Assembly (NCBI GenBank): GCA_023091735.1
Contig: JALKBU010000185.1
Location: forward strand, 1-64,000
Origin: Trichomonas tenax
Taxonomy: Eukaryota; Parabasalia; Trichomonadida; Trichomonadidae
Reading direction: 5' to 3'
DNA: 64,000 nucleotides
Shown here: piece by piece, positions 1-64,000 of the stretch
How the letters are laid out: each line of letters starts with the position of its first letter
Position numbering within the stretch: the first letter of the stretch is position 1
Position numbers and translations under genes: made by a program
Notes under the pieces: model-generated
Seen by the model: only the letters and a program-made list of their open reading frames with translations
Database searches by the model: none
Told to the model about the DNA's origin: nothing

Positions 1-360
1 TTCTCTAATTGTTCTAGTTTAACAAATATCACTCTTCCATCAACATTGACAAGTATTGGTTATAACGCTTTCTCTTATTGTTCTAGTTTAACAAATATCA
101 CTCTTCCATCAACATTGACAAGTATTGGTAGTGCTGTTTTCTATTATTGTTCTAGTTTAACAAATATCACTCTTCCATCAACATTGACAAGTATTGGTCA
201 TTATGCTTTCTCTAATTGTTCTAGTTTAACAAATATCACTCTTCCATCAACATTGACAAGTATTGGTTATAACGCTTTCTCTTATTGTTCTAGTTTAACA
301 AATATCACTCTTCCATCAACATTGACAAGTATTGATAATTATGCTTTCTATTGTTGTTCT
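1..360 (+). repeat. Tandem 69-bp coding repeat of the BspA-like gene
   Basis: Units start at about 1, 70, 139, 208 and 277, followed by a diverging copy near 346. Each unit is 69 bp (23 codons). The block TGTTCTAGTTTAACAAATAT recurs unchanged, and differences are confined mainly to the few codons after the glycine of each repeat. Near identity at the DNA level points to recent duplication or gene conversion. Confidence 0.93.
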
Positions 361-738
361 AATTTAACAAATATCACTCTTCCTTTAAATCTATCTTCTG
401 TTGAATTATATTCCTTTGCAAACTGTCCTAATATTAAGAATATTATTGTCACAGATCCAACAACAATCTACAGTTACAACACTTTTGATAACATTGTTCC
501 AAAAAATCAGAATGTTAGCGTTTATTATGATTTTCATGATTCTATTGATTCTAGTATTGAGACTGTTTCAGAATTTATCTCATGCGTTCATGTTCCTTTC
601 GACTATGAGAAAGATCCAAACACAAATATTTCATTTTGTTTCACTCCCTCTTCTAAAATTGATGTTGAAATTACAATCAATGTTCCACTGCATCAAATCA
701 ATTTGTTTACATATTCATATCTCATCTCAATGAAATGA
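1..738 (+). CDS. BspA-like leucine-rich-repeat protein, 5' partial
   Basis: The reading frame is already open at base 1 and stops at 736-738, so only the C-terminal 245 residues are present. The first ~120 residues are five to six near-identical 23-residue repeats of the type L-T-N-I-x-L-P-S-x-L-x-S-I-x-x-x-A-F-x-x-C-S-S, which is the TpLRR/BspA leucine-rich-repeat pattern (LRR_5 family). The last ~110 residues are non-repetitive, and I see no membrane segment or GPI-like tail. BspA-like proteins are a very large family in trichomonads and are usually thought to be surface proteins that bind host or microbial ligands. Location here cannot be judged because the N-terminus is missing. The family call is strong; the function is inferred. 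Confidence 0.9.
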   Translation, partial: FSNCSSLTNITLPSTLTSIGYNAFSYCSSLTNITLPSTLTSIGSAVFYYCSSLTNITLPSTLTSIGHYAFSNCSSLTNITLPSTLTSIGYNAFSYCSSLTNITLPSTLTSIDNYAFYCCSNLTNITLPLNLSSVELYSFANCPNIKNIIVTDPTTIYSYNTFDNIVPKNQNVSVYYDFHDSIDSSIETVSEFISCVHVPFDYEKDPNTNISFCFTPSSKIDVEITINVPLHQINLFTYSYLISMK

Positions 739-1052
739 TAATTCATAAAATTTCATTTATAGGCTGTCCAGAAACCTCCGTAGCATTATATATACATACT
801 TGATATAGTGATATATCGAACTCTCACTCCAAAATATTTTTTTTGTTTACATGCCAATTTGACATGACAAATTTTACGTGACATATCATAAAGTTTATTT
901 GTCAAAATGCACAGAACATCAAAATGCTTCTTGATTAAAAATACCAAATTCGAAATTTCGCTGTTTTCATGCTCTGTTATTTGCAGAAAATCTAGGTTTT
1001 AAAATTTTTGATAGATTGGTCATTTCACATTTTCAAAAACTGACACTTTAAA
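739..1052 (+). promoter_or_regulatory. Spacer with putative promoter boxes before RAD23
   Basis: No gene is visible. A cluster of related boxes (TTTACATGCCA, TTGACATGACA, TTTTACGTGACA, TTTGTCAAAA) lies at about 846-910. A TGACACTTTAAA sequence abuts the RAD23 ATG. Boxes of the same kind occur before most genes in this window, so I read them as promoter elements. TCACTTT-type sequences resemble the known trichomonad initiator (TCA+1 Py T/A). Confidence 0.5.
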
Positions 1053-2063
1053 ATGCGTACACTTACTCTTCGCACAATCAAAGGCAAGAATTACAAGATT
1101 GAGTGCCCAGATGAAGCCACAGTTGCTGACGTCAAGGAACTTTTCCTTAAGCAGTACGATGGTGAAGTTAAGAATATCACATTCATCTTCAAGGCCAACA
1201 GGCTCGATGATGCAAGAAAAATCTCATCCATCGAGATGAAGGAGAACGATTTCTTCATTGTTCACATCCAAAACAAACCAACCGCACCAGCTGCCGCTCC
1301 AGCTCCAGCCCCGGCCTCACCTCCACAGCCAACACCAGCTCCAGCCGCTCAACCAGCTTCTCACCCAGTTAGAGCACCAGCTCCAGCTCCATTACCAGAA
1401 CTCGTTGCCGAGCAGCCACAGCCACAGCGAATCGACCTTGAGCAGTTGGCTGCAACACCAGAGTTCCAGGCTGCTGTCCAACAGCTTATGGATATGGGCG
1501 CTACAAAGGAACAGGCCGAAGCAGCTCTTAAGGCTGCTCGCGGTGATGCAAACCTTGCTTATAACTTCTTGGAGACAGGTATTCCATCCGAAGAAGATAT
1601 TAAGAATATAGAATCTGCTTTAGAAACGCGCCAGGAACTTATCAATCAGCTTAACTCTAATCCAGAGCTTATCTTCCAATTAATTGATCAGATAGAGGCC
1701 CAAAATCCAGAGCAGGCTGCCATGATCCGCACAAACCCAGAGGCATTCCTTCAAAATTTAGGTTTAGATCCATCTAAGTTCGACGTTGCTTCCATTAGAT
1801 CAAGTGGCTCTGGTGCAGCCGGCGGTTTCACACCAAGTGCTGGTTTCCCAGACGCTGTAGCTCAGGCACCAATGCATCAACCACAGCAGCAAATGAACCC
1901 ACTTCAGACTCAGTTAGCTCGTTACACCCCAGAGGAGAGAGATGCTATCACCCGCCTCAAGGAGTTCTGCCCCAACATTGATGACTACACAATCATCCAG
2001 GTATTCGAAGCCTGCGATAAGAACGAGAATCTTGCTGCCAACTGTCTTCTTAACATGAATTAA
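1053..2063 (+). CDS. RAD23: RAD23-like UBL-UBA shuttle protein
   Basis: The 336-residue protein has the full RAD23 order. A ubiquitin-like domain spans residues 1-75. A Pro/Ala linker follows at ~77-118. A first UBA domain lies at ~136-177, with the M-G loop in LMDMGATKEQ. A STI1/XPC-binding helix region with the NPE signature is at ~193-236, and a C-terminal UBA at ~291-334. RAD23 proteins carry polyubiquitylated substrates to the proteasome and stabilise the XPC/Rad4 repair factor. The length matches the family (about 340-400 residues). The ATG follows a TGACACTTT box by a few bases. Ubiquilin/Dsk2 is less likely because there is only one STI1-like segment flanked by two UBA domains. Confidence 0.9.
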   Translation: MRTLTLRTIKGKNYKIECPDEATVADVKELFLKQYDGEVKNITFIFKANRLDDARKISSIEMKENDFFIVHIQNKPTAPAAAPAPAPASPPQPTPAPAAQPASHPVRAPAPAPLPELVAEQPQPQRIDLEQLAATPEFQAAVQQLMDMGATKEQAEAALKAARGDANLAYNFLETGIPSEEDIKNIESALETRQELINQLNSNPELIFQLIDQIEAQNPEQAAMIRTNPEAFLQNLGLDPSKFDVASIRSSGSGAAGGFTPSAGFPDAVAQAPMHQPQQQMNPLQTQLARYTPEERDAITRLKEFCPNIDDYTIIQVFEACDKNENLAANCLLNMN

Positions 2064-2450
2064 ACTGCTTAGAATTTTTGCTATTGGTTGATAAAGATAT
2101 GGTTATTATACTTTTGAAAGCCATCTTTTTTTCTTCACAAAATCTCAAAAGAAGTCAACTCATAAATTTTTACAATTTTGAAATTTTGCTCAAATCATCT
2201 ATAAATGTAAATTTTGAATATCATATCATTGTGCATTATATATTCTAGTTTAAAGTTATGATTGTCAATATTATCATGATAGAAATACATTTTAAAATTG
2301 AGAAATGACGTTTTGAATTGTTCAAGAACCATCCGATCAAGGTTGGAATTATGTGTGATACAATAGTGTGAGTAGAAGTGAAAATATTAAAAAAACGTTT
2401 GATTAAAATCAGTCTGATAAAATATGTATTTATGCATATAACAATCGCTA
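2064..2450. other. Convergent intergenic spacer
   Basis: AT-rich spacer between the 3' ends of RAD23 and the reverse-strand gene. A small open frame at 2378-2575 overlaps the reverse gene and looks like chance. I see no RNA gene or repeat. Confidence 0.5.
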
Positions 2451-2984
2451 TTATTTTGAGCTTAATTTATTTAACTCCATGGGGTCGATTTCGGGGAAAC
2501 ATGTTGGCTCTGGAGGAAGAATTGGAATTGATAACTCCTTTTCGATTCTCTGTTGGAATTTTGCTCTTTCTATAATCATTTTACGAAATTCGCCAGTTTT
2601 CGTGGTAGTCCATTCATTTTCATGATGTTTATTAAGTATGAGGCTGATGCCCGTATAAAACACATCTAATACTTCCTTGTTTGAAGTAAATACGAAAGTG
2701 TCTTGGTCTGAGAATGTTATAGTGACGAATTGCGTTTTTTTATCATCTGCAGTGCTAATTTCAACGTCGGTTATACCTGTTTTTGTTATTGAGATCGAAT
2801 CCTTAATATCGAGATTTTTCCAGTTAGTTTCTTGAAGACAAATCTTCGTTGGTACAGCTTTTTTCCAATTCGAAGACTTACCACCGTTCTTCAATGCTCG
2901 AACTTCGGTCTCCTGCATGCACGCAGATATCGCATACCTGAGGACATAGAAATTCGGGTCATTGTAAGCTTTCTCAGTGAGCAT
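2451..2984 (-). CDS. PH-like domain protein, possible ELMO C-terminal fragment
   Basis: The 177-residue frame has alternating beta-strand-like segments from ~35 to 118. It has a strand pattern and closing helix typical of a PH fold (W-K-K-A, then L-D-I-K-D-S, V-T-I-T-F-S and a final D-V-F-Y-T-G-I helix). A tail with a proline run (I-P-I-L-P-P-E-P) follows. PH plus a proline tail is how ELMO proteins end, but no ELMO domain is present. No putative promoter box lies directly upstream. Instead a Maverick remnant begins 105 bp before the start, and the nearest box (TTTACATGTCA, ~4836) is beyond it. The gene may have lost its 5' part or promoter to that insertion. The domain call is tentative. Confidence 0.45.
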   Translation of the reverse strand: MLTEKAYNDPNFYVLRYAISACMQETEVRALKNGGKSSNWKKAVPTKICLQETNWKNLDIKDSISITKTGITDVEISTADDKKTQFVTITFSDQDTFVFTSNKEVLDVFYTGISLILNKHHENEWTTTKTGEFRKMIIERAKFQQRIEKELSIPILPPEPTCFPEIDPMELNKLSSK

Positions 2985-3088
2985 TTCGTATTTGAAAGTA
3001 AATATCAGAAAAAGTGATGATGAAAATCATATTTAGTGATTTTTTGATGAATCTGCACTCGCGATGATATTTAGGACAAAAATGCAGT

Positions 3089-3125
3089 AGTATACAGATT
3101 GTGATTTTTGGGTAGTCCAAAATTT
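3089..3125 (+). repeat. Left terminal inverted repeat of the Maverick remnant
   Basis: These 37 nt match the reverse complement of 4657-4694 with a single C-run length difference. The same end, with the same next ~250 bp, recurs inverted at 45.78-46.07 kb. Confidence 0.88.
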
Positions 3126-3374
3126 GGCTAACCCCAAAATATCAGCAATCCGAGAATATCCATAATTATAATTTCCCCAATATATAAAATAAACAATTTT
3201 CCTATCATTTATATCGAAATTCAAATAATTTGTTATTAAAATGCATTGTTTAATTAATAATCTAAATTCTTATTGTTATGATTTATTAATAGTTTCCTAT
3301 AAATTGATGAAAATAAAAAATATTTTTTATATATTATGAAAAAATTAATATATTTTTTCTTCAAATAAATAATT

Positions 3375-3557
3375 ATGACAACAACTCAAAATCTTTATTC
3401 TAATTGTTTTGTGGATAAAAATATCGTATGTAATATTTCAACTTCTGATAAAAAACTTAGTCAATTACTCACAAAGATAACATGTAAATATATGTATCTG
3501 AAAAATCTTAAGAAATATCAAAAAATTGTGGTTTTTTTCAACATCAAGAAAATTTAG
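3375..3557 (+). CDS. Maverick left-end small ORF
   Basis: A 60-residue frame starts M-T-T-T-Q, 286 bp inside the left end. The second Maverick fragment has a frame with the same start and related residues (V-C-N-I-S) at the equivalent distance from its end (45538-45777, reverse). This shared position and start make it a real element gene, though both copies look shortened. I do not recognise the product. Confidence 0.5.
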   Translation: MTTTQNLYSNCFVDKNIVCNISTSDKKLSQLLTKITCKYMYLKNLKKYQKIVVFFNIKKI

Positions 3558-3812
3558 AAGGTTATGATAAAAATTATGATGATGTATTTATAGCATATTA
3601 TATAAATGGAGATTTTGATGAAAATTATTATGAAGAATTTTAAAACATTTATCAAAATTTATTTTTGTTGTTACATTTCGAAATACTTAAATTTTACATA
3701 ATAACGATAATATAAACTTTACAAATAGTTTACAAATGTTTATAAATAAATGTGCTGATACAAATTTTAGATTAATGTCAGAACAACATAATAAGAAAAG
3801 TTTACATAACAA

Positions 3813-4172
3813 AATTCATATTGGTATGCTGATTTTGAAACATGTACCAAAGATAATCGTGAAATACCGTTTATGATATGTTTAAGCAATATTGATATTA
3901 CATGCTTGAAATTAAATAAAGTATTCGATACGCAATTTATTAATCCAGTATTTGGCGTAAGTGTTTTATCGATGTCTAAACGTATAATGAATGAAGTAAT
4001 GTGTTTATTTGAAGATCTTAATATACCAATTTATTATCAAGATGCAGATAGTATTCATATCCAATATTTTTCGATAGTATTAACTTTAAATCAGATGTTT
4101 TATTATTGGCTGGAAAAGTTGGACAAAACAATAATATGGAATGGAATGATGGTTATACTATTAGTGAAATAA
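3813..4172 (+). pseudogene. Protein-primed DNA polymerase B remnant (Maverick)
   Basis: The frame opens with an exonuclease-I-type motif (A-D-F-E-T-C-T at ~3828). Within about 50 codons it jumps to the palm region S-M-S-K-R-I-M-N-E-V and the motif C segment Y-Y-Q-D-A-D-S at ~4030-4050. In an intact polymerase these lie many hundreds of residues apart, so a large in-frame deletion has fused them. The acidic pair of motif C is still recognisable (D-A-D rather than D-T-D). After it the sequence leaves the polymerase, indicating a second deletion joined to the next element ORF. It cannot encode an active enzyme. Confidence 0.8.
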
Positions 4173-4576
4173 TATTATGGTCTACTTATAAAGACTCAGA
4201 TACACAATTTTCTAATTGTAATACCGAATATTGGTATTTTCTAGTAGAAACAATCCATCATAATATTATTAATTATACCATAAAATTATTTGTTGCGCAA
4301 CCTGAAGAACAATATAATGAAAATATTGATTTAAGATATGAGTTTCAATTAACTAAAGCTGATAATAAATTATTTATTCGTCCAGTATATAATACTTTTC
4401 CATCAAATATTATGCTAGATTTTTATGTATATGCTATTGGAAATTCTGATATAAAAATTATTAACAAAAATAATATTATATTTAATGATTCAATGTTAAC
4501 AATTAACCAAGAAATTCAAAATAAAAAATTACTTGAAATTAAAAAATTGACTATTAATAATGGAATAACTACATAA
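4070..4576 (+). CDS. Maverick ORF of unknown function
   Basis: The frame is open upstream of the first possible start, because it is fused by deletion to the polymerase remnant around 4060-4100. It runs to 4576, about 80 bp before the right inverted repeat. It encodes ~165 residues rich in aromatic and beta-prone segments, as expected for a virion-type protein. I cannot assign it to a capsid or other family. Its place next to the terminal repeat suggests it is the last gene of the element. Confidence 0.5.
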   Translation, partial: FDSINFKSDVLLLAGKVGQNNNMEWNDGYTISEIILWSTYKDSDTQFSNCNTEYWYFLVETIHHNIINYTIKLFVAQPEEQYNENIDLRYEFQLTKADNKLFIRPVYNTFPSNIMLDFYVYAIGNSDIKIINKNNIIFNDSMLTINQEIQNKKLLEIKKLTINNGITT

Positions 4577-4656
4577 TAATTATGTTGGGTTAATCGTTAT
4601 ACCAATTTTCTCCGCTATTATTTTTATAGCATCATAATGATTTAATAATATCGTAT

Positions 4657-4694
4657 AAATTTTGGACTACCCCAAAAATCACAATCTGTATACT
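4657..4694 (-). repeat. Right terminal inverted repeat of the Maverick remnant
   Basis: Reverse complement of the left end. It finishes CTGTATACT at 4694. The inner sequence beyond the ~37-bp repeat differs between the two ends. Confidence 0.88.
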
Positions 4695-5145
4695 ATTAAT
4701 GCCAATTTTTTCTTAATCAAAATCAACAAAAACGAATAATCGATGATATCCAGTTTTGTTCAAAGTTTATGCTCAATAATTGCTGCACATCATGCGTTCC
4801 ATTTCCCTTCGCACAACACATTTTTGACTTTATTAACTTTACATGTCAGTTTTGAAAATCATGTTCATTTGGATGAAAAATCATTATATACATTGGTTTT
4901 CCACTAGATATGCCTTAGCAAAAAGTTAATAAAATATGCTGTCTATATATTGAACCAATTATAATCGATTGTTGTTTGATTTGCGTTGAAAATTGTATTC
5001 AATATGAAATTGGAAAATAATTTTGTTATTGCTGTGATTTGTGTATTTGGATAAATCTGTGTTTAAAGTATCTGAGATTTTGAACATTTGTCATATAAAT
5101 TAATTTTACACGACAAAATTTCCTAAAAGTGACCTTTTTTTCTTG
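4695..5145. promoter_or_regulatory. Spacer and likely promoter of CFIm25
   Basis: Box TTTACATGTCA at ~4836, then TTTTACACGACA at ~5103 and AAAAGTGACC 12 bp before the ATG. A short open frame on the reverse strand from 4821 (about 34 codons) sits right after the first box. It might be the displaced 5' end of the PH-like gene, but it stops before the Maverick and I do not call it. Confidence 0.4.
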
Positions 5146-5724
5146 ATGACTTTTGTATTGCACAAAATCAGCAATTACCACTTTGGTGCCCCAGACAACG
5201 ACGAAGAAGAGGAAGAAAAGCCACATGTTGACCGCATGGAAAAGATAAAGGAGCAATTCGCAGGCGAAGGAACAGTTAAATCTGTTCGCTGCATTATCCT
5301 TGTTCACGACCACAATATCCCGAACATTTTGCTTCTCAGAAATGCTAAGACAAAGAAAACATCGATGCCAGGCGGAAAAGTCAAAGTTGGAGAGGATGAT
5401 GAAACGGCCATTCGCAGAATTCTCAATAAGAAGTTTGCAATCGACGGAGAATATGATATTGGTGACCACGTTGCGACATGGTATCGCCCTCAGTTTACAG
5501 AATATTTATATCCATATCTTCCAGCGCATATTACAACAGCGAAGGAGATTGAGAAGTGGTATGTAGTGGCTCTGCCAGAAAAAGCTGCTTTGAGAGTTCA
5601 GAGCAAGCATGAGCCAATAGCACTTCCTTTCATCCAGATTCACAACAATGTTGAATATGAAGAACAGACTATCCTATACATTCCTGCTATCATGAGCAAA
5701 TTTGACTTTGCCTTTGCTGAATAA
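5146..5724 (+). CDS. CPSF5: Cleavage factor Im 25-kDa subunit (CFIm25)
   Basis: The 192-residue protein matches CFIm25/NUDT21 along its whole length. It has an N-terminal Y-H-F-G segment, then the degenerate Nudix core with M-P-G-G-K-V-K-x-G-E-D-D, then W-Y-R-P-x-F and Y-P-Y-L-P-A-H-I-T-x-x-K-E. It ends in a conserved C-terminal segment (L-P-F-I-Q-I-H-N-N and M-S-K-F-D-F). CFIm25 binds UGUA in pre-mRNA and directs poly(A) site choice. As in the family, the Nudix box lacks catalytic glutamates, so it should bind rather than hydrolyse nucleotides. The ATG at 5146 is preferred to the TTG one codon earlier. Confidence 0.93.
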   Translation: MTFVLHKISNYHFGAPDNDEEEEEKPHVDRMEKIKEQFAGEGTVKSVRCIILVHDHNIPNILLLRNAKTKKTSMPGGKVKVGEDDETAIRRILNKKFAIDGEYDIGDHVATWYRPQFTEYLYPYLPAHITTAKEIEKWYVVALPEKAALRVQSKHEPIALPFIQIHNNVEYEEQTILYIPAIMSKFDFAFAE

Positions 5725-6056
5725 AATCAAAATATAAATATTAGACCAATTAGTATTATCTTTTTGTCCCACTATACTTCAATCTTTATACAGCATATTG
5801 GGACAGTATTAATGTTCAGTTTTTACTTATTTTTGATTTTTTTGACATGTAAAAATCTGTATATCATGTAATATTATTATTAATGTGACATGTAAACAAA
5901 TTCAAAACTCAATATTGATCAAAGAAACATGAATTTGAGGAAAATCAATCACTAGGATATATTCAGATTAGCAAAATATTATAATAATAACTTCGATTTA
6001 CATAAATATATAAAAATAACAATTAAAATAATATTAAAAAGCACAAGACAACAAAA
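5725..6056. other. Convergent spacer with extra CATGTAA boxes
   Basis: Between two 3' ends. Two TGACATGTAAA boxes occur at ~5840 and ~5890, so this motif is not strictly confined to 5' regions. No gene or RNA is evident. Confidence 0.45.
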
Positions 6057-9000
6057 TTATTTCTTGAACTCCTTAACTACTCTATCAATGGCATCCATAG
6101 ACACCGGTTTGACAAGGAATTGATTCATTCCTGCTACCATGCATTCGTCTAAATCCTCCTGAAGAGTGCTTGCAGTCAATGCAATGATTGGAATCTTACT
6201 GTAGTCAGCATCTGATTGTCTGATGATCTTCGTAGCTTCTACGCCATCCATGACTGGCATGTGCTTATCCAAAAGGATGAGATCGAATTTCTCTTCCGCA
6301 AGTATATCTAAAACTTCTTGGCCGTTGGAGACAACTTTGAAGTCATATTTGAGCTTCGTGAGAAGCTTTTGGATGACAAGTTGATTTACTTTGTTATCTT
6401 CAGCCGCGAGGACTCTCACTGTTGAGCTTTCTGAACATTCTTCAGTCTTCTTTGACTTCTTCATTTCCATGAATAATTGACGAAGCTTCGATGGAAGAAG
6501 CGGTTCCATGAGAACTTCATGAGAAACTTTTTCGTTGAATGTGCGATTCTCTGTGAATATTATAACACGTGTTCCAGGGAATTCCTTTTCCATCTGGTTT
6601 GCTTCTTCCTCATTTCTTGTGAAAACCATCTTGATGTCAGATTTCTTGACACTTGCCTCCTTGATGAATGTCACTCCATAAAACTGAGCGAACTTCAAGA
6701 CAATGACATAAGTATGAACTGAAGCAAGATCCAGAGCATAACACTTCTTGTTCTTTAAGTTCTCATGGATATAAGGAACATAAGCAATCTCGTATGGGAA
6801 ATGGACAGTGAATGTTGAACCAACATTTGGAATCGATTCAACTTTCACCCAACCATCAATCAACTTAAGTAGCTTTGATATTAGAGGTAAACCAATACCG
6901 CTGCCTCCGTAGTGCCTTGTTACACTAGAGTCTCCTTGACTGAATGTTTCAAAGATCTCAGTTAGCTTAGACTTCTGGATACCAATTCCTGTGTCAGAAA
7001 CGATAACATTGAAGCCTCCATTTTCTTCATCGAGTCTGTAAGAAACATTGATTGATCCTTTCTCTGTGAACTTGACGGCATTGGATAACAGGTTGTGGCA
7101 AATGCGCAGAAGGAAGTGAGGATCGCCATAGAATATTAACGGGAAATCTCCATCAACATCGACAAAGAAGTGAACATTTGGATTTGCTTGTTGTGCGAGA
7201 TTCAAAATTGTGGTTCTCAAGAAGTCTGCGAGATGGAAAACAACATATGATGGTTTCATTCTATTCTGATCTATCTTCGCAATATCTAATGTATCGTTAA
7301 GCATCTCCATCAGTCTATTGAATGAATCCTTAACGACTTTCATCATTTGGAACTGTTCATCATTGAGTTTTGTTTGCATCAACAACTCCAAAAGTGAAAG
7401 CATACCACCCATTGGTGTTCTGATTTCGTGTGTCATGTTTGCAAGGAACATCGACTTTGCATTTGATGCTTCCAAAGCCTTTTGTCTTTGCTGTTCAAGA
7501 AGCAACTCGTTTTCTCTAAGTTCTGTTAAGTCGAAGTATACACCTGAAAGATTATCATTATTCTTCTTTCCTCTGAACAAAATCCATCTCATCTTTTCGA
7601 AAATCATCGAAACTTCAACTTCAAATGGCTCTCCATCTATTAATGCGCGATCGAATACTTCACGGACTTTCATCAAACAATCGCTGGAAACGTTGTGGAC
7701 TAAACTTGTCAAGTTCAATTTAACTGGTTTGTAAGTGACTGGACAAGATGTGAAAACGAGCTCCTGTTCATCATCATTTTCGAATTCCCAATGAACAACA
7801 TTAGAATGGAACAGAGCTAAGTCAATAACGCTCTTTGCATTGATGAGTTGATCCTTGAATTTCTTTTCGTAGTCAACCAATATGAAAGCGAACGTCATCG
7901 TATCGTTTTCATGTCTTTCAATAACAGTTTCGTACCAACCGTAGCTTCCATCCATCATGACAACTAATGCGAGGAAGCGCAAGCTCGTCTGCTCTCCTGA
8001 TTTGATTTTAGCGTAGTTCAGCTCGAACTTCGTTCTAAATGATGGTTCATAGTAATTCACGAACTCTCTCGCGTAGTGTGGAACGAAAAATTGAGGTGCG
8101 AACGCAGTGAGAATTTCATCTGTCTTTGTATCAATGGCATAAAGATTTATATAGTTTCCGGCAGCTGCCATAAGTGTCTGATCTAAATCAATCGCAAACT
8201 CTGATGTTGGCTGTGAAAGAGCATCGTGAATGTTGAAAATGCAATTTTGATATGAACAGTACCAAATATACTCTCCGTTGTTATTCTTCAGCCTGAAAAC
8301 AATCCAGTTTGACGTTCCAAAGTACTTAGAAAAGAATCCTGCATCTTCAGGATAAATAATATCAAATATCGAGTTGAGTTCTCTTGGATAATCAAGTTCC
8401 TTTGATAAATCTTCATTCATGCAGTTAGAGTCAGAAGTAAACACATGTATCGATAGAAGTCTCTGTAATTGAAGTTCGTTATTGTGAATATCAGTTTCTT
8501 TATCGCAAACTTCCTTCATTCTCGTTAAATCTTCAACCAAAACAGTTCTAACGTAATGTGATTTGAATATATCATGCTCAACTCTCGAATGAATGCCAAT
8601 CCATTGATTATTCTTCAGTTTACAGATTAATGGATCGTTGCTGTTATAAGGGGCTTCATTGATCTTTTCTATAAGTTCTTCTGTTGTCTGAATTGACCAA
8701 GCTGAAATGCTTGATGGATTACGAATATCATTTGGCGTATCTCCATAGAATTCGAATAAACCGAATGCACCAATCTTCTTGAAAAGGTTATGAACTCTCT
8801 GTAGTGTCTTTGAATCTTCTGATGATGAAATATTTAAGTGGAATAATAACGACATTAACAATGCAAGCGTAGCAAATGGTTCCTCGATGCTGTAAATTAT
8901 CGGCTTTGTTGTGTCGATAACACCAACTGTATAATAATTGTTCCTTCCCAATTTAATCATCGAAATATAAAAGATATAATGTTTTCTTCTGTAAATTTTA

Positions 9001-10064
9001 AGTGGTGTTGGCGGAGTTTTCTCGAGGATATCAAAAACCAACTCATTGATCTGTTGATCTTTCGTGCAAAACTCAATTATCTCAATTCCAGCTTGAATTT
9101 CGCAGAAAAAGCCGAAAGCGTCGAAATCAACTCTGTCGTATATACGCCCGATCGAGCAAATGAACATATCGATGCCAGGCGGTTTTAACATGATTTCATT
9201 GATTAATTCATAAAAAACGAGTCTTACATTACAGTGAAAGTAGTATCGAGACGATGTTGGATTTGTTATATACGGCGAATATATCTTAATTGGCTTGTTT
9301 TGGATCTCCAATGTTATCTCGTGAGTGTTTGAATGCGATATTCCGACAGTTTGTGAAGCAATATTCTCATATGTGCAAAGTTCGCATTTTTGGATCAGTG
9401 AAGTAATGTTATGTTCGACATCAAAGAGAAAACAATGAGCTGTTAATCCAAGATTTATAAATTTCGAGAAAGGAAGAACGAAAAACTTGTGGATTGAATC
9501 AGAATCGAGGAAGTATCGAATCTGTACATGTGAGCATTCGTTAAATAAACAATTTTTGTTATCGATTTTAATTCTAATTTTTGGTTTCCGTGTGAGAATC
9601 TTGAAATTGTTATTGAAGACAAACGTATAATTTTGAAATCTCGTAAATTTTGGTAATGGATTGTTGTAAAATGGAGGCAAATACCGAGTTATTAATGCTA
9701 AAAACGTAATAATGGTTAAAATTATTGCTGCTGATTTAATAAATGGATATCGATTCCAATACCTTTCGTATATTGGTTGGTATTTTGATGATATTAAACA
9801 TTTTTTCGAAAATATATATTTTGATTCGACATTTGGTCCGATAGAGAGTCCATTTTTTTGATTTTTGAGTTCATTTACCAATGAATCAAATTCTTCGAAA
9901 ACTTCTAATACGTTTATCGAGTTTTTCGTCGAATTAATATTAAAATATAGATTCAATTTGTATCTCTTTGCAATTTCAACGTAAAAATTGCATTCCTTAC
10001 CATGATCAGAGTCAACTCCGCTCAGGTATCGCATTGATATTGCAAAGAGATAATAAAGAAACAT
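6057..10064 (-). CDS. Hybrid sensor histidine kinase with receiver domain
   Basis: The protein has 1335 residues. A hydrophobic segment near residues 108-128 (I-I-L-T-I-I-T-F-L-A) is the one clear membrane span. A long extracellular- or sensor-like region follows, then PAS-like stretches at ~590-850. The kinase core has the HisKA H-box F-L-A-N-M-T-H-E-I-R-T-P-M with phospho-acceptor His879, an N-box near ~990 (N-L-L-S-N-A-V-K-F), and a G-box D-T-G-I-G near ~1025. A C-terminal receiver domain carries phospho-acceptor Asp1266 in L-L-D-K-H-M-P-V-M-D-G and a conserved Lys near the end. Phosphate should pass from His879 to Asp1266, but no separate phosphotransfer protein is seen here. The gene is intact and stands 240 bp from a broken receptor gene on the same strand. 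Confidence 0.92.
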   Translation of the reverse strand: MFLYYLFAISMRYLSGVDSDHGKECNFYVEIAKRYKLNLYFNINSTKNSINVLEVFEEFDSLVNELKNQKNGLSIGPNVESKYIFSKKCLISSKYQPIYERYWNRYPFIKSAAIILTIITFLALITRYLPPFYNNPLPKFTRFQNYTFVFNNNFKILTRKPKIRIKIDNKNCLFNECSHVQIRYFLDSDSIHKFFVLPFSKFINLGLTAHCFLFDVEHNITSLIQKCELCTYENIASQTVGISHSNTHEITLEIQNKPIKIYSPYITNPTSSRYYFHCNVRLVFYELINEIMLKPPGIDMFICSIGRIYDRVDFDAFGFFCEIQAGIEIIEFCTKDQQINELVFDILEKTPPTPLKIYRRKHYIFYISMIKLGRNNYYTVGVIDTTKPIIYSIEEPFATLALLMSLLFHLNISSSEDSKTLQRVHNLFKKIGAFGLFEFYGDTPNDIRNPSSISAWSIQTTEELIEKINEAPYNSNDPLICKLKNNQWIGIHSRVEHDIFKSHYVRTVLVEDLTRMKEVCDKETDIHNNELQLQRLLSIHVFTSDSNCMNEDLSKELDYPRELNSIFDIIYPEDAGFFSKYFGTSNWIVFRLKNNNGEYIWYCSYQNCIFNIHDALSQPTSEFAIDLDQTLMAAAGNYINLYAIDTKTDEILTAFAPQFFVPHYAREFVNYYEPSFRTKFELNYAKIKSGEQTSLRFLALVVMMDGSYGWYETVIERHENDTMTFAFILVDYEKKFKDQLINAKSVIDLALFHSNVVHWEFENDDEQELVFTSCPVTYKPVKLNLTSLVHNVSSDCLMKVREVFDRALIDGEPFEVEVSMIFEKMRWILFRGKKNNDNLSGVYFDLTELRENELLLEQQRQKALEASNAKSMFLANMTHEIRTPMGGMLSLLELLMQTKLNDEQFQMMKVVKDSFNRLMEMLNDTLDIAKIDQNRMKPSYVVFHLADFLRTTILNLAQQANPNVHFFVDVDGDFPLIFYGDPHFLLRICHNLLSNAVKFTEKGSINVSYRLDEENGGFNVIVSDTGIGIQKSKLTEIFETFSQGDSSVTRHYGGSGIGLPLISKLLKLIDGWVKVESIPNVGSTFTVHFPYEIAYVPYIHENLKNKKCYALDLASVHTYVIVLKFAQFYGVTFIKEASVKKSDIKMVFTRNEEEANQMEKEFPGTRVIIFTENRTFNEKVSHEVLMEPLLPSKLRQLFMEMKKSKKTEECSESSTVRVLAAEDNKVNQLVIQKLLTKLKYDFKVVSNGQEVLDILAEEKFDLILLDKHMPVMDGVEATKIIRQSDADYSKIPIIALTASTLQEDLDECMVAGMNQFLVKPVSMDAIDRVVKEFKK

Positions 10065-10284
10065 TTAAAAAATGTAAACTATTCAAAGTCCTGTAAAATT
10101 TAAAACTTTGTAATTTGTATTATTATGGTATTCTCGTATATCGATTTTTATCCTTTTCATTTAAACTTTACATATAGGATTTATTAATTATACATAGCTT
10201 ATTTATCTAAGAATTTTCGAAAAATATTTTTGAGAACAGTTGCAACGTAAATTCTCTGAATTTGATTATTTGTTTTAGCACTAC

Positions 10285-10315
10285 TTTAGAGATGCATCTC
10301 TAAATTTAGAGATGC
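10285..10315. repeat. Overlapping perfect palindromes
   Basis: The 20-bp palindrome at 10285-10304 (TTTAGAGATGCATCTCTAAA) overlaps a 22-bp palindrome at 10294-10315 with the same half-site. Three alternating copies of GATGC/GCATC half-sites result. It lies between the histidine kinase start and the broken receptor gene. Confidence 0.9.
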
Positions 10316-13300
10316 TGGAAAAGAACAAGAATAAACTTGTAATTCTCCACCATCGATGTTTTGTATGTGAACCCCATTCCAAATTTGACGATGCAAAGAA
10401 TAATGCCTAAAGCAAGTAATATATCAGAAATAATCATTCAGTTGTCAAATTTGCTCATTATTAGATCAGCAATTTCATTTGTCAATGAAACTATGTTTTG
10501 ATATGAATGATGTTCAAGTAAATGAATCAGATTGATGGAATATTCATCATCAAACCTTCCTATGTAGTAATCAGGTTTGTTGATAATATTTGTGATGATT
10601 GTTTTAAGCATTGAGACTTGAGTGATTAATCCTGAACATGCATACATATCGTGAACTGAATTTGGATCATGTCCGAGTTCGCAGGAGTTCTCTGGTTCTA
10701 TGTTATCAATGACAACATCGTAGCCAATTGATGGCTTCATATTTCCATCGCCATTGACTAAAACATCATTTGCATCAATAAGATTTTCGATTTGCTTCTT
10801 TGTTCTTTCTTTTAAGACTTCAATATCTGTAATGTTTTGTGTGATATTATTGATAATTATAAAAGAAATTGCATCATTTCCAAGTTCACTTGCAATCATC
10901 ATTTGTTTCACTGCATAATAGAACCAAGTTTCCATGGAATCGATATTTTTGTTCAGTAGTTTTGATTCTTTGCATAAGAAAGCAAAGACAATTAAAACGC
11001 AGATTAAATTGATGAAATAAAGAAGAGTCATTAAATCGCGTTTGTGAGAGATGACAGTTTTCTGGATAACTGGCTGTTCATCAGATGATGAAGCACTTTG
11101 TCCAATAACAATTGGAACTTTTTATTCTTTATCTTTCGCCGGAAGATTCAATAACATCTTAAATGCGTTTCCAATCACTTTTCTGTATGAGAAAACAAGA
11201 CATGTCAATGGAACAGAAGCAAAGAAATCAATCAATATAAGACCAGTTATCTTCCAATAATTGATATATTAGTTATAATTAGTGGTCTTAGAAATCGCGT
11301 GATTGTGGAATGAAGTCATTGCAGAAATGCTTCCATCAACAGTTCCAAATGCATTTGAAGAAATCTGGCAAAAATTATTTGTTGTGAATAAGTCGTCATT
11401 GTTTGTAAATTCGAGATCTCCCCCAATTTGATTGTGAAGGAATTGGCTAACAACGATTTTGTCTGGTAACGATGCAGAGATATTCTCATAAATGAGTCCA
11501 TCTGAGAAAACTGTTAAATTCATTGTTTTGTTAACAATCTGTGGAATGAATTCATATGGATATGAATCTTGCGCTTGAACTTCAACTGAATCGATTACTT
11601 TTCGTAATGAAGCCAAAGACTTTTGGAGACTTATGTAAGAGGATCGAGTTAATGAAGTTGTTTCGTCGATTAAAGCATTATTGATATCGATATCAAATTA
11701 TGTATCATTAATTACTGATTGATTTCCAATTCTATTTGTCATATTTCGCCATTTCATTAATATGAAATGTTGCGCATAGTTGCTGTAAAACGCAGCATTT
11801 GTTACCGAATGAATATCCCAATGATTTTCCCTTCTACAAGAGAACTTAGTTTGCAGGAAAACGAAGTAACCGATGAAATAAACCAACTCAATGGTGAAGA
11901 ATAAAATAGAGAAGAAAGAAACCCAAACTGTGTGGTGGCTTCGAGTCAGCAATGCTGTTATGCAACGCAAGTCTGAGTCTGCTGTCTCTAATGAGCTTTG
12001 CACCAACTTGTTCTTCATTTTCTGCATCCAAGCTTCAGTCAAATTGTTCTGAGCTTTTCTCTGATGTATTGACTGTGAAAGTATCTGTATTTTCATTCTT
12101 TTTAACTTTTCTTCCTTTGTAATCATAAATTTCATCTTTGAGATATCTCAGGAATTTATGAACGAGACTTCTAAAGCTCATATCGATATTGAAGTTGTTT
12201 CCGTCGACAATGGCATCAGCTTTCATTGTCTCTATGATTGCACCTCGGAAATCACAAAGGCATTCATCCAAGAAGTTGGCATATTCTGTAGTCAATCTGA
12301 TGTTATTTGGATTGTTCATTAACGCGTATTTGAAGTATCTTTCAGCGTCCATTAAGTTGTTGGATAAATTCACCATATAAGATGTGTGACATTGAGATTT
12401 ATCCCAGAACTGCTGATATCCGTATTTGTAGGATGTGTTCATTGCATGTAATTTGTTGTAAATTTCGAGTGTATCTTTACTGCTTGAAACTAATCTTCTT
12501 GTTTTAACTTCCATTATCTGGAAAATTAAAAATCTGTTGATGAATGTTAATCTCCGCTTCCTTATGAGTTTCTTGTATAGCAAATTCATTTTGGTTGTTT
12601 CTGATGGGAAATATGTGATGACTTGGAGACATAGAGAAAGAATCTTTTCGTTATTCGTGTGCGTTATAATGTAATCAACTAAATGCTCCTTAACGAATAA
12701 ATCACAAAGTTCAGCGAGGCCGACAACGATGTATTTCATTGCTGTGAGAGAGTTCTTGCAAACTCCAATAGAATCGAAGTACTCTGTGTAGTCTTTGACT
12801 CCATATTGTTCAGTTAATTGCTGTTTTGTTTGAACAATGATTTTCTTGAATATAACTTTGCCAATTATTGTTGAAACAATTTCAGACACAAGGAAAATAA
12901 ATACTGTGTAGTTGTACTTAAACAAATGGTTGAAGTAAAGGACAATCATTGTGGTGTCTAACGCCGCTGTAACAATGCCAAACGAGAAACATGTTGGGTT
13001 TCTAAATAAGGTGAAGAAAGGAATATAAAGGATTCTATAGCAATTGACGACACCAACATTCAAGTGTAGCAGAGCCATAAGAACATAGAACCAAGGATCA
13101 AAGAACTTAAATATCGCTGTTCCAATGAGTGTAACTGTCGTTACAACGAAGAACAAAAGTATTGTTGGTGGATCGTAAAATTGGAATGTTAAGTTCGTTA
13201 AAACGACAGACCTCGACTTCAAAAGGATGCCGATGACGAAGAGCCCTAAAATGATGATATATACGATAGATCCAATGATTATATCGATGATGGATTCGCT

Positions 13301-13830
13301 ATCTTTGTAGTTATGTATGCAAACGATTCCATGGAAATAATAACGAATGTAGAAGGAACTAAGAACAATGGCGTAAGCATATCAAGAACTATTGCAGAGA
13401 AGTTTAACATCGATGAAGGAATGATGTAATATTTTTTGCTGAATCTAATAACGAAACTTAATCAAAGTATCGAAAATATGGCAACGGCAAGACAAACGTA
13501 TGCTATAGGAAGATGAGCGGCGGAATAGTCAACGGGATTCTGGAAAGAAAAGACTCTCGCAATGTTAATATATGATTTTCTCCATTTTCCTAAACATCTC
13601 TCGAATGGCAGTACATATATTCAAAATTCGATGAATATGATCTGAAAGGAGAGGAATATCGAGCACAGTGATGAAAACCATTCAGGAAAAACAGTTGAAT
13701 GCATTATTTGATCATATAATAGGAAAATTTCATCAATGATTTGTGCTTTTACAGCTACCAGCGAGTTAGTTGTCTGCTTGTCGATAGTAGATGACGCTTT
13801 AGAAGGCGTATTACTGTCAACAGAAGCCAT
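10306..13830 (-). pseudogene. Broken multi-membrane receptor (cyclase-type N-terminus)
   Basis: Coding-like segments follow one another in order on the reverse strand (13830-13621, ~13600-13260, 13222-12035, 12135-11698, 11616-11269, 11031-10438, 10436-10306). They are separated by in-frame stops and frameshifts. The N-terminus, a block of membrane spans, the TPR-like region (A-E-R-Y-F-K-Y-A-L-M-N-N-P-N-N-I-R) and more membrane spans match the plan of trichomonad membrane adenylate/guanylate-cyclase-like proteins. No cyclase catalytic domain follows; the gene ends after a last hydrophobic stretch near 10.4 kb. Both TGA and TAA stops interrupt it, so codon reassignment is not the explanation. 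The ORF starts inside it are not real starts. Confidence 0.8.
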
Positions 13831-14085
13831 TATTTGTGAGAATTATTTTCAATGTTTACAGTAAACAATTCAATCTGATTGTAACTTTTTAAAACTTTGT
13901 CATTGTCATAATTACGATGTGTTGAATAATATTTAAATGCGTTTCCATTGAAAATTGTGCCTATTGAAAAGTTCCCAAAATTATAAAAAACTTTATCTCA
14001 ATTTTGAACGATAAAAATGCTTTACAATGGGAATATAATATATTTTTTGCGCGGCTAAATTTGAAAAGTTTATTAAATTGAGAAG
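13831..14085. other. Spacer upstream of the broken receptor gene
   Basis: AT-rich. It includes a 30-bp block (AATGCTTTACAATGGGAATA and following, ~14016-14050) that recurs as a direct repeat ~190 bp on at ~14206-14240. It also holds the block GCGGCTAAATTTGA (~14051-14085), found inverted relative to the rest in the second copy of the repeat at 53.4 kb. Confidence 0.6.
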
Positions 14086-14423
14086 AATAACGCACAGAGC
14101 TTACGTGTGAACACTTGGAATACTTTTTTTCAAAAAAAGCAAAAAAGCATATTTGTGATTAGATTTACCTATTTATCATCGACAACAACATATTTTACGT
14201 TATAAAAATGCTATACAATGGGAATATAATATATTACAATGAATAAAGCACATCATGGCAAATCAATGTTTTGATGTAAGATATATCTAATATTGTAATG
14301 AAATAGACTTTGTTAGCTAATTCTTTAATATATCATGCACAACATGATTTTGTACATTGGGGTTCAATAACTTAGCAAAAAGTTAATCCAGTGAGTTAAA
14401 AAACGAGTTTCCCGGACTTTGTG
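14086..14423 (+). repeat. Dispersed ~340-bp repeat, copy A
   Basis: Roughly 85-90% identical, by eye, to the reverse complement of 53389-53726. Shared landmarks are ACACTTGGAATACTTTTT, ATCATCGACAACAAC, the block around AATGGGAATATAATATATT, and AAAAAGTTAAT near the end. No coding capacity. It truncates the neighbouring reverse-strand gene, whose last ~15 codons are repeat sequence. No terminal inverted repeats are clear, so its class is unknown. Confidence 0.85.
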
Positions 14424-14783
14424 TATCAATTTTAGACAAGCCTTTATGTAATCAGGGTTTAAAACTTTTTTATACACCTTTCCGTTTTTACCATTTTCTT
14501 TTTTATAATAGTAAATACTAATTCCATCTTCTTTTGGTTCATCTATTACTTTAATTTCATTGTCAGAAAGTTTTAGTCGTTTATGTTCAAAATTTCCTTT
14601 TTGGAATCTTTTCCATGTTGTTATATACATTTTTCCATCATATTTATATGTCATTTCTGAATTACAATTTTCATATTTCGTTATTAATTCACAACCTTCT
14701 TTTCTAAATTGTTCTTTAATCCATTCAGGATTTAGACCACGACCTAATCGTTGAGGTTTTGACTTTTTAATGTATTTATTCAT
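14364..14783 (-). pseudogene. Truncated member of a small unknown gene family
   Basis: 139 codons. Residues 15-90 (G-R-G-L-N-P-E-W-I-K-E-Q-F, then E-G-C-E-L-I, T-W-x-x-F and P-K-E-D-G-I-S-I-Y) match the interrupted gene at 56.24-57.64 kb. The C-terminus is replaced by the dispersed repeat at ~14405-14423. The cysteine-containing unit E-G-C-E-L-I-x-x-Y-x-x-C-x-S resembles short zinc-binding repeats found in some viral and mobile-element nucleases, but here the cysteine pairs are incomplete. I do not assign a function. Its relatives may be mobile-element cargo. Confidence 0.6.
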
Positions 14784-15647
14784 TTGCTATGGTGGAACTG
14801 TTACCATCTAAATATAGTTGCTTTTATACTAATTAAAAATTAACTTAGTTATTGTCCCCACTATATATATTAGTTATTGTCCCCACTATATATAGTTACA
14901 AAAAAAAGCATAGAACCCCCTACCTATACTACTAATAAATTCAGAGCCTTAGGACTATTTTACAGGTATGTCTATAACTGCAAAGACTGATATATTATAA
15001 TGCAATTGTTATGGGGTTATTTTATAAAAAAAAACAGTTAAGATTTTTTTGCAATCAAATTGTAATCACGAACAAATCTAAAAACCTTGATATCTATTGA
15101 ATTATCAAATAGATGGATGATCAAAAATAGCTAATTCCCATAAAGAAAATGATTCAACTCGAAATTATTCAAAATTATCACGTAACTCATCAATTATATG
15201 CATTCACACAAAGAGTATTCACCAAAATCACAACGATGGAACTTAATTCAATGATTCAAATTTAGTGTAACGATATTGAATTAACTTGAAGCTAACAATC
15301 AAAAATTAGCTTTTCCCACTGTTGCATTGCATAAATCTAACGTTATGAAGAACCGCATCAATAACATCATTTTTATCTCAATTCATCATTTGAAATATCA
15401 AAATACAGACATTGACATAGATGTAATATTATCTACTGACATTTTAAGATACAAATATAGTAATAAGAATCTTCAAAAACTATATCAATTAAATAATCAA
15501 TTGAGTCTTTTTCTAATGATTTTTTTCAGTATAAAACTCAGAATAGAGTTATCAAATATAATATAAGGTGGTTCACTATCATCACCAATAAAATATTGTT
15601 ATCAAAAACATTTTTTATTATCACACAAAAACATGTACAAAAATTAA
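14784..15647. other. AT-rich spacer with a duplicated 25-mer
   Basis: Contains the 25-bp tandem pair at 14845-14894. An isolated open frame at 15327-15566 has low-complexity, AT-driven composition and no box upstream; I do not call it. Otherwise nothing is recognised. Confidence 0.5.
14845..14894. repeat. Two exact 25-bp tandem units
   Basis: The unit TTAGTTATTGTCCCCACTAT plus ATATA is repeated back to back without change. It lies ~60 bp before the truncated family gene, reading on its strand. Confidence 0.9.
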
Positions 15648-17225
15648 TCACTGACAAACTTCTCTCACATCCGGATCTGCATCATTTCTCAGCATATCAA
15701 GCAACTTCGAGTTCCTTGGTAATCTCTTAGCGATAACATATCTAACATTAGTGATTCCATCAGCAGCAAGTTTCTTCATTACTGCTTCTGCTTGCGGCGA
15801 GTCTTCAATCTTCAGATCGATGGCAGCGATTGCAACAGTCTGTCTGATCTGATAGTCATCGCTTGATGCACCTTCATTGAGGATCTTAACAAAGTCATTC
15901 AAGCACCAATCTCTTCCAAGTTTCTTCGCAATGAGACTGACTGTTTCAAGTGCTGCAGATCTGACAGCACAAGCATCATCAAACAGTGCAGCTTTGACAA
16001 CATTAACAACACCTGGAGAAGCACGGAGAAGGAGCTCTGGAAGCTTGCGAACAACAGGCTCTCTTTCGCGCCACTCCTTGGACTTCAGCATCTCGAGCAC
16101 GCACGATGTTGTTACGTCATCAGGAATTGCTGACTGACTGAGTGCGTCAAGTGCGGCGAGAGACATCTCGGAGTTGTTCATCTTGACTAAATTACTAAGC
16201 TTCTGCGATGCATACTCGATGTCGTTCGTCTTGAAAACAAACGCAGGAAGACTTCTGACGCCAGCAGAGACAACAGCAGGACGGTTATCCTTGAATGCGG
16301 CATCAATTGCATTGCGTGCGTGTTCTAAATCTGCACCAGGAATGCTGAGATAGAAACCGATTTGGCCAGCGGCAGAAGATGCTACATCAGGATCAGAGTC
16401 ATTCAATCCCTGAGAGATGAAGTTAAAGACGTCATCAGGTGATGTGTTTGAGTTAAATATTTCATGAATCTTGGACAAGAAATATGATCTTACTTTCCAA
16501 TTTGGATGTATCGTGAGCTCTTCTCCGACTTCTAGGGCTTCGTTCACTCTTCCTGTAGACGCAGCAAATGAAACAAAGAAGTCTGTGACAGGCATAGCGA
16601 CAGAAAGACATGAATCTTTTGCATAACTCAACATCACTTTAAGAAGTTCTTCTTTCTCACTTGCTTTGAGATAAATAGTGATCTTTGAGGCTGATGATGA
16701 CAGTGCCTGCCTCACAAGTGGAGTTTTCTCATCTTCGAGTTCGATTACTTGTGAATAAAGTTTTGATCGTGCAGAATCAGGAAGATCGCCAGCAATTCGT
16801 GAAAATATAGATATTGCGGTACCTCGTGTTGTCGCTAAAGGACTTTTTAACATTGTACCGATTTGTGGAACAAGAATTGAAGTAACTTGGTTTGGTGTAA
16901 GTGTCGAAAAGATTGTGTGGATTGCGTTGACAGCAGCTTCGCGTATTTGATGCGATTCGAGTTTTGTGATTTGCGATATATTTGCTAAAATATCTCTGAG
17001 ATCTTCATTTGAGTATTTGTTTAACTGTATTTTTGGTATTTGATTGATTATTTCAAGCCAAATCTTTTCAGAAAATGAAGGTGTCTCGATTATATATGGA
17101 AAAAGTTCATTAACGGTTCTTTGTTGGCCAAGAGCTTCGACAATTCTCGGGAGGGCCGTGACAGCCGCCAGTTGCTCGGCAGTGCCTGACTTTCTCATGT
17201 TCATAATCATCTCGTAAACTTCCAT
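15648..17225 (-). CDS. PP2A scaffold (A) subunit-like HEAT protein
   Basis: The 525-residue protein is made of ~13 HEAT repeats of ~38-39 residues, each with the D-x-x-V/D-V-R pattern (for example D-P-D-V-A-S-S-A-A, D-A-C-A-V-R-S-A-A). It resembles the PP2A 65-kDa regulatory subunit A (usual length ~590, 15 repeats), especially in the closing repeats with Y-Q-I-R-Q-T-V-A and N-V-R-Y-V-I-A-K-R-L. That subunit is the horseshoe scaffold holding catalytic and B subunits of the phosphatase. HEAT proteins are easily confused, so the exact assignment is moderate. The start is the first ATG. Two TGACATGTAAAG boxes lie 250-310 bp upstream. Confidence 0.7.
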   Translation of the reverse strand: MEVYEMIMNMRKSGTAEQLAAVTALPRIVEALGQQRTVNELFPYIIETPSFSEKIWLEIINQIPKIQLNKYSNEDLRDILANISQITKLESHQIREAAVNAIHTIFSTLTPNQVTSILVPQIGTMLKSPLATTRGTAISIFSRIAGDLPDSARSKLYSQVIELEDEKTPLVRQALSSSASKITIYLKASEKEELLKVMLSYAKDSCLSVAMPVTDFFVSFAASTGRVNEALEVGEELTIHPNWKVRSYFLSKIHEIFNSNTSPDDVFNFISQGLNDSDPDVASSAAGQIGFYLSIPGADLEHARNAIDAAFKDNRPAVVSAGVRSLPAFVFKTNDIEYASQKLSNLVKMNNSEMSLAALDALSQSAIPDDVTTSCVLEMLKSKEWREREPVVRKLPELLLRASPGVVNVVKAALFDDACAVRSAALETVSLIAKKLGRDWCLNDFVKILNEGASSDDYQIRQTVAIAAIDLKIEDSPQAEAVMKKLAADGITNVRYVIAKRLPRNSKLLDMLRNDADPDVREVCQ

Positions 17226-17577
17226 GAAATTTTTTTTAGTAGACGTTTAAAAATATTTTCTTTGTAAATTCATAATCAAAACTCAAAAATTAAGATCTTC
17301 ATATATATATACGATATTGTATTAATATTGTTAAAATTATAACAAAATCAATTTAATTTGTGCAATTTAGAATACATATTCAAATTTTATTTTTATAAAT
17401 TGTAATAAAATATGTTATTGTGATTATATATGCAATAAATGTCACATACCGAAAGTTGTCACGAAAAAGTGATATTATCTGACATGTAAAGTTGTTAAAA
17501 TCTCCTATTTTATGTGTCAAAATATTAATATTTTTTGACATGTAAAGTCCTATAATCATTCACATTATGTATTAGTT
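17226..17577 (-). promoter_or_regulatory. Promoter-like spacer before the PP2A scaffold gene
   Basis: TGACATGTAAAG-type boxes at ~17480 and ~17537, with a GTCACG...AAAAGTGATA stretch at ~17457-17475. The remainder is AT-rich. Confidence 0.45.
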
Positions 17578-18010
17578 TTATTTCAAAATCGCGTCTGATG
17601 GGAAGAACTGGGGACTACATTGACACAGTTACCACGCGTTAGTAGCTAAACTCACAGATCTTCCTTTCATACGCCATCATTAAGAAATCAAAGATTTCAA
17701 CTTCAGAATGCCTCTGAAGAGCAAAATTAAATGCTTGATTGGGACTTGTAGCCAAGGTGCTAGCAATTCGGTCCACAGTTCTTCCTTTCAGAAGCATTCT
17801 GTAAAGTAAATCGCTGATTATTTCGAAAATCGAGTCTGAAAGGAAGAACTGTTGACTGGATTGCTAAGATTTGGGTATTTGTGCCAATCCAGCCCATAAT
17901 TCTTCCTTTCAGAAGCATTCTGGAGAGTAAATCGCTGATTATTTCGAAGATCGAGTCTGAAAGGAAGAACTGTGGACTGGATTGCTAGCACCTTGGCTAC
18001 CAGTGCCAAT
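17578..18010. repeat. Tandem and inverted repeat block (~122-bp unit)
   Basis: Two good copies start near 17776 and 17898 (each containing TTCTTCCTTTCAGAAGCATT, then ATCGCTGATTATTTCGAA and AAGGAAGAACTGT). A decayed piece lies near 17580-17660. Each unit contains TTCTTCCTTTCAGA and its near reverse complement TCTGAAAGGAAGAA, so the units can fold on themselves. On the reverse strand a ~60-codon open stretch (about 17822-17640) looks coding-like, so this may be the decayed end of a repeat protein gene. No intact frame remains. Confidence 0.75.
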
Positions 18011-18082
18011 AAAGCACTTATTTTTTCTTTTCAAAGTAAATTTAAACAAATATAGGATCATACTTCCAATAATCATTTATAA

Positions 18083-18198
18083 TCACATGCCACGTAAATA
18101 TTTATTTGTCAAATATTTGTGTTTACATATCAGATAATATCACTTTTGTGTCACTTTTTCTTGATAACTTTCGGTACGCAACAATATATGGAATAAAA
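18083..18198 (+). promoter_or_regulatory. Promoter-like boxes
   Basis: CACATGCCACGTAAA at ~18085, TTTACATATCAG at ~18122 and GTGTCACTTTTT at ~18147, all within 115 bp of the ATG at 18199. Confidence 0.5.
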
Positions 18199-18816
18199 AT
18201 GAATGATGAACAAAAAAGGTTATTCTTTTCGGATGAAAAGTGCCAAAATCATTCGATGAGTGCGGAACAGCTCCAAGAGATCAAATACTGGACATCTCTT
18301 GATGGAACAATTCTGACAATCGATAACGAAAAAATTGCGAACAGAATCAAAGGCGATTTGAAAGTCAATCTCATTCAAGAATGTCAAGTTAAGATTAATG
18401 TTAAAAAGTCACAAGTAATCATCACAAACTGCTCTCCAACTAAGAAAATGTGCGTTGTTTTTGCAAAAATGTTAGATGTTCCTTACGTTTCAGAACAATT
18501 GTTCACGAAATATAAGAATAATAGCGAAGAAATCACAAACATGCTTCAGCCACAGGATGATAAGTTTAAGTTGCCTCAGGCTGAAGTTTCTGGAATCAAA
18601 CCAACAGAAAATGTTGAAGTCGAACCAAAATGGGAAGTTACGGCACAAAGCAAGAGACGACAGCAAATCCGCAGACCAGAAGCTACTTTAGAAGATAACT
18701 TTTTGGTCGTTTCGGCAAAAGCTTCTGCAATTAAGGAAGTTAAGCAACAAATTGCAAATGCTTTATGTCTCGATCCAAACATTAACTTTGAAAGAATTTC
18801 ATTCAAACTTGTATAA
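18199..18816 (+). CDS. Hypothetical protein, possible CAP/TBCC-like beta-helix fold
   Basis: 205 residues from the ATG at 18199; the frame is open 31 codons further up, but that part covers the promoter boxes. Residues ~30-100 show repeated short beta strands (G-T-I-L-T-I-D, L-K-V-N-L-I-Q, C-Q-V-K-I-N-V, S-Q-V-I-I-T-N-C). A V-P-Y-V-S-E-Q-L motif follows, which recalls the C-terminal domain of cyclase-associated protein (V-P-E-Q). The rest is charged and probably disordered, with a helical C-terminus. The fold suggestion is weak; the gene itself looks real from composition and promoter position. Confidence 0.6.
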   Translation: MNDEQKRLFFSDEKCQNHSMSAEQLQEIKYWTSLDGTILTIDNEKIANRIKGDLKVNLIQECQVKINVKKSQVIITNCSPTKKMCVVFAKMLDVPYVSEQLFTKYKNNSEEITNMLQPQDDKFKLPQAEVSGIKPTENVEVEPKWEVTAQSKRRQQIRRPEATLEDNFLVVSAKASAIKEVKQQIANALCLDPNINFERISFKLV

Positions 18817-19017
18817 TTATTAAGAGTATTATTGTTGTTACATCTTTTATTTCATTTTATATATTATAAATTATATTCGAATAAACACTGATATAAGTTA
18901 TGAAACATTTTCTTATGCATAGGCACTGCTATTGGTCTGTTAAAATAACATTATCAGATCTTATACATTTTGCTTTAATCTAACATTGTATTCTAATAAA
19001 AACATCGGATATATGAA

Positions 19018-19671
19018 CTAATTAGATGATGTGTATAGTATTATTGCATTGAGAGCATGAGGTTTCAGTGTATCAGCATCAATAGTAAACTTTTCACCTT
19101 CGATCTTGAGATCAGGTTGTGTTTTCTCTAAGATTGTAAGTATGTCAAGCTTGAATTGGTGGTTTTCAATTAATCTATTAATTTTAGCGACAACATCAGC
19201 GATAGCAGTACCACTTGGTGGTGCCATAGCTTCGGCCTTCTTTATTGCAGAAAGAATTAATGGGTCAACTACTTGTGGAACAGGGCTATCTGCAATTAAT
19301 TCACTTAATGCGACCATTTTATGATTTAGTAATTCATACCAATTCTGTATTGACTGTGTTTGGATGTCGTGGTATTTCTTTTTGAAGTCATTTAAGCAAT
19401 ATTCGGCAACGTGGTGCCAAACTGATTCGGGCGGGTGGTATTTCAACGCATTATGGTACACAAGCAGCATATCAGCGTACCAGTCTGCTATTACTTTGTA
19501 TTGGTCGGCTTCTAGTTTTTTCAGAATTTGTTCGAAATCAATTGGGCTTTCGATGACTGCTTCATAGTTCGGCAGTTTGGCCGTAGAAAGGCTGTAAAAG
19601 AAGCTATGTAAAGTATGTTCCTTTACTGATTGAGTAATTTGCTTGCAGTGATTTAATGATGTTGGATTCAT
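19018..19671 (-). CDS. Small bromodomain protein
   Basis: 217 residues. Residues ~15-115 fit a bromodomain: helix Z, then L-P-N-Y-E-A-V-I-E-S-P-I-D-F in place of the usual P-x-Y...P-M-D, the ZA region I-L-K-K-L, and the acetyl-lysine-site segment L-V-Y-H-N-A-L-K-Y. The conserved asparagine is present in H-N-A. The tail (~125-217) is helical with no recognised domain. Such proteins read acetylated histones in chromatin complexes. A class I deacetylase gene lies 1.3 kb away, which may be chance. The start is supported by boxes at 19705-19760. Confidence 0.75.
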   Translation of the reverse strand: MNPTSLNHCKQITQSVKEHTLHSFFYSLSTAKLPNYEAVIESPIDFEQILKKLEADQYKVIADWYADMLLVYHNALKYHPPESVWHHVAEYCLNDFKKKYHDIQTQSIQNWYELLNHKMVALSELIADSPVPQVVDPLILSAIKKAEAMAPPSGTAIADVVAKINRLIENHQFKLDILTILEKTQPDLKIEGEKFTIDADTLKPHALNAIILYTSSN

Positions 19672-20047
19672 TCTTTATGACAATTATTTTTGTTTTGTAA
19701 ATAATTTTACATGACATGAGACAAAATACATGTCAAATATAATTCTAAAACTTTACATGGCAAAATGAAAGCATCAATGAATCATGTCTCCAAAACTTCT
19801 TTTCAAAAGTCTTAAATATTTTATACCTAATATTTACATAAACTGTAAAAGCTAGTATATTGATGGAGAAGCTCAAATTTGCACCAGTTCCTGGGAACAG
19901 AACTTTGATTAAAAATTTACATGGCAAGAAATTAACGATTTTATATTTTGATGAATTTTCACGATGAATAGAGTTTATTTCCAAAGCTGATTATAAATAT
20001 CAAGTCAATTAAAGAATAATTATTTTAACGTTTTTCACAATTTTTTT
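19672..20047. promoter_or_regulatory. Divergent promoter region
   Basis: TTTTACATGACATGAGACA at ~19706, ACATGTCAAA at ~19730, CTTTACATGGCAA at ~19750 and TTTACATGGCAA at ~19916, serving genes on both sides. A 34-codon forward ORF at about 19863-19967 is coding-like in composition (starts M-E-K-L-K-F-A-P-V-P-G) but has no other support. Confidence 0.45.
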
Positions 20048-20710
20048 ATGAATGAATCTAAATCAGGCCCAAAGAAGATGTTTAATATCCCTCTTGGATC
20101 TGAATTCGACCTCGTCATAGACTGCAACGAGGATTTCAACTTGAATTTGAAGAAAATTAATGCTTTAGATTTAAATGCTTCAGAAAGGAAATCATTTGCA
20201 CTTGCAACATCAAGGTCTAAGACGTCAAGAGCATCATCGAGACCAAAATCAGCCAAAACATCGAAAATTAATAAATTAAATCTTACTGATGGCATTTTAG
20301 AAGGTGCAAATATGCCCACAATACATCGAGTTGGCGTTGTTACTTCGAGGACTACATCAGGAGCTACACCACCAATGTCCATCAGTAGATTCGAAACGAT
20401 TAACAGAGATACATCGAAATTATCAAAAACATCACGACCTGACTTTCCAAATGGACACGTTCAGACTTATGTTTTCGGTTTTGAAAACTCTCAACCATAT
20501 ATTCCACATCCTTTTGTTTCTTCTCATCGTCCAAAGACACCAAGACCTGTTACAGCATCAGCAAGGCTTAGAAATAATGATGAGTTTGGCATTAAGCTGA
20601 AAAAGAAAGTTAAATTATCTTCAAAGAGAGAAGTTCCTGTTTCGAGGGATTCTGCACTTACAAACTCTCTCACTGTCAGGAGTCTAGAGGAATTTATTGC
20701 AGAACAATAA
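20048..20710 (+). CDS. Hypothetical basic, disordered protein
   Basis: 220 residues, rich in Ser, Thr, Lys and Arg with S-R-P-K-S-A-K-T and H-R-P-K-T-P-R-P segments and no globular domain. Such composition is common in microtubule- or cytoskeleton-associated proteins, and the S/T-P and R-x-x-S/T sites suggest kinase control. This is inference only. The codon use is like its neighbours, and the divergent promoter supports a real gene. Confidence 0.65.
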   Translation: MNESKSGPKKMFNIPLGSEFDLVIDCNEDFNLNLKKINALDLNASERKSFALATSRSKTSRASSRPKSAKTSKINKLNLTDGILEGANMPTIHRVGVVTSRTTSGATPPMSISRFETINRDTSKLSKTSRPDFPNGHVQTYVFGFENSQPYIPHPFVSSHRPKTPRPVTASARLRNNDEFGIKLKKKVKLSSKREVPVSRDSALTNSLTVRSLEEFIAEQ

Positions 20711-20946
20711 TTATTCACGTTGATTTTGTTTGTATGTTATAAAATATATTTGATTTCTTATAATATTATATTAACTGGCTCCTTTTTAATCAGAATCTTT
20801 TTTGCTTAGTCTTCTTGGGTATCATTTTAAATTATCAAATTTTTTTAAATTGATGACCTTGACGAATGTAATTGAAAAATATGTGAGTTGTTTGAATAAA
20901 AACAATTGAATGTTTATATTTAATGACAAATATAGAAAAATTAGTA

Positions 20947-22242
20947 TTATTTTGGAGGTATATCATCCTCATCAATTTCCTGACCAGTCAACATATTGAG
21001 GCGTAACTTTGCAGTCAAATATTTGGAGCTAAGACGGTCATCATAGATATCGTCATCATTATCATCAGAATCTTCGAGAATCTTATTCAACTTGTTCTCA
21101 TCTCTCCAGATCTGAACGCTTGGTGCGCAAGGAAGATGGCGAATGTTATCCATGATATTTGCTTGAAGATCATTCAAGTATTCTGGTGTGTTAAAGTTGT
21201 CCATGTTAGATGGCTGCAAGTGCAAGCGATAATCTGGACCGTAATATCCGAGATAATCGTTGTAAGGAAGCTTATCTTCGAGTTCTTCGCCGAGAACAAC
21301 AGCTGTTTCGTAAGCCCAGCAACGCGCGACATTTCTGACTGTGTAGCCACCACCACCCGTGACAATCATAGGAATTCCGAATGATTTCATAAATTCAACA
21401 CAGGAAGCGTGTCCTTTGATTGTGAGGTTGAAGGATCCGAGGCGATCTCCTGTGAGTGAATCTGCGCCACACTGAAGAAGAATTGCTTGTGGGCGATACC
21501 ACTCAACAAGTCTCGACATGATTGGTCTGAAGATATTTTGGTAAGAAATATCATCCATACCATCATTAAGCGGGACGTTTACGGAGTAATGTTTACCTCT
21601 TCCTAAGCCAATATCGGTCCAATGACCAGTGCCTGGGAAGAACTCACCGTATTTGTGGAAAGACACTGTCATGACTCTGTCTGATGTGTAGAAGGCTTCC
21701 TCAACGCCATCACCGTGGTGAATATCGATATCGATATACATAACTCTTTCGTAGCGTTCTAAAAGCTTAAGAATACCAAGAACGCAGTCAGCAACGTAGC
21801 AGAAACCACTTGCTTCTGCTTTCTTAGCGTGGTGAAGACCGCCTGCCCAATTAATTGCAATATCAGCTGTGCCGTCGTTTAATTCTTGCGCTGCTGATAT
21901 AGATCCACCAGCAGAAATCTGGCAGAACTCAAACAGTCCTTCGAAAATCGGAGAATCTTCACCAACATTGAATTTATCGAAAAGGCCATTTTGTTTTCCT
22001 TCATTTTCCGGATTTACCATTTGCAAAAATTGAATATACTCATCACTGTGGAATCGCGTCATATCTGTTGCAGTTGCTCGCTTTGGTCTTAAAACACGCA
22101 TTTTCGGAAGTAAATCATAGGCTAAGATGAGATTATGAGCCATTCTCACTCGATGGGGCTTCATTGGGTGATTCGGCGCATAGTAGAAATTGCCAATGTC
22201 CTCGTCGTAGAAGTAAACAACTCTCTGCTTTGTTGACGACAT
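20947..22242 (-). CDS. Class I histone deacetylase (RPD3/HDAC1 type)
   Basis: 431 residues from the ATG at 22242 (protein [13 protein letters not shown]). The frame is open 16 codons further but that includes upstream sequence. All class I hallmarks are visible: H-P-M-K-P-H-R near the start, [18 protein letters not shown] with the catalytic His pair, [11 protein letters not shown] with zinc ligands, Q-C-G-A-D-S, and G-G-G-G-Y-T with the transition-state Tyr. The C-terminal tail is acidic (D-S-D-D-N-D-D-D). It should remove acetyl groups from histone lysines in the nucleus. A TTTACATGACA box lies 34 bp upstream. Confidence 0.97.
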
Positions 22243-22512
22243 TGAGAAAATTGTCAGAAAAAGAAATATTTTTGTCGCTTTACATGACAACTGTTTATTT
22301 CATTTTTTGTCGTATAAAAATGTATTTATTTACATGTCAGATATTTATATTCTTCTTCAAGCTTATATTTCTATCAAAAAATAATACCATCACTAGATTA
22401 TATAGGGTTGCATATAACAGGCCAATTGATTATATTCTCACATTTTAGCAAATTTGAACAAATATATTTTCATATCTTTTTATTGACATCGTATAGGTAT
22501 ATAAATAGATTT
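22243..22512 (-). promoter_or_regulatory. HDAC promoter region
   Basis: TTTACATGACAA (~22276) and TTTACATGTCAG (~22329) upstream of the HDAC gene. The 3' end of the E2 gene lies on the far side. Confidence 0.5.
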
Positions 22513-22968
22513 TTATTGGTTACCACTGGCATAAGAGTTGATATATTGACGAACAGTTCTCTTGTATCCATCTTTATTATTTCTAAACATTTCTAAAGCC
22601 TCGGAATTTAAGCCGTGATCCGGATTTGGATCATCAAGGAACGACCTAATAGACACCAACAATGAAGCAACGTTATAAGAAGGAAGCCATTTATCGATTA
22701 AAAGATCTAAACAGATTCCTCCCGTTGTGGAAACATTTGGATGATAAACTTTTGTAATGAATTTAACAGATGGTGCTTTAAATGGGTATTCAGAAGGGAA
22801 ATTAACAGTCAGTCTGAAATGGCCATTTTCCCAAATTGTTTCCTTAGGTCCGTCAATCTCTACTTCCCATTCGAGGAGTGATTTTTGGCTAATAAGTCTA
22901 ACACCGTCTGGTGGCTGCGTCGTAATAAGCTTATAATCAGATGCAATGCGACGAGCGTTTGACGACAT
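22513..22968 (-). CDS. Ubiquitin-conjugating enzyme E2
   Basis: 151 residues, the size of a bare UBC fold. The N-terminal helix is followed by the Y-P-F-K-A-P-S-V-K-F segment and H-P-N-V (the HPN triad asparagine). The active-site Cys86 lies in G-G-I-C-L-D-L-L, and K-W-L-P-S-Y-N follows with the usual proline after tryptophan. It takes ubiquitin from E1 and passes it to substrates with an E3. The subclass is uncertain; it is near the UBC4/5 group but somewhat divergent. A TGGCATTTACATATG sequence lies ~60 bp upstream. Confidence 0.95.
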   Translation of the reverse strand: MSSNARRIASDYKLITTQPPDGVRLISQKSLLEWEVEIDGPKETIWENGHFRLTVNFPSEYPFKAPSVKFITKVYHPNVSTTGGICLDLLIDKWLPSYNVASLLVSIRSFLDDPNPDHGLNSEALEMFRNNKDGYKRTVRQYINSYASGNQ

Positions 22969-23642
22969 AATTTTTATATGGCTAAAGCTTTCAAAACTTT
23001 TAATTATAGATCGATTAAAATTGACCTTGAATATGGCATTTACATATGCTGCAATGCATAAATACCAAATTATTGCGCTTAAATTCTTGTACTACTGAGA
23101 TAAATTTCTTTGTTCGGCTTTTTATTTCGGTCATATATTCGGCTGAAGTACATGTGGCTGAATACACGAACTAAGAAGGGTCATTGTATGATTTTGAAAT
23201 TTGGAAGATATGAAAACTTTGCTTGATGAACTGTGCTCTACATTACATCATCTCATTGAATTCTATCACATATTTCCTTAACTGAAAGATTTTTTCGAGC
23301 AAATTTTATTAGAAAGCTTTTCTTTAGGCATTGTAATATATTTCAGACAAACTGAATGATACCAGTGACTAAGCTTTGACATTTTAAGAATTAAGATAAA
23401 TTTAATGAAGAGTCCATTTCTATAGCCATTATATTCCCTTTCATTAGTACTGAATGAATCCATGAACTAAGATCATGAACTCTAAATTTTCATAATAATT
23501 ATATCTAAAGTTCCTATTATGGCACGATAATCATTCATTTATAAGATAGCTGGGAAATGCTGTTAACCGTGAACTTCATAATTTCAAAAAATTACAAAAC
23601 AAATAATTTTATTATATATATCAATCATTAAGTGATAACAAA
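22969..23642. other. Spacer between E2 and TRM9-like genes
   Basis: AT-rich and 674 bp long. A 61-codon reverse frame (23278-23463) is not supported by box or composition. I see no RNA gene or repeat. Confidence 0.5.
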
Positions 23643-24296
23643 TCACTCAGAGACCTTCTTGACGACAACCTCCCAGTTATCAGCTTCCCAGGACTGTTTC
23701 ACTAATTCGAGCTGTGGAACAGAATCAACAAGGCGCTGGAACTCATCTTCACCGAAGAAGTGGTAGAATCTTTCGTACATGTTTTGGTCAGAATCGTATT
23801 CTTTTCTCACTGTCCACGGGACCATTTGATCTGGATCATCAATTGTCTTATTTTTCTGTTTAGTTGCCCATGCTGTAACGAAAGCAGTACCACCAACCTT
23901 TATAATTCGTGCAATCTCTTGCATGCATTTTATTCTTCTTTCTTCTGATGCGAAATGATGGATAACAGCAATGCATATAGCATTATCGAATGAGTTGGAT
24001 CTGATTGGAAGATTCAAAGCGTCTGCACAGAAGACGTGTTTGTTTTTCTTTCCCGCGATTTTGCATAAAGGCATTGAAAAGTCTGTTCCAACATCGTAAA
24101 CTGTTGGCTTGATTCCTAAATTTCTCCCATTTCCACAACCAACGTCAATGAGTGTTGAATAACCTGGTAATGATTCAACAAACTTTTTAACACCCGGCCA
24201 TGGCTTATATCTCGTGTAATCAAAATGTGGAGCAATTTTGTCGTAAACAGAATTAACATATTGCTCCTCGATTTCTTCTGGCGGCAATCTTTTCAT
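23643..24296 (-). CDS. TRM9: TRM9/ALKBH8-like tRNA wobble-uridine methyltransferase
   Basis: 217 residues with the TRM9 signature at the N-terminus (E-E-Q-Y-V-N-S-V-Y-D-K-I-A, H-F-D-Y-T-R-Y-K-P-W-P). The SAM-binding motif I D-V-G-C-G-N-G-R is at residues 51-58. A D-A-L-N-L-P segment and the S-F-D-N-A-I-C-I-A-V-I-H-H-F motif typical of this family follow, then G-G-T-A-F-V-T-A-W-A. TRM9, with the TRM112 partner, completes mcm5U at the tRNA wobble position. Start and length fit. It shares a 105-bp divergent promoter with the next gene. Confidence 0.92.
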   Translation of the reverse strand: MKRLPPEEIEEQYVNSVYDKIAPHFDYTRYKPWPGVKKFVESLPGYSTLIDVGCGNGRNLGIKPTVYDVGTDFSMPLCKIAGKKNKHVFCADALNLPIRSNSFDNAICIAVIHHFASEERRIKCMQEIARIIKVGGTAFVTAWATKQKNKTIDDPDQMVPWTVRKEYDSDQNMYERFYHFFGEDEFQRLVDSVPQLELVKQSWEADNWEVVVKKVSE

Positions 24297-24401
24297 TCAA
24301 ATAATAAAATGCAGGGGCTGATATTTTAAAATGGTGGTATTTGACATGTAAAATATCAAAAGTGAAATGTAAATCACCAAAAGTGACATTGGTTTTGCTG
24401 A
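24297..24401. promoter_or_regulatory. Bidirectional promoter, 105 bp
   Basis: TTTGACATGTAAAA at ~24340, GTGAAATGTAAATC at ~24362 and AAAAGTGACATT at ~24380 are packed between two divergent ATGs. This is the tightest example of the shared box set. Confidence 0.6.
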
Positions 24402-25019
24402 ATGAGAAACAGAGAAAGAATAGCAAAAGAATACGAAAATCAAAAGTACAAAGACGAGGCTGAAAACAAATATAACGTCATTGCTGAAAATTTAAACAAC
24501 TCATATGAAGAATTGCAAAACTGTCCAATCAATGCTGATTACAAAGCTGCTATTTTTAATGACCTTGATGATCTCGAAGCGAAACTCAACCAATCCAATG
24601 AACCAACATTCGAATCATCGGAACTTTCATCTTTAATCTGTTTATGCCTTCTTTATGAGGACTTATTAAACGACCGTCAGGATATTAGAAACGAAAAGTT
24701 GATTGATGGCGCAGTTACATCGATTCTCCAGGAAAATGCTGCAAATTTCTCAAAATACGTGTATAACTTACAAAACAAATTAAACGATATCAGAAATGAC
24801 AAACTTTTACGGAAGAAACTATTACAATTGGACGAGAAAGAATTGAAATTATTATTTAGTTCAAAATTTGATCTTTCAATATCTGAACAAGATAAATTGC
24901 AAGATGTAGTCGAGATGCTCGATCAAAAGATGTTAAGAGATTTAGTTCTGAATTGGAATGTTAAAGAACTTCTTCAAAAGATTAATCAATTATGTGAAAA
25001 ACTCAACATGACACAGTAA
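24402..25019 (+). CDS. Hypothetical coiled-coil protein
   Basis: 205 residues, almost wholly helical. Charged heptad-like segments run at 1-60 and 110-205 (for example L-R-K-K-L-L-Q-L-D-E-K-E-L-K-L-L), with a more hydrophobic patch S-L-I-C-L-C-L-L-Y at ~82. No domain is recognised. The start is the only ATG right after the divergent promoter. Confidence 0.7.
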   Translation: MRNRERIAKEYENQKYKDEAENKYNVIAENLNNSYEELQNCPINADYKAAIFNDLDDLEAKLNQSNEPTFESSELSSLICLCLLYEDLLNDRQDIRNEKLIDGAVTSILQENAANFSKYVYNLQNKLNDIRNDKLLRKKLLQLDEKELKLLFSSKFDLSISEQDKLQDVVEMLDQKMLRDLVLNWNVKELLQKINQLCEKLNMTQ

Positions 25020-25057
25020 CAATTTCAAATGTGCTCATTTGTACCTCCACAAATTCA

Positions 25058-25106
25058 AACAAACACATCAAATTAGTATCATTTGATTAATTTGATGACA
25101 TTTGTT
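25058..25106. ncRNA. Single long hairpin (candidate small RNA or 3' end structure)
   Basis: The arm at 25058-25075 pairs with 25088-25106: ten perfect pairs next to the 12-nt loop (CATCAAATTA), a one-base bulge region, then six more pairs (AACAAA). It begins 39 bp after the stop of the coiled-coil gene. A smaller hairpin (CAAATG/CATTTG) lies just before it at 25026-25041. It could be a 3'-UTR structure rather than a small-RNA precursor. Confidence 0.5.
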
Positions 25107-25611
25107 CGTAATTCGATCTCTATCTAGAGACATAAAAGTTTATGTTCATTAGTACTCTTTTCTAATATCACTCAGTTTTCTCTCTCAATGATCAAGTAAA
25201 TTCTTGTTCTTCACAGAATGGCTCCCTTCACATTTGGACCTCCGTTGATAATCTACTAAATCTCCATCTGAAACACCAAGAAATATTCAATGAACTAAAA
25301 AATTGTTTTGATTTTATATATATTTACTTGAATTTATACGTAATTATCATGCATCAGATGCTATTTCATGGTGCGAGATTGGATATTTGAAATCAGACTA
25401 TATTCTTTTTTTTACCAATTTGCAAAAAAGATAATAAGAATATCTTGACACAGTGGTGGATTGAATAAGTGGGTAGCCGAAGCGCATTTATTTATGTTGA
25501 CACTCTGTTAGCACACTCTAATTCCTATTTTTAAAAAATCAAAATGTATTTTAAGGGAGGTTATTAATTTTAGGGGTTAGCTTAGCTGTTTAGGGGAAAA
25601 ATCACAACTAA
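25107..25611. other. Spacer before the CAF1 gene
   Basis: No CATGTAA box was found close to the CAF1 start. A GGGGTTAGCTTAGCTGTTTA stretch precedes it. Otherwise nothing is recognised. Confidence 0.4.
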
Positions 25612-26388
25612 ATGGACAAAAATATTCGCGATGTCTGGGCTCACAACCTTGAAGATGAGATGAGAAAAATATCAGAATTGATAGAGGACTATCCATACAT
25701 TGCTATGGATACAGAGTTCCCAGGCCAAATCGCTCGACCTTTCGGAACTTTCCAATCTCAAGAAGACTACACATACCAGCTCACTAGATTGAATGTGGAC
25801 TACCTAAAGATCATCCAAATCGGTATTACGCTCGGTGATGGCCATGGCGGATATCCACAACCAACATCAACATGGCAATTCAACTTCAAATTCAACTTAG
25901 ATGAGGATATGCACACCTCTGAGTCTATTGAGCTGCTTCAGCAGTCTGGAATTGACTTCAAGAGATTTAATAATGAAGGAATTTCTCCTTTCGACTTCAC
26001 ACAACTCTTATACACATCGGGGCTCGTAATGAATGACCACATCACATACTTAACATATCACTCAGTCTCAGATTTCGCATATTTACTTAAAATGCTCACT
26101 TGCAAACCTCTTCCTCCAGATGTCAAAGAATTCAACAACCAATTGAATATCTTGTTCCCACACTACTACGACATCAAACTTATTGCAAGCAGAATGGACT
26201 TAATGGGTGGTGGTCTCCAGGCTTTAGCCAACGAGCTCAATGTTTCTCGTATTGGTCCGGCTCACCAGGCTGGTTCTGATGCGTTGATTACATTGGACAC
26301 TTTCACTGCATTGATGAACAAATTCTTTGGCGGAAATCTCGAAAAGAAAGAGTTCGAGAATCAAATTTACAGCATCTGTCCAATCTAA
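25612..26388 (+). CDS. CAF1: CAF1/POP2 (CNOT7-type) mRNA deadenylase
   Basis: 258 residues, matching CAF1 from I-R-D-V-W-A-H-N-L-E onward. The DEDD catalytic residues are all present: Asp33 and Glu35 in A-M-D-T-E-F-P-G, Asp154 in H-S-V-S-D-F-A-Y-L-L-K, and Asp223 in H-Q-A-G-S-D-A-L. The family's W-Q-F-N-F-K-F-N-L and G-I-D-F segments are also kept. It is the poly(A) 3'-5' exonuclease of the CCR4-NOT complex and acts in cytoplasmic mRNA decay. The length fits an enzyme with no extra tail. Confidence 0.97.
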   Translation: MDKNIRDVWAHNLEDEMRKISELIEDYPYIAMDTEFPGQIARPFGTFQSQEDYTYQLTRLNVDYLKIIQIGITLGDGHGGYPQPTSTWQFNFKFNLDEDMHTSESIELLQQSGIDFKRFNNEGISPFDFTQLLYTSGLVMNDHITYLTYHSVSDFAYLLKMLTCKPLPPDVKEFNNQLNILFPHYYDIKLIASRMDLMGGGLQALANELNVSRIGPAHQAGSDALITLDTFTALMNKFFGGNLEKKEFENQIYSICPI

Positions 26389-26524
26389 CGTCATTATTCT
26401 TTTGATAACTGTTCTTACAATATGAAATAATCATATCTAAATATTATTATTTGATTATATGAAATATGTGGATAAAATAGTAATTTACAAACATGTTTGT
26501 GTCGATTTTCAATAAAATTAAAAA

Positions 26525-27478
26525 TTAAATTGCACTTGTATCAACAAACATTGATTTCAGTCTATCAGGATGGAAGTTGGAGGATGGTTTAGTTCTTCTC
26601 CAGCCAATATATCCCTGAATTGCAGAAGCAATAAAGAAGAAAAATGCTAAAACTGAAAATACAACAGTTGGACCCATCTTGAGAGTACCGAACATTCCAA
26701 TTTCTGTGATGACGAACGATTTTGTGCCTTTGAAGAAAGATGTTGGATAATTATTTTGAACAAGAACGAAATATTTGCCCGCTGAGATTTTGCTGTGTGA
26801 AATTGCATAAAGCTTTCTGAATGGGGAATAAGCTGATTGTCTCATCCATGCAATAAAATGTTCATCTTGAATACCGTTCGGGAACAAACCTGAGTCACGG
26901 AGCCACTTTGAGGAGTTAGCATAAGCATCACTTGGCTCTCTATAAAGATCAGTTCTGTCGACGTTAAGAGTTATATCGGTTTCTTCAAAATAGCTGTAAT
27001 TAAGAATGCTGATTGTGTCATTAAAAACTGCCGCTGGAAGGAGACCACAGGGAACGTAGATATTTGCTGGATGGACTGTGAAATTGATATAAGTTCTAGG
27101 TTGACACTGTTGGAGTTGAGATGCGTCTGCATCTTGGCCGCTAAGTTGCTTATAAGAGTAGCTGTTAGCTATTTTGCGGTGCAATTGGTAGAAATTAGTG
27201 AGGCGATAGTAAAGTCCGATTGGAGGCTTCATATCTTCTTCAATATCGATTGGGATGATGCAGGAGGACATATTCACACATTTGTCGTCGTATCTGAACG
27301 AGTATTCCTTAATTTTGCGAAGGGATAAACCAAAATTTGCAATTAAAATCAGATAAATGACTCCAAGGACGTAAAAGAAGACGGAAGTGCAGAAAGGAGT
27401 CGATCGAAGACGAAGACGCTTAAGGTCCTGTTGAATAATTGGCTGTGACTTGAATGCGCCAATATTTACTGTTCTCAT
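26525..27478 (-). CDS. CDC50/LEM3-family flippase beta subunit
   Basis: 317 residues from the ATG at 27478 (the frame extends 7 codons upstream from a TTG). It has the family pattern: Q-Q-D-L-K-R-L-R-L-R-S-T-P, a first membrane span at ~25-50, a large extracytoplasmic loop with several cysteines and N-x-S/T sites, and a second span near 270-290. CDC50 proteins are needed for folding, export and activity of P4-ATPases. A P4-ATPase lies 2.8 kb away on the same strand. A GTCACTTTT box sits a few bases before the ATG. Confidence 0.9.
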   Translation of the reverse strand: MRTVNIGAFKSQPIIQQDLKRLRLRSTPFCTSVFFYVLGVIYLILIANFGLSLRKIKEYSFRYDDKCVNMSSCIIPIDIEEDMKPPIGLYYRLTNFYQLHRKIANSYSYKQLSGQDADASQLQQCQPRTYINFTVHPANIYVPCGLLPAAVFNDTISILNYSYFEETDITLNVDRTDLYREPSDAYANSSKWLRDSGLFPNGIQDEHFIAWMRQSAYSPFRKLYAISHSKISAGKYFVLVQNNYPTSFFKGTKSFVITEIGMFGTLKMGPTVVFSVLAFFFFIASAIQGYIGWRRTKPSSNFHPDRLKSMFVDTSAI

Positions 27479-28140
27479 TATTTTTATGAAAAGTGACAAA
27501 TTCGGACTTTTGTAAAATGGGCAAAACTTTGAATTTAGAAATAAAACAATGATTTATTGCTATACACAAGTTTTTGAAAAATCATTAATATTATAATGGC
27601 TAAAAAATGTCCTAATTTGTGTGGATTTTATAACATTTCACTATTTTCTCATTATTTTATGAAAATTAAATAATCAAAATGATTGTATTATTGAAGTTAG
27701 TTGTATTAAAAGGATTTCTTTATGATGATATTTAATATTGGTTGAAGTATGATTTATATCACTTCATTGTAACAAATTGTACATAATATCACATTGAATT
27801 TATAGATGACATTACATCCCTTTTATATTCGCATATGCTGATTTGAATATATTTGTTAATTAGTACAAGATATTTTCAATTATTTTAGGTTCTCATTGAC
27901 TTCATTGAAAATCAATCTACATACTTAATTACTCTTAGTATTTCTTTTATTTTATATATTTGCAATGATTTTTTTAAACACCAAAATATCCTTTCAAATA
28001 GTCAAATGAATATTGGCAAATCTTACTACAATACTCCCTTTTGGACGCGCTATAATATGGGGAGTGAGTTTTGTTGATTTATTAAAAAAGAGGACAGATT
28101 AACAAAAAACAAAAATAAAAATTTAAATAACAAACATATA
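27479..28140. other. Spacer between CDC50 and the Pmp-like gene
   Basis: Apart from the GTCACTTTT box by the CDC50 start, it is AT-rich without recognised features. A weak stem (ACTCCC/GGGAGT, ~28033-28066) lies past the 3' end of the next gene. Confidence 0.45.
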
Positions 28141-29607
28141 TTAGCAGCAGCAATAACAACCACAGTATTTGGCACAGCAACCATCGTCTTCTTCGTCTCC
28201 CTGTCTGCCATCGATGATCTGCTTGGCCATCTTCTTTCCGCTTCTTGCGCCAAGTCTGCACAAGAATATATTCGCGATAATACCGAGAATTGCAATAATG
28301 AGGAACAAGATGAGCAATCCAAGTCCAAGCTTCGGCCATGTGATGCAAGGTGTCCTTGAAGGTAGCGGTGAACGTGTTGGGTTCGGAGCAGAGCGTTCTG
28401 GTGTGTAGGCCGGTGTTGGACCAAAAGTAGGTGAAGGTTCCGGAGTGGGACCAAATGTTGCTGTCGGTGATGGCGCCAGTGTAGGACCATCTGATCTGGA
28501 TGGCGTAGAAAGTGGTGTTGTCTGTGGGGATCTTGCGTATGTAGCGGTTCTCGATGGATCTGGCCATGGCGTCGCTGTGACTGTCGGAAAAGCAGTTGGT
28601 GCAAGTGTCGGTGCGAATGTTGCTGTCTGTGTCGGGAATAGTGTGTATGACGGAGTCTCCATAGGTGTTGGGTATGCAGAGCGAGAGGCAGTCGGCGTGA
28701 ATGTCGCTGTTGCAGGTCTCCAGGCTGTGCCGCCTTTGATATAAAATATATTTCTATATAAGCCAATTTGAGTGACATTGACTTTTTCTCCTGTATTTAT
28801 ACTGTCTACTGAGAACGCGTCGACCTCCGTTCCTGCTTCGAAACGGCAAAATTCGACATTGACTTTCATCAATCCTTCTCTGTTGAGATTTGAATAAACA
28901 CGACTGTAGAAAACGTTGTTATCCGGAGAAGTGCATTTGTAGAACAGTGAGGAAACGAAATAATTCGGCTCTAAATTCTTTTGTGTTTCATATTCGTCTG
29001 AATGATAAATTGCAGGGCCTAAATTCGCAGTGCACTCGATATAATCTGTTCTGAATGTATCAAGTTGGCAGCCAACACAATAAATGGCGCCTCCAAGATG
29101 AGTTGCTGAACAACTCTGAAAAAGACATGAATTTGAACGTAAAAACTTGCCAGTGGATCGAACTCCACCACCGAACTCATCAGTTGTACAGAAAAGGAAT
29201 GTGCAGGACCACATTTGGAGTTGTTTATCTGTTTTTATAGCACTGCCAATGCAATTAGTAAAATCAACGGTCTTCATCCAAGTATCGTTGACGTTGAATG
29301 TCTGTGTTGTCATTAAAGGGTACGCAGAGTAAAAAACAACATAATTTGATGGAATTGACGAGAAAACTAAAGGAGATTTCAAAAAATTCGCGAATTTAGA
29401 ATTTGTTATAGTTTCTCTACCGAATGCTGTCTTGAAAAGAAAATTTGTCGAAAATTTCGATGCATGAACTTTATTTAGCGACAAAAGTGAGCAATTTCCT
29501 TTCTTTTGCTGCATCATTAGCGGCGAGTGACTAATATATCTGTTGAGGGTGAGGTGATTGATGATTAACTGTCTCGAGCTCGTGAGCGCGAGGAAGAAGA
29601 TAATCAT
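28141..29607 (-). CDS. Pmp-like surface protein with Thr/Pro stalk and Cys tail
   Basis: 488 residues. A short hydrophobic N-terminus (I-I-F-F-L-A-L-T-S-S) is a likely signal peptide. Residues ~60-290 have the right-handed beta-helix pattern with G-G-A-I-Y and F-x-x-C repeats of chlamydial polymorphic-membrane-protein-like (POMP/Pmp) proteins, known as a family in trichomonads. Residues ~300-420 are a Thr/Pro/Ser-rich stalk, likely glycosylated. One membrane span (L-G-L-G-L-L-I-L-F-L-I-I-A-I-L) follows. The cytosolic tail is basic, then acidic, then very cysteine-rich (C-C-A-K-Y-C-G-C-Y-C-C-C), suggesting multiple palmitoylation or metal binding. I infer a cell-surface adhesin or sensor. The ATG at 29607 is used. 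Confidence 0.85.
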   Translation of the reverse strand: MIIFFLALTSSRQLIINHLTLNRYISHSPLMMQQKKGNCSLLSLNKVHASKFSTNFLFKTAFGRETITNSKFANFLKSPLVFSSIPSNYVVFYSAYPLMTTQTFNVNDTWMKTVDFTNCIGSAIKTDKQLQMWSCTFLFCTTDEFGGGVRSTGKFLRSNSCLFQSCSATHLGGAIYCVGCQLDTFRTDYIECTANLGPAIYHSDEYETQKNLEPNYFVSSLFYKCTSPDNNVFYSRVYSNLNREGLMKVNVEFCRFEAGTEVDAFSVDSINTGEKVNVTQIGLYRNIFYIKGGTAWRPATATFTPTASRSAYPTPMETPSYTLFPTQTATFAPTLAPTAFPTVTATPWPDPSRTATYARSPQTTPLSTPSRSDGPTLAPSPTATFGPTPEPSPTFGPTPAYTPERSAPNPTRSPLPSRTPCITWPKLGLGLLILFLIIAILGIIANIFLCRLGARSGKKMAKQIIDGRQGDEEDDGCCAKYCGCYCCC

Positions 29608-30227
29608 CAATTTTTGCGAAGAGATTTTGGCCGTTTATAAATTAATAAATTCTGGAGTCTTTAGATTTACATTAGCCATAGGTTCTTCTTCACTTTTTAC
29701 CAATAAACTATGGGTTAAAAACTCTTTTATAAATTTTTTTTAAAAATATCAAATCAAGAACCATAAAATTGAACCATTCCACATCAATGAACCTTCATAG
29801 AAATGTCATTTGCACTGCTTTATTGATTATGACAATGAAATCAGATTGGATAATCAAATATCATTATGATGAACATTGCTATTCATTCAATTTTTCGAAT
29901 GTAATTTTTATCCATTTCTATTTAAATCAATTTCATAAATGCATGGCGGAATATATTTTTTAATTAAAGAAATTTCTATTGTTATCAATCAGCAGATATC
30001 AAACCTTCAGATAAAGTACCTTTTCAAAGAGTCATTGAAATCAAAGAAAGGATATCATTTGTGGTCAAAATATGCTTGCAATCAATAACTCTATAATAGA
30101 ACCATGAAGCAAATAACAGTTCAATAAATATTGAGTGATTTTTTAATGAAATTTCAAAATTTATATAAAGAAACATGAATAGTATAGTATATATAGCACA
30201 AAATGAAGTACAGATAACAGTAGAGTG
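29608..30227. other. Spacer upstream of the Pmp-like gene
   Basis: CTTCACTTTTTACCAATAAAC at ~29690 resembles the repeated TCACTTTTTG-CCAATAAAC units at 34.44 kb, so it may be a promoter element. Small ORFs here have no support. Confidence 0.4.
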
Positions 30228-33200
30228 TTAGCGATGCTTCAGATTTTTGAGCTTTTGCGTTAAAATAATTTGTTCTCTTTCTTCGAGAATTTCATTCTCT
30301 CTGATGATTCTTGAGAACGATGGGAACCAAAGAGCCTTCAAGAGTCTGAATAAAGACTCTGGAATAATACACAATATAACAGACAAGAAAATAGATAAAT
30401 ATTGTTGCCAGTTCGTCAACGCTTGTTGTGGAACACCATAAATCGTTGGGAACAGAGTTGGCAATGCTCCATAAGTAATAGAGAACAACAAAAAAGCGAA
30501 TATAGATAAGTAGATACTTAAGAACAGATACCAGTTCCAGTGATGCGCACGTACAGCAAGTTGAAGATCGACAACAACTACGACAACGAAAAATGCAACG
30601 AATCCATTCACTTGGAAATTATTTCCAATGTTATATGAATCTGTGACTCTTGTTGCAGGGAAATAGAAACAAAATATGAATATAATAATACTCTGCAACA
30701 AAGGATTCAGCATTTCCAATGTAATTCTCCACCAACTCATGTATCTCCCTGCGCGTGCTTCTGCATACATATATGGATGTTTCATCATGCTTGCTGGGCT
30801 TACGTCTTGTTCAAACATACCATAGATCAATGGAGGAAGGCTCGTCCAAACAACGTTATATGTTGTCAACAAGAATTCATCATATACAGTGACCGGAGAG
30901 AACTTTGTGAAAATACAGAACCAAATTTGAGGGAAAATCAAAACAACATTCTTTGCAAACATATACAAAATTGTTCCTGAAATTCTAACCAATGAAAGTC
31001 TTCCATGAACAGCAAGCAATCTCTTTAGATGCTTAAATCTTGTGATTGCAAAATCAGAGTTAGCCGCAGCTTGATGTCCTTCGCGTCCAAATATTCCAAT
31101 TCCAACATGTGCTGATTGAATCATTGAAACATCATTTGCACCATCGCCAACAGCTAAACATCTCTTGGTTGTGTTATGCATCATCGTTTCAACAACATTT
31201 GCTTTGTTTGATGGTGACATTCTATAACAAATTACACTCTTTGCGTATTGACTTATTTCTGGTAAAAATGTTGTTTCAAAGACGCTTTCTAATGCTGATG
31301 GACCTATAACCAATACAACTTTTGTCGATCTTAACACTTGGCTGTAAACATCCTCTTTCTGTGATGGTTCATCGAAATAAACAATTGTTAAGTCCTTTGA
31401 TATAACACAAGTGCTTTTTCCGATTGAAACCGCCGTTTCTTTCTTGTCACCTGTCAATACCCAAAGATTGATTCCCATCTTAGAAAGGAAAGCAATTGTT
31501 GAACCAACATCTGGCTGTAAGGCATCTTCTATAGCAACAGCGCCAATTATTTCAAAGTCTTTTTCAATCTTTGCACCTGCGTTTGCAACATTTTCATCTC
31601 TATTCTCAAAAGCAACGAAAGCATTATCATATTCTTCCTTCCACACGATATATTCTTCCTCAGAAACAACTCTTTTGCACATCACAAGCGTTCTCAATCC
31701 GTGTGCTGCATAATCATCAACAATCGTTTGAACACTTGTTGGATCTTGATCTTTCTTTAACAAGCTCAGCATTATCGAATCAGCACCTTTTGAATATAGT
31801 GTTAAAACTCCATTCTTATCTCTAACAATAACAGACATTCTCTTTCTTGCTGATGAGAATTCGATAGTTGCTAAAACTCTAAATTTCTCAGTTTCATCAC
31901 CAATTTTAAGTGTTGTGTATTCCAAGTCTTTTGCTATTAAAGAAACATTTGCTTCTAATGATTTCTTCACTAAAGCTTCTTCATCAGGAGATTCAGATGA
32001 TAATTCGTTATCTGTGATAACAACGGAGTTGCATAGACCGATATTGATCATCAATGGCAACAGTGAACCTTCTGTTGCTGATTTAATTGTTTCTTCATTG
32101 ATATTTCTCAAATCATAATCAACACCATCGACAAATGCATTAACAAGTTCCATCCTGTTTTCCGTCAACGTTCCTGTCTTATCTGAGAAGATATGATCAA
32201 TAACACCCAAGTCCTCGTTCAAATTAGAGTTGTGAACTTGTGAATATCCTAATTCTGGCTCAAACATGCCTAAATCTTTGCTAAATATCCATCTCTGGAA
32301 GAATCTGACGACTTCTATCGTTACATATAATGAAATTGGAATCAAATAACTCAATAAAATTGCGTATGCAATAAAATTCTGGAAAAATGTTGAAGCCATG
32401 TTCTTAATCTGTGTCACCCACACGAACTCAAGATGTTTCTCATGATACATTGCTAAAAATGTTAAAATAAAAACTAATAAGAAATTAATCGTGAAATTAG
32501 CAATCGTCAGCTGATTCAACCGCTTTTCAAGTACAGAGGTTTTGTGTGGCACCTGTCTAGTGTTCATTATTATCCTTGTGTCGTGACCTGTATAAAGAGC
32601 GATTCCTAAAGCCCAGTTTGTGTGCATCAAAACACAGCCCCTTAGATAGCAGTTTTTGATTGAAAATGGAAAATTGTGGTTTTGCGTGATCAATAGTCCA
32701 TCTAGTTTCAAAATATCTTGATTTGGTTTTGGAACTCTCAACTCTGCCTGGAACTCAGTTGTTGGCTGCCTCGTTCCGAATAAACAACGTTTCTGCTTGA
32801 GAGCCGTCTCGCCGTTCAAGTTAACCTCATTAATGTAAGATATTCCATCAGTTGACGAGACACCGATGATTACAACATCTGATGGTATTTCCTGCTCGTT
32901 TTTGATACGAATTATATCGCCAGGTTTGATATCTGCGCTTGGTTTTTTAATGAACGATTGTGAATTGCGATCATATATTTCGTAGATAATTGAATTGTCT
33001 TTTCTATCGTTTTTGTATCTAATTAAGTCTTCTATTCCAGATTTAAGCATTGAGACAGCAATGACAAAAATCATTGGAAGAACTTGGACAACTGGTGTTA
33101 TAGGAGACCACGGAAGGAAGCTCAAGATAGCCATAATCAAGAAATAAACATTAGCAAATCGCTGAAAATTTTCGAAAATTGTTAATGGAATGAATGAAAG

Positions 33201-33308
33201 AGGTGTGTAGCGCGTTGTTCGCACATAGTTGTTAGTCTGCACTCCATTTTGGAATGTTTCATCACCAGTGTGGAACACAATCTCGTTGTCGCTTAAATCA
33301 TCATTCAT
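30228..33308 (-). CDS. P4-type ATPase, phospholipid flippase alpha subunit
   Basis: 1026 residues. It has the N-terminal F-I-P-L-T-I-F-E-N-F-Q-R-F-A-N-V-Y-F motif of flippases and an actuator loop N-L-N-G-E-T-A-L-K. The phosphorylation site D-K-T-G-T-L-T has Asp376. The K-G-A-D-S segment and T-G-D-K-K-E-T-A and G-D-G-A-N-D-V-S-M-I-Q hinge motifs follow, and the protein closes with a ten-span membrane layout. The P4 type is shown by D-G-E-T replaced with N-G-E-T and by the F-E-N-F-Q motif. It moves aminophospholipids to the cytosolic leaflet and needs a CDC50 subunit, encoded nearby. The start at 33308 follows a TTG codon that is not used. Confidence 0.96.
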   Translation of the reverse strand: MNDDLSDNEIVFHTGDETFQNGVQTNNYVRTTRYTPLSFIPLTIFENFQRFANVYFLIMAILSFLPWSPITPVVQVLPMIFVIAVSMLKSGIEDLIRYKNDRKDNSIIYEIYDRNSQSFIKKPSADIKPGDIIRIKNEQEIPSDVVIIGVSSTDGISYINEVNLNGETALKQKRCLFGTRQPTTEFQAELRVPKPNQDILKLDGLLITQNHNFPFSIKNCYLRGCVLMHTNWALGIALYTGHDTRIIMNTRQVPHKTSVLEKRLNQLTIANFTINFLLVFILTFLAMYHEKHLEFVWVTQIKNMASTFFQNFIAYAILLSYLIPISLYVTIEVVRFFQRWIFSKDLGMFEPELGYSQVHNSNLNEDLGVIDHIFSDKTGTLTENRMELVNAFVDGVDYDLRNINEETIKSATEGSLLPLMINIGLCNSVVITDNELSSESPDEEALVKKSLEANVSLIAKDLEYTTLKIGDETEKFRVLATIEFSSARKRMSVIVRDKNGVLTLYSKGADSIMLSLLKKDQDPTSVQTIVDDYAAHGLRTLVMCKRVVSEEEYIVWKEEYDNAFVAFENRDENVANAGAKIEKDFEIIGAVAIEDALQPDVGSTIAFLSKMGINLWVLTGDKKETAVSIGKSTCVISKDLTIVYFDEPSQKEDVYSQVLRSTKVVLVIGPSALESVFETTFLPEISQYAKSVICYRMSPSNKANVVETMMHNTTKRCLAVGDGANDVSMIQSAHVGIGIFGREGHQAAANSDFAITRFKHLKRLLAVHGRLSLVRISGTILYMFAKNVVLIFPQIWFCIFTKFSPVTVYDEFLLTTYNVVWTSLPPLIYGMFEQDVSPASMMKHPYMYAEARAGRYMSWWRITLEMLNPLLQSIIIFIFCFYFPATRVTDSYNIGNNFQVNGFVAFFVVVVVVDLQLAVRAHHWNWYLFLSIYLSIFAFLLFSITYGALPTLFPTIYGVPQQALTNWQQYLSIFLSVILCIIPESLFRLLKALWFPSFSRIIRENEILEEREQIILTQKLKNLKHR

Positions 33309-33964
33309 CAATTCAATTTATTTCAATGATGATCGCAGAATGAATTAAAAATTATCGTCGATCGATTAAATTTAAAAACATCATCAGAATGATCTTCTTA
33401 TCGTAGAACTTATAATGGTCGCCTTTTTGGAAAAAATTATTCTCAAATTCGTAAAATTTATCAATAAATTTTTAAAATTTACTCATATTTACAATATATA
33501 CAAATTATACATACGATATTTTAAAATGGCTGATGACACAAGGTTTTTGACATAGTAAACAAAAATCTGCATTGTAATTTACATATGCCACGTAAAATTC
33601 AAATTTTAAAATCTACATGCCAAAAATCATTATATTAATCACCATTTGATTGATTCTAGTGAAACAATATCATGATTAGAGAATCTTATGTTCTCTAAAG
33701 CCTTAATAAGCATATATCGCAAATATATCATTATGAACTCAAGTAAATTAAACGAAAGATTAAGGAGGATCTTTAAAGCCCCTTCGCAAGGCCAAAACTC
33801 ATAACTCTAAGAAAGTGTCAGTCTCATCGTTGTCTGTTATATACTTAAATTTTTAAAATTGGTATTCGATATATCTTTGGTTAGAGAGAGAATTTTTGGC
33901 CATTGCACAGAGAACTATGTAGTGACGTGTGTTAGTAAACGAAATATTAGTAAGAAAAAATATT
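33309..33964 (-). promoter_or_regulatory. P4-ATPase promoter region
   Basis: TTTACATATGCCACGTAAAA (~33580) and CTACATGCCAAA (~33613) occur 270-310 bp upstream of the ATPase start. A 23-codon ORF at ~33733 is not called. The far end is the eL14 3' flank. Confidence 0.45.
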
Positions 33965-34351
33965 TTAGTGGTTGTTAAGTTCCTTAGCAACGAGGGCATC
34001 GCGCTGAGCCTTAAGCTGCTCGTACTTGAAGCGTTGGAAGTCGTTCATCTGAGCCTTGTTCTTACGAGCAACAACCTGCTTGCCCCATGAGGATTCGTAG
34101 AATTGCTTGATGGCGTCTTTAGCAGCGGCCTTAGCAGCTTCTGGAGCAGCAGCACGCTGGATCTTAGCGACGTAGTCTGTAAGCTTGAGGCGGAGGATTG
34201 GGATGGTCTGGCGTGGAGCATCAGCTTCGAGGACATCGATAAGAACGCGCTTGTCATCAACGATGTCAACGATGATGCAGAGCTTGTCGACGAGTTCGCC
34301 GTAGTTAATAAGAGCGACACGGCCGATTTCAACGAACTGCTTGAAAGGCAT
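33965..34351 (-). CDS. RPL14: 60S ribosomal protein eL14
   Basis: 128 residues, the usual eL14 size. The KOW-type N-terminus reads F-V-E-I-G-R-V-A-L-I-N-Y-G, then L-C-I-I-V-D-I-V-D-D-K-R-V-L-I-D. A basic helical C-terminus with W-G-K-Q-V-V-A-R-K and F-Q-R-F-K-Y matches eL14. It is a structural protein of the large subunit. Codon use is strongly biased to C-ending codons, as expected for high expression. Confidence 0.95.
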   Translation of the reverse strand: MPFKQFVEIGRVALINYGELVDKLCIIVDIVDDKRVLIDVLEADAPRQTIPILRLKLTDYVAKIQRAAAPEAAKAAAKDAIKQFYESSWGKQVVARKNKAQMNDFQRFKYEQLKAQRDALVAKELNNH

Positions 34352-35115
34352 TCGGGAAAAGGTCGACCAAACAGTTTTGACGGTTGCTCACCCCCGCTTC
34401 TGTCCTTCTCTCCGTATATAGTCTTACATTGGTATGTGTATCACTTTTTGCCAATAAACTTATATCTAATTCTGAGTTTTTGATCAAGATATCACTATCT
34501 AAATATTTATACTTTTGCTATCTATTATTAGTTTCTACATTAACTATTTTTCACTTTTTGTTAATAAACATCAGTCTGATTTCGAGTCTTTGATAAAGAT
34601 ATTACTAACCAAATTTCCATCAAGGATTTATTGGCATTTAATATCACATTTAGTCATATGCTATTTTGGCCAATAAAATAAACACTCTTCTTCAAAAGTA
34701 TATATGTGTTTTCACAGAAATATTAAAAGTAACATCATAGATTTGTGTAGATGAAGAAACATCACTTTCTAGTGTTCTTACTCCCATCACATGATCGAAA
34801 AGGCAATGATAATTGATTACTAATTAAATTCCTTTAGTGAATTTCAATGAACTACAAAATTTTAAAGTATTTATCAATTATAAAACGATGGGAATTAATA
34901 AGTTATGCCTAATAATCTAATCACAAAGAATCGCATAACATTCTATATCTAGATCTTTGGATAAATGTGATGAGTGAAAATGAGTGATTTGACAATTTGA
35001 CATTTTACACGACATATATTAGACACATCTAATTGTGTGTAAAACGATTATTTTTAGATCTCATAGAATATTTTGAGACATTATATTTGTCCAAAGAGGA
35101 CTCAAAATATATAAA
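34352..35115. promoter_or_regulatory. Divergent spacer between eL14 and the HEAT gene
   Basis: TTTGACATTTTACACGACATA at ~35000 lies ~110 bp before the HEAT start. The stretch near eL14 is unusually GC-rich just before its ATG. Two imperfect 69-bp repeats are listed separately. Confidence 0.45.
34441..34620. repeat. Two imperfect ~69-bp direct repeats, 110 bp apart
   Basis: Units at 34441 and 34551 both start TCACTTTTTG, continue with AATAAAC, and share TTTGAT(C/A)AAGATAT(C/T)ACTA. They match at about three quarters of positions. Since they begin with the initiator-like box, they may be duplicated promoter units of the eL14/HEAT pair. Confidence 0.65.
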
Positions 35116-37323
35116 ATGGATTTATCTCCAGTCTACGAAGAGCTCGCTCGCCCAACACCAAGGCGCGAGGTTGTCATCGAGGAACTCGACAAAGTCACCG
35201 ATTGCCTTCGCGGTGGAATCCCAACAACAGACCGCGTCAACGATTTATTCGATCTTTTCAGCAAATTGATCCACTACAACCAGTGGCACATCCAGCAATA
35301 CACACTCTCATCGACAAAGTACGTCCTCGAGAACTCTACACTCACAAAGGAGCAGAAATTAGACGCTCTTCTTAATCACGCCGAATTCACAAAATACATG
35401 GGCGAACTCCTCAGCAATCAAAAGCGTGAGGTCCGTGAAATGTCTGCACAGTGCATTGGACAGCTTGCTCTTCAAGTTGGCCCAGCAATTCTTAATCCAC
35501 AGCTTGGCCTCACAGATTATATCTTCAAGCCGGCTCCAAGCGCTTTCGCTATCGAAGGACAGCAGATGGCACTCGGCAGACTCGCCACAGCTTTCAGAAT
35601 CGTTTCTGTTGAGTCATTATTGTTACTTATCAAGTCAATCACAAACGATACAGAGCTCGATGTCCTCACAAATGACAGCGAGAACGGCTACGGCTACTGG
35701 TACTCAACACGTGCACTCCTTCTCTTAGTTACTGACGAGCTTGACTGCACACTCGAAAAGCACCGTGAGGCCTTCATGCAGAGCCGCCAGTTTGTCCTTT
35801 CTACATTCAAGGACCAGATCCTCGCATGCGCCATCAAGCGTCTCTCTCATCCATACTCAAATGCCCGCCGCACTGCTGCTAAGGTTGTTTCATCAGTCTA
35901 CAAGAGCCTCACAGAGGGCCGCGAGGACTTCCTCAGATCTCTTCTTCCTCTTGGCGAGAACTTGTGGGTCCAGCGAGAGGGACACCTTGCTGCCATCGCC
36001 AACTGCTTGGAAGACTCCGATGAGCCACTCCCAGAAGACTTTGTTGACGAGATCGCTGGCGAGCTTGTCGATCTTGCTCGCGATGACATGCCAAACGATC
36101 CAGCTCCTATCACACAGAAGGGCAATGCCAACGCTATGGCTGCCAAGACACTCGTCAAGCTTCTTCGCCTCCATGATGATGATCATCACATCTTCGATGA
36201 GAACGTTCATGATCTTGTTACAGAGTTCCTTCGTTCTCCAATCGCTGCTATTCTCGATGGTGGTGTTATCTGCACAGCTGACCTCAAGAAGTTGAACTAT
36301 GACATCACAGATCTTCTCCTCCTCTGCTTCAAGAACATTTGCCACTCATCATTCCCAATCCGCGATCTTGCCCGCCGCACAATCTCTGTCCACGAAATGG
36401 TCAACGAGCACTTCAATGACCTCCTTGAGGCCATCTTTTCATTCGCTGATAACGAAGATGCTGAAATCAGAGAATGCGTTGCCAAGGCTCTCCAGCTTGT
36501 TGCTCAGAATGCCAAAGTCACACTTCCAGATGAGGTTACACAGTGCGGTCTTTCTCTCGCTCAGGATGAGGTCGATGCCGTCAAGGCGGCAGCTCTCGAT
36601 TTAATCAGAGCTGTCCTCACAGAAGAATCCGCTGCTGTTGTTACAGAGCTCGTTCTCGGCGTCATGACAGGCGAAAGCGAAGAGGCCACGCTTGCCGCTA
36701 TCAAGCTCCTCAAGACTGCCCACAAGAAGTTCCATGACCAAACAGTCGGAATAACAGCTCCAGCTCCAATTTTGGCATACCTCTCCTTGTCCTCAATGTC
36801 ATCCCCAGTTGTCCAAGCAGCAGCTCAGCAGCTCTTGTTCTCACTCGCAGGCCAGCACGAGGATGTCGACGAATCAATTCTTGAATCATTCAATGACATC
36901 GACTACGAAGAGGCTGAGACATCAGAATACGAAGAGCTTGTTCAGCAGTCTGGTGGTGCACCAGAGCTTGCTGCAACATTCTTCCATGCCGTCGTTGCTA
37001 ACTTCATGAAGGAGTTCGAGGAAGAGAATCCACTTGATTCTCTCGAGGAAGTTGCCATCAACAACATTAACCTTGCAGACAAGGCTGCTGTTGTGCAGCA
37101 GGTCGCTTACCTCGTCCTCAACATCGCTAAGTTCCAGGGCGAAGAGAAGAAGAAGATCCTTCAGGCTCTTGCTGATGTCTTCGCTGATGAGGCCATCGAG
37201 GATAAGAAGCTCTTGGTTCTCGCTCTTGACAGAATCAGATGCAGCGAAAAGATCGATATCCCAGATCAAACACCTTTCTCACTTTCTCACGACTCTGAGA
37301 CATTCGCTAAACATGCTAATTAA
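35116..37323 (+). CDS. Large acidic HEAT/ARM-repeat protein
   Basis: 735 residues of helical repeats throughout (for example D-A-E-I-R-E-C-V-A-K-A-L-Q-L-V-A and A-V-K-A-A-A-L-D-L-I). A very acidic stretch lies at ~600-635, and no other domain is seen. Codon use is as strongly C/G-ended as in eL14, in contrast to the other HEAT genes here. This implies an abundant protein. I cannot assign it to importins, PP2A, TOG proteins or a known complex. The start is the first ATG after the box at ~35000. Confidence 0.75.
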   Translation: MDLSPVYEELARPTPRREVVIEELDKVTDCLRGGIPTTDRVNDLFDLFSKLIHYNQWHIQQYTLSSTKYVLENSTLTKEQKLDALLNHAEFTKYMGELLSNQKREVREMSAQCIGQLALQVGPAILNPQLGLTDYIFKPAPSAFAIEGQQMALGRLATAFRIVSVESLLLLIKSITNDTELDVLTNDSENGYGYWYSTRALLLLVTDELDCTLEKHREAFMQSRQFVLSTFKDQILACAIKRLSHPYSNARRTAAKVVSSVYKSLTEGREDFLRSLLPLGENLWVQREGHLAAIANCLEDSDEPLPEDFVDEIAGELVDLARDDMPNDPAPITQKGNANAMAAKTLVKLLRLHDDDHHIFDENVHDLVTEFLRSPIAAILDGGVICTADLKKLNYDITDLLLLCFKNICHSSFPIRDLARRTISVHEMVNEHFNDLLEAIFSFADNEDAEIRECVAKALQLVAQNAKVTLPDEVTQCGLSLAQDEVDAVKAAALDLIRAVLTEESAAVVTELVLGVMTGESEEATLAAIKLLKTAHKKFHDQTVGITAPAPILAYLSLSSMSSPVVQAAAQQLLFSLAGQHEDVDESILESFNDIDYEEAETSEYEELVQQSGGAPELAATFFHAVVANFMKEFEEENPLDSLEEVAINNINLADKAAVVQQVAYLVLNIAKFQGEEKKKILQALADVFADEAIEDKKLLVLALDRIRCSEKIDIPDQTPFSLSHDSETFAKHAN

Positions 37324-37573
37324 AATTTATTTTTGCTTACAATTTCATTTCTAGTCAGCAAATCATTATAGCAGTTGACAAAAAGTATTGATGTTAATTC
37401 GAAATACCTATAATTTTCAAACACATTAATCAATTATATTCTTTCATCCCTAAACAAAATAAGTAATATTAGAACAGCGGTGGCCATTAGTGTCACTCTA
37501 CGAAATGTCGTGGTAAATTGTTTACTATATATAAGGTTATTTCATCACATTTATTGACACTTTTTAATCGAAA

Positions 37574-38086
37574 ATGAGTGTCGATGATGATCAATGGAAG
37601 GAATTAACAGTTGAGATGAAAGATTTCTTTAGCGAATTCGACTACAATAAAACCGGATTACTCGGTGTTGAAGAAATTACGGCTATTCTCAAGTCCGTTG
37701 GCCTCAGATGCACGATTGAGGAAGTTCGCGAGATGATGTCCCTCGTTGCGGGTCCGACAGCGACCGAAATCAACTTCGACCAGCTCATGGAAATCCTTAA
37801 GAGCCACACACACCAAGAAAATGAGGAAGAAATGGTAAAACAAGCCTTCAACACAATTGACATCGATGGTGATGGACTTATTTCACCAGAGGATTTGCAG
37901 TGCTTCATGCAGAGCCTCGGTGAAGACTTCAACATCGAATACGCAGAAAGAATGTTGAGATTTGCTGCTGGAAAGCCGAAAGAATCGAAAGAAAGAGTTT
38001 TAATCGACTTAGAAACATACAAGAAACAACTTAACAGCTTCTGGGTTAAAGAGGCTGAGAAAGGATTAGCAGCCGAATCGAAATAG
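37574..38086 (+). CDS. Centrin/calmodulin-like EF-hand protein
   Basis: 170 residues with the two-lobe EF-hand layout of centrins. Loop 1 at residues 23-34 lacks some ligands. Loop 2 (~60-71) is degenerate. Loop 3 at 96-107 is canonical (D-I-D-G-D-G-L-I-S-P-E-D). Loop 4 is lost. At least one Ca2+ site is therefore likely. Centrins sit at basal bodies and contractile fibres, prominent in trichomonad mastigont systems, but this could be another calmodulin-like protein. TTGACACTTTTT ends ten bases before the ATG. Confidence 0.85.
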   Translation: MSVDDDQWKELTVEMKDFFSEFDYNKTGLLGVEEITAILKSVGLRCTIEEVREMMSLVAGPTATEINFDQLMEILKSHTHQENEEEMVKQAFNTIDIDGDGLISPEDLQCFMQSLGEDFNIEYAERMLRFAAGKPKESKERVLIDLETYKKQLNSFWVKEAEKGLAAESK

Positions 38087-38544
38087 AAGACTGATATTTG
38101 TATTACTATTCCTAAACTTTAATTGGTATCAAACATTACAATTTTCTATTATAATCTGATCACATCTTATTTTTTAATATTATGTGAAACCAAAATCCGT
38201 CAACCATATCACCATTGCTATTACATTACAAATTCTGGCGATGTTATTTCGATATTGATTGAAATATTTCAATCTATAAAAAGTGATTGGATTGATTTTT
38301 CAATGCAAAAATATTTGAAATGAGTAAGTATATTTAAGGAATGAATTTTAAGAATGTGATAATCAATGTGTCATGTATATTAATTTTTGTCGTGTAAATC
38401 ATTTATTTGTTGTCATTTTGACGACAGTCACTTTTAGAATGTTTATTTTACTCAATCACGAAAATTGTTGATAAATCTGGGATCTGCACAATAAGGAGAC
38501 TCCAAATTTCAAATTATTTCGGAAACCAAGCAACATGAAATTAT
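38087..38544 (+). promoter_or_regulatory. Promoter region of the SEY1-like gene
   Basis: GTGTCATGTATA (~38371), TTTGTCGTGTAAATC (~38387) and GACAGTCACTTTTAG (~38425) precede the start at 38545. No gene is seen in the rest. Confidence 0.45.
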
Positions 38545-40932
38545 ATGGAGCAGATTATCACAGGCGATGGTGCTTTTGTTCCTAACTTAGAGGACAAAAT
38601 CAGGGACAGTGGAATCGCTGACGCCGGTGTGGACTATCACACAGTTGCAATTATAGGCCCACAGAGCTCTGGCAAGTCTACGATATTAAACCTTCTTTTC
38701 GGCACGAAATTCGCTACGATGAACGATACAAAGGGACGCCAGCAGACTACACAGGGTATTCATGCTGCCAAATCAGTCACAGATCCAATTCTTCTTTTCG
38801 ATGTCGAAGGTTGCGACTCAAGAGAAAGAGGAGACTCAGATGCGCTCTTCGAAAGGAAGTCTGCACTCTTCGCTCTCGCGCTTTCAGAGGTTTTAGTCAT
38901 CAATATGTGGGAATCTGATATTGGTCGATACAACGCATCAAACATTCCGATGCTCAAAACAGTGTTCGAAGTCAACATTCAGCTATTTCTCGCCCAAAAC
39001 ACAACAAAATCTAAAATTATATTCGTTATTCGTGATTCTACAGCTCCAAACTTCGAAGCGATCAAATTCCAGTTAAACAGAGATATTGCAAATATCTGGG
39101 ACGAAATAAACCTCCCTGATTCGTTCAAAGATAAGAAAATGGAGGATTTCTTCGAATTCTTATATTTTCCAATTCATCACATGCTCATTCAAAGAGACCA
39201 ATTTGATGCCGACGTCGCAACGCTCAGGCGCTGGTTCAACGACACAACGATGCAAGACTATTTATTCAACGAAAAATCGACAAAAGTTGTTCCTGGCGAA
39301 GGCCTTTCGCAATACATCAGAAACCTGTGGGAAGTCATCAATGACAACAAGGAGCTCAATATTCCATCACAGAGAACAATGCTCGCGCGCTTTAAGTGTG
39401 ATGAAAACGCAACAGAAGCACTCAGCAAGTTAACGAAATTCGTAGAGGAAAACATCGATATTCAGACAGAAGGGCAGTTCCAGCCAATCAAAGACTTCAA
39501 GCAGATCTGCGATAAAGCCGTGGAAAGCTCACTTTCTTATTACCACAATTCATCATGGAGATATACAGAAAGTGTTGTCAAAGAGCGCGAAGAGTCCCTC
39601 AAGAGAGACATCAGCAATCTTTTGTTGCCATTCTTCAATCAGCACTCCAAGTACCACTGCGAGATTGCCCAGAAGAACTTCGATTTGTTCATCTCTTCAC
39701 TCGATCAAGATTTGCATCCAGGAGGCACATGGGAGCTTGATGTTCAAGGAAAGATCGATAGCATCAACATCGAGTTGCAAAACAATATTACAGCATGCAA
39801 AGTTGCACCGTTTGAATGGAATTATCCATACTACGAAGTCATGAAGACAATGTCAGCAACAACAGAGAACATCAAGAAGAAACTTGTTAAGCAACTCGAG
39901 GAAACAGCACTCACAGAGCAAAAGAGGTTATTCGATGATTCCGCAACAGAAATCCTTGCAAAGGTTGATAGCTCGATGTGGGACAATCTTCGTGCATTGA
40001 TTCGCAAATATAGCCAAGAAACGACACAAATCATTAACTCCATTCTCAAGACAAATCTTCCAACAATCAAGGCACGTCAAGATATCAAGCGCGACTTCCA
40101 GAATCACACAATTAACCTCGTCAAGGAGAGCGCAAACTACGTTGTCCTCAAAATGAAGAACACATTCGATAGAACATTCAAGTACGAAAGAAGTGGTCGT
40201 CCACGTGTCTGGACACGCCGCGATAACATCAACCAGATCTACGAAGACTCCAGAGCTTCTGGCCTCAAGGTTCTTAGACATTTCACATACTGCAGACTTG
40301 CTGAGCCAGATGACAATGTTCTACCAAACGATCCACGCACGCAAGTTCTTATTCCACATGAGAGAGCTGCTGAGATCGAAGATAAGTTCGAGCGCATCAT
40401 CATTCATGCTTATGAAGAGGCACGCTCTAACATCAAGGCTCAAGCGAACAGAGAACAGATTCCAGGATGGGCTTGGTTGGCTTTATTCTTCTGCGCTAGT
40501 GATTACATTTTCATGCTTTTAGCAAATCCAATCTTCTTCGCTTTGTTCGTTATAATCGGTGGTACGTATATCGTTCTTAGAGAACTTGGTCTTCTTGATA
40601 TTGCTAAGAAGACGCTTCTTGAAAAGGTTGACAGTGCTCTCAAGAAGTTAGCTAAAGATGATGAAGAAGCACAAGGAGCAAATCCTGAAGAAGAGGATGC
40701 TGAGGAAGAAGAAGTAATGAAATTGAAGAAGAAATCTCCTGTGAGAAAGAGAAGAGGCTTCACAATAGAGAAGTCTATGTCAAGCGATTTCAAGAATATT
40801 CCGCCAGTAGACTCAAACCAGAACAAGATGAACAACAGTCAGTCCGGCGAAAACATTGAATCCGAAGTAGCACCTTCTAACTTATCTAGAAAAGACTCTT
40901 TGTCTAGAACACAATCCTTAGAATTTATATAG
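38545..40932 (+). CDS. SEY1: SEY1/RHD3-type ER-fusion dynamin-like GTPase
   Basis: 795 residues. The P-loop G-P-Q-S-S-G-K-S-T is at residues 38-46. The R-Q-Q-T-T-Q-G-I-H switch I follows, then D-V-E-G-C-D-S-R-E-R-G-D (switch II, the RHD3 signature), and an I-R-D-S guanine-specificity motif. A long helical bundle comes next, then paired membrane segments at ~640-680 and an acidic, then basic cytosolic tail. This is the layout of plant RHD3 and yeast Sey1, which fuse ER tubules by homotypic membrane fusion. The tail with K-K-K-S-P-V-R-K-R-R-G and Ser-rich sites may be regulated by phosphorylation. Confidence 0.94.
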   Translation: MEQIITGDGAFVPNLEDKIRDSGIADAGVDYHTVAIIGPQSSGKSTILNLLFGTKFATMNDTKGRQQTTQGIHAAKSVTDPILLFDVEGCDSRERGDSDALFERKSALFALALSEVLVINMWESDIGRYNASNIPMLKTVFEVNIQLFLAQNTTKSKIIFVIRDSTAPNFEAIKFQLNRDIANIWDEINLPDSFKDKKMEDFFEFLYFPIHHMLIQRDQFDADVATLRRWFNDTTMQDYLFNEKSTKVVPGEGLSQYIRNLWEVINDNKELNIPSQRTMLARFKCDENATEALSKLTKFVEENIDIQTEGQFQPIKDFKQICDKAVESSLSYYHNSSWRYTESVVKEREESLKRDISNLLLPFFNQHSKYHCEIAQKNFDLFISSLDQDLHPGGTWELDVQGKIDSINIELQNNITACKVAPFEWNYPYYEVMKTMSATTENIKKKLVKQLEETALTEQKRLFDDSATEILAKVDSSMWDNLRALIRKYSQETTQIINSILKTNLPTIKARQDIKRDFQNHTINLVKESANYVVLKMKNTFDRTFKYERSGRPRVWTRRDNINQIYEDSRASGLKVLRHFTYCRLAEPDDNVLPNDPRTQVLIPHERAAEIEDKFERIIIHAYEEARSNIKAQANREQIPGWAWLALFFCASDYIFMLLANPIFFALFVIIGGTYIVLRELGLLDIAKKTLLEKVDSALKKLAKDDEEAQGANPEEEDAEEEEVMKLKKKSPVRKRRGFTIEKSMSSDFKNIPPVDSNQNKMNNSQSGENIESEVAPSNLSRKDSLSRTQSLEFI

Positions 40933-41193
40933 CTTTCTTTTTATTATTTTAAATATGATTTCCTTTCGATGAAAATAATAATATGATCAAATTTCAATTA
41001 TTTTTCCGATGAGAAATTATGATGCTGTATCATATAGTTTATCCCAATAAGAATATGCATTATTTCTTAAATTTTAAACGGTAAATTTAATGAGATTATA
41101 TTATTTTATGATATAGAAATAATAAGCATGGCATTTGGTTCTCATGGATGTAGGCGCGATATAATATAATCATTTAATATATAACAACAAAAA
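40933..41193. other. Convergent spacer
   Basis: AT-rich 261-bp stretch between two 3' ends; nothing recognised. Confidence 0.5.
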
Positions 41194-42267
41194 CTAGTCG
41201 CATAATAAAACAGCTGCTTGTTCAACACTTTGTTTCAAGCGCTCATCATCCGGCTCTGAGTTTGGCTCACTAAATACCTCCTTTTCTGTGATCTTAGCCT
41301 TCAACTCTTCGATAATTATGTAATCCAACCAATGAGGAATGATTACCCTGATAGGATCATCATAGTTCTGTAGTGGATCGAATTGTGTCATTGTTACTTC
41401 AAGAGCTCTCGAAATGTTGATGATTGCCGCCTTATTCTTTCTCTCGCAGTAATTGGAAGAGCTGAACACGGTCAAACAGTTGTCTGTCTTCTCGAACGGG
41501 AAATTGTACCCGTGAATGCATAGCTCGTGCGCGCGGATAACAAGTTCTACGCCAGTCTTGTGGCAAAAGTCTTCCAAAGCTTTTGGACCAAAGTACTGAC
41601 CACAGCGTCTCGCGCTTGGTTTGAAATCCTCTTCTTGCTCTCTAGGATCGCTCCAAACAAAATCTAGAAAAATAGAAGGATCTTCGATCTCTCCTGGCTT
41701 CTCGAGACCTGACAGGTGCTCAAACGATACGAATTCGGGGCTTAAACCTCCGTGCACACAGAAAATCTTCTTATTGATCAAAGCTGCGAGAGGAAGCTCT
41801 CTAAATACTCTATGGAACTCGTAGAACATAGAGTAGTTGTACTTGGTCTCTATTTCATCCCTGAATCCGTAATATTCGGACATGTGTTCGTTCTCATGAT
41901 TTCCTCTGATCAAATAAATATGGTTTGGATACCTCAATTTCAGGGCGAAAAGCATGAGGAGGATCTCTACAGAGCGATTTCCTCTGTCAACGTAATCTCC
42001 GAGGAATAAATAATTTGCTTGATGAGGATAACCAACTTTCTGGAAAATCCTCAGTAAATCTGTAAAGTTGCCGTGCAAGTCTCCAACGACGTGAATGTTT
42101 GATGGCAAATTGAGAAGAACAGGTTCTGTTCTAAACACATTTATAACTTTGTGAAGGAGTTCGATGATATCTCTGCGTGAAACAAGAGTATAGACCGGCT
42201 CTACCTTCACATAGGACTGAATGACGTTGTACAAGAGCCTGTCAACTTCTGGAGAGCAGAAACTCAT
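41194..42267 (-). CDS. PPP-family serine/threonine phosphatase
   Basis: 357 residues with all metal-site motifs: G-D-L-H-G-N at 62-67, G-D-Y-V-D-R-G at 90-96, R-G-N-H-E at 121-125, then C-V-H-G-G-L-S-P, W-S-D-P, R-A-H-E and S-S-S-N-Y-C. It is closest in feel to PP1/PP2A-type enzymes but divergent at the N-terminus and in the C-terminal ~50 residues, so the subclass is not assigned. Trichomonads carry many divergent PPP genes. Its 5' flank is the long gene-free region that contains the hairpin array. Confidence 0.93.
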   Translation of the reverse strand: MSFCSPEVDRLLYNVIQSYVKVEPVYTLVSRRDIIELLHKVINVFRTEPVLLNLPSNIHVVGDLHGNFTDLLRIFQKVGYPHQANYLFLGDYVDRGNRSVEILLMLFALKLRYPNHIYLIRGNHENEHMSEYYGFRDEIETKYNYSMFYEFHRVFRELPLAALINKKIFCVHGGLSPEFVSFEHLSGLEKPGEIEDPSIFLDFVWSDPREQEEDFKPSARRCGQYFGPKALEDFCHKTGVELVIRAHELCIHGYNFPFEKTDNCLTVFSSSNYCERKNKAAIINISRALEVTMTQFDPLQNYDDPIRVIIPHWLDYIIIEELKAKITEKEVFSEPNSEPDDERLKQSVEQAAVLLCD

Positions 42268-43134
42268 CTTTGAAGGACCTTAACGTAAGTTCTCAGAAAA
42301 TTTATAAAACATTAAGCACTCGTTTAAACATGTTGTTTGAACAGTATTCTTTTAGTGGGTCGGGGAAATTACACTAAAATCACCCAAAACTGATATGAAA
42401 TATCAAAACGAATTTTTTAAAATCAGAAAATATTAATAAAAAAATACAAAATCTCAATAAAATATTCGTTTTAAACTATTTTTAAAGAGGTAAATATCAG
42501 TTATTTTATGTATTCTTTAAATATTAAACATAAAATAGCACAAATTGTATAATCCGACATTAAATTGTCGTCATTAGGATCTAATTCTTGGTTGAAACGA
42601 TCCGCTTGTGGGACCACAACTCGAAAATAGTACGAAGCGTACAAAAAGCAATACAAAGATGCGATGGTTATTCTCAATATGAAATATTTTTAAGAGATTG
42701 TTTCGCTAGATATAAATGCTTTACTCATTGCCCAGTTGTGAATTATTGAAGGATTTCACATTGTAAACAGTAATAAATAACCCGTTAAAAATGCACAGCA
42801 TGAAGAAGGGAGTCAATCAAAAACGAAAAATATCTCTCAAATTTTGATAACTCCCCATGTAAATAATTTTTTATCAGCCATAAAGTTGAATATTAAATTG
42901 CCATACTTGCATAACATGAATTAGTCAAAAGCGTAAATTCTTAATAATATGGCTGCTCTCACTCTTCGACGTCGATGTGAGCGGGAGGATAAATTTATTA
43001 TGGACAATTTTGTGAATGTCTATCGTCCCATATTGAACAGTTTGTGAGATTCTGAAATGTTATAAAATTGTTTTTGGAACTTTTTGTTATAGAAAGGTGA
43101 TAAACAGTACATTTCTACTGTAGCGTTCGGAAAT
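42268..43134. other. Long gene-free stretch 5' of the phosphatase
   Basis: No ORF of note. CCCCATGTAAATA at ~42853 is a possible box. A GC-rich dyad centred on TCGACGTCGA (GCTCTCAC at ~42955, GTGAGC at ~42977-42982) and a small stem (ACAGTA at 43105, TACTGT at 43117) lie upstream of the main hairpins at nearly the same spacing. I treat both as marginal. Confidence 0.5.
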
Positions 43135-43200
43135 CCCAAAAAGTGTCAAGAAAAGTAACACAGCCTGCCATGTAAACACATGAAAATACCATGTAAGTAA
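43135..43200. promoter_or_regulatory. Promoter-like box set upstream of the hairpin array
   Basis: CAAAAAGTGTCAAGAAAAGT (~43137), CTGCCATGTAAACAC (~43165) and ACCATGTAAGTAA (~43187). The same boxes precede protein genes in this window, and CTGCCATGTAAA recurs exactly at ~47333. No protein ORF follows; the hairpins do. Confidence 0.5.
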
Positions 43201-43201
43201 T

Positions 43202-43268
43202 CTATGTGTCAATTATTTGTTCGCAAATTGATTTCAGCTAATGCCTACAAACAGGTAATCCCACATAG
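43202..43268. ncRNA. Hairpin 0 (weak)
   Basis: Arms 43202-43219 and 43252-43268: seven perfect pairs at the base (CTATGTG/CACATAG), a small internal loop, then ATTA and TG pairs with two G-U pairs. It is weaker than the others but at the expected spacing. Confidence 0.4.
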
Positions 43269-43330
43269 TTGAGCAGTACATACCTTTCGCATTTATTTGA
43301 AAAAAGAGTTGAAATTTCAATTATTTGGAA

Positions 43331-43384
43331 ATACTGATTCTACATCCACTACCAGTAAATAGGGAGTCAGTGCAGAATCAGTAT
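43331..43384. ncRNA. Hairpin 1
   Basis: Arms 43331-43353 and 43362-43384: eleven perfect pairs (ATACTGATTCT), then an interrupted stem toward a short loop. Confidence 0.55.
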
Positions 43385-43440
43385 ATCCTAATATTTTGAA
43401 AAAGTTTAGATTCCCAAATTACCCACAATTTTGTTTGGCA

Positions 43441-43535
43441 TTTTAGCTCAAATCATAGCACAGTTCCATTATGTGAGGCAAGCGTATCATGGATCAGCCT
43501 TATATGATAGAGCTGTACTATGATTTGAGCTAAAA
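43441..43535. ncRNA. Hairpin 2
   Basis: Arms 43441-43463 and 43513-43535 pair at 22 of 23 positions (TTTTAGCTCAAATCATAG, one mismatch, ACAG); loop 49 nt. Confidence 0.65.
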
Positions 43536-43564
43536 AGCAAAATAAAAGTTGATTATTACAAAGC

Positions 43565-43661
43565 TCGCCTATTTGTCAATATTATGCACGAAGCATGTAT
43601 GGAATCTAATATTTCTGTGCACTATATGCATTCTTAGTGCAAAATATTGACAAATAGGTGA
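43565..43661. ncRNA. Hairpin 3
   Basis: Arms 43565-43589 and 43637-43661: 25-nt arms with one G-U pair and one mismatch (core CCTATTTGTCAATATT); loop 47 nt. Confidence 0.65.
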
Positions 43662-43693
43662 TTTGTTAATTACCTACTATATTTGTTCATAAA

Positions 43694-43784
43694 ACATGGA
43701 TATCTGACTAAATCATGTATATTAAACGAACGAGCACATGAAACCAGTTAATGCAATATGTGTGATGAAGTAAGATATCCATAT
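43694..43784. ncRNA. Hairpin 4
   Basis: Arms 43694-43720 and 43758-43784: 27 nt with about 20 Watson-Crick and 3 G-U pairs and scattered mismatches (core ATGGATATCT); loop 37 nt. Confidence 0.55.
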
Positions 43785-43834
43785 TTTTTGAAAAATTCAA
43801 ACAACGTTTCTAAATTAATGAAAAATAAAAATTA

Positions 43835-43901
43835 ATCATGCAGAATGACTCATTATATATGAGAGAACTGCAGCCATATGGAGTGAGTCATTCTGCATGA
43901 T
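43835..43901. ncRNA. Hairpin 5
   Basis: Arms 43835-43861 and 43875-43901: 18 perfect pairs (ATCATGCAGAATGACTCA), then G-U and A-T pairs with a single mismatch to 27; loop 13 nt. Confidence 0.65.
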
Positions 43902-43935
43902 GATCTTGTAAAAACATTATGCAATTTGGAATTTG

Positions 43936-44006
43936 TTTTGCTGCAATGCTGTTCACAAGAGGTGATCAAGGATACATATACATTTATGAGCAGCATTGCA
44001 GCGAGA
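43936..44006. ncRNA. Hairpin 6
   Basis: Arms 43936-43958 and 43984-44006: core GCTGCAATGCTG perfect, extended by G-U pairs to ~23 nt; loop 25 nt. Confidence 0.6.
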
Positions 44007-44034
44007 AAAATAGGATTCTCAAAAATAAAGTCAT

Positions 44035-44171
44035 TGAAATTTCGTTGATTTCAAAATTTTTCAACATCATCATTTAAAACAACCCAATGCATAAGGTTGG
44101 TAAGATATTCCATCCAGTGATCCATTTTTCATGATGATTTTGCTCAAACCAAAAAACTCAACGAAATTTCA
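44035..44171. ncRNA. Hairpin 7 (two-part stem)
   Basis: Outer arms 44035-44048 and 44158-44171 are a perfect 14-bp stem (TGAAATTTCGTTGA). Inner arms 44062-44079 and 44125-44142 pair at about 15 of 18 positions around ATCATCAT. The two parts are separated by an unpaired internal loop. Its right base overlaps the start of hairpin 8 by about 5 nt, so the two cannot both be fully formed. Confidence 0.5.
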
Positions 44172-44261
44172 TGGTTTTCTTGAGGCAATTCTGCTCATAA
44201 TGGTCGACATTGTCCATGTAAGGCCACTTGATAACAGAATTGTCTCAAGAAAACCATGAAA
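44167..44261. ncRNA. Hairpin 8
   Basis: Arms 44167-44193 and 44235-44261: 27 pairs, of which 26 are Watson-Crick and one G-U (TTTCATGGTTTTCTTGAG start); loop 41 nt. Confidence 0.68.
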
Positions 44262-44304
44262 GCAAAAAAATGTATTCGATATTGAGATGAATTTAAACTT
44301 TTTA

Positions 44305-44383
44305 AATTTCATCACAAGGAGTGACTGACTGCGTAGGATATGACACAAATTCAATGCAGTCAGTCACTCCTTGTGATGAAATT
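44305..44383. ncRNA. Hairpin 9
   Basis: Arms 44305-44332 and 44356-44383 are perfectly complementary over 28 bp (starts AATTTCATCACAAGGAGTGA); loop 23 nt. Confidence 0.7.
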
Positions 44384-45050
44384 GGTTCAAAGCATGAAGT
44401 GTGCTAGCATGTAACCTGACAAAAGCACTTTACATACTGTCACTTTTCCTGACATTTTTTTGGGACAGGATTCGGACAAAGTTGTCGAGAAAAGGAATAA
44501 AGAAATGAAAACATAGCCTAATAACACTCCACCTCAGGCTGATACTGTTTAGTTGATTGGAAGTAAAAATAATGCTATTTTGATAAAAATATTATATACA
44601 TTTTTAGATTTCGTCTTTCACGGTTCAGATAGCTTAACAATCAGCTATGTGATCCTTCTAATCTGTAAGAGCTATAAGAAAGGAAAAAATGTTGAGATTA
44701 TCTGACTTGTAGCAAAAATAAACAGAATGTTTGAAATTTGTACTCTAAAACGTAGTATTTCATAAACTGTATGGAATAGGATGTAAGAATAATGCTAGAA
44801 ATCGTTCAATATCGGAATGTTTCAGAATCTTTTTTAAAAGCGAGCTATTTCTTCAATGCTGTAATGAAAGGAACACAAACACAAATGAGCCTCTGCCGCG
44901 AGCAAGCTCGCGTTTCGGCAATGGTAAGGAAGGAATAAATTTTTATTTAGAGAAATTTCATGGGGTAAGAAAGTATGGGTAAGTGAGGTAATGGTAAGGA
45001 AGGAACTTTATAAATATATAATTATTTGGATTGCTTCAATCCTTCAAAAA
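44384..45050. other. Right flank of the hairpin array
   Basis: A second box set at 44405-44460 (CATGTAACCTGACA, CTTTACATACTGTCACTTTT, CTGACATTTTTTT). A small GC-rich stem lies at 44894-44920 (TGCCG/CGGCA outside CGAGC/GCTCG). AATGGTAAGGAAGGAA occurs twice, at ~44919 and ~44990. No gene. Confidence 0.5.
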
Positions 45051-45495
45051 TCAAACTTTAAGACGGGAACAGCTCCATAGATTTGTGGAAATGAGGGTAA
45101 ATTGATGATAAAAATAAATGGAAGGAGTTGATGATGAAAATAAATTTATGTGGTTAGAATACAACATGCATGGATAAGAAATGACCCCTTCTTCATATTT
45201 TCTGAAACCATAAATTTCCATGTTGGTGTTATCACAATATCCACCATAACTGAAGGGACCAAATACTGCACTTAATGATTCAAGCCAATTAAACATCAAG
45301 GAATTCATTCTCTGTTTTAATTGAGTCAAAATCAAAATATAAGTGGATGTATTGTTCAGAAATCAAAAATTCAGTGAAACCTTTAGTGAAATCATAAATG
45401 TCAACATCTGAAAATGAAATTTCTTGTGTAATGAAGTTGTTAGGTATGTTGAAACAAACGTCGTATTTTATTTTGTTTTCAGATTTTTTACTCAT
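45051..45495 (-). pseudogene. Frameshifted Maverick ORF (possible primase-like start)
   Basis: Two overlapping frames (45495-45289 and 45335-45051) read as one protein with a frameshift near 45300: a strand ending I-H-L-Y-F-D-F-D, then a helix W-L-E-S-L-S-A-V-F-G, then F-S-Y-G-G-Y-C. A hydrophobic strand followed by D-x-D recalls the catalytic start of archaeo-eukaryotic primases, but that is only a resemblance. It is broken and short. Confidence 0.4.
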
Positions 45496-45537
45496 ATTTA
45501 AATATTTAAAAGTTCATCAAGTTCAACACAGCTCATC

Positions 45538-45777
45538 TCACCAATCTTGCTCATCATCTTTATTAAAGAATAAAAAAATATTTTTTGTTTTAAAAACTAA
45601 CTTAATTGTGGGCTGAATTCTAAAACTAATTTTTAATTTGTTAGAAATGCCAAAATCAGTGAAAGTTAGTCCTGAGCACAAATTTTTTTGACATCCACAG
45701 CCATGATTAGATGAAATATTACATACATCTTTTTCATTCTGAATATTAACACCAGAAATTGTTTGAGTTGTTGTCAT
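45538..45777 (-). CDS. Maverick left-end small ORF, second copy
   Basis: 79 codons from an ATG 292 bp inside the end. It shares M-T-T-T-Q and V-C-N-I-S with the ORF at 3375-3557. It contains G-C-G-C and other cysteines, but no known domain. Confidence 0.5.
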   Translation of the reverse strand: MTTTQTISGVNIQNEKDVCNISSNHGCGCQKNLCSGLTFTDFGISNKLKISFRIQPTIKLVFKTKNIFLFFNKDDEQDW

Positions 45778-46194
45778 AATGATTTATTAGAGAAAAAAAT
45801 ATATAAATTTTTTCATAACTAAAAATATTTTTTATTCTAACAATTTAGATAAACTATTAATAAATCCCTACCATAAGAATTTTATTATTAATTAAACAAT
45901 ATATTTTAATAACAAATTATAAGAAATTACTGGTATTTCGATATAAATTATAGGAAAATTGTTTATTTTATATATATTAGGGAAATTATGATTATGGATA
46001 TTCTCAGAGTGGGATTTTTTGGGGTTAGCCAAGTTTTTGTATTACCCCAAAAATCACAATCTGTATACTACTGGATTTCTGTACGCGACAAAACAGTACA
46101 TTTCTACAAAATGAAAAAAGATAGGAAAATTTTTAGAAAATATTAACAGAATTAAACAAATAAAAAACAAAGAAAGGGTAATATGATAATAGTA

Positions 46195-46638
46195 TCATGC
46201 CAGATTAAGTGGTGATGATGTTGAATCGTCTTCGAGAACAACATACTTTATGTATTTCGAAATTTGGGCCCAATTATCTTGGTACCATTTGAGAATAACT
46301 GATTTGCGCCTTCGTGCATCACGGTCTAATTTCACTTGAGCGTATGGCTTTATCGCCTCTGCAATAGAGACTAATTCGTCTTGTGTGATTTTCTGACCGA
46401 AGTGTTGGCATAATGTCGTCCAAGCATCACTGATAGTTGCGTCAAATCCATGAACGCGCTGCTGTACACGAGCTATTTCGTTGTCTCGATCTCTTTTCCT
46501 TCGACGAAATGCACATTCCTCCTTAAAGTTAGGGTTATGCGCAGATTTAGGCTTCGCAGGTGGCGCTGGTGGAGGTGGTGGACTGAAGTTTTGATGTGGT
46601 TTAGGGTTGGAGAGGAGCGCATCAATGTCGAAAGACAT
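46195..46638 (-). CDS. Hypothetical protein with proline run
   Basis: 147 residues from the ATG at 46638 (M-S-F-D-I-D-A-L-L). The frame is open upstream but that part reads through spacer. It has P-P-P-P-P-A-P-P at ~21-28, a basic R-R-R-K-R-D-R-D segment, and a helical C-terminal half with two Trp-containing helices (I-L-K-W-Y-Q-D-N-W). The C-terminal half could be a small DNA- or protein-binding domain; no family recognised. Several CATGTAA boxes lie upstream at 47.06-47.15 kb. Confidence 0.6.
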   Translation of the reverse strand: MSFDIDALLSNPKPHQNFSPPPPPAPPAKPKSAHNPNFKEECAFRRRKRDRDNEIARVQQRVHGFDATISDAWTTLCQHFGQKITQDELVSIAEAIKPYAQVKLDRDARRRKSVILKWYQDNWAQISKYIKYVVLEDDSTSSPLNLA

Positions 46639-47799
46639 TGAATGTTTAAAAACTAAGATTATTACTTTCGTAACGATTATTTTCTTCTTAATTTTTGGGT
46701 TCTTGTAAAATGTCATTTTGTCAGATTGTGCGATTTCAGTCAATTTTATAAATGACGTGTATGTGAACATCTACACCCTCACTGCCAAAAGCCGAAGGGT
46801 AACAGTCATAGGACGATCTTGTCCTAGAAATCAATCATTATTTTTTGATACATTTAACAAATGTCGATATAATTTTGATTCAGCTTCTCCACACTTTCCA
46901 TCTTCGAGTCTGTGCATATTTTCAAGCTACTCACAAGCATATGGCAAATATATTACCAAATTCGCTTCTAGATTGCAATTTGCATATATATGTTATATGA
47001 GAAAATTGCTTCAATAAGGCCTGGAGAGAGTCCATTACGCTTAAAAGACTTATTATATTTGCATTGCCATGTAAAATATACTTTTGACATATAAAAATTA
47101 AATTGCCATGTAAAGCATAATTTGACACGTAAAATAGATTTGTCAAGTAAATAAATGTATTGATGAAAGAAAATCTCAAAAATTCATATGAATTGTTTAT
47201 AATATGCTTAGAGACCATGAAAGTTTAGAAGAATAAGAACCTATAAGTTTTTTATAGCATTAAACATTCACGACGCAATTATAGTGGTCACGGAATTTGA
47301 TTCTGAAGGGTCAGAAAAAATTAACATTGTCTGCCATGTAAAGTGAGAAAATTGACCTTGTCAGAAATAACAAATCGTTTTTCATTGAATTTTGAGAATT
47401 TACAATTTCAAGAAATTTTTAATGGAGAAAATAAAAATTAATTTTTGGGGTGTTCACCTGTGAAAAAGACTTTTTAATCTAAGTACGATATAACAGTGGA
47501 TGTTGTTCTTCATATATCTGAAGAAAAAAGATAAATGGAAGCAAGAAATGGCTTCAATGATGGGAATATCAAAGCCCTTCTGGGAAGAAAGGACGGATCA
47601 TCTCCCTATGGAGTAGGCCCACGGTGTTGGTACGTAGACAACAAGGGATTTTTCCGATTAAGAGGCATTTAACATCATTTGGTTCCATGAGAAGCATTTA
47701 AAATGTAAACTATTAATTTTTTATTGGCCTTTTCCATTAAAAAAAAAAAAAAAAAAACATTCGATGAATTTTATTCTCAAAATTCAAGGCAAAACGATT
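46639..47799. promoter_or_regulatory. Divergent spacer with dense CATGTAA boxes
   Basis: TTGCCATGTAAAA (~47067), TTGACATATAAAA (~47083), TTGCCATGTAAAG (~47103), TTTGACACGTAAAA (~47119) and CTGCCATGTAAAG (~47333) form the densest cluster of this box in the window. A stem TTCTTCA/TGAAGAA (47506-47525) and a run of 20 A (~47740-47758) also occur. Confidence 0.5.
47535..47672 (+). CDS. Small ORF of 45 residues, coding-like composition
   Basis: Open from ATG 47535 to TAA 47670-47672 in a patch clearly richer in G and C than its surroundings. The product is glycine- and arginine-rich with no known domain (ends G-F-F-R-L-R-G-I). It follows the CTGCCATGTAAA box at 47333. It might equally be a non-coding RNA patch or a gene remnant. 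Confidence 0.3.
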   Translation: MEARNGFNDGNIKALLGRKDGSSPYGVGPRCWYVDNKGFFRLRGI

Positions 47800-47858
47800 A
47801 AAGAAATTTCTCGAAAAGTAATTCCGCTTCGCTACGTCACTTTTCGAGGAATTTTTGA
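47800..47858. ncRNA. Single hairpin with ~20-nt arms
   Basis: Arms 47800-47819 and 47839-47858: CTCGAAAAGT pairs perfectly, followed by A-T and G-U pairs to ~18 of 20; loop 19 nt. It lies 60 bp before the start at 47919. One arm contains GTCACTTTT, the initiator-like box, so it may be a promoter dyad rather than an RNA. Confidence 0.5.
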
Positions 47859-47918
47859 AATTTCACCACAAATAGAAAAATCTTGGAAAATTTATTGCCA
47901 CTTTTTCATTTTTTAATA

Positions 47919-48233
47919 ATGAATACTATTGATGTTAAAGTAAACCATAGTGAGGTCGACGACGATGATCTCATTCAAATCAAGCCACAACTTCACTGGC
48001 CAATTAGTAAGATTTGGGAACAAACGAAAGAGAAAAGAGAACAATTGAAAACATTTCCTGAGCCATCTTCCTTCACCATATTTCAAAGTAATGAAGAATA
48101 TAGCCATTGTGTCGCATTTTCATATGACAACCAGAAAAAAACATCCCTCAAAGATTTGGGAACTGAAGATAATAAACTTGTTATTCAGTATGGAATCTTA
48201 TTGGAGTTTGAGTTCAATGAGGAAGCCGGGTAA
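47919..48233 (+). CDS. Hypothetical acidic protein, 104 residues
   Basis: From ATG 47919 (M-N-T-I-D-V-K-V-N). Acidic N-terminus, then a mixed alpha/beta pattern ending in beta strands (K-L-V-I-Q-Y-G-I-L-L-E-F-E-F). TTGCCACTTTTTC lies ~20 bp upstream. The C-terminus stops abruptly after a strand-rich segment, so it may be truncated. No family recognised. Confidence 0.5.
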   Translation: MNTIDVKVNHSEVDDDDLIQIKPQLHWPISKIWEQTKEKREQLKTFPEPSSFTIFQSNEEYSHCVAFSYDNQKKTSLKDLGTEDNKLVIQYGILLEFEFNEEAG

Positions 48234-48575
48234 GTTTATTTTGAACTACTAAATTAAAAAATGCTCATTTTTAAATAATTAGTAAAGGCTTGAAGTTTGA
48301 CTTTTGAGATATAAAATGTATTCCATAAAATAAACACACCCCATTATTTTAATTATGAAAAAGAACAAATGAATTTAGCGCTTTTTTGAAATTGAGTCTT
48401 TATCTATTAAGATTAAAAGGAAATTCCATAAGCTATTCTTACCGATGAGCTTAGTAATGAAGAATCAAAAGTTATTTTGATATATTTTGAGATTCAGTCT
48501 TTTAGGTATTGAGATGCGAAGAAAATTCTTAAAATGAAAAATTATAAAATCTTTAACATTTTTTTTTTTCATATA
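48234..48575. other. Spacer before the HEAT gene
   Basis: AT-rich, no clear box. GTAAGT at the preceding stop was examined as a possible intron donor and rejected. Confidence 0.45.
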
Positions 48576-51044
48576 ATGGAGTTATCTGAAGTATCACTTG
48601 GTCTCGGAAAAGCATTTGACATCGTTGTCAAAAACCACAACAAACTGAAGGGAAGTAAAGAGAAAGCCCTAGAAGAGGCCTGCTCGTCTGTTTTATTGAG
48701 TATTTCAGACAAACCTAAATCGATTCTCGGTCCTATCTGCGAACAACTCACGAGAAGCAACAATAAAAAGCGGAGGCTGCCATATTTGAACGTAGCGAGT
48801 TGGGTACATGAGAAATTGCTTCAAGAATTCGATAATTTTATTATCAAAGTTTTAACAGATTACTCGAATAGCAAGGAAGATCGCAGAGTTGCGATGGGTG
48901 TATGCATAATCATACGTTCTTTAGCGATTGTTTCTTGTTCATCAAAAGTTGTAGAACCATTATCTAAAATTATCAGTCAATTCACATCTGAAACACCATC
49001 TTTATTCGAAATGGAAATATTTAACACATTTATTTTTGTTGCTACAATTTACGAAGGAAAATTCGAAATATTAAAGCCATCGATCGTTTGTTATGTTTCA
49101 TGGTTTGAAAAATTGCATCCTATTTCTTCAGTCGCTGCTCAATGTTTGCTCAATCAGCTCGAAAAAGATTCAAATCTTCTTGAGTTAATTCATAAATTAA
49201 GAACAGACATCGCACCTTCTACAGATGACATACAGAAGTCATGGGCAAGTATAGCGCAAAAACCATTTGAAGATGTCAAAAATTGGATAAATCTCGGAAT
49301 TCAGCTCGGAAGATTCGAAGACGAAAGAATTCGCAACGAAATATCGAACATTTCGTCCGAAAAGGGGCAATTTTCATCAATAATTACTGTTGCCTTATCA
49401 ACAGATAATGACCCAATCAGAGAAGTTGCAAGAGCATTATTTAGATTCGGCATTCACGGCCAAGAGACAGCTGCATTTGATCCACAGTCGCTGTCACAAA
49501 TTCTTGAACAAAGTGATGATTTAACAGGAATAGCTTTAACATTTTTATCCGAAATGGCTCTTGCTAATGCAAAGGACTGTTTGCCGCAGTTATTCCCACT
49601 TTTATCATCAGACAAACCACAAGCGAGGAAGAATGCTCTCGCATTATTGCAAAAAGTTGTTGATGGACACGTTGGACCTGCAATCAGGCAAATGATTGCT
49701 GCGCATTTGCTGCCAATGGTTGGCGATGAAGCTATTTCTGTTCGTGTTGACATTCCTAAGTTATTTGCTGGTGTTCCTCCACAGACAATTGTTCCTCCAT
49801 TGATAAAGATGCTCGGTGACAGCAGCGAGAAAAGAAGATCAACTGCAACAGAATGTCTGAAGAAAATCATGCAGAATGATGATTCACCAGAAGATCTCCT
49901 GAGAGTGTTCTTAGACACAGCGTTAAATCCAAGTCCCGCACCAACAACTCCTGGTGCTGTCTCTGGACTTACGAAAGAAGACGAGAAATGCCGCGATAGA
50001 GCAATAGAGCTCGTTGCTAAATGGGCGAATGAAACAAAAGGAAGGATGATGCTTGATCCAGTTCCTGTTCTCAAGAGATTATGGAATGATCCACAGAACG
50101 CAACAATTGCTAGTTTCATTGCAAAGGCCTCACCAATGTTTGATACTTCGCGTCTTTTAGCAGCTGTTTTGACGAAGCTCAGAGAAAAGCATGAAACGGT
50201 TTTTGATGGTCTGGCACCACTTTTGGCACTCCAAAGTCAGCCAGTTGAATTCTTCTTGCGCCGAGAAGTCGTTGCATCACCTCTGTTTAGTTTACTTATT
50301 GAAAAACCAGCTGACGAAATGAGGAATGTTGTTCACGTTCGTGGTGATATCATTGCTCGTTTTTCTCCTAATTTTGTTATTCCTCAGCTTATAGAGCGCG
50401 GTCTCACAGACAAATTCCATCTCTACATCGGCTGTAGGGCTGGAATGATACACGGACAGCCCCTTCCTTATCTTTTCGACGAAGTTGAGAAGATGTTTGC
50501 TGCCACAAAACCTTCTGATGACTTATTTGCTCCTTTTTGTGATGCGATGTACTTCTCAGACAAGGAGCGATTCCTCAATAAGGCGCTTAGTGAACCAACA
50601 GAGTTAATGTTCATTATGCTAAACGGGGCTTTCCAGAAATTCGAAGCGAGTGATGCTAACAAATTCATAACATCAGGAAAGCTTCGCAAGCTTTTGCAAA
50701 TCAACTTCGATGATTCCCTTAATGCATCAGCAATTACAACTTTATTCAAACTCGTGTTCCAAGCAAATGCAGATAATGCTCTTGACCCATATTGGGATCA
50801 ATTATTCGACATTGTTTCATACTTCTCTGATAGCAAAGATGCTGATACAAGGTTTGCAGCAATGAAGCTTTTAGGTGCTTTGATTGCAAACCCTGCTATG
50901 CAAACACACTTAATCCACGTGACAGAGAGATTCCAGCATATTGTCGAAATCCACACATATGAATCTGAGGATCCAAGGGTCCGTCAAATCGCACAGACTT
51001 ACGCAGATATGATGAAGCCGAAGGTAAAGATAGAAGAAATGTAA
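48576..51044 (+). CDS. HEAT-repeat protein of unknown role
   Basis: 822 residues from ATG 48576; 14 more codons are open upstream but are T-rich spacer. The whole protein consists of helical repeats (for example A-R-K-N-A-L-A-L-L-Q-K-V-V, I-S-V-R-V-D-I-P-K-L-F, K-R-R-S-T-A-T-E-C-L-K-K). A Pro/Ala linker lies at ~450-465 (P-S-P-A-P-T-T-P-G-A). The overall look could suit a symplekin-type or other scaffold protein, but no diagnostic motif is present. It ends 66 bp before a TIR element. Confidence 0.7.
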   Translation: MELSEVSLGLGKAFDIVVKNHNKLKGSKEKALEEACSSVLLSISDKPKSILGPICEQLTRSNNKKRRLPYLNVASWVHEKLLQEFDNFIIKVLTDYSNSKEDRRVAMGVCIIIRSLAIVSCSSKVVEPLSKIISQFTSETPSLFEMEIFNTFIFVATIYEGKFEILKPSIVCYVSWFEKLHPISSVAAQCLLNQLEKDSNLLELIHKLRTDIAPSTDDIQKSWASIAQKPFEDVKNWINLGIQLGRFEDERIRNEISNISSEKGQFSSIITVALSTDNDPIREVARALFRFGIHGQETAAFDPQSLSQILEQSDDLTGIALTFLSEMALANAKDCLPQLFPLLSSDKPQARKNALALLQKVVDGHVGPAIRQMIAAHLLPMVGDEAISVRVDIPKLFAGVPPQTIVPPLIKMLGDSSEKRRSTATECLKKIMQNDDSPEDLLRVFLDTALNPSPAPTTPGAVSGLTKEDEKCRDRAIELVAKWANETKGRMMLDPVPVLKRLWNDPQNATIASFIAKASPMFDTSRLLAAVLTKLREKHETVFDGLAPLLALQSQPVEFFLRREVVASPLFSLLIEKPADEMRNVVHVRGDIIARFSPNFVIPQLIERGLTDKFHLYIGCRAGMIHGQPLPYLFDEVEKMFAATKPSDDLFAPFCDAMYFSDKERFLNKALSEPTELMFIMLNGAFQKFEASDANKFITSGKLRKLLQINFDDSLNASAITTLFKLVFQANADNALDPYWDQLFDIVSYFSDSKDADTRFAAMKLLGALIANPAMQTHLIHVTERFQHIVEIHTYESEDPRVRQIAQTYADMMKPKVKIEEM

Positions 51045-51110
51045 TATTATTGTTTTATATATTGATAAAGAATAAATTTTAGTAAAATGTCTATCACCAG
51101 AGGGTATAAT

Positions 51111-53308
51111 GGGGTTTAATGGAATAAAACAACTTTATTGGAATAAAGGTGACTTTATGCGAATAAAGTGAATTTTGAATCAGACCCTATTTTGTAATAA
51201 CCGCCAATTTGGAATAATAACGGTTATTCCATATGTCAAAAATAGGCCTAAAAGTGACAATAATGGAATAACCGAATTATTCGGAATCGCCGAATATTTG
51301 GATATGCGCATAATGCTCTCAAAATTTGGGATCAACTTCGATATTGGAATTAGGAATCATGAATAATAATGGAATCAAAAATACTTTGGAATAACCGTCG
51401 GGCAGTTGGAAACATAAACACTTTATCCTCAATTCCAAAATGATTACGCCCATATTAACATGAGGAATTTTGACATATAAACTCTATATGGCAAAGCATA
51501 AGAGATGGAGAGGAACTTCGCTTTTTACTAGCAATCCAAGGCCTTGGATCTCAAAAAACAACCTTTGCTTATATTGAATGCTATTAAATTAGGAGTCTGG
51601 CTATAGAGGAAAGAGGTTTTATTTCCTTAAATTTAAAAAATTTGATTTCGAATCAACATATTAAGTATAGTTTTAGAGAGTTATGATGCTTTATTAGCTG
51701 GCGGTACATGTACACATGATATTACACAATATTATAGCAAATTTGATTTCATATTTGTTAATTGACATCATGAACTTAAAATATAGAAATAACTTGAAGA
51801 TGCTGCTTCATCATTCAGAATACAGACAACCCATATATTACAATACTCATAAAGCTTTATAGTTTACAAATTTAATTAAATTTAATTTTTAGAGATACGA
51901 TCTGGAAATACAAAATAATTTTTACAACTATTATTTTTGAGGCCATGTATATATCTTTTAGGATGCCCTCATAAATGCTATTTGGTTATACTTGTATTTA
52001 AAAGATTATTAAAATTCACATATTTTTTTCCTCAATTTAATCATCATTTATACAAGGCCATCAATCTACTTTTCGTCTATATATTAATGAAAGAATAAAA
52101 AAAATTATAAATCTCATTTTGTACCGACCGGAAAAATTTTAAATCAAAGCTAAAAAATAGATTGTTAAGTTTATTAGAAACTTCATGTAGCATATGCTAA
52201 TTGATTTATCAAACCATAGTTCTTGAATTGAAAAACTCGAGCAGAAATGTAGTGTATGATTGCGCATCTTTTCCAATTTTTGTGAATTCTAAAAATAAGC
52301 GGCATTGATGAATGTTACATAGTTAAGCTAAGATCATAGTAAGTTAGTTATTGAATTTAGACATGAAAATGCCAAAACATGATGAAAACAAAATTCTAAT
52401 CTTTTGCGTTGCTAGAGACTCTTGAGTTTCTAACCTCTGTGCTGTTTGTAGAGTCACGTGTCCATTATTTAAAAAGTTAGAGCTTTTTTTATGTGGAAAA
52501 AATTGTATCATCATTAGAACATTAGAACATTAAATACGCCAAAAGATCTAAAAATGTATTATACTTATCTACAGATATAATAATGATATATGTATAAATA
52601 AAAAATATATACTTATTAATTGATTATAGAGATATTTGCCTAATTAGTTAAAAATGTTAATGATTCAAAGGTACTCCTTAAATTGTATCGATTTTCTTAT
52701 GCTAATAGATTATAAATTGTTATTGAATGCGTCTTTCGATGAAATACAAGAGAAAACTTATAAATATAAAATAGCGAGATTTAAATATTATGATTTTCAT
52801 TGTTATTTGCTTTGCTATGCCAGAACAATATGCTTTTTACAATCCAGGAATATTCAAATTTGAATAAATAGATGTGTAAATTAGTTTTTCATCGAAAATA
52901 TTATTTTTGGAATTTAGATTGAGATTCAATTGACATAAATATCACAGTTACTTTGTACTGGATAAGCTTCAGTCAATCCCAAGCAAACTTGTGCAACAGG
53001 GACTTACTTCATATAAGCTTTAAAGAAAATGTCGTGTAAATTTGATGTTGACAGAATCTAATTTGTCGCAATTTTAAGGTAGATTCCTAATTCCATTATT
53101 CCACTTTTGATTCCAATTCCGAATTCATTTTGATTCTAAAAAATCGCTTATTCCATTATTGTCACTTTTAGGCCTATTTTTGACATATGGAATAACCGTC
53201 ATTATTCCAAATTGGTGGTTATTACAAAATAGGGTCTGATTCCAAATTCACTTTATTCGCATAAAGTCACCTTTATTCCAATAAAGTTTTTTTATTCCAT
53301 TAAACTCC
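51111..53308. mobile_element. Non-coding 2.2-kb terminal-inverted-repeat element
   Basis: The left end (51111, GGGGTTTAATGGAATAAA) and right end (to 53308, complement with one difference) form inverted repeats of at least ~170 bp. They include CTTTATGCGAATAAAGTGAA and a block around AGGCCTATTTTTGACATATG. Remnants of symmetry continue further in. The interior has no credible ORF (a 69-codon frame at 52654 is AT-driven), so the copy is non-autonomous. The flanking bases share only AAT, so the target duplication and superfamily are unclear. Confidence 0.82.
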
Positions 53309-53388
53309 AATAGCGGATGAAGCATGAAATTAAAAAAAAAAAAAAAATAATAAATATACTGTCACAGGGCAATTAAATTTTTATACGC

Positions 53389-53726
53389 AAAGTCGGCGAA
53401 ACTCGTTTTTAACTCACTGAATTAACTTTTTGCTTAGTTATTGAACCTCAATGTACAAAATCCTGTTGTGCATGATATATTAAAGAATTAGCTAACAAAG
53501 TCTAAATTTCATTAAAATATTAGATATATCTTGCATCAAAAACATTGATTTGCCATGATGTGCTTTACTTATTATAATATATTATATTCCCATTGTATAG
53601 CATTTTTACAACGTAAAATAGGTTGTTGTCGATGATAAATAGGTAAATCTAATCACAAATATGCTTTTTTAGCTTTTTTGGGAAAAAGTATTCCAAGTGT
53701 TCACACATAAGCTCTGTGTGTTATTC
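53389..53726 (-). repeat. Dispersed ~340-bp repeat, copy B
   Basis: Inverted relative to copy A at 14086-14423, and 81 bp after the TIR element. At its outer side the block GCGGCTAAATTTGACAAGTT is in the opposite orientation relative to copy A, so one copy has rearranged. Confidence 0.83.
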
Positions 53727-54660
53727 TCCCAAAAATAATGATGACTCTTTTTTGGCGGCTAAATTTGACAAGTTTATTAAATTGAGAAGAAGGTTCTTCC
53801 ATGATGCGTACTTCATCGCTAATATGTTTAAATACTTTAAAACATACTTTTTCTATAAATGTTATATTTTGTTTGATTTAACAAAATAAACTCTTATTTG
53901 TTTGTCATTTATCTCAAAAATCACATGCAAATGAGATACTATGCATTCAAACGAAGTTGAAACAATTTTTCTTGCGAAATATTGTGATTGATTTAAAGTT
54001 TTATTTTTGATGGAAAAACTTGAAATATATAGCAGCATGGGTACAGGCAATTATTATGACACCGTCTTTCTACCTAAATTCACATATTTTAACAGATAAA
54101 AAAAATTCATAACAAAAATTGCTAAAAACAGTTTTTATTTTTCTAAAAGAACAAAAAAGATTGTCATTGGAGGTCTAATGATCATGCATGAAAGCCAAAT
54201 GGAGAAAAATCAAATATCTTTGACAATAAAAAACTAAGATGCAAGAAAAATTAAGCGGAAAAATGGAAATGAGGATATAAAAAACCAAAAATTTGCTCAT
54301 AACTGGGTAAAAATGGCCGTGGAGATGTTTTGGAGATATCGGCTTGGCACAAGGAAAGGCTCCTAGGAAGGTATTTGTCAATCTGAAGGATGAATCGATG
54401 TCTCATCAGCTCTAAAAATGTGTTTATTTGTTGACAAATTTCCCAAATTTTGAAATTTGGTGAAAAAGGGGACTGTCAATGGTGGCACTAGGTCAAAGGT
54501 ATGTTACAATTCAAAATACCACTGGAAAAAATATAGTTCTGGAGACGGCAGTGGCGATTTAGCTGCAAGCAAATATTGTTCACAGAAAAGTAACGTCTAT
54601 CATCGTGACTTCCCCTTCTTTCCTATCGTTGGTAAAAGTATGGTAAATCTGGGTAATTTG
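53727..54660. other. Spacer with possible gene debris
   Basis: Two short coding-like patches (about 54010-54096 forward, and 54330-54415 forward ending near S-M-S-H-Q-L) without a continuous frame. Possibly relics. Nothing assignable. Confidence 0.35.
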
Positions 54661-55941
54661 CTATTGCTTATTCTTGAAAGCATTAATAGCATCAATAACA
54701 GACATGTATGTTGCAATTGCGCACAGTACAGTACCAACAACAGAGAATGTGATCATCAGCCATGTGATTGGATCTTTCCACTTCTTCTGGTAAACGAAAA
54801 TATACATCAAAGGAGGTAAACAAAAGTTTGTTACACCACCTCCCAAAGCACCACCAATAGCGAGTGCTGGCCTCACGTTTGGGAGGAAGATGGCAACAAT
54901 GAGGGGAATGCCGTTCTCTAAAGCAAGGAGAAGGCTGCGCTTCATGAATGGCAGATTTTCGTGTTCTGATGTATCGAAGAAAAGTGATGAGAAGATGTTC
55001 ATTGCTGTCAGACCAATGATTGGATATGTTGCAACCAAAAGAATGAAGCACGCGATTCTAATGATAACAAACAATGGATCCGAGTCTTCGAAGTTGTTCA
55101 AAATCAGTGGCTGAGAATTCTGCCCGAACAACAAATAGCCAATAACTGCAGGAATCAACACCATCAAATAGCAAGCGAAGAACGACAAACCCCAGGCTTG
55201 CGTCCTTCTCTGGACATGCGGCTTCATTGTCTTAACGACAGGGATGATGAAGGCAGAGACAGAGAATGTCAAGAAGTGAATAGCAATACAATTGAATATA
55301 GAAATATCGAATCTAAATGTTTCAGCTGTTGGATCAATTCCCTTCGGAAGGAATTTGATTCCTTTGTAGATCATTCCAACGAAGAACATCAGAACAGCTA
55401 CGAGACAGAAGAACGAGACGTATGTCAAAAATGCCATGTTTCTAGGATAAGTTAGAATGAATTGAAAACCAAAACAGAAAATTATGACTGTTAATGTGCG
55501 GCGCCAGAAGCTATGCAAGTCGAGCTTGGCGAGCATCATCCATGACTGTATGATTTCGACGCTCATGATGACGTATGCAATTAAGCATGAATATGTGAAT
55601 AAAGCAATGGATGCATCAGTGATAATTCTTCCTACTTTACCTATCTTAGATGAAAGGATAGAGTACGAGTGGATTCCTGTGAGTGTATTCATTTTTATAA
55701 TAAGTGATGCGGAAAGGAACGAAAATACTGCAGAAAGTGATAATGTAATCGATGAAGGGACAAGACCGCAGAATGTAAATGAGTTTGGAATCGACAGAAT
55801 TCCAGCTCCGACTGTAGTATTGACCATATTTATAATTGTCTCAACGAAACTGGTGTATTTGGACTCGCTGTTGTCTTGCATGCTGTTTGTGCTGATCTCG
55901 CTGTTGTCCAGCGTGTCGTATAACACTTTGGGATCGGCCAT
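54661..55941 (-). CDS. Amino-acid transporter, AAAP/SLC38 family
   Basis: 426 residues with about eleven membrane spans. The family hallmark comes right after a charged N-terminus: F-V-E-T-I-I-N-M-V-N-T-T-V-G-A-G-I-L-S-I-P. The typical P-R-N-M-A-F-L-T-Y loop lies in the middle, and G-G-G-V-T-N-F-C-L-P-P-L-M-Y near the C-terminus. Proteins of this family move neutral amino acids, often Na+- or H+-coupled, at the plasma membrane or lysosome. The substrate cannot be read from sequence. GGTGACAA boxes lie upstream (~55950-55985). Confidence 0.93.
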   Translation of the reverse strand: MADPKVLYDTLDNSEISTNSMQDNSESKYTSFVETIINMVNTTVGAGILSIPNSFTFCGLVPSSITLSLSAVFSFLSASLIIKMNTLTGIHSYSILSSKIGKVGRIITDASIALFTYSCLIAYVIMSVEIIQSWMMLAKLDLHSFWRRTLTVIIFCFGFQFILTYPRNMAFLTYVSFFCLVAVLMFFVGMIYKGIKFLPKGIDPTAETFRFDISIFNCIAIHFLTFSVSAFIIPVVKTMKPHVQRRTQAWGLSFFACYLMVLIPAVIGYLLFGQNSQPLILNNFEDSDPLFVIIRIACFILLVATYPIIGLTAMNIFSSLFFDTSEHENLPFMKRSLLLALENGIPLIVAIFLPNVRPALAIGGALGGGVTNFCLPPLMYIFVYQKKWKDPITWLMITFSVVGTVLCAIATYMSVIDAINAFKNKQ

Positions 55942-56237
55942 AGAAGACTTTTTGTCACCTTTAACCCATCATAAAGGTGACAACTTTTCAATAATAATCG
56001 ATCTTTTGCAATAATGGAATATTGGATTCAGCAATTGTTTTAAAACTGTTTGGAATCAAAAACAAACCTTTTCAATGGAAGAATGAAAAGTAGTATAGTG
56101 AGAGGGTTACTTGCTATTCTAGATATAGAGGATATATGACAACATATTTATTTTAACTTTTATTCCGGGCAACTAATTTTTTAAGTTAATTTTTAAAATA
56201 ATTTATTTTTTTTATTTGTCTAAAATAGTGAATATAT
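55942..56237. other. Spacer, AAAP promoter side
   Basis: GTCACCTTTAACCC at ~55956 and AAGGTGACAACTT at ~55974 form a dyad 15-45 bp before the transporter ATG. The remainder is AT-rich. Confidence 0.45.
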
Positions 56238-57637
56238 ATGGCTATTGTTTCGCCTGAGCTTATGAAGAAATGGGGAATTAAGCAATTAAAAGTTAATGAA
56301 TTTTGAATTAAATCTAAGAACCCTTCGGGTTCAGACTCTTCGAGTCATGAAAACGTAATAAAAAATGATAAAATTAAAGACTCAACACCTATTAAAACAG
56401 ATATAAGTAACTCAGTACCTTCATTCCGTTCAGGTCGTGGTTTAAATCCTGAATGGATTAAAGAACAATTTAAAAATGAAGGTTGTGAATTAATAAATGA
56501 ATATGAAGGATGTGAAAGTGAGCTTATTTATAGATGTAAAAGAAAAATATTTTCAATTACGTGGCATAGATGGAATAAAGACGAAAGACCTCATAAATGT
56601 GACGAGGATGAAATAAAAATAGTTGAAAATCCAAAAGAAAATGGTGTTTCTATATATTGCATCTGTAAAGTTCGGCAACGTTTTTCCTTCTGCGGTGTAG
56701 TCCCGCAACCTTCATAACTTTTTATCTGATCAATATTTTTTCGATTTGAAAGTACTTTCATGTACATATTGATAGTTGTCTATCCAGTGGTATAAGTGGC
56801 ACAGCCTATATATCTATCAAATCATTGTTTGCATTTCAAACCGTCCAAAAATATACGATTTCCAGCATAAATGTATGCGCTACTATGCAGCATATGATAT
56901 TTTTATGTGTATTATTGATTCAAATGCCTCTTATACGCTTAAAATTAAAAATGCAACTAATTCATTAATTGATTTGAGGGCGATTATACACATGAAAGTT
57001 ATTGAATATGATGGGATTTGGATTTGCAGCTGTAATAATGTAAAATTTTAGAATCTTAGATTTGGCAATGAAAAAAAAAAATTATGCGCTGAGACACCAT
57101 CTTTCCTCAGCGCTGTATATTAGTGCATACATTTATGCTGGAAATCGTATATTTTTGGACGTTTTGAAATGCAATCAATGATTTGATAGATATATAGACT
57201 GTGCCACTTACACCACTGGATAGACAACTATCAATATGCACATGAAAGTACTTTCAAATCGAAAAAATATTGATCAGATAAAAAGTTATGAAGGTCGCGG
57301 GACTACACCGTAGAAGGAATATTTTTCCTGTAAAGTTCCAACAAAAACCGGAAAACGAATGAATAGAAGAATTTATAACCCAAAATATATTAAAATGATA
57401 TTTAAAAATGAAGATTGTGATGTATTAAATGCTGAAAAATATTTAAACGTTAAAACTAAATTAAAATATAAATATATTGGAAATGATGAAAAATGTAAAG
57501 ATAAAGATAAAATTTATAGTATATGTTTTAATAATTGGAAGTCTTTAGGCATTAGAAAACATTTTAAAGAATATGGTAAATCAACTAAATTTTTTAAGGG
57601 AGAATATAAAGCTGAGATCGTTGACGAAGGTGACTGA
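56238..57637 (+). pseudogene. Unknown-family gene split by a MITE and an in-frame stop
   Basis: The frame starts at ATG 56238, hits a TGA after 22 codons, then continues open to the MITE at 56674. It resumes after the target duplication (57339) and runs to the stop at 57635-57637. It carries G-R-G-L-N-P-E-W-I-K-E-Q-F-K, E-G-C-E-L-I-N-E-Y and S-I-Y, shared with 14364-14783. After the insertion there is a second similar unit (Y-N-P-K-Y-I-K-M-I-F-K-N-E-D-C-D). So the parent protein had at least two copies of an ~85-residue repeat. Function unknown. The reading frame is preserved across the 10-bp duplication, so the insertion was the main break. Confidence 0.75.
56674..57328. mobile_element. MULE-like MITE, copy 1 (655 bp, 10-bp duplication)
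   Basis: Long inverted repeats of ~190 bp make up most of the element (CTTCTGCGGTGTAGTC outside, AAGTACTTTCATGTACATAT and ATACGATTTCCAGCATAAAT inside). It starts GG and ends CC. TGTAAAGTTC (10 bp) is directly repeated at 56664-56673 and 57329-57338. A 9-11-bp duplication with long inverted repeats is typical of Mutator-like elements. No transposase. Confidence 0.9.
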
Positions 57638-57775
57638 TTATAAAAATTTAATTTTATTTTTGAATGATTTAAGTCCATATTTCCGACAATCTAAATGATT
57701 TAATGTTTAAAATTTCACAAGTTTGCAAATTTGAACGTGTCAACTTGATTATGAGATCATATATTTTATAAAAAA

Positions 57776-58061
57776 CTAAGTTAATTTTTTTATCAGAGTA
57801 TAAATGAACCCTCTTGAAGAGATGATGAAAGAAAAAGAAATTTCTTGACAATAAATTGCGGCAGATGGACCTCTAAATTTATCATCCAAAATGTTTCCTG
57901 AAGGGCAGTTTTTGCCTGTTCCAACAAATTGAGTATGTCCATTGTTATTAACAGCAAAAGAATGAGCATACAGAGTTTTTAAGACACAGAAGTTCTTGTT
58001 GTATTTCTTCAACCTGCAAACAATGTCATCATATGGTCGAGGATTATTTTTGGATAGAAAT
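57776..58061 (-). pseudogene. Possible gene remnant
   Basis: An open, coding-like reverse frame of ~95 codons without a start at its upstream end. It includes C-R-L-K-K-Y-N-K-N-F-C, A-H-S-F-A-V-N-N-N-G-H-T-Q-F-V-G-T-G and C-P-S-G. Composition is less AT-driven than the surroundings. It is bounded by spacer on both sides. I do not recognise the family. Confidence 0.4.
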
Positions 58062-58443
58062 CAGATATCAAATCGGTCGCAATTGCGAGAAAATCAAAAT
58101 ATATTTACTATAAAAGTAGTTGTTTATGAACGGTGTGTTTGATCAGGATTGATATATACAATAATGCGAGGAGGCCTTTTGTATATATATACAAGAGTTG
58201 TCTGACTAATAAAAGAATGAGAGAGAATTGCGATACGTCAAGGATTTCTTCGGTTGTGTCAATGATTAAAAAAAGTCTTCATTATTCGACACTATAGAAA
58301 TATAACAAAATTAGACCTAATTTAAGTTCATATAGAGGATCATAATATGTACCCTGGTGAATGAAAGTCTAAAAATAATGATTGAATTTTTTGAAAAATG
58401 ATAAATTTTATCTATAATTTAAAATAAATAAAATATATGATTT
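58062..58443. other. AT-rich spacer
   Basis: Contains a 16-bp palindrome TTGTATATATATACAA at ~58176-58191; otherwise nothing. Confidence 0.45.
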
Positions 58444-58515
58444 GGGTGTGTGGCTCAGTGGTAGAGTGTGTCGTTAGCTTAGATGAGGCCGGTGGTATGA
58501 TTCCCCTTACTTCCA
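58444..58515 (+). tRNA. Decayed tRNA-Ala(AGC)-like sequence
   Basis: The 72 nt divide exactly as a tRNA: acceptor 7, spacer 2, D arm 4-7-4, spacer 1, anticodon arm 5-7-5, variable 5, T arm 5-7-5, acceptor 7, discriminator A. The A box TGGCTCAGTGG is perfect and the anticodon loop TTAGCTT has AGC. However, the acceptor (position 4), anticodon and T stems contain mismatches, the B box is GGTATGATTCC instead of GGTTCGANTCC, and position 37 is T. I read it as a tRNA-Ala pseudogene or tRNA-derived element, followed by an 11-T run that could end Pol III transcription. Confidence 0.55.
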
Positions 58516-58551
58516 TTTTGTTTTTTTTTTTGAAAATGGAGGTAAGGGAAT
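58500..58551. ncRNA. Hairpin overlapping the tRNA-like 3' end
   Basis: Arm 58500-58519, which includes the tRNA-like T-arm and acceptor 3' strand, pairs with 58533-58551 with one bulge and one G-U pair or mismatch. The loop is G-T11-G. The second arm is thus an inverted copy of the tRNA-like end. Confidence 0.6.
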
Positions 58552-58968
58552 GGACAATTGTCACATTTTACATAGCAATTCATTTCAAGACTATTTTGGA
58601 TATCTCTAGGAATTGCATTTACCCAGCCAATTGTCGACCAACAAGGTTAAAGATATACTATAGTTAGAACTAGTTATGGATGTATTTATCTATTATCAAA
58701 ACTACCTCATGATTCATTTTTCTTGCAGTATTATATATTCCTGCTTTAGTGGGATGACTTGGTTATTTTGTATTTAAATGAGAACGAAATAATTATGCAA
58801 CAAAATCACGAAGATTGGAAGACATTTCATTTGGATCAATAACTTCTCTTGGTCAATATGGAAAGGAGATATACTGTCTTTTTGTAAAAAGGAAGTCTTA
58901 AATTTGCATTATTCATTGGGAATTTAAAAATACAAGCGGAATAAAATTTCCAGCAAATTTTTTTTTAA
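58552..58968. other. Spacer before the coiled-coil gene
   Basis: No gene, no clear box apart from ATTTTACATAGCAA at ~58564. Confidence 0.4.
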
Positions 58969-61125
58969 ATGAGGTCAAAAATCGCTGACGAACTCTTGAA
59001 ACAAAAGAAAGCAATGGAGTTTCAGTTGATTCAAAGCGAATTTTTGAACGAAAGTCTCAAGGAGAAGCAGAAAGATATCATTAATTATTACAATGAAATT
59101 ATTCTAAAACGAAAACGCATTTATTTCATCGATTACTATACACAGAAATATTATCAGAACTGGGAAAACATCACAACTATCATCAATCTTCAAAAATACA
59201 AGAAATTCGAAAACGTTGATTTTAAACGTGTAAGTAATTCATACATCAAATGCATAGACGACATCACAAAGAGTCCTGAAATTATTGCCAAAGCAATTTA
59301 CACGATTTTGAAGATAGATAGTTCTTTAACTGATTATATCTGTTTATCTTTCATTCCTTCACTATTTGATTTATTCACAACGAAACAAAGCTGCGATCAA
59401 TTCATTAAATTTATCAACGAATTACAGAATTGGAACTCCAATATAGATCATTACGAATTTGATGCTGCAAAAGTTGTTTTTATTTCTCCTTCATTCATTC
59501 ACTTCATAGAGAAGGTTGTTGAAACCGTATCTGTCGATATTTCAATGGTTAAAAACGAAATTGATGCAACAAAATATTGGGAAGAATTCATGGAAAGTTT
59601 CATCGAAAAAATCCCGAACTTGAGTTATTTAGCTCAAACAATTCTCTCTGGCGCAAACGGCGATAAGTTCTTGAAGATGTCGTTCTTGGAGCCAGCAATG
59701 AGTTGGCCTTCTTTGTTTGGTTTGAACAATATCCAAGAAATCGTTCCGAATGATATCAAAAGAACGATGCTTGATACGATCGACAAACTTCAAGTTGCTG
59801 AGCATCTCAATGGAGAAATACGCAAGTACAAAGTTAAACTTGAAAGTGAATACGATTCAAATGTAATAGAGATTTCAGATATAAGTTTAATTGGCGATAA
59901 TGTCACAAATTACGCAAGACCGTTTCTGTTCACAGACAATGATCTCATTTTCCTTGAACTCCTTGATACATTCAAAAACAGCGCTCACGTCATTAACCAG
60001 CTTCCTCAGATAAATGATGGATTCACTCTTTATTATTTGAAACCAAGTGGCGTTGCAAAGAGTGTTGAGAAGCCAAGTCTTGAGGCTTATTTTGCCAATC
60101 TTCCAGATTTTTCGAAGCCAGTTGATCGCACTGAACAATTATATGACGACACAAATGATATATTGAAGCACTATTCATTGCCTTTTTCTCCTTCTTTCAA
60201 TAGTTTCAGAGATCGCCTAACTATTGATTTCCTTTTCCACCAAAAATACGCATATCGTTCTGATGAAGAAGATGACGACAAAAGACAAACAGAAGCACTC
60301 CAAGAGGAGAACGAAAAAATGGCAAAAACTCTATTCAATTTACGCGAAGTTTTACGCTTTGAAAAAGAGTTATGTTCAACAAGAAAGGATCTTCTTGTCA
60401 GCTGCTATGTTAATATTTATTTCGTTCATGAAACATCAGCTCCAAGAGAGTTACCAGATGATTGCTACAAATCTCACAGCGAGTGGACTAATTTCATTGG
60501 CAAAGCAGCACAGAGCTTTTATGCTTGGCATAGGATGAAACAAAGCGGCAACTCGAAGCAGTCAGATAAAGCAACAGACATTCATATCCCATATCGTATC
60601 ATTTTGTTTAATCTCCTCAAGTCGGTGAAGATCGAGAGATTTAAAGAAAACTTTAATTGGATGGAACCTTCTGATCAAATTATATTTACAAAGCCAATCG
60701 ATCATCACGATGATATTACAAACTTCATTGATAACTCTCCTCATCTATTTGAAACTCTCATTAGTTCATTGAAGTCTGCATACGAAGCTCCTTCGATTTT
60801 GACATCATACAAACAACTCGTTCGTATTCGCAGTGCATTCGAACAAATCTTGAGACTTAAATTCCATTCACTGGGTGCTGATGAAACAACCCCCGCATAT
60901 TGTCATCTATGCAGAATTAGTGAACCAAAAAACTATGTTTCAAGAACTCTCTTCATGTACTTCTTTATGAATTATAAAATTCCGAATAAAATTGAAAAGC
61001 AAGCAATCAAATTCTTCGAGCAAACAATCTTGAATTTCATTGCATGCATTCACCACTTCCTTCCAGGATCAGGCTATGAAGAGTCGTGTCGAGATTTCTA
61101 CAATGTGATTAATTACAAAGAATAA
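58969..61125 (+). CDS. Large hypothetical helical protein
   Basis: 718 residues. A charged coiled-coil N-terminus (1-55) is followed by a helical body. A highly charged insertion lies at ~427-450 (D-E-E-D-D-D-K-R-Q-T-E-A-L-Q-E-E-N-E-K). A helical C-terminal domain has R-L-K-F-H-S-L-G-A-D-E and C-H-L-C-R-I-S. The body could belong to a RasGAP- or VPS9-like trichomonad family, but the key arginine or YE motifs are not visible, so I leave it unassigned. Codon use is normal and the gene is intact. Confidence 0.7.
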   Translation: MRSKIADELLKQKKAMEFQLIQSEFLNESLKEKQKDIINYYNEIILKRKRIYFIDYYTQKYYQNWENITTIINLQKYKKFENVDFKRVSNSYIKCIDDITKSPEIIAKAIYTILKIDSSLTDYICLSFIPSLFDLFTTKQSCDQFIKFINELQNWNSNIDHYEFDAAKVVFISPSFIHFIEKVVETVSVDISMVKNEIDATKYWEEFMESFIEKIPNLSYLAQTILSGANGDKFLKMSFLEPAMSWPSLFGLNNIQEIVPNDIKRTMLDTIDKLQVAEHLNGEIRKYKVKLESEYDSNVIEISDISLIGDNVTNYARPFLFTDNDLIFLELLDTFKNSAHVINQLPQINDGFTLYYLKPSGVAKSVEKPSLEAYFANLPDFSKPVDRTEQLYDDTNDILKHYSLPFSPSFNSFRDRLTIDFLFHQKYAYRSDEEDDDKRQTEALQEENEKMAKTLFNLREVLRFEKELCSTRKDLLVSCYVNIYFVHETSAPRELPDDCYKSHSEWTNFIGKAAQSFYAWHRMKQSGNSKQSDKATDIHIPYRIILFNLLKSVKIERFKENFNWMEPSDQIIFTKPIDHHDDITNFIDNSPHLFETLISSLKSAYEAPSILTSYKQLVRIRSAFEQILRLKFHSLGADETTPAYCHLCRISEPKNYVSRTLFMYFFMNYKIPNKIEKQAIKFFEQTILNFIACIHHFLPGSGYEESCRDFYNVINYKE

Positions 61126-61436
61126 AAACTTTTTATAATTTTTATTTTTGACATGTAAATTATTAATATGTCAAATATCAATCAATTATAATTTCGATTT
61201 TTGACATTGCTCTTTAAGTCATTTATGACCAAAGCGACAACTCCAGAACTTTAATATATGGTATTTTTGATATCTACAAGATATATATTTTATCAAATAA
61301 TAAATTAGTGAGTCGTGTAGAATCGCTCAAGGTGAGCCATATGAGATGAATATAAAATTTAGTGTGAATTAAAATATTATGATAAATCTGATAAAATGAG
61401 TATTGCTAATGAATCTCGTAATAAACATTTGGGACC
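61126..61436. other. Spacer up to the third Maverick region
   Basis: TTTGACATGTAAAT and ATATGTCAAAT at ~61147-61172 lie just past the 3' end of the gene. The left limit of the Maverick region is not marked by an inverted repeat. Confidence 0.4.
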
Positions 61437-61526
61437 CTACGCAACGGGTTTTATTACTTTATTATAAACCCATTTTGCAGCATTTTTAATACCATTCCAT
61501 AATTTCTGAAAAAAGCCTGCAGCCAT
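61437..61526 (-). CDS. Amphipathic 29-residue peptide, pVI-like minor capsid start
   Basis: Starts M-A-A-G-F-F-Q-K-L-W-N-G-I-K-N-A-A-K-W-V and stops after K-P-V-A. The helix has Trp/Phe/Ile on one face and Lys on the other, as in the membrane-active N-terminus of adenovirus pVI-like proteins that Mavericks also encode. Full-length versions are longer, so this is likely a truncated copy. It is divergent to the next gene with a 59-bp gap. Confidence 0.5.
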   Translation of the reverse strand: MAAGFFQKLWNGIKNAAKWVYNKVIKPVA

Positions 61527-61585
61527 GATTTATTAATAAATAAAACAAAATTATGTTTATGTATTAACTTTTTTATTGATATAAA

Positions 61586-62002
61586 ATGAAACCAATTTTA
61601 AAAATAATTGAAAAGGATGAAGAAGATGAACAAGAAAAAGAAGAATTAAATTTAATTAAACATAATCAAAAAGAAACAAAACTCAAAATAATAAAACCAA
61701 TTACTGAGTTAACAACATTTAAAACTGTTGATGAATTTAATGAGTACTATGCGAATAATAATAAGATATTTGATGAACTTTCAACATGCAAATTAAATAA
61801 AATGTTTAAAATTGAGGACAAATGCCAAGACCCTGAGGGTCATGGTTTCAAAATTACAAAAATAAAGGGGGAAGTAAGTTTAAAATCTATTCTTCAATCA
61901 AGAGTTACTTCATTAATGAAATTAGAAGATTTAACAAAAAGAATAAACATTATTGAGGATAGAATAAATCAAATTATTGAAATATTAAATGGGGGATTCT
62001 AA
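61586..62002 (+). CDS. Maverick helical protein
   Basis: 138 residues: acidic/Lys-rich N-terminus, central K-L-N-K-M-F-K-I segment and K-I-T-K-I-K-G-E-V-S-L-K, and a C-terminal coiled coil (I-N-I-I-E-D-R-I-N-Q-I-I-E-I-L). The N-terminal D-E-E-D-E-Q-E-K-E-E composition is low-complexity. Function unknown. Its stop overlaps the original stop of the reverse-strand neighbour. Confidence 0.55.
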   Translation: MKPILKIIEKDEEDEQEKEELNLIKHNQKETKLKIIKPITELTTFKTVDEFNEYYANNNKIFDELSTCKLNKMFKIEDKCQDPEGHGFKITKIKGEVSLKSILQSRVTSLMKLEDLTKRINIIEDRINQIIEILNGGF

Positions 62003-62962
62003 AAAGCATCAGGATCAATTTCGATCTCCTCAAAATCTGGCAGTATTTTTCCTTCTGCGGTGTAGTCCTGCGACCTTCATAACTTTTTATTTGATCAATA
62101 TTTTTTCGATTTGAAAGTACTTTCATGTACATATTGATAGTTGTATATCCAGTGGTATAAGTGGCACAGTCTATATATCTATCAAATCATTGATTGCATT
62201 TCAAATCGTCAAAAATATACGATTTCTAGCATAAATGTATGCACTAATATGCAGCATATGATATTTTTATATGTGTTATTGATTCAAATGCCTCTTATAC
62301 GCTTAAAATTAAAAACGCAACTAATTCATTAATTGATTTGAGGGCGATTATACACATGAAAGTTATTGAATTTGATGGGATTTGGATTTGCAGCTGTAAT
62401 AATGTAAAATTTTAGAATTTTAGATTTGGCAATGAAAAAAAAAAAAAATTATGCGCTGAGACACCATCTTTCCTCAGCGCTGTATATTAGTGCATACATT
62501 TATGCTGGAAATCGTATATTTTTGGACGATTTGTAATGCAATCAATGATTTGATAGATATATAGACTGTGCCACTTACACCACTGGATATACAACTATCA
62601 ATATGTACATGAAAGTACTTTCAAATCGAAAAAATATTGATCAAATAAAAAGTTATGAAGGTCGCAGGACTACACCGCAGAAGGAAAAATTTTCCCTCAA
62701 AATCTTCCTCAATATTACATTTTTCAGCTAATTTAGTTATTCTTTTTATCTTATCTTCGCTCAATCTCTTTTCTAATTTCTTCTGCAACTTTTCGTTTCC
62801 TAATTCTTGAACTTTGGAAGGATGATATTTAAATCCGTTATATTCTTTTGTTTCTGTTTTAATCATAACTCGACATAATATTTTTGATAATGGGAGTCTC
62901 TTAAACCATTTATCTGTTAAGTTTGTCAAATATATTGAATATCCATAAAGAACTTTTCCCAT
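61999..62962 (-). pseudogene. Maverick gene interrupted by a MITE near its 3' end
   Basis: The ORF starts at 62962 and is intact for ~85 codons (contains K-R-L-P-L-S-K-I-L-C-R and a Lys/Glu-rich helix), then enters the MITE at 62695. On the other side of the MITE the same frame resumes after the 10-bp duplication and reaches a stop at 61999-62001, so only the last few codons were displaced. The present ORF ends inside the MITE at 62621. Function unknown. Confidence 0.65.
62039..62695. mobile_element. MULE-like MITE, copy 2 (657 bp, 10-bp duplication)
   Basis: Nearly identical to copy 1 over its whole length (by eye >95%). Starts GG, ends CC. Flanked by CTCAAAATCT at 62029-62038 and 62696-62705. 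Differences from copy 1 are scattered single bases and the length of an internal A run. It is nested in the third Maverick, so it is younger than that element. Confidence 0.92.
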
Positions 62963-62984
62963 ATAAATATTATAATTATATTAA

Positions 62985-63560
62985 TTAATATTGATATATT
63001 TAATATAACAACAGCACCATCATTAGCAAATAAATTTTTAAATCGTGAAGTATTTTATCCAAATGGTAATTTATATGAGATTTCCGGAAATATTAAAGAT
63101 TATATAATGGGTGCTATTTATAGCGGTAGATGTATGACCAGAGATAATTTCAGATATAAAATCCAAGATAAACTTAACGATTTTGATGCGTGTAGTTTAT
63201 ATCCATCAGCTATGGCCAGATTATTTGAAGTTGAAGGTAAACCACAAATAATTCCAAATAATTATATCGATGATAACATTTATGATAAGAATTCACCACA
63301 TTATTTGCTTAAACATTGTTTTGAAGAAGATCAAACAATTCCTACAGATAATAATTATTACATTAGTTATTTTATTGTGGATATCGAAATTTGTTCAGTA
63401 AATAAATTCAGACATTTCCCATTAATAGTGAAGCACGACAAATTGTCGTAGCCCAATTCCATTGGTCCAAAAGATAAAATGGGATTAAATCATAATGTTA
63501 ACGAATGTTGTAATATGCGTGTGGATCTAATTACGTTACAAGATTTGGTCAAAGATTACT
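62985..63560 (+). pseudogene. Maverick DNA polymerase B palm fragment
   Basis: The frame from ~62985 to 63451 has S-L-A-N-K, then Y-I-M-G-A-I-Y-S-G-R-C, and the palm motif A F-D-A-C-S-L-Y-P-S-A-M at ~63180-63215, typical of protein-primed family B polymerases. After a stop at 63449-63451 the protein continues in another frame (about 63470-63560, with N-M-R-V-D-L-I-T-L-Q-D-L-V-K). Motifs B and C are not present, and the exonuclease half is missing upstream. Confidence 0.82.
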
Positions 63561-63563
63561 GAA

Positions 63564-63716
63564 ATGGATAAAGATGGTTCATTGCCAGAAATGTTAACTG
63601 ATAATTTTACAACTAAAAAATATGTGGATAATGAAATAACTAATGTTAGAAATAGTATACCGACACAAATATCACCTATATATAGTGAATTATATATAAT
63701 TTATCATGTTCTCTGA
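63564..63716 (+). CDS. Maverick ORF fragment, unknown
   Basis: 50 residues with T-T-K-K-Y-V-D-N-E-I-T-N-V, a pattern common near the start of fibre- or tail-like virion proteins. Short and probably truncated. Confidence 0.35.
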   Translation: MDKDGSLPEMLTDNFTTKKYVDNEITNVRNSIPTQISPIYSELYIIYHVL

Positions 63717-63727
63717 GAGATTTATAT

Positions 63728-63973
63728 TTGTTATATATTTCATTAATAGTTTCAGAAATGTTTAATTGGTATAACATATATTGTAATTGTTGTCGAGAAT
63801 ATCCTGAAAATATAAATATTGAGGATAAATTTGATTTGAGATTTGTTGATAATGCTTTCCAAAAATGTATTAATACGAAAAATGAAAATTGTATATGGCG
63901 GCATTTGGTCATAAGATCATTAAATATAGATGTTTGGTCAGAAATTGCCTTAGTATTTGTAGCATCTTCTTAA
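63728..63973 (+). CDS. Maverick ORF fragment, unknown
   Basis: 81 residues, TTG start in the longest frame (better ATG at ~63758). Contains C-N-C-C and paired acidic segments. It stops 27 bp before the window end. Not assignable. Confidence 0.3.
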   Translation: MLYISLIVSEMFNWYNIYCNCCREYPENINIEDKFDLRFVDNAFQKCINTKNENCIWRHLVIRSLNIDVWSEIALVFVASS

Positions 63974-64000
63974 ATATCAAATGTATGTAAATAATCTAAA

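Follow-up and report, generated by a model that had tools for sequence, protein, structure and literature searches.

The window analyzed in this work, a stretch of 64,000 nucleotides of Trichomonas tenax DNA, contains at positions 43202–44383 a regular series of hairpins. A Sey1-type protein is encoded approximately 2 kb from this array, and its identities of 73% to T. vaginalis TVAG_100140, 47% to Tritrichomonas foetus and 35% to Histomonas bear out the initial annotation, made from the sequence alone, in its view that the host is a trichomonad. Farther away, the minus strand at 6057–10064 encodes a hybrid histidine kinase of 1335 aa (HisKA, HATPase_c, and Response_reg). No open reading frame of at least 100 aa (ATG, GTG, or TTG start) was found to overlap the array, in agreement with the earlier description, and a search of the whole window with Rfam at gathering thresholds returned no match to a known structured RNA.

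The hairpins, all given here on the plus strand, are numbered 0 to 9 after the consensus of the repeat family to which the array belongs (family 1, see below), which folds into 10 domains, hairpins of approximately 100 nt with 34–50 pairs each, whose centers are 101–139 bp apart at a pitch of approximately 125 bp. Hairpin 0 (43165–43276) is weak in the window copy and has 34 pairs in the consensus fold, and hairpin 1 (43306–43413) has 38 pairs in that fold with a stem at 43322–43341/43374–43393. Hairpin 2 (43429–43547, with 51-nt arms) and hairpin 3 (43558–43666, at 43568–43658) are long and near-perfect stems. They are followed by hairpin 4 (43686–43792), hairpin 5 (43835–43901), hairpin 6 (43931–44011) and hairpin 7 (44062–44142), the last again weak in the window copy. 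Hairpin 8 (44167–44261) has a 27-nt stem at 44167–44193/44235–44261 with a single non-Watson-Crick position, a G-U, and hairpin 9 (44305–44383) is a perfect 28/28 stem at 44305–44332/44356–44383. The stems singled out originally (the 28/28 stem, the 27-nt stem with one G-U, and the long near-perfect ones) are therefore real, as is their regular spacing; the count of ten hairpins holds for the consensus fold but not in full for the window copy, in which two of the ten (hairpins 0 and 7) fall below our strict stem cut, a Watson-Crick-only score of at least 12.

Controls with dinucleotide shuffles, which had been proposed as a check, came out clearly in favor of the stems. We found 8 hairpins in 43202–44383, whereas the 200 shuffles averaged 0.035 and never held more than 1, and folding of 43420–44390 gave an energy of −357 (z of −21.6) on the plus strand and −327 (z of −17.8) on the minus strand, with none of 20 shuffles as good on either strand. 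Across the rest of the window the same scan gave one comparable pair of stems (17761–17866, score 23, and 17885–17984, score 20), a single stem at 9961–10052 with a score of 16, and weak others scoring 12–13. Stems and folding thus exceed chance, as they would in the hairpin precursor of a microRNA gene, and the inverted repeat arms lie in tandem hairpins in the manner of a hairpin-RNA locus. The size and spacing of the hairpins are also what one would look for in a miRNA-like cluster of the host, whose unique guides are kept by host selection at this locus, which was the reading originally offered.

The region is not unique, however: in the genome assembly searched (53.4 Mb in 1528 contigs) the array matches at least 40 places, window and fragments included, with 40 of 75 first-look candidates scored. 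At least 13 places besides the window match at practically full length with 92–94% identity, and the seven most complete copies that we measured are 1368–1385 bp long. The homology of complete copies starts at 43118–43119 and extends to the right terminal inverted repeat (TIR), so that both limits of homology are TIRs. The ends of family 1 are inverted repeats of approximately 45 bp (consensus TGTAGCGTACGGAAATCCTGCCCCAAAAAGTGTCAGGAAAAG; terminal inverted repeats TGTAGCGTACGGAAATCCTGCCCC...), a length given by a 78-base query from the right end that matches the left ends of the copies over the first 45–46 bases of the query only.

The window copy spans 43119–46090 (plus strand), with TIR tips at both ends and family homology over 43119–44472, and it has been split by a later insertion. 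Its left TIR (TGTAGCG..., approximately 45 bp) occupies 43119–43163 on the plus strand, where the homology of complete copies starts and where an inverted match to the right ends is found. The right end, with the inner portion of its TIR, matches the right end of locus L015; it lies at 44413–44472 (minus strand) and is cut at 44472, where family homology stops. Here a 1.6-kb segment foreign to family 1 (44473–46075) has inserted into the right TIR. The outermost 15 bases of the right TIR, recognized as a match to the TIR tip (TGTCGCGTACAGAAA on the minus strand), follow at 46076–46090. The whole is flanked by a perfect 17-bp target site duplication (TSD), aaacagtacatttctac, at 43102–43118 and 46091–46107 (17/17 identical). 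The insertion itself shows by eye a 5-bp duplication, GGATT, and its end matches window positions 3085–3443 (81%) and 4660–4695.

Target duplications of 14–17 bp (score of at least 6) are present in 8 of the 20 elements of families 1 and 2 that were examined, and a clear TSD is absent from the other 12. Two of 22 listed loci (L009 and L069) were left out of this count as they had no usable pair of ends. When the right flanks were reassigned in 500 shuffles, the mean number of duplications was 0.38 and the maximum 3. Besides that of the window copy, they include a 15/16 duplication at L010 and a 15/15 duplication around a family-2 copy nested in L023. It is thus nearly certain that the array makes up the inside of a multi-copy, non-autonomous DNA transposon. 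A transposon had been dismissed on the grounds that the arms do not recur; the whole array turns out to lie inside such an element, whose ends exist outside the hairpins, at 43119 and 46090. The initial observation is real, but its boundary was drawn wrongly, as the unit is the transposon.

A single-copy miRNA cluster is rejected, because the array is found at 40 or more places in the genome. A host cluster that is selected at this locus, even as one copy of a family, also seems very improbable, as the window copy has its right end interrupted by the insertion and lies 3.8% from the consensus, much like the other near copies (approximately 3.7% each).

The ends allow the element to be placed. 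IS481EU transposons have termini TGT..ACA, or TNT..AYA in T. vaginalis, TIRs mostly below 50 bp and TSDs of approximately 4, 15, or 25 bp, they are found in parabasalids, and some of their non-autonomous families have no known partner (Kojima and Bao, 2023; PMC10045372). Family 1 (TGTAGCGTAC..GTACGCTACA) and family 2 (TGTTGCGTACCGAAA) both have TGT..ACA termini, the TIR of approximately 45 bp is below 50 bp, and the duplications of 14–17 bp, seen clearly in 8 of 20 elements and not in the other 12, fall near the published middle class. The hairpin element therefore matches the IS481EU kind in its ends, TIR length and TSD length. This comparison is with the published description rather than with consensus sequences, and the main text of that paper does not describe an internal hairpin array.

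Among the rve profile matches and the family-1-end loci that we checked, no intact transposase with family-1 ends was found. The genome holds 33 rve matches, from which six loci were fetched. Four of these (L057, L059, L074, and L075) look, judged by their reading frames, like what we take to be Maverick integrases, and L058 has an rve gene with no TIR match. The sixth, L056, contains at 333–2186 a decayed, IS481-like rve_3 integrase-core gene approximately 650 bp inward from a family-2-type TIR tip, with its 3' side towards this TGTTGCGTACCGAAA end; the other end of the element was not found. This gene is a candidate autonomous relative of family 2. Five further loci with family-1 ends, absent from the array matches given above, were considered as the autonomous partner; they match the family over 47–239 bases only.

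Hairpins at a similar pitch are not confined to family 1. The pair of stems noted above in the rest of the window belongs to an element of family 2 at 17440–18183 (plus strand), which has a different interior, its own TIR variant (TGTTGCGTACCGAAA), a 13/14 TSD, and two long hairpins (17761–17866 and 17885–17984) with centers 123 bp apart. Family 2 has 269 first-look candidates in the genome, of which 40 were scored, and the copy nested in L023 is a shorter one with a perfect 15-bp duplication. Family 3 (the hairpin in L063) is found at 20 places. Family 4, named for L021, has nine hairpins of 27–55 pairs there, at 1543–2006 and 2882–3486, and gave 109 candidates with the second L021 array alone as the query, 40 of them scored. 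Between the two arrays, at L021:2079–2517, is an open frame of 146 aa with no clear Pfam match, which may be a gene of the family-4 element. Two family-4 places (C1042 and C1060) are located inward of a TGTTGCGTACCGAAA end, at distances of 599 and 613 bp, which suggests that family 4 is also such a transposon; this adjacency comes from comparing two match lists and concerns those two places only, and at L021 itself no TGTTGCGTACCGAAA-type end was found.

The spacing of hairpin centers is 101–139 bp in family 1, 116–129 bp in family 4, and 123 bp in family 2, so that a similar spacing is seen in two of the three further families, namely those in which more than one hairpin was seen. L060, a diverged relative of family 1, has steps of 126, 113, and 101 bp and two double steps of 221–222 bp. 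The phenomenon thus extends over several families of transposons and repeats with hairpins at a similar pitch, and we found no published account of trichomonad transposons with hairpin arrays in the open-access literature.

It is also important to consider how the hairpins of one array are related to each other. Most of them are unrelated, as was first stated, but hairpins 5 and 7 and hairpins 6 and 8 match each other with BLAST E values of 7e-8 and 2e-6 (in a search against nine hairpins only) and align with scores of 21.7 and 24.4, where shuffled sequences reach 4.3 and 5.1 at most. From their sequences, these two pairs look like diverged duplicates and are likely paralogues, so the exclusion of tandem duplication cannot stand as it was made. 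L021 similarly repeats two hairpin types. At L060:228–330 and L076:865–964, hairpin 4 is inverted and found on the opposite side of hairpin 3, which has kept its orientation, and hairpins thus seem to move or flip as units.

Such rearrangement is somewhat expected if the hairpins are a mutational by-product, in which template switching often makes inverted duplications in this genome, one arm now and then serves to correct the other, and the transposon carries the arrays as functionless passengers. The inverted and displaced hairpin 4 fits this account, as do long and near-perfect solitary hairpins elsewhere: we find 15 stems outside families 1 and 2, L060, and L076 in the 324 kb examined, six of which belong to families 3 and 4 (L063 and L021) and nine of which do not. 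It does not lead one to expect that a spacing of approximately 125 bp should recur across families with different hairpins. Its further requirement, correction between arms, can be compared with the changes that the copies have accumulated.

In the resident copies, meaning 39 of the 44 alignment rows (L023_2, L039, L044, L046, and L048 were left out; the set contains some short fragments, and the element L023 contributes two rows), 3.2% of arm positions, 3.9% of unpaired hairpin positions, and 3.8% of spacer positions have changed. Four diverged copies have changes of 10.2% in arms, 17.1% in unpaired positions, and 8.7% in spacers, so that spacers change no faster than arms. The rates of arms versus loops are not taken here as a sign of selection, since stem mismatches count by definition among the unpaired positions, and a cleaner count of terminal loops leaves too few positions; that arms change almost as fast as unpaired positions and spacers in the resident copies nevertheless sits poorly with host selection at the locus. 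Across 8605 pairs, the 506 single changes in the resident copies comprise 130 to G-U, 150 to A-C, and 226 other breaks. Doubly changed pairs number 20 against 12.5 by permutation (maximum 24), and compensated doubles number 9 against 6.3 (maximum 16 in 500 permutations), which is inside the permutation range. Near copies decay regardless of pairing, and the structure that a microRNA gene would keep at its locus is not seen to be kept.

Compensatory changes in stems, which the initial annotation had proposed looking for, do appear between diverged relatives, though not among resident copies. Between subfamilies, 23 of 32 double changes are compensated (909 pairs in 31 comparisons), where permutation gives 8.5 ± 2.5 and none of 2000 permutations reaches 23. 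Between paralogous hairpins, 28 of 46 are compensated (369 pairs in 11 comparisons) against 12.7 ± 2.8, again with none of 2000. L060 alone has 10 of 15 (213 pairs) against 3.4, with none of 5000. The between-subfamily set excludes L048, a near copy that accounted for 5 of 36 comparisons, and the paralogue set excludes three family-2 comparisons with no compensatory doubles and one uncompensated. An anchoring filter that requires matching neighbors on both arms, and so guards against register shifts, leaves 15 compensated doubles against 8.1 for subfamilies (P of 0.001) and 9 against 3.9 for paralogues (none of 2000).

These values have to be read with some care, as the comparisons share copies and the permutation P values are consequently too small. 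The signal is also concentrated: hairpin 3, with compensatory changes in L060 and L076, and hairpin 4, with such changes in L060, L076, and L078, together hold 16 of the 23 between-subfamily compensations, family 4 holds 22 of the 28 paralogue compensations, and 18 of the 31 between-subfamily comparisons have no double changes at all. When partners are slid by 2–4 bases, 21–32 doubles are counted where 21–26 are expected, against 38 where 21 are expected for the true partners; the excess at slid positions means that there is some clustering of changes independent of pairing.

The contrast between diverged and resident copies suggests that pairing has been selected in the lineages that moved, and it is likely that pairing is maintained in the mobile lineage and not locus by locus. 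The same contrast speaks against a general arm-to-arm correction in DNA, which should show in the resident copies, where compensations over the 8605 pairs stay within the permutation range. A mutational by-product, on which the strand symmetry described next also bears favorably, seems to us quite unlikely.

If pairing is selected in RNA from one strand, wobble pairs should be tolerated above A-C mismatches on the transcribed strand. In the consensus the ratio of G-U to A-C mismatches is 23:24, in diverged copies 78:89; for single changes it is 130:150 in resident copies and 49:48 in diverged ones. The balance in the consensus means that there is no sign of selection on RNA from one strand. 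Paralogue comparisons lean toward G-U at 30:16, in 11 comparisons that are not independent, and the three family-2 comparisons give 4:3. Strand-specific RNA selection through an excess of G-U is thus unsupported in consensus, diverged, and resident copies, and the tilt in paralogues is weak. Folding energies of the consensus hardly differ between its strands (−434 and −442). The plus strand is somewhat favored in the window copy, in L060 and L076, and in the second of the L021 arrays, and the minus strand in the first of them. Taken together, these results mean that both strands are used, or that the pairing matters as DNA, or that selection is loose.

The second of these options amounts to a distinct explanation, in which hairpins or cruciforms are structural parts of the transposon that help it to excise, integrate, or replicate, or that shield its single-stranded intermediates. 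The symmetry of mismatches and of folding between the strands is in line with it, as is pairing that is conserved in the mobilizing lineage and drifts after insertion, and the hairpins do sit inside a transposon. Ten different hairpins over 1.1 kb, however, go beyond the needs of a structural end, two long hairpins suffice for the family-2 element of the window, and the main text on IS481EU never mentions hairpins or palindromes (PMC10045372). We consider a role of the pairing in DNA unlikely on balance.

The alternative that we prefer involves RNA, and two genes found in this genome speak for it. One encodes an Argonaute of 808 aa, in which PAZ and Piwi domains are recognized and an ArgoN match narrowly misses the curated cut-off. 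The other, at L030:565–3027 (minus strand), encodes a Dicer-like protein of 820 aa that has two RNase III domains but gives no Pfam match to PAZ or helicase. The presence of these genes would suit a host miRNA-like cluster as well, but T. vaginalis miRNAs are reported to be barely detectable, at an abundance of 0.0046% (PMC7844918). Unique small RNAs of T. vaginalis instead peak at 34 nt (PMC7845603; PMC7844918); they map to transposons, on both strands in the case of Tvmar1, and the account in PMC7845603 leaves open how the 34-nt RNAs are made and what role Dicer has. The folded hairpin domains, of 27–55 pairs and mostly 31–51, have room for about one duplex of approximately 34 nt each, a fit that was noticed after the fact. 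DNA searches with the whole array for targets of the arms listed matches that all read as family members; short targets are below the reach of such lists.

With this in mind, we propose that the element is or was transcribed, and that its long transcript would fold into a string of hairpins. Each hairpin, with 27–55 pairs and interspersed mismatches, could yield about one duplex of approximately 34 nt through the Dicer-like RNase III, to be loaded into the PAZ-Piwi Argonaute. These hairpin RNAs may benefit the element that makes them, for example if they modulate the silencing of that element or of competitors, and under this proposal master copies alone would be under selection. A small-RNA role for the array is plausible, with about even chances in our judgment, and the hairpin-carrying families may feed the small-RNA system of this trichomonad. 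We would put the explanation as a whole (an IS481EU-kind element with hairpin cargo, pairing kept in the mobilizing lineages, and hairpin RNAs made from it) at an evenly balanced prospect.

Several known systems resemble parts of this proposal. Like the non-autonomous IS481EU families, some of them partnerless, the element has the expected ends and duplications in a parabasalid host, and what sets it apart from their published description is the array (PMC10045372). Drosophila hairpin-RNA loci are likewise inverted-repeat arrays whose copy number shifts by duplication, as in the hp-CG4068 cluster with 20 copies in D. melanogaster and 9 in D. simulans, and the Dicer-type processing shown for them is the fate suggested here for the trichomonad array; they differ in being host loci with tandem copies of one hairpin (PMC10317233), where the trichomonad array is a dispersed transposon in which most hairpins are unrelated. 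Plant microRNA genes derived from MITEs are also non-autonomous DNA transposons whose transcripts fold as miRNA precursors, but a MITE transcript is described as forming a stem-loop and the trichomonad element has approximately ten internal hairpins separate from its TIRs (PMC10004981). The 34-nt RNAs and PIWI-like Argonautes of T. vaginalis come from the same group of organisms, and we found no hairpin array given as an origin of these RNAs (PMC7845603).

A broader and more tentative proposal, whose parts taken jointly we regard as rather doubtful, is that trichomonads harbor mobile small-RNA arrays. These would be IS481EU-type transposons that have given up their transposase for strings of different hairpins at a fixed pitch of approximately 125 nt, each able to give about one duplex of approximately 34 nt, and selected in the mobile lineage because their RNAs act on PIWI-type silencing, for example as decoys for, or guides against, host defense and rival elements. 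Such arrays would rank as a major origin, among hairpins, of the 34-nt RNAs and would be what the Dicer-like enzyme mainly acts on. If this is true, transposons with many different long hairpins in regular order, and with signs that pairing is selected in the mobile lineage alone, would hand that enzyme an obvious substrate and would suggest that a selfish element exploits the silencing pathway for itself.

Long hairpins with arms of 36–50 nt also occur singly, at L012:5323–5402, L012:2432–2538, L017:3285–3370, and L020:5746–5876. The first of these is a perfect 36/36 stem that by eye follows a second fragment of the family-1 left end, and the last has arms of 37 nt; both are among the nine stems outside the families mentioned above.
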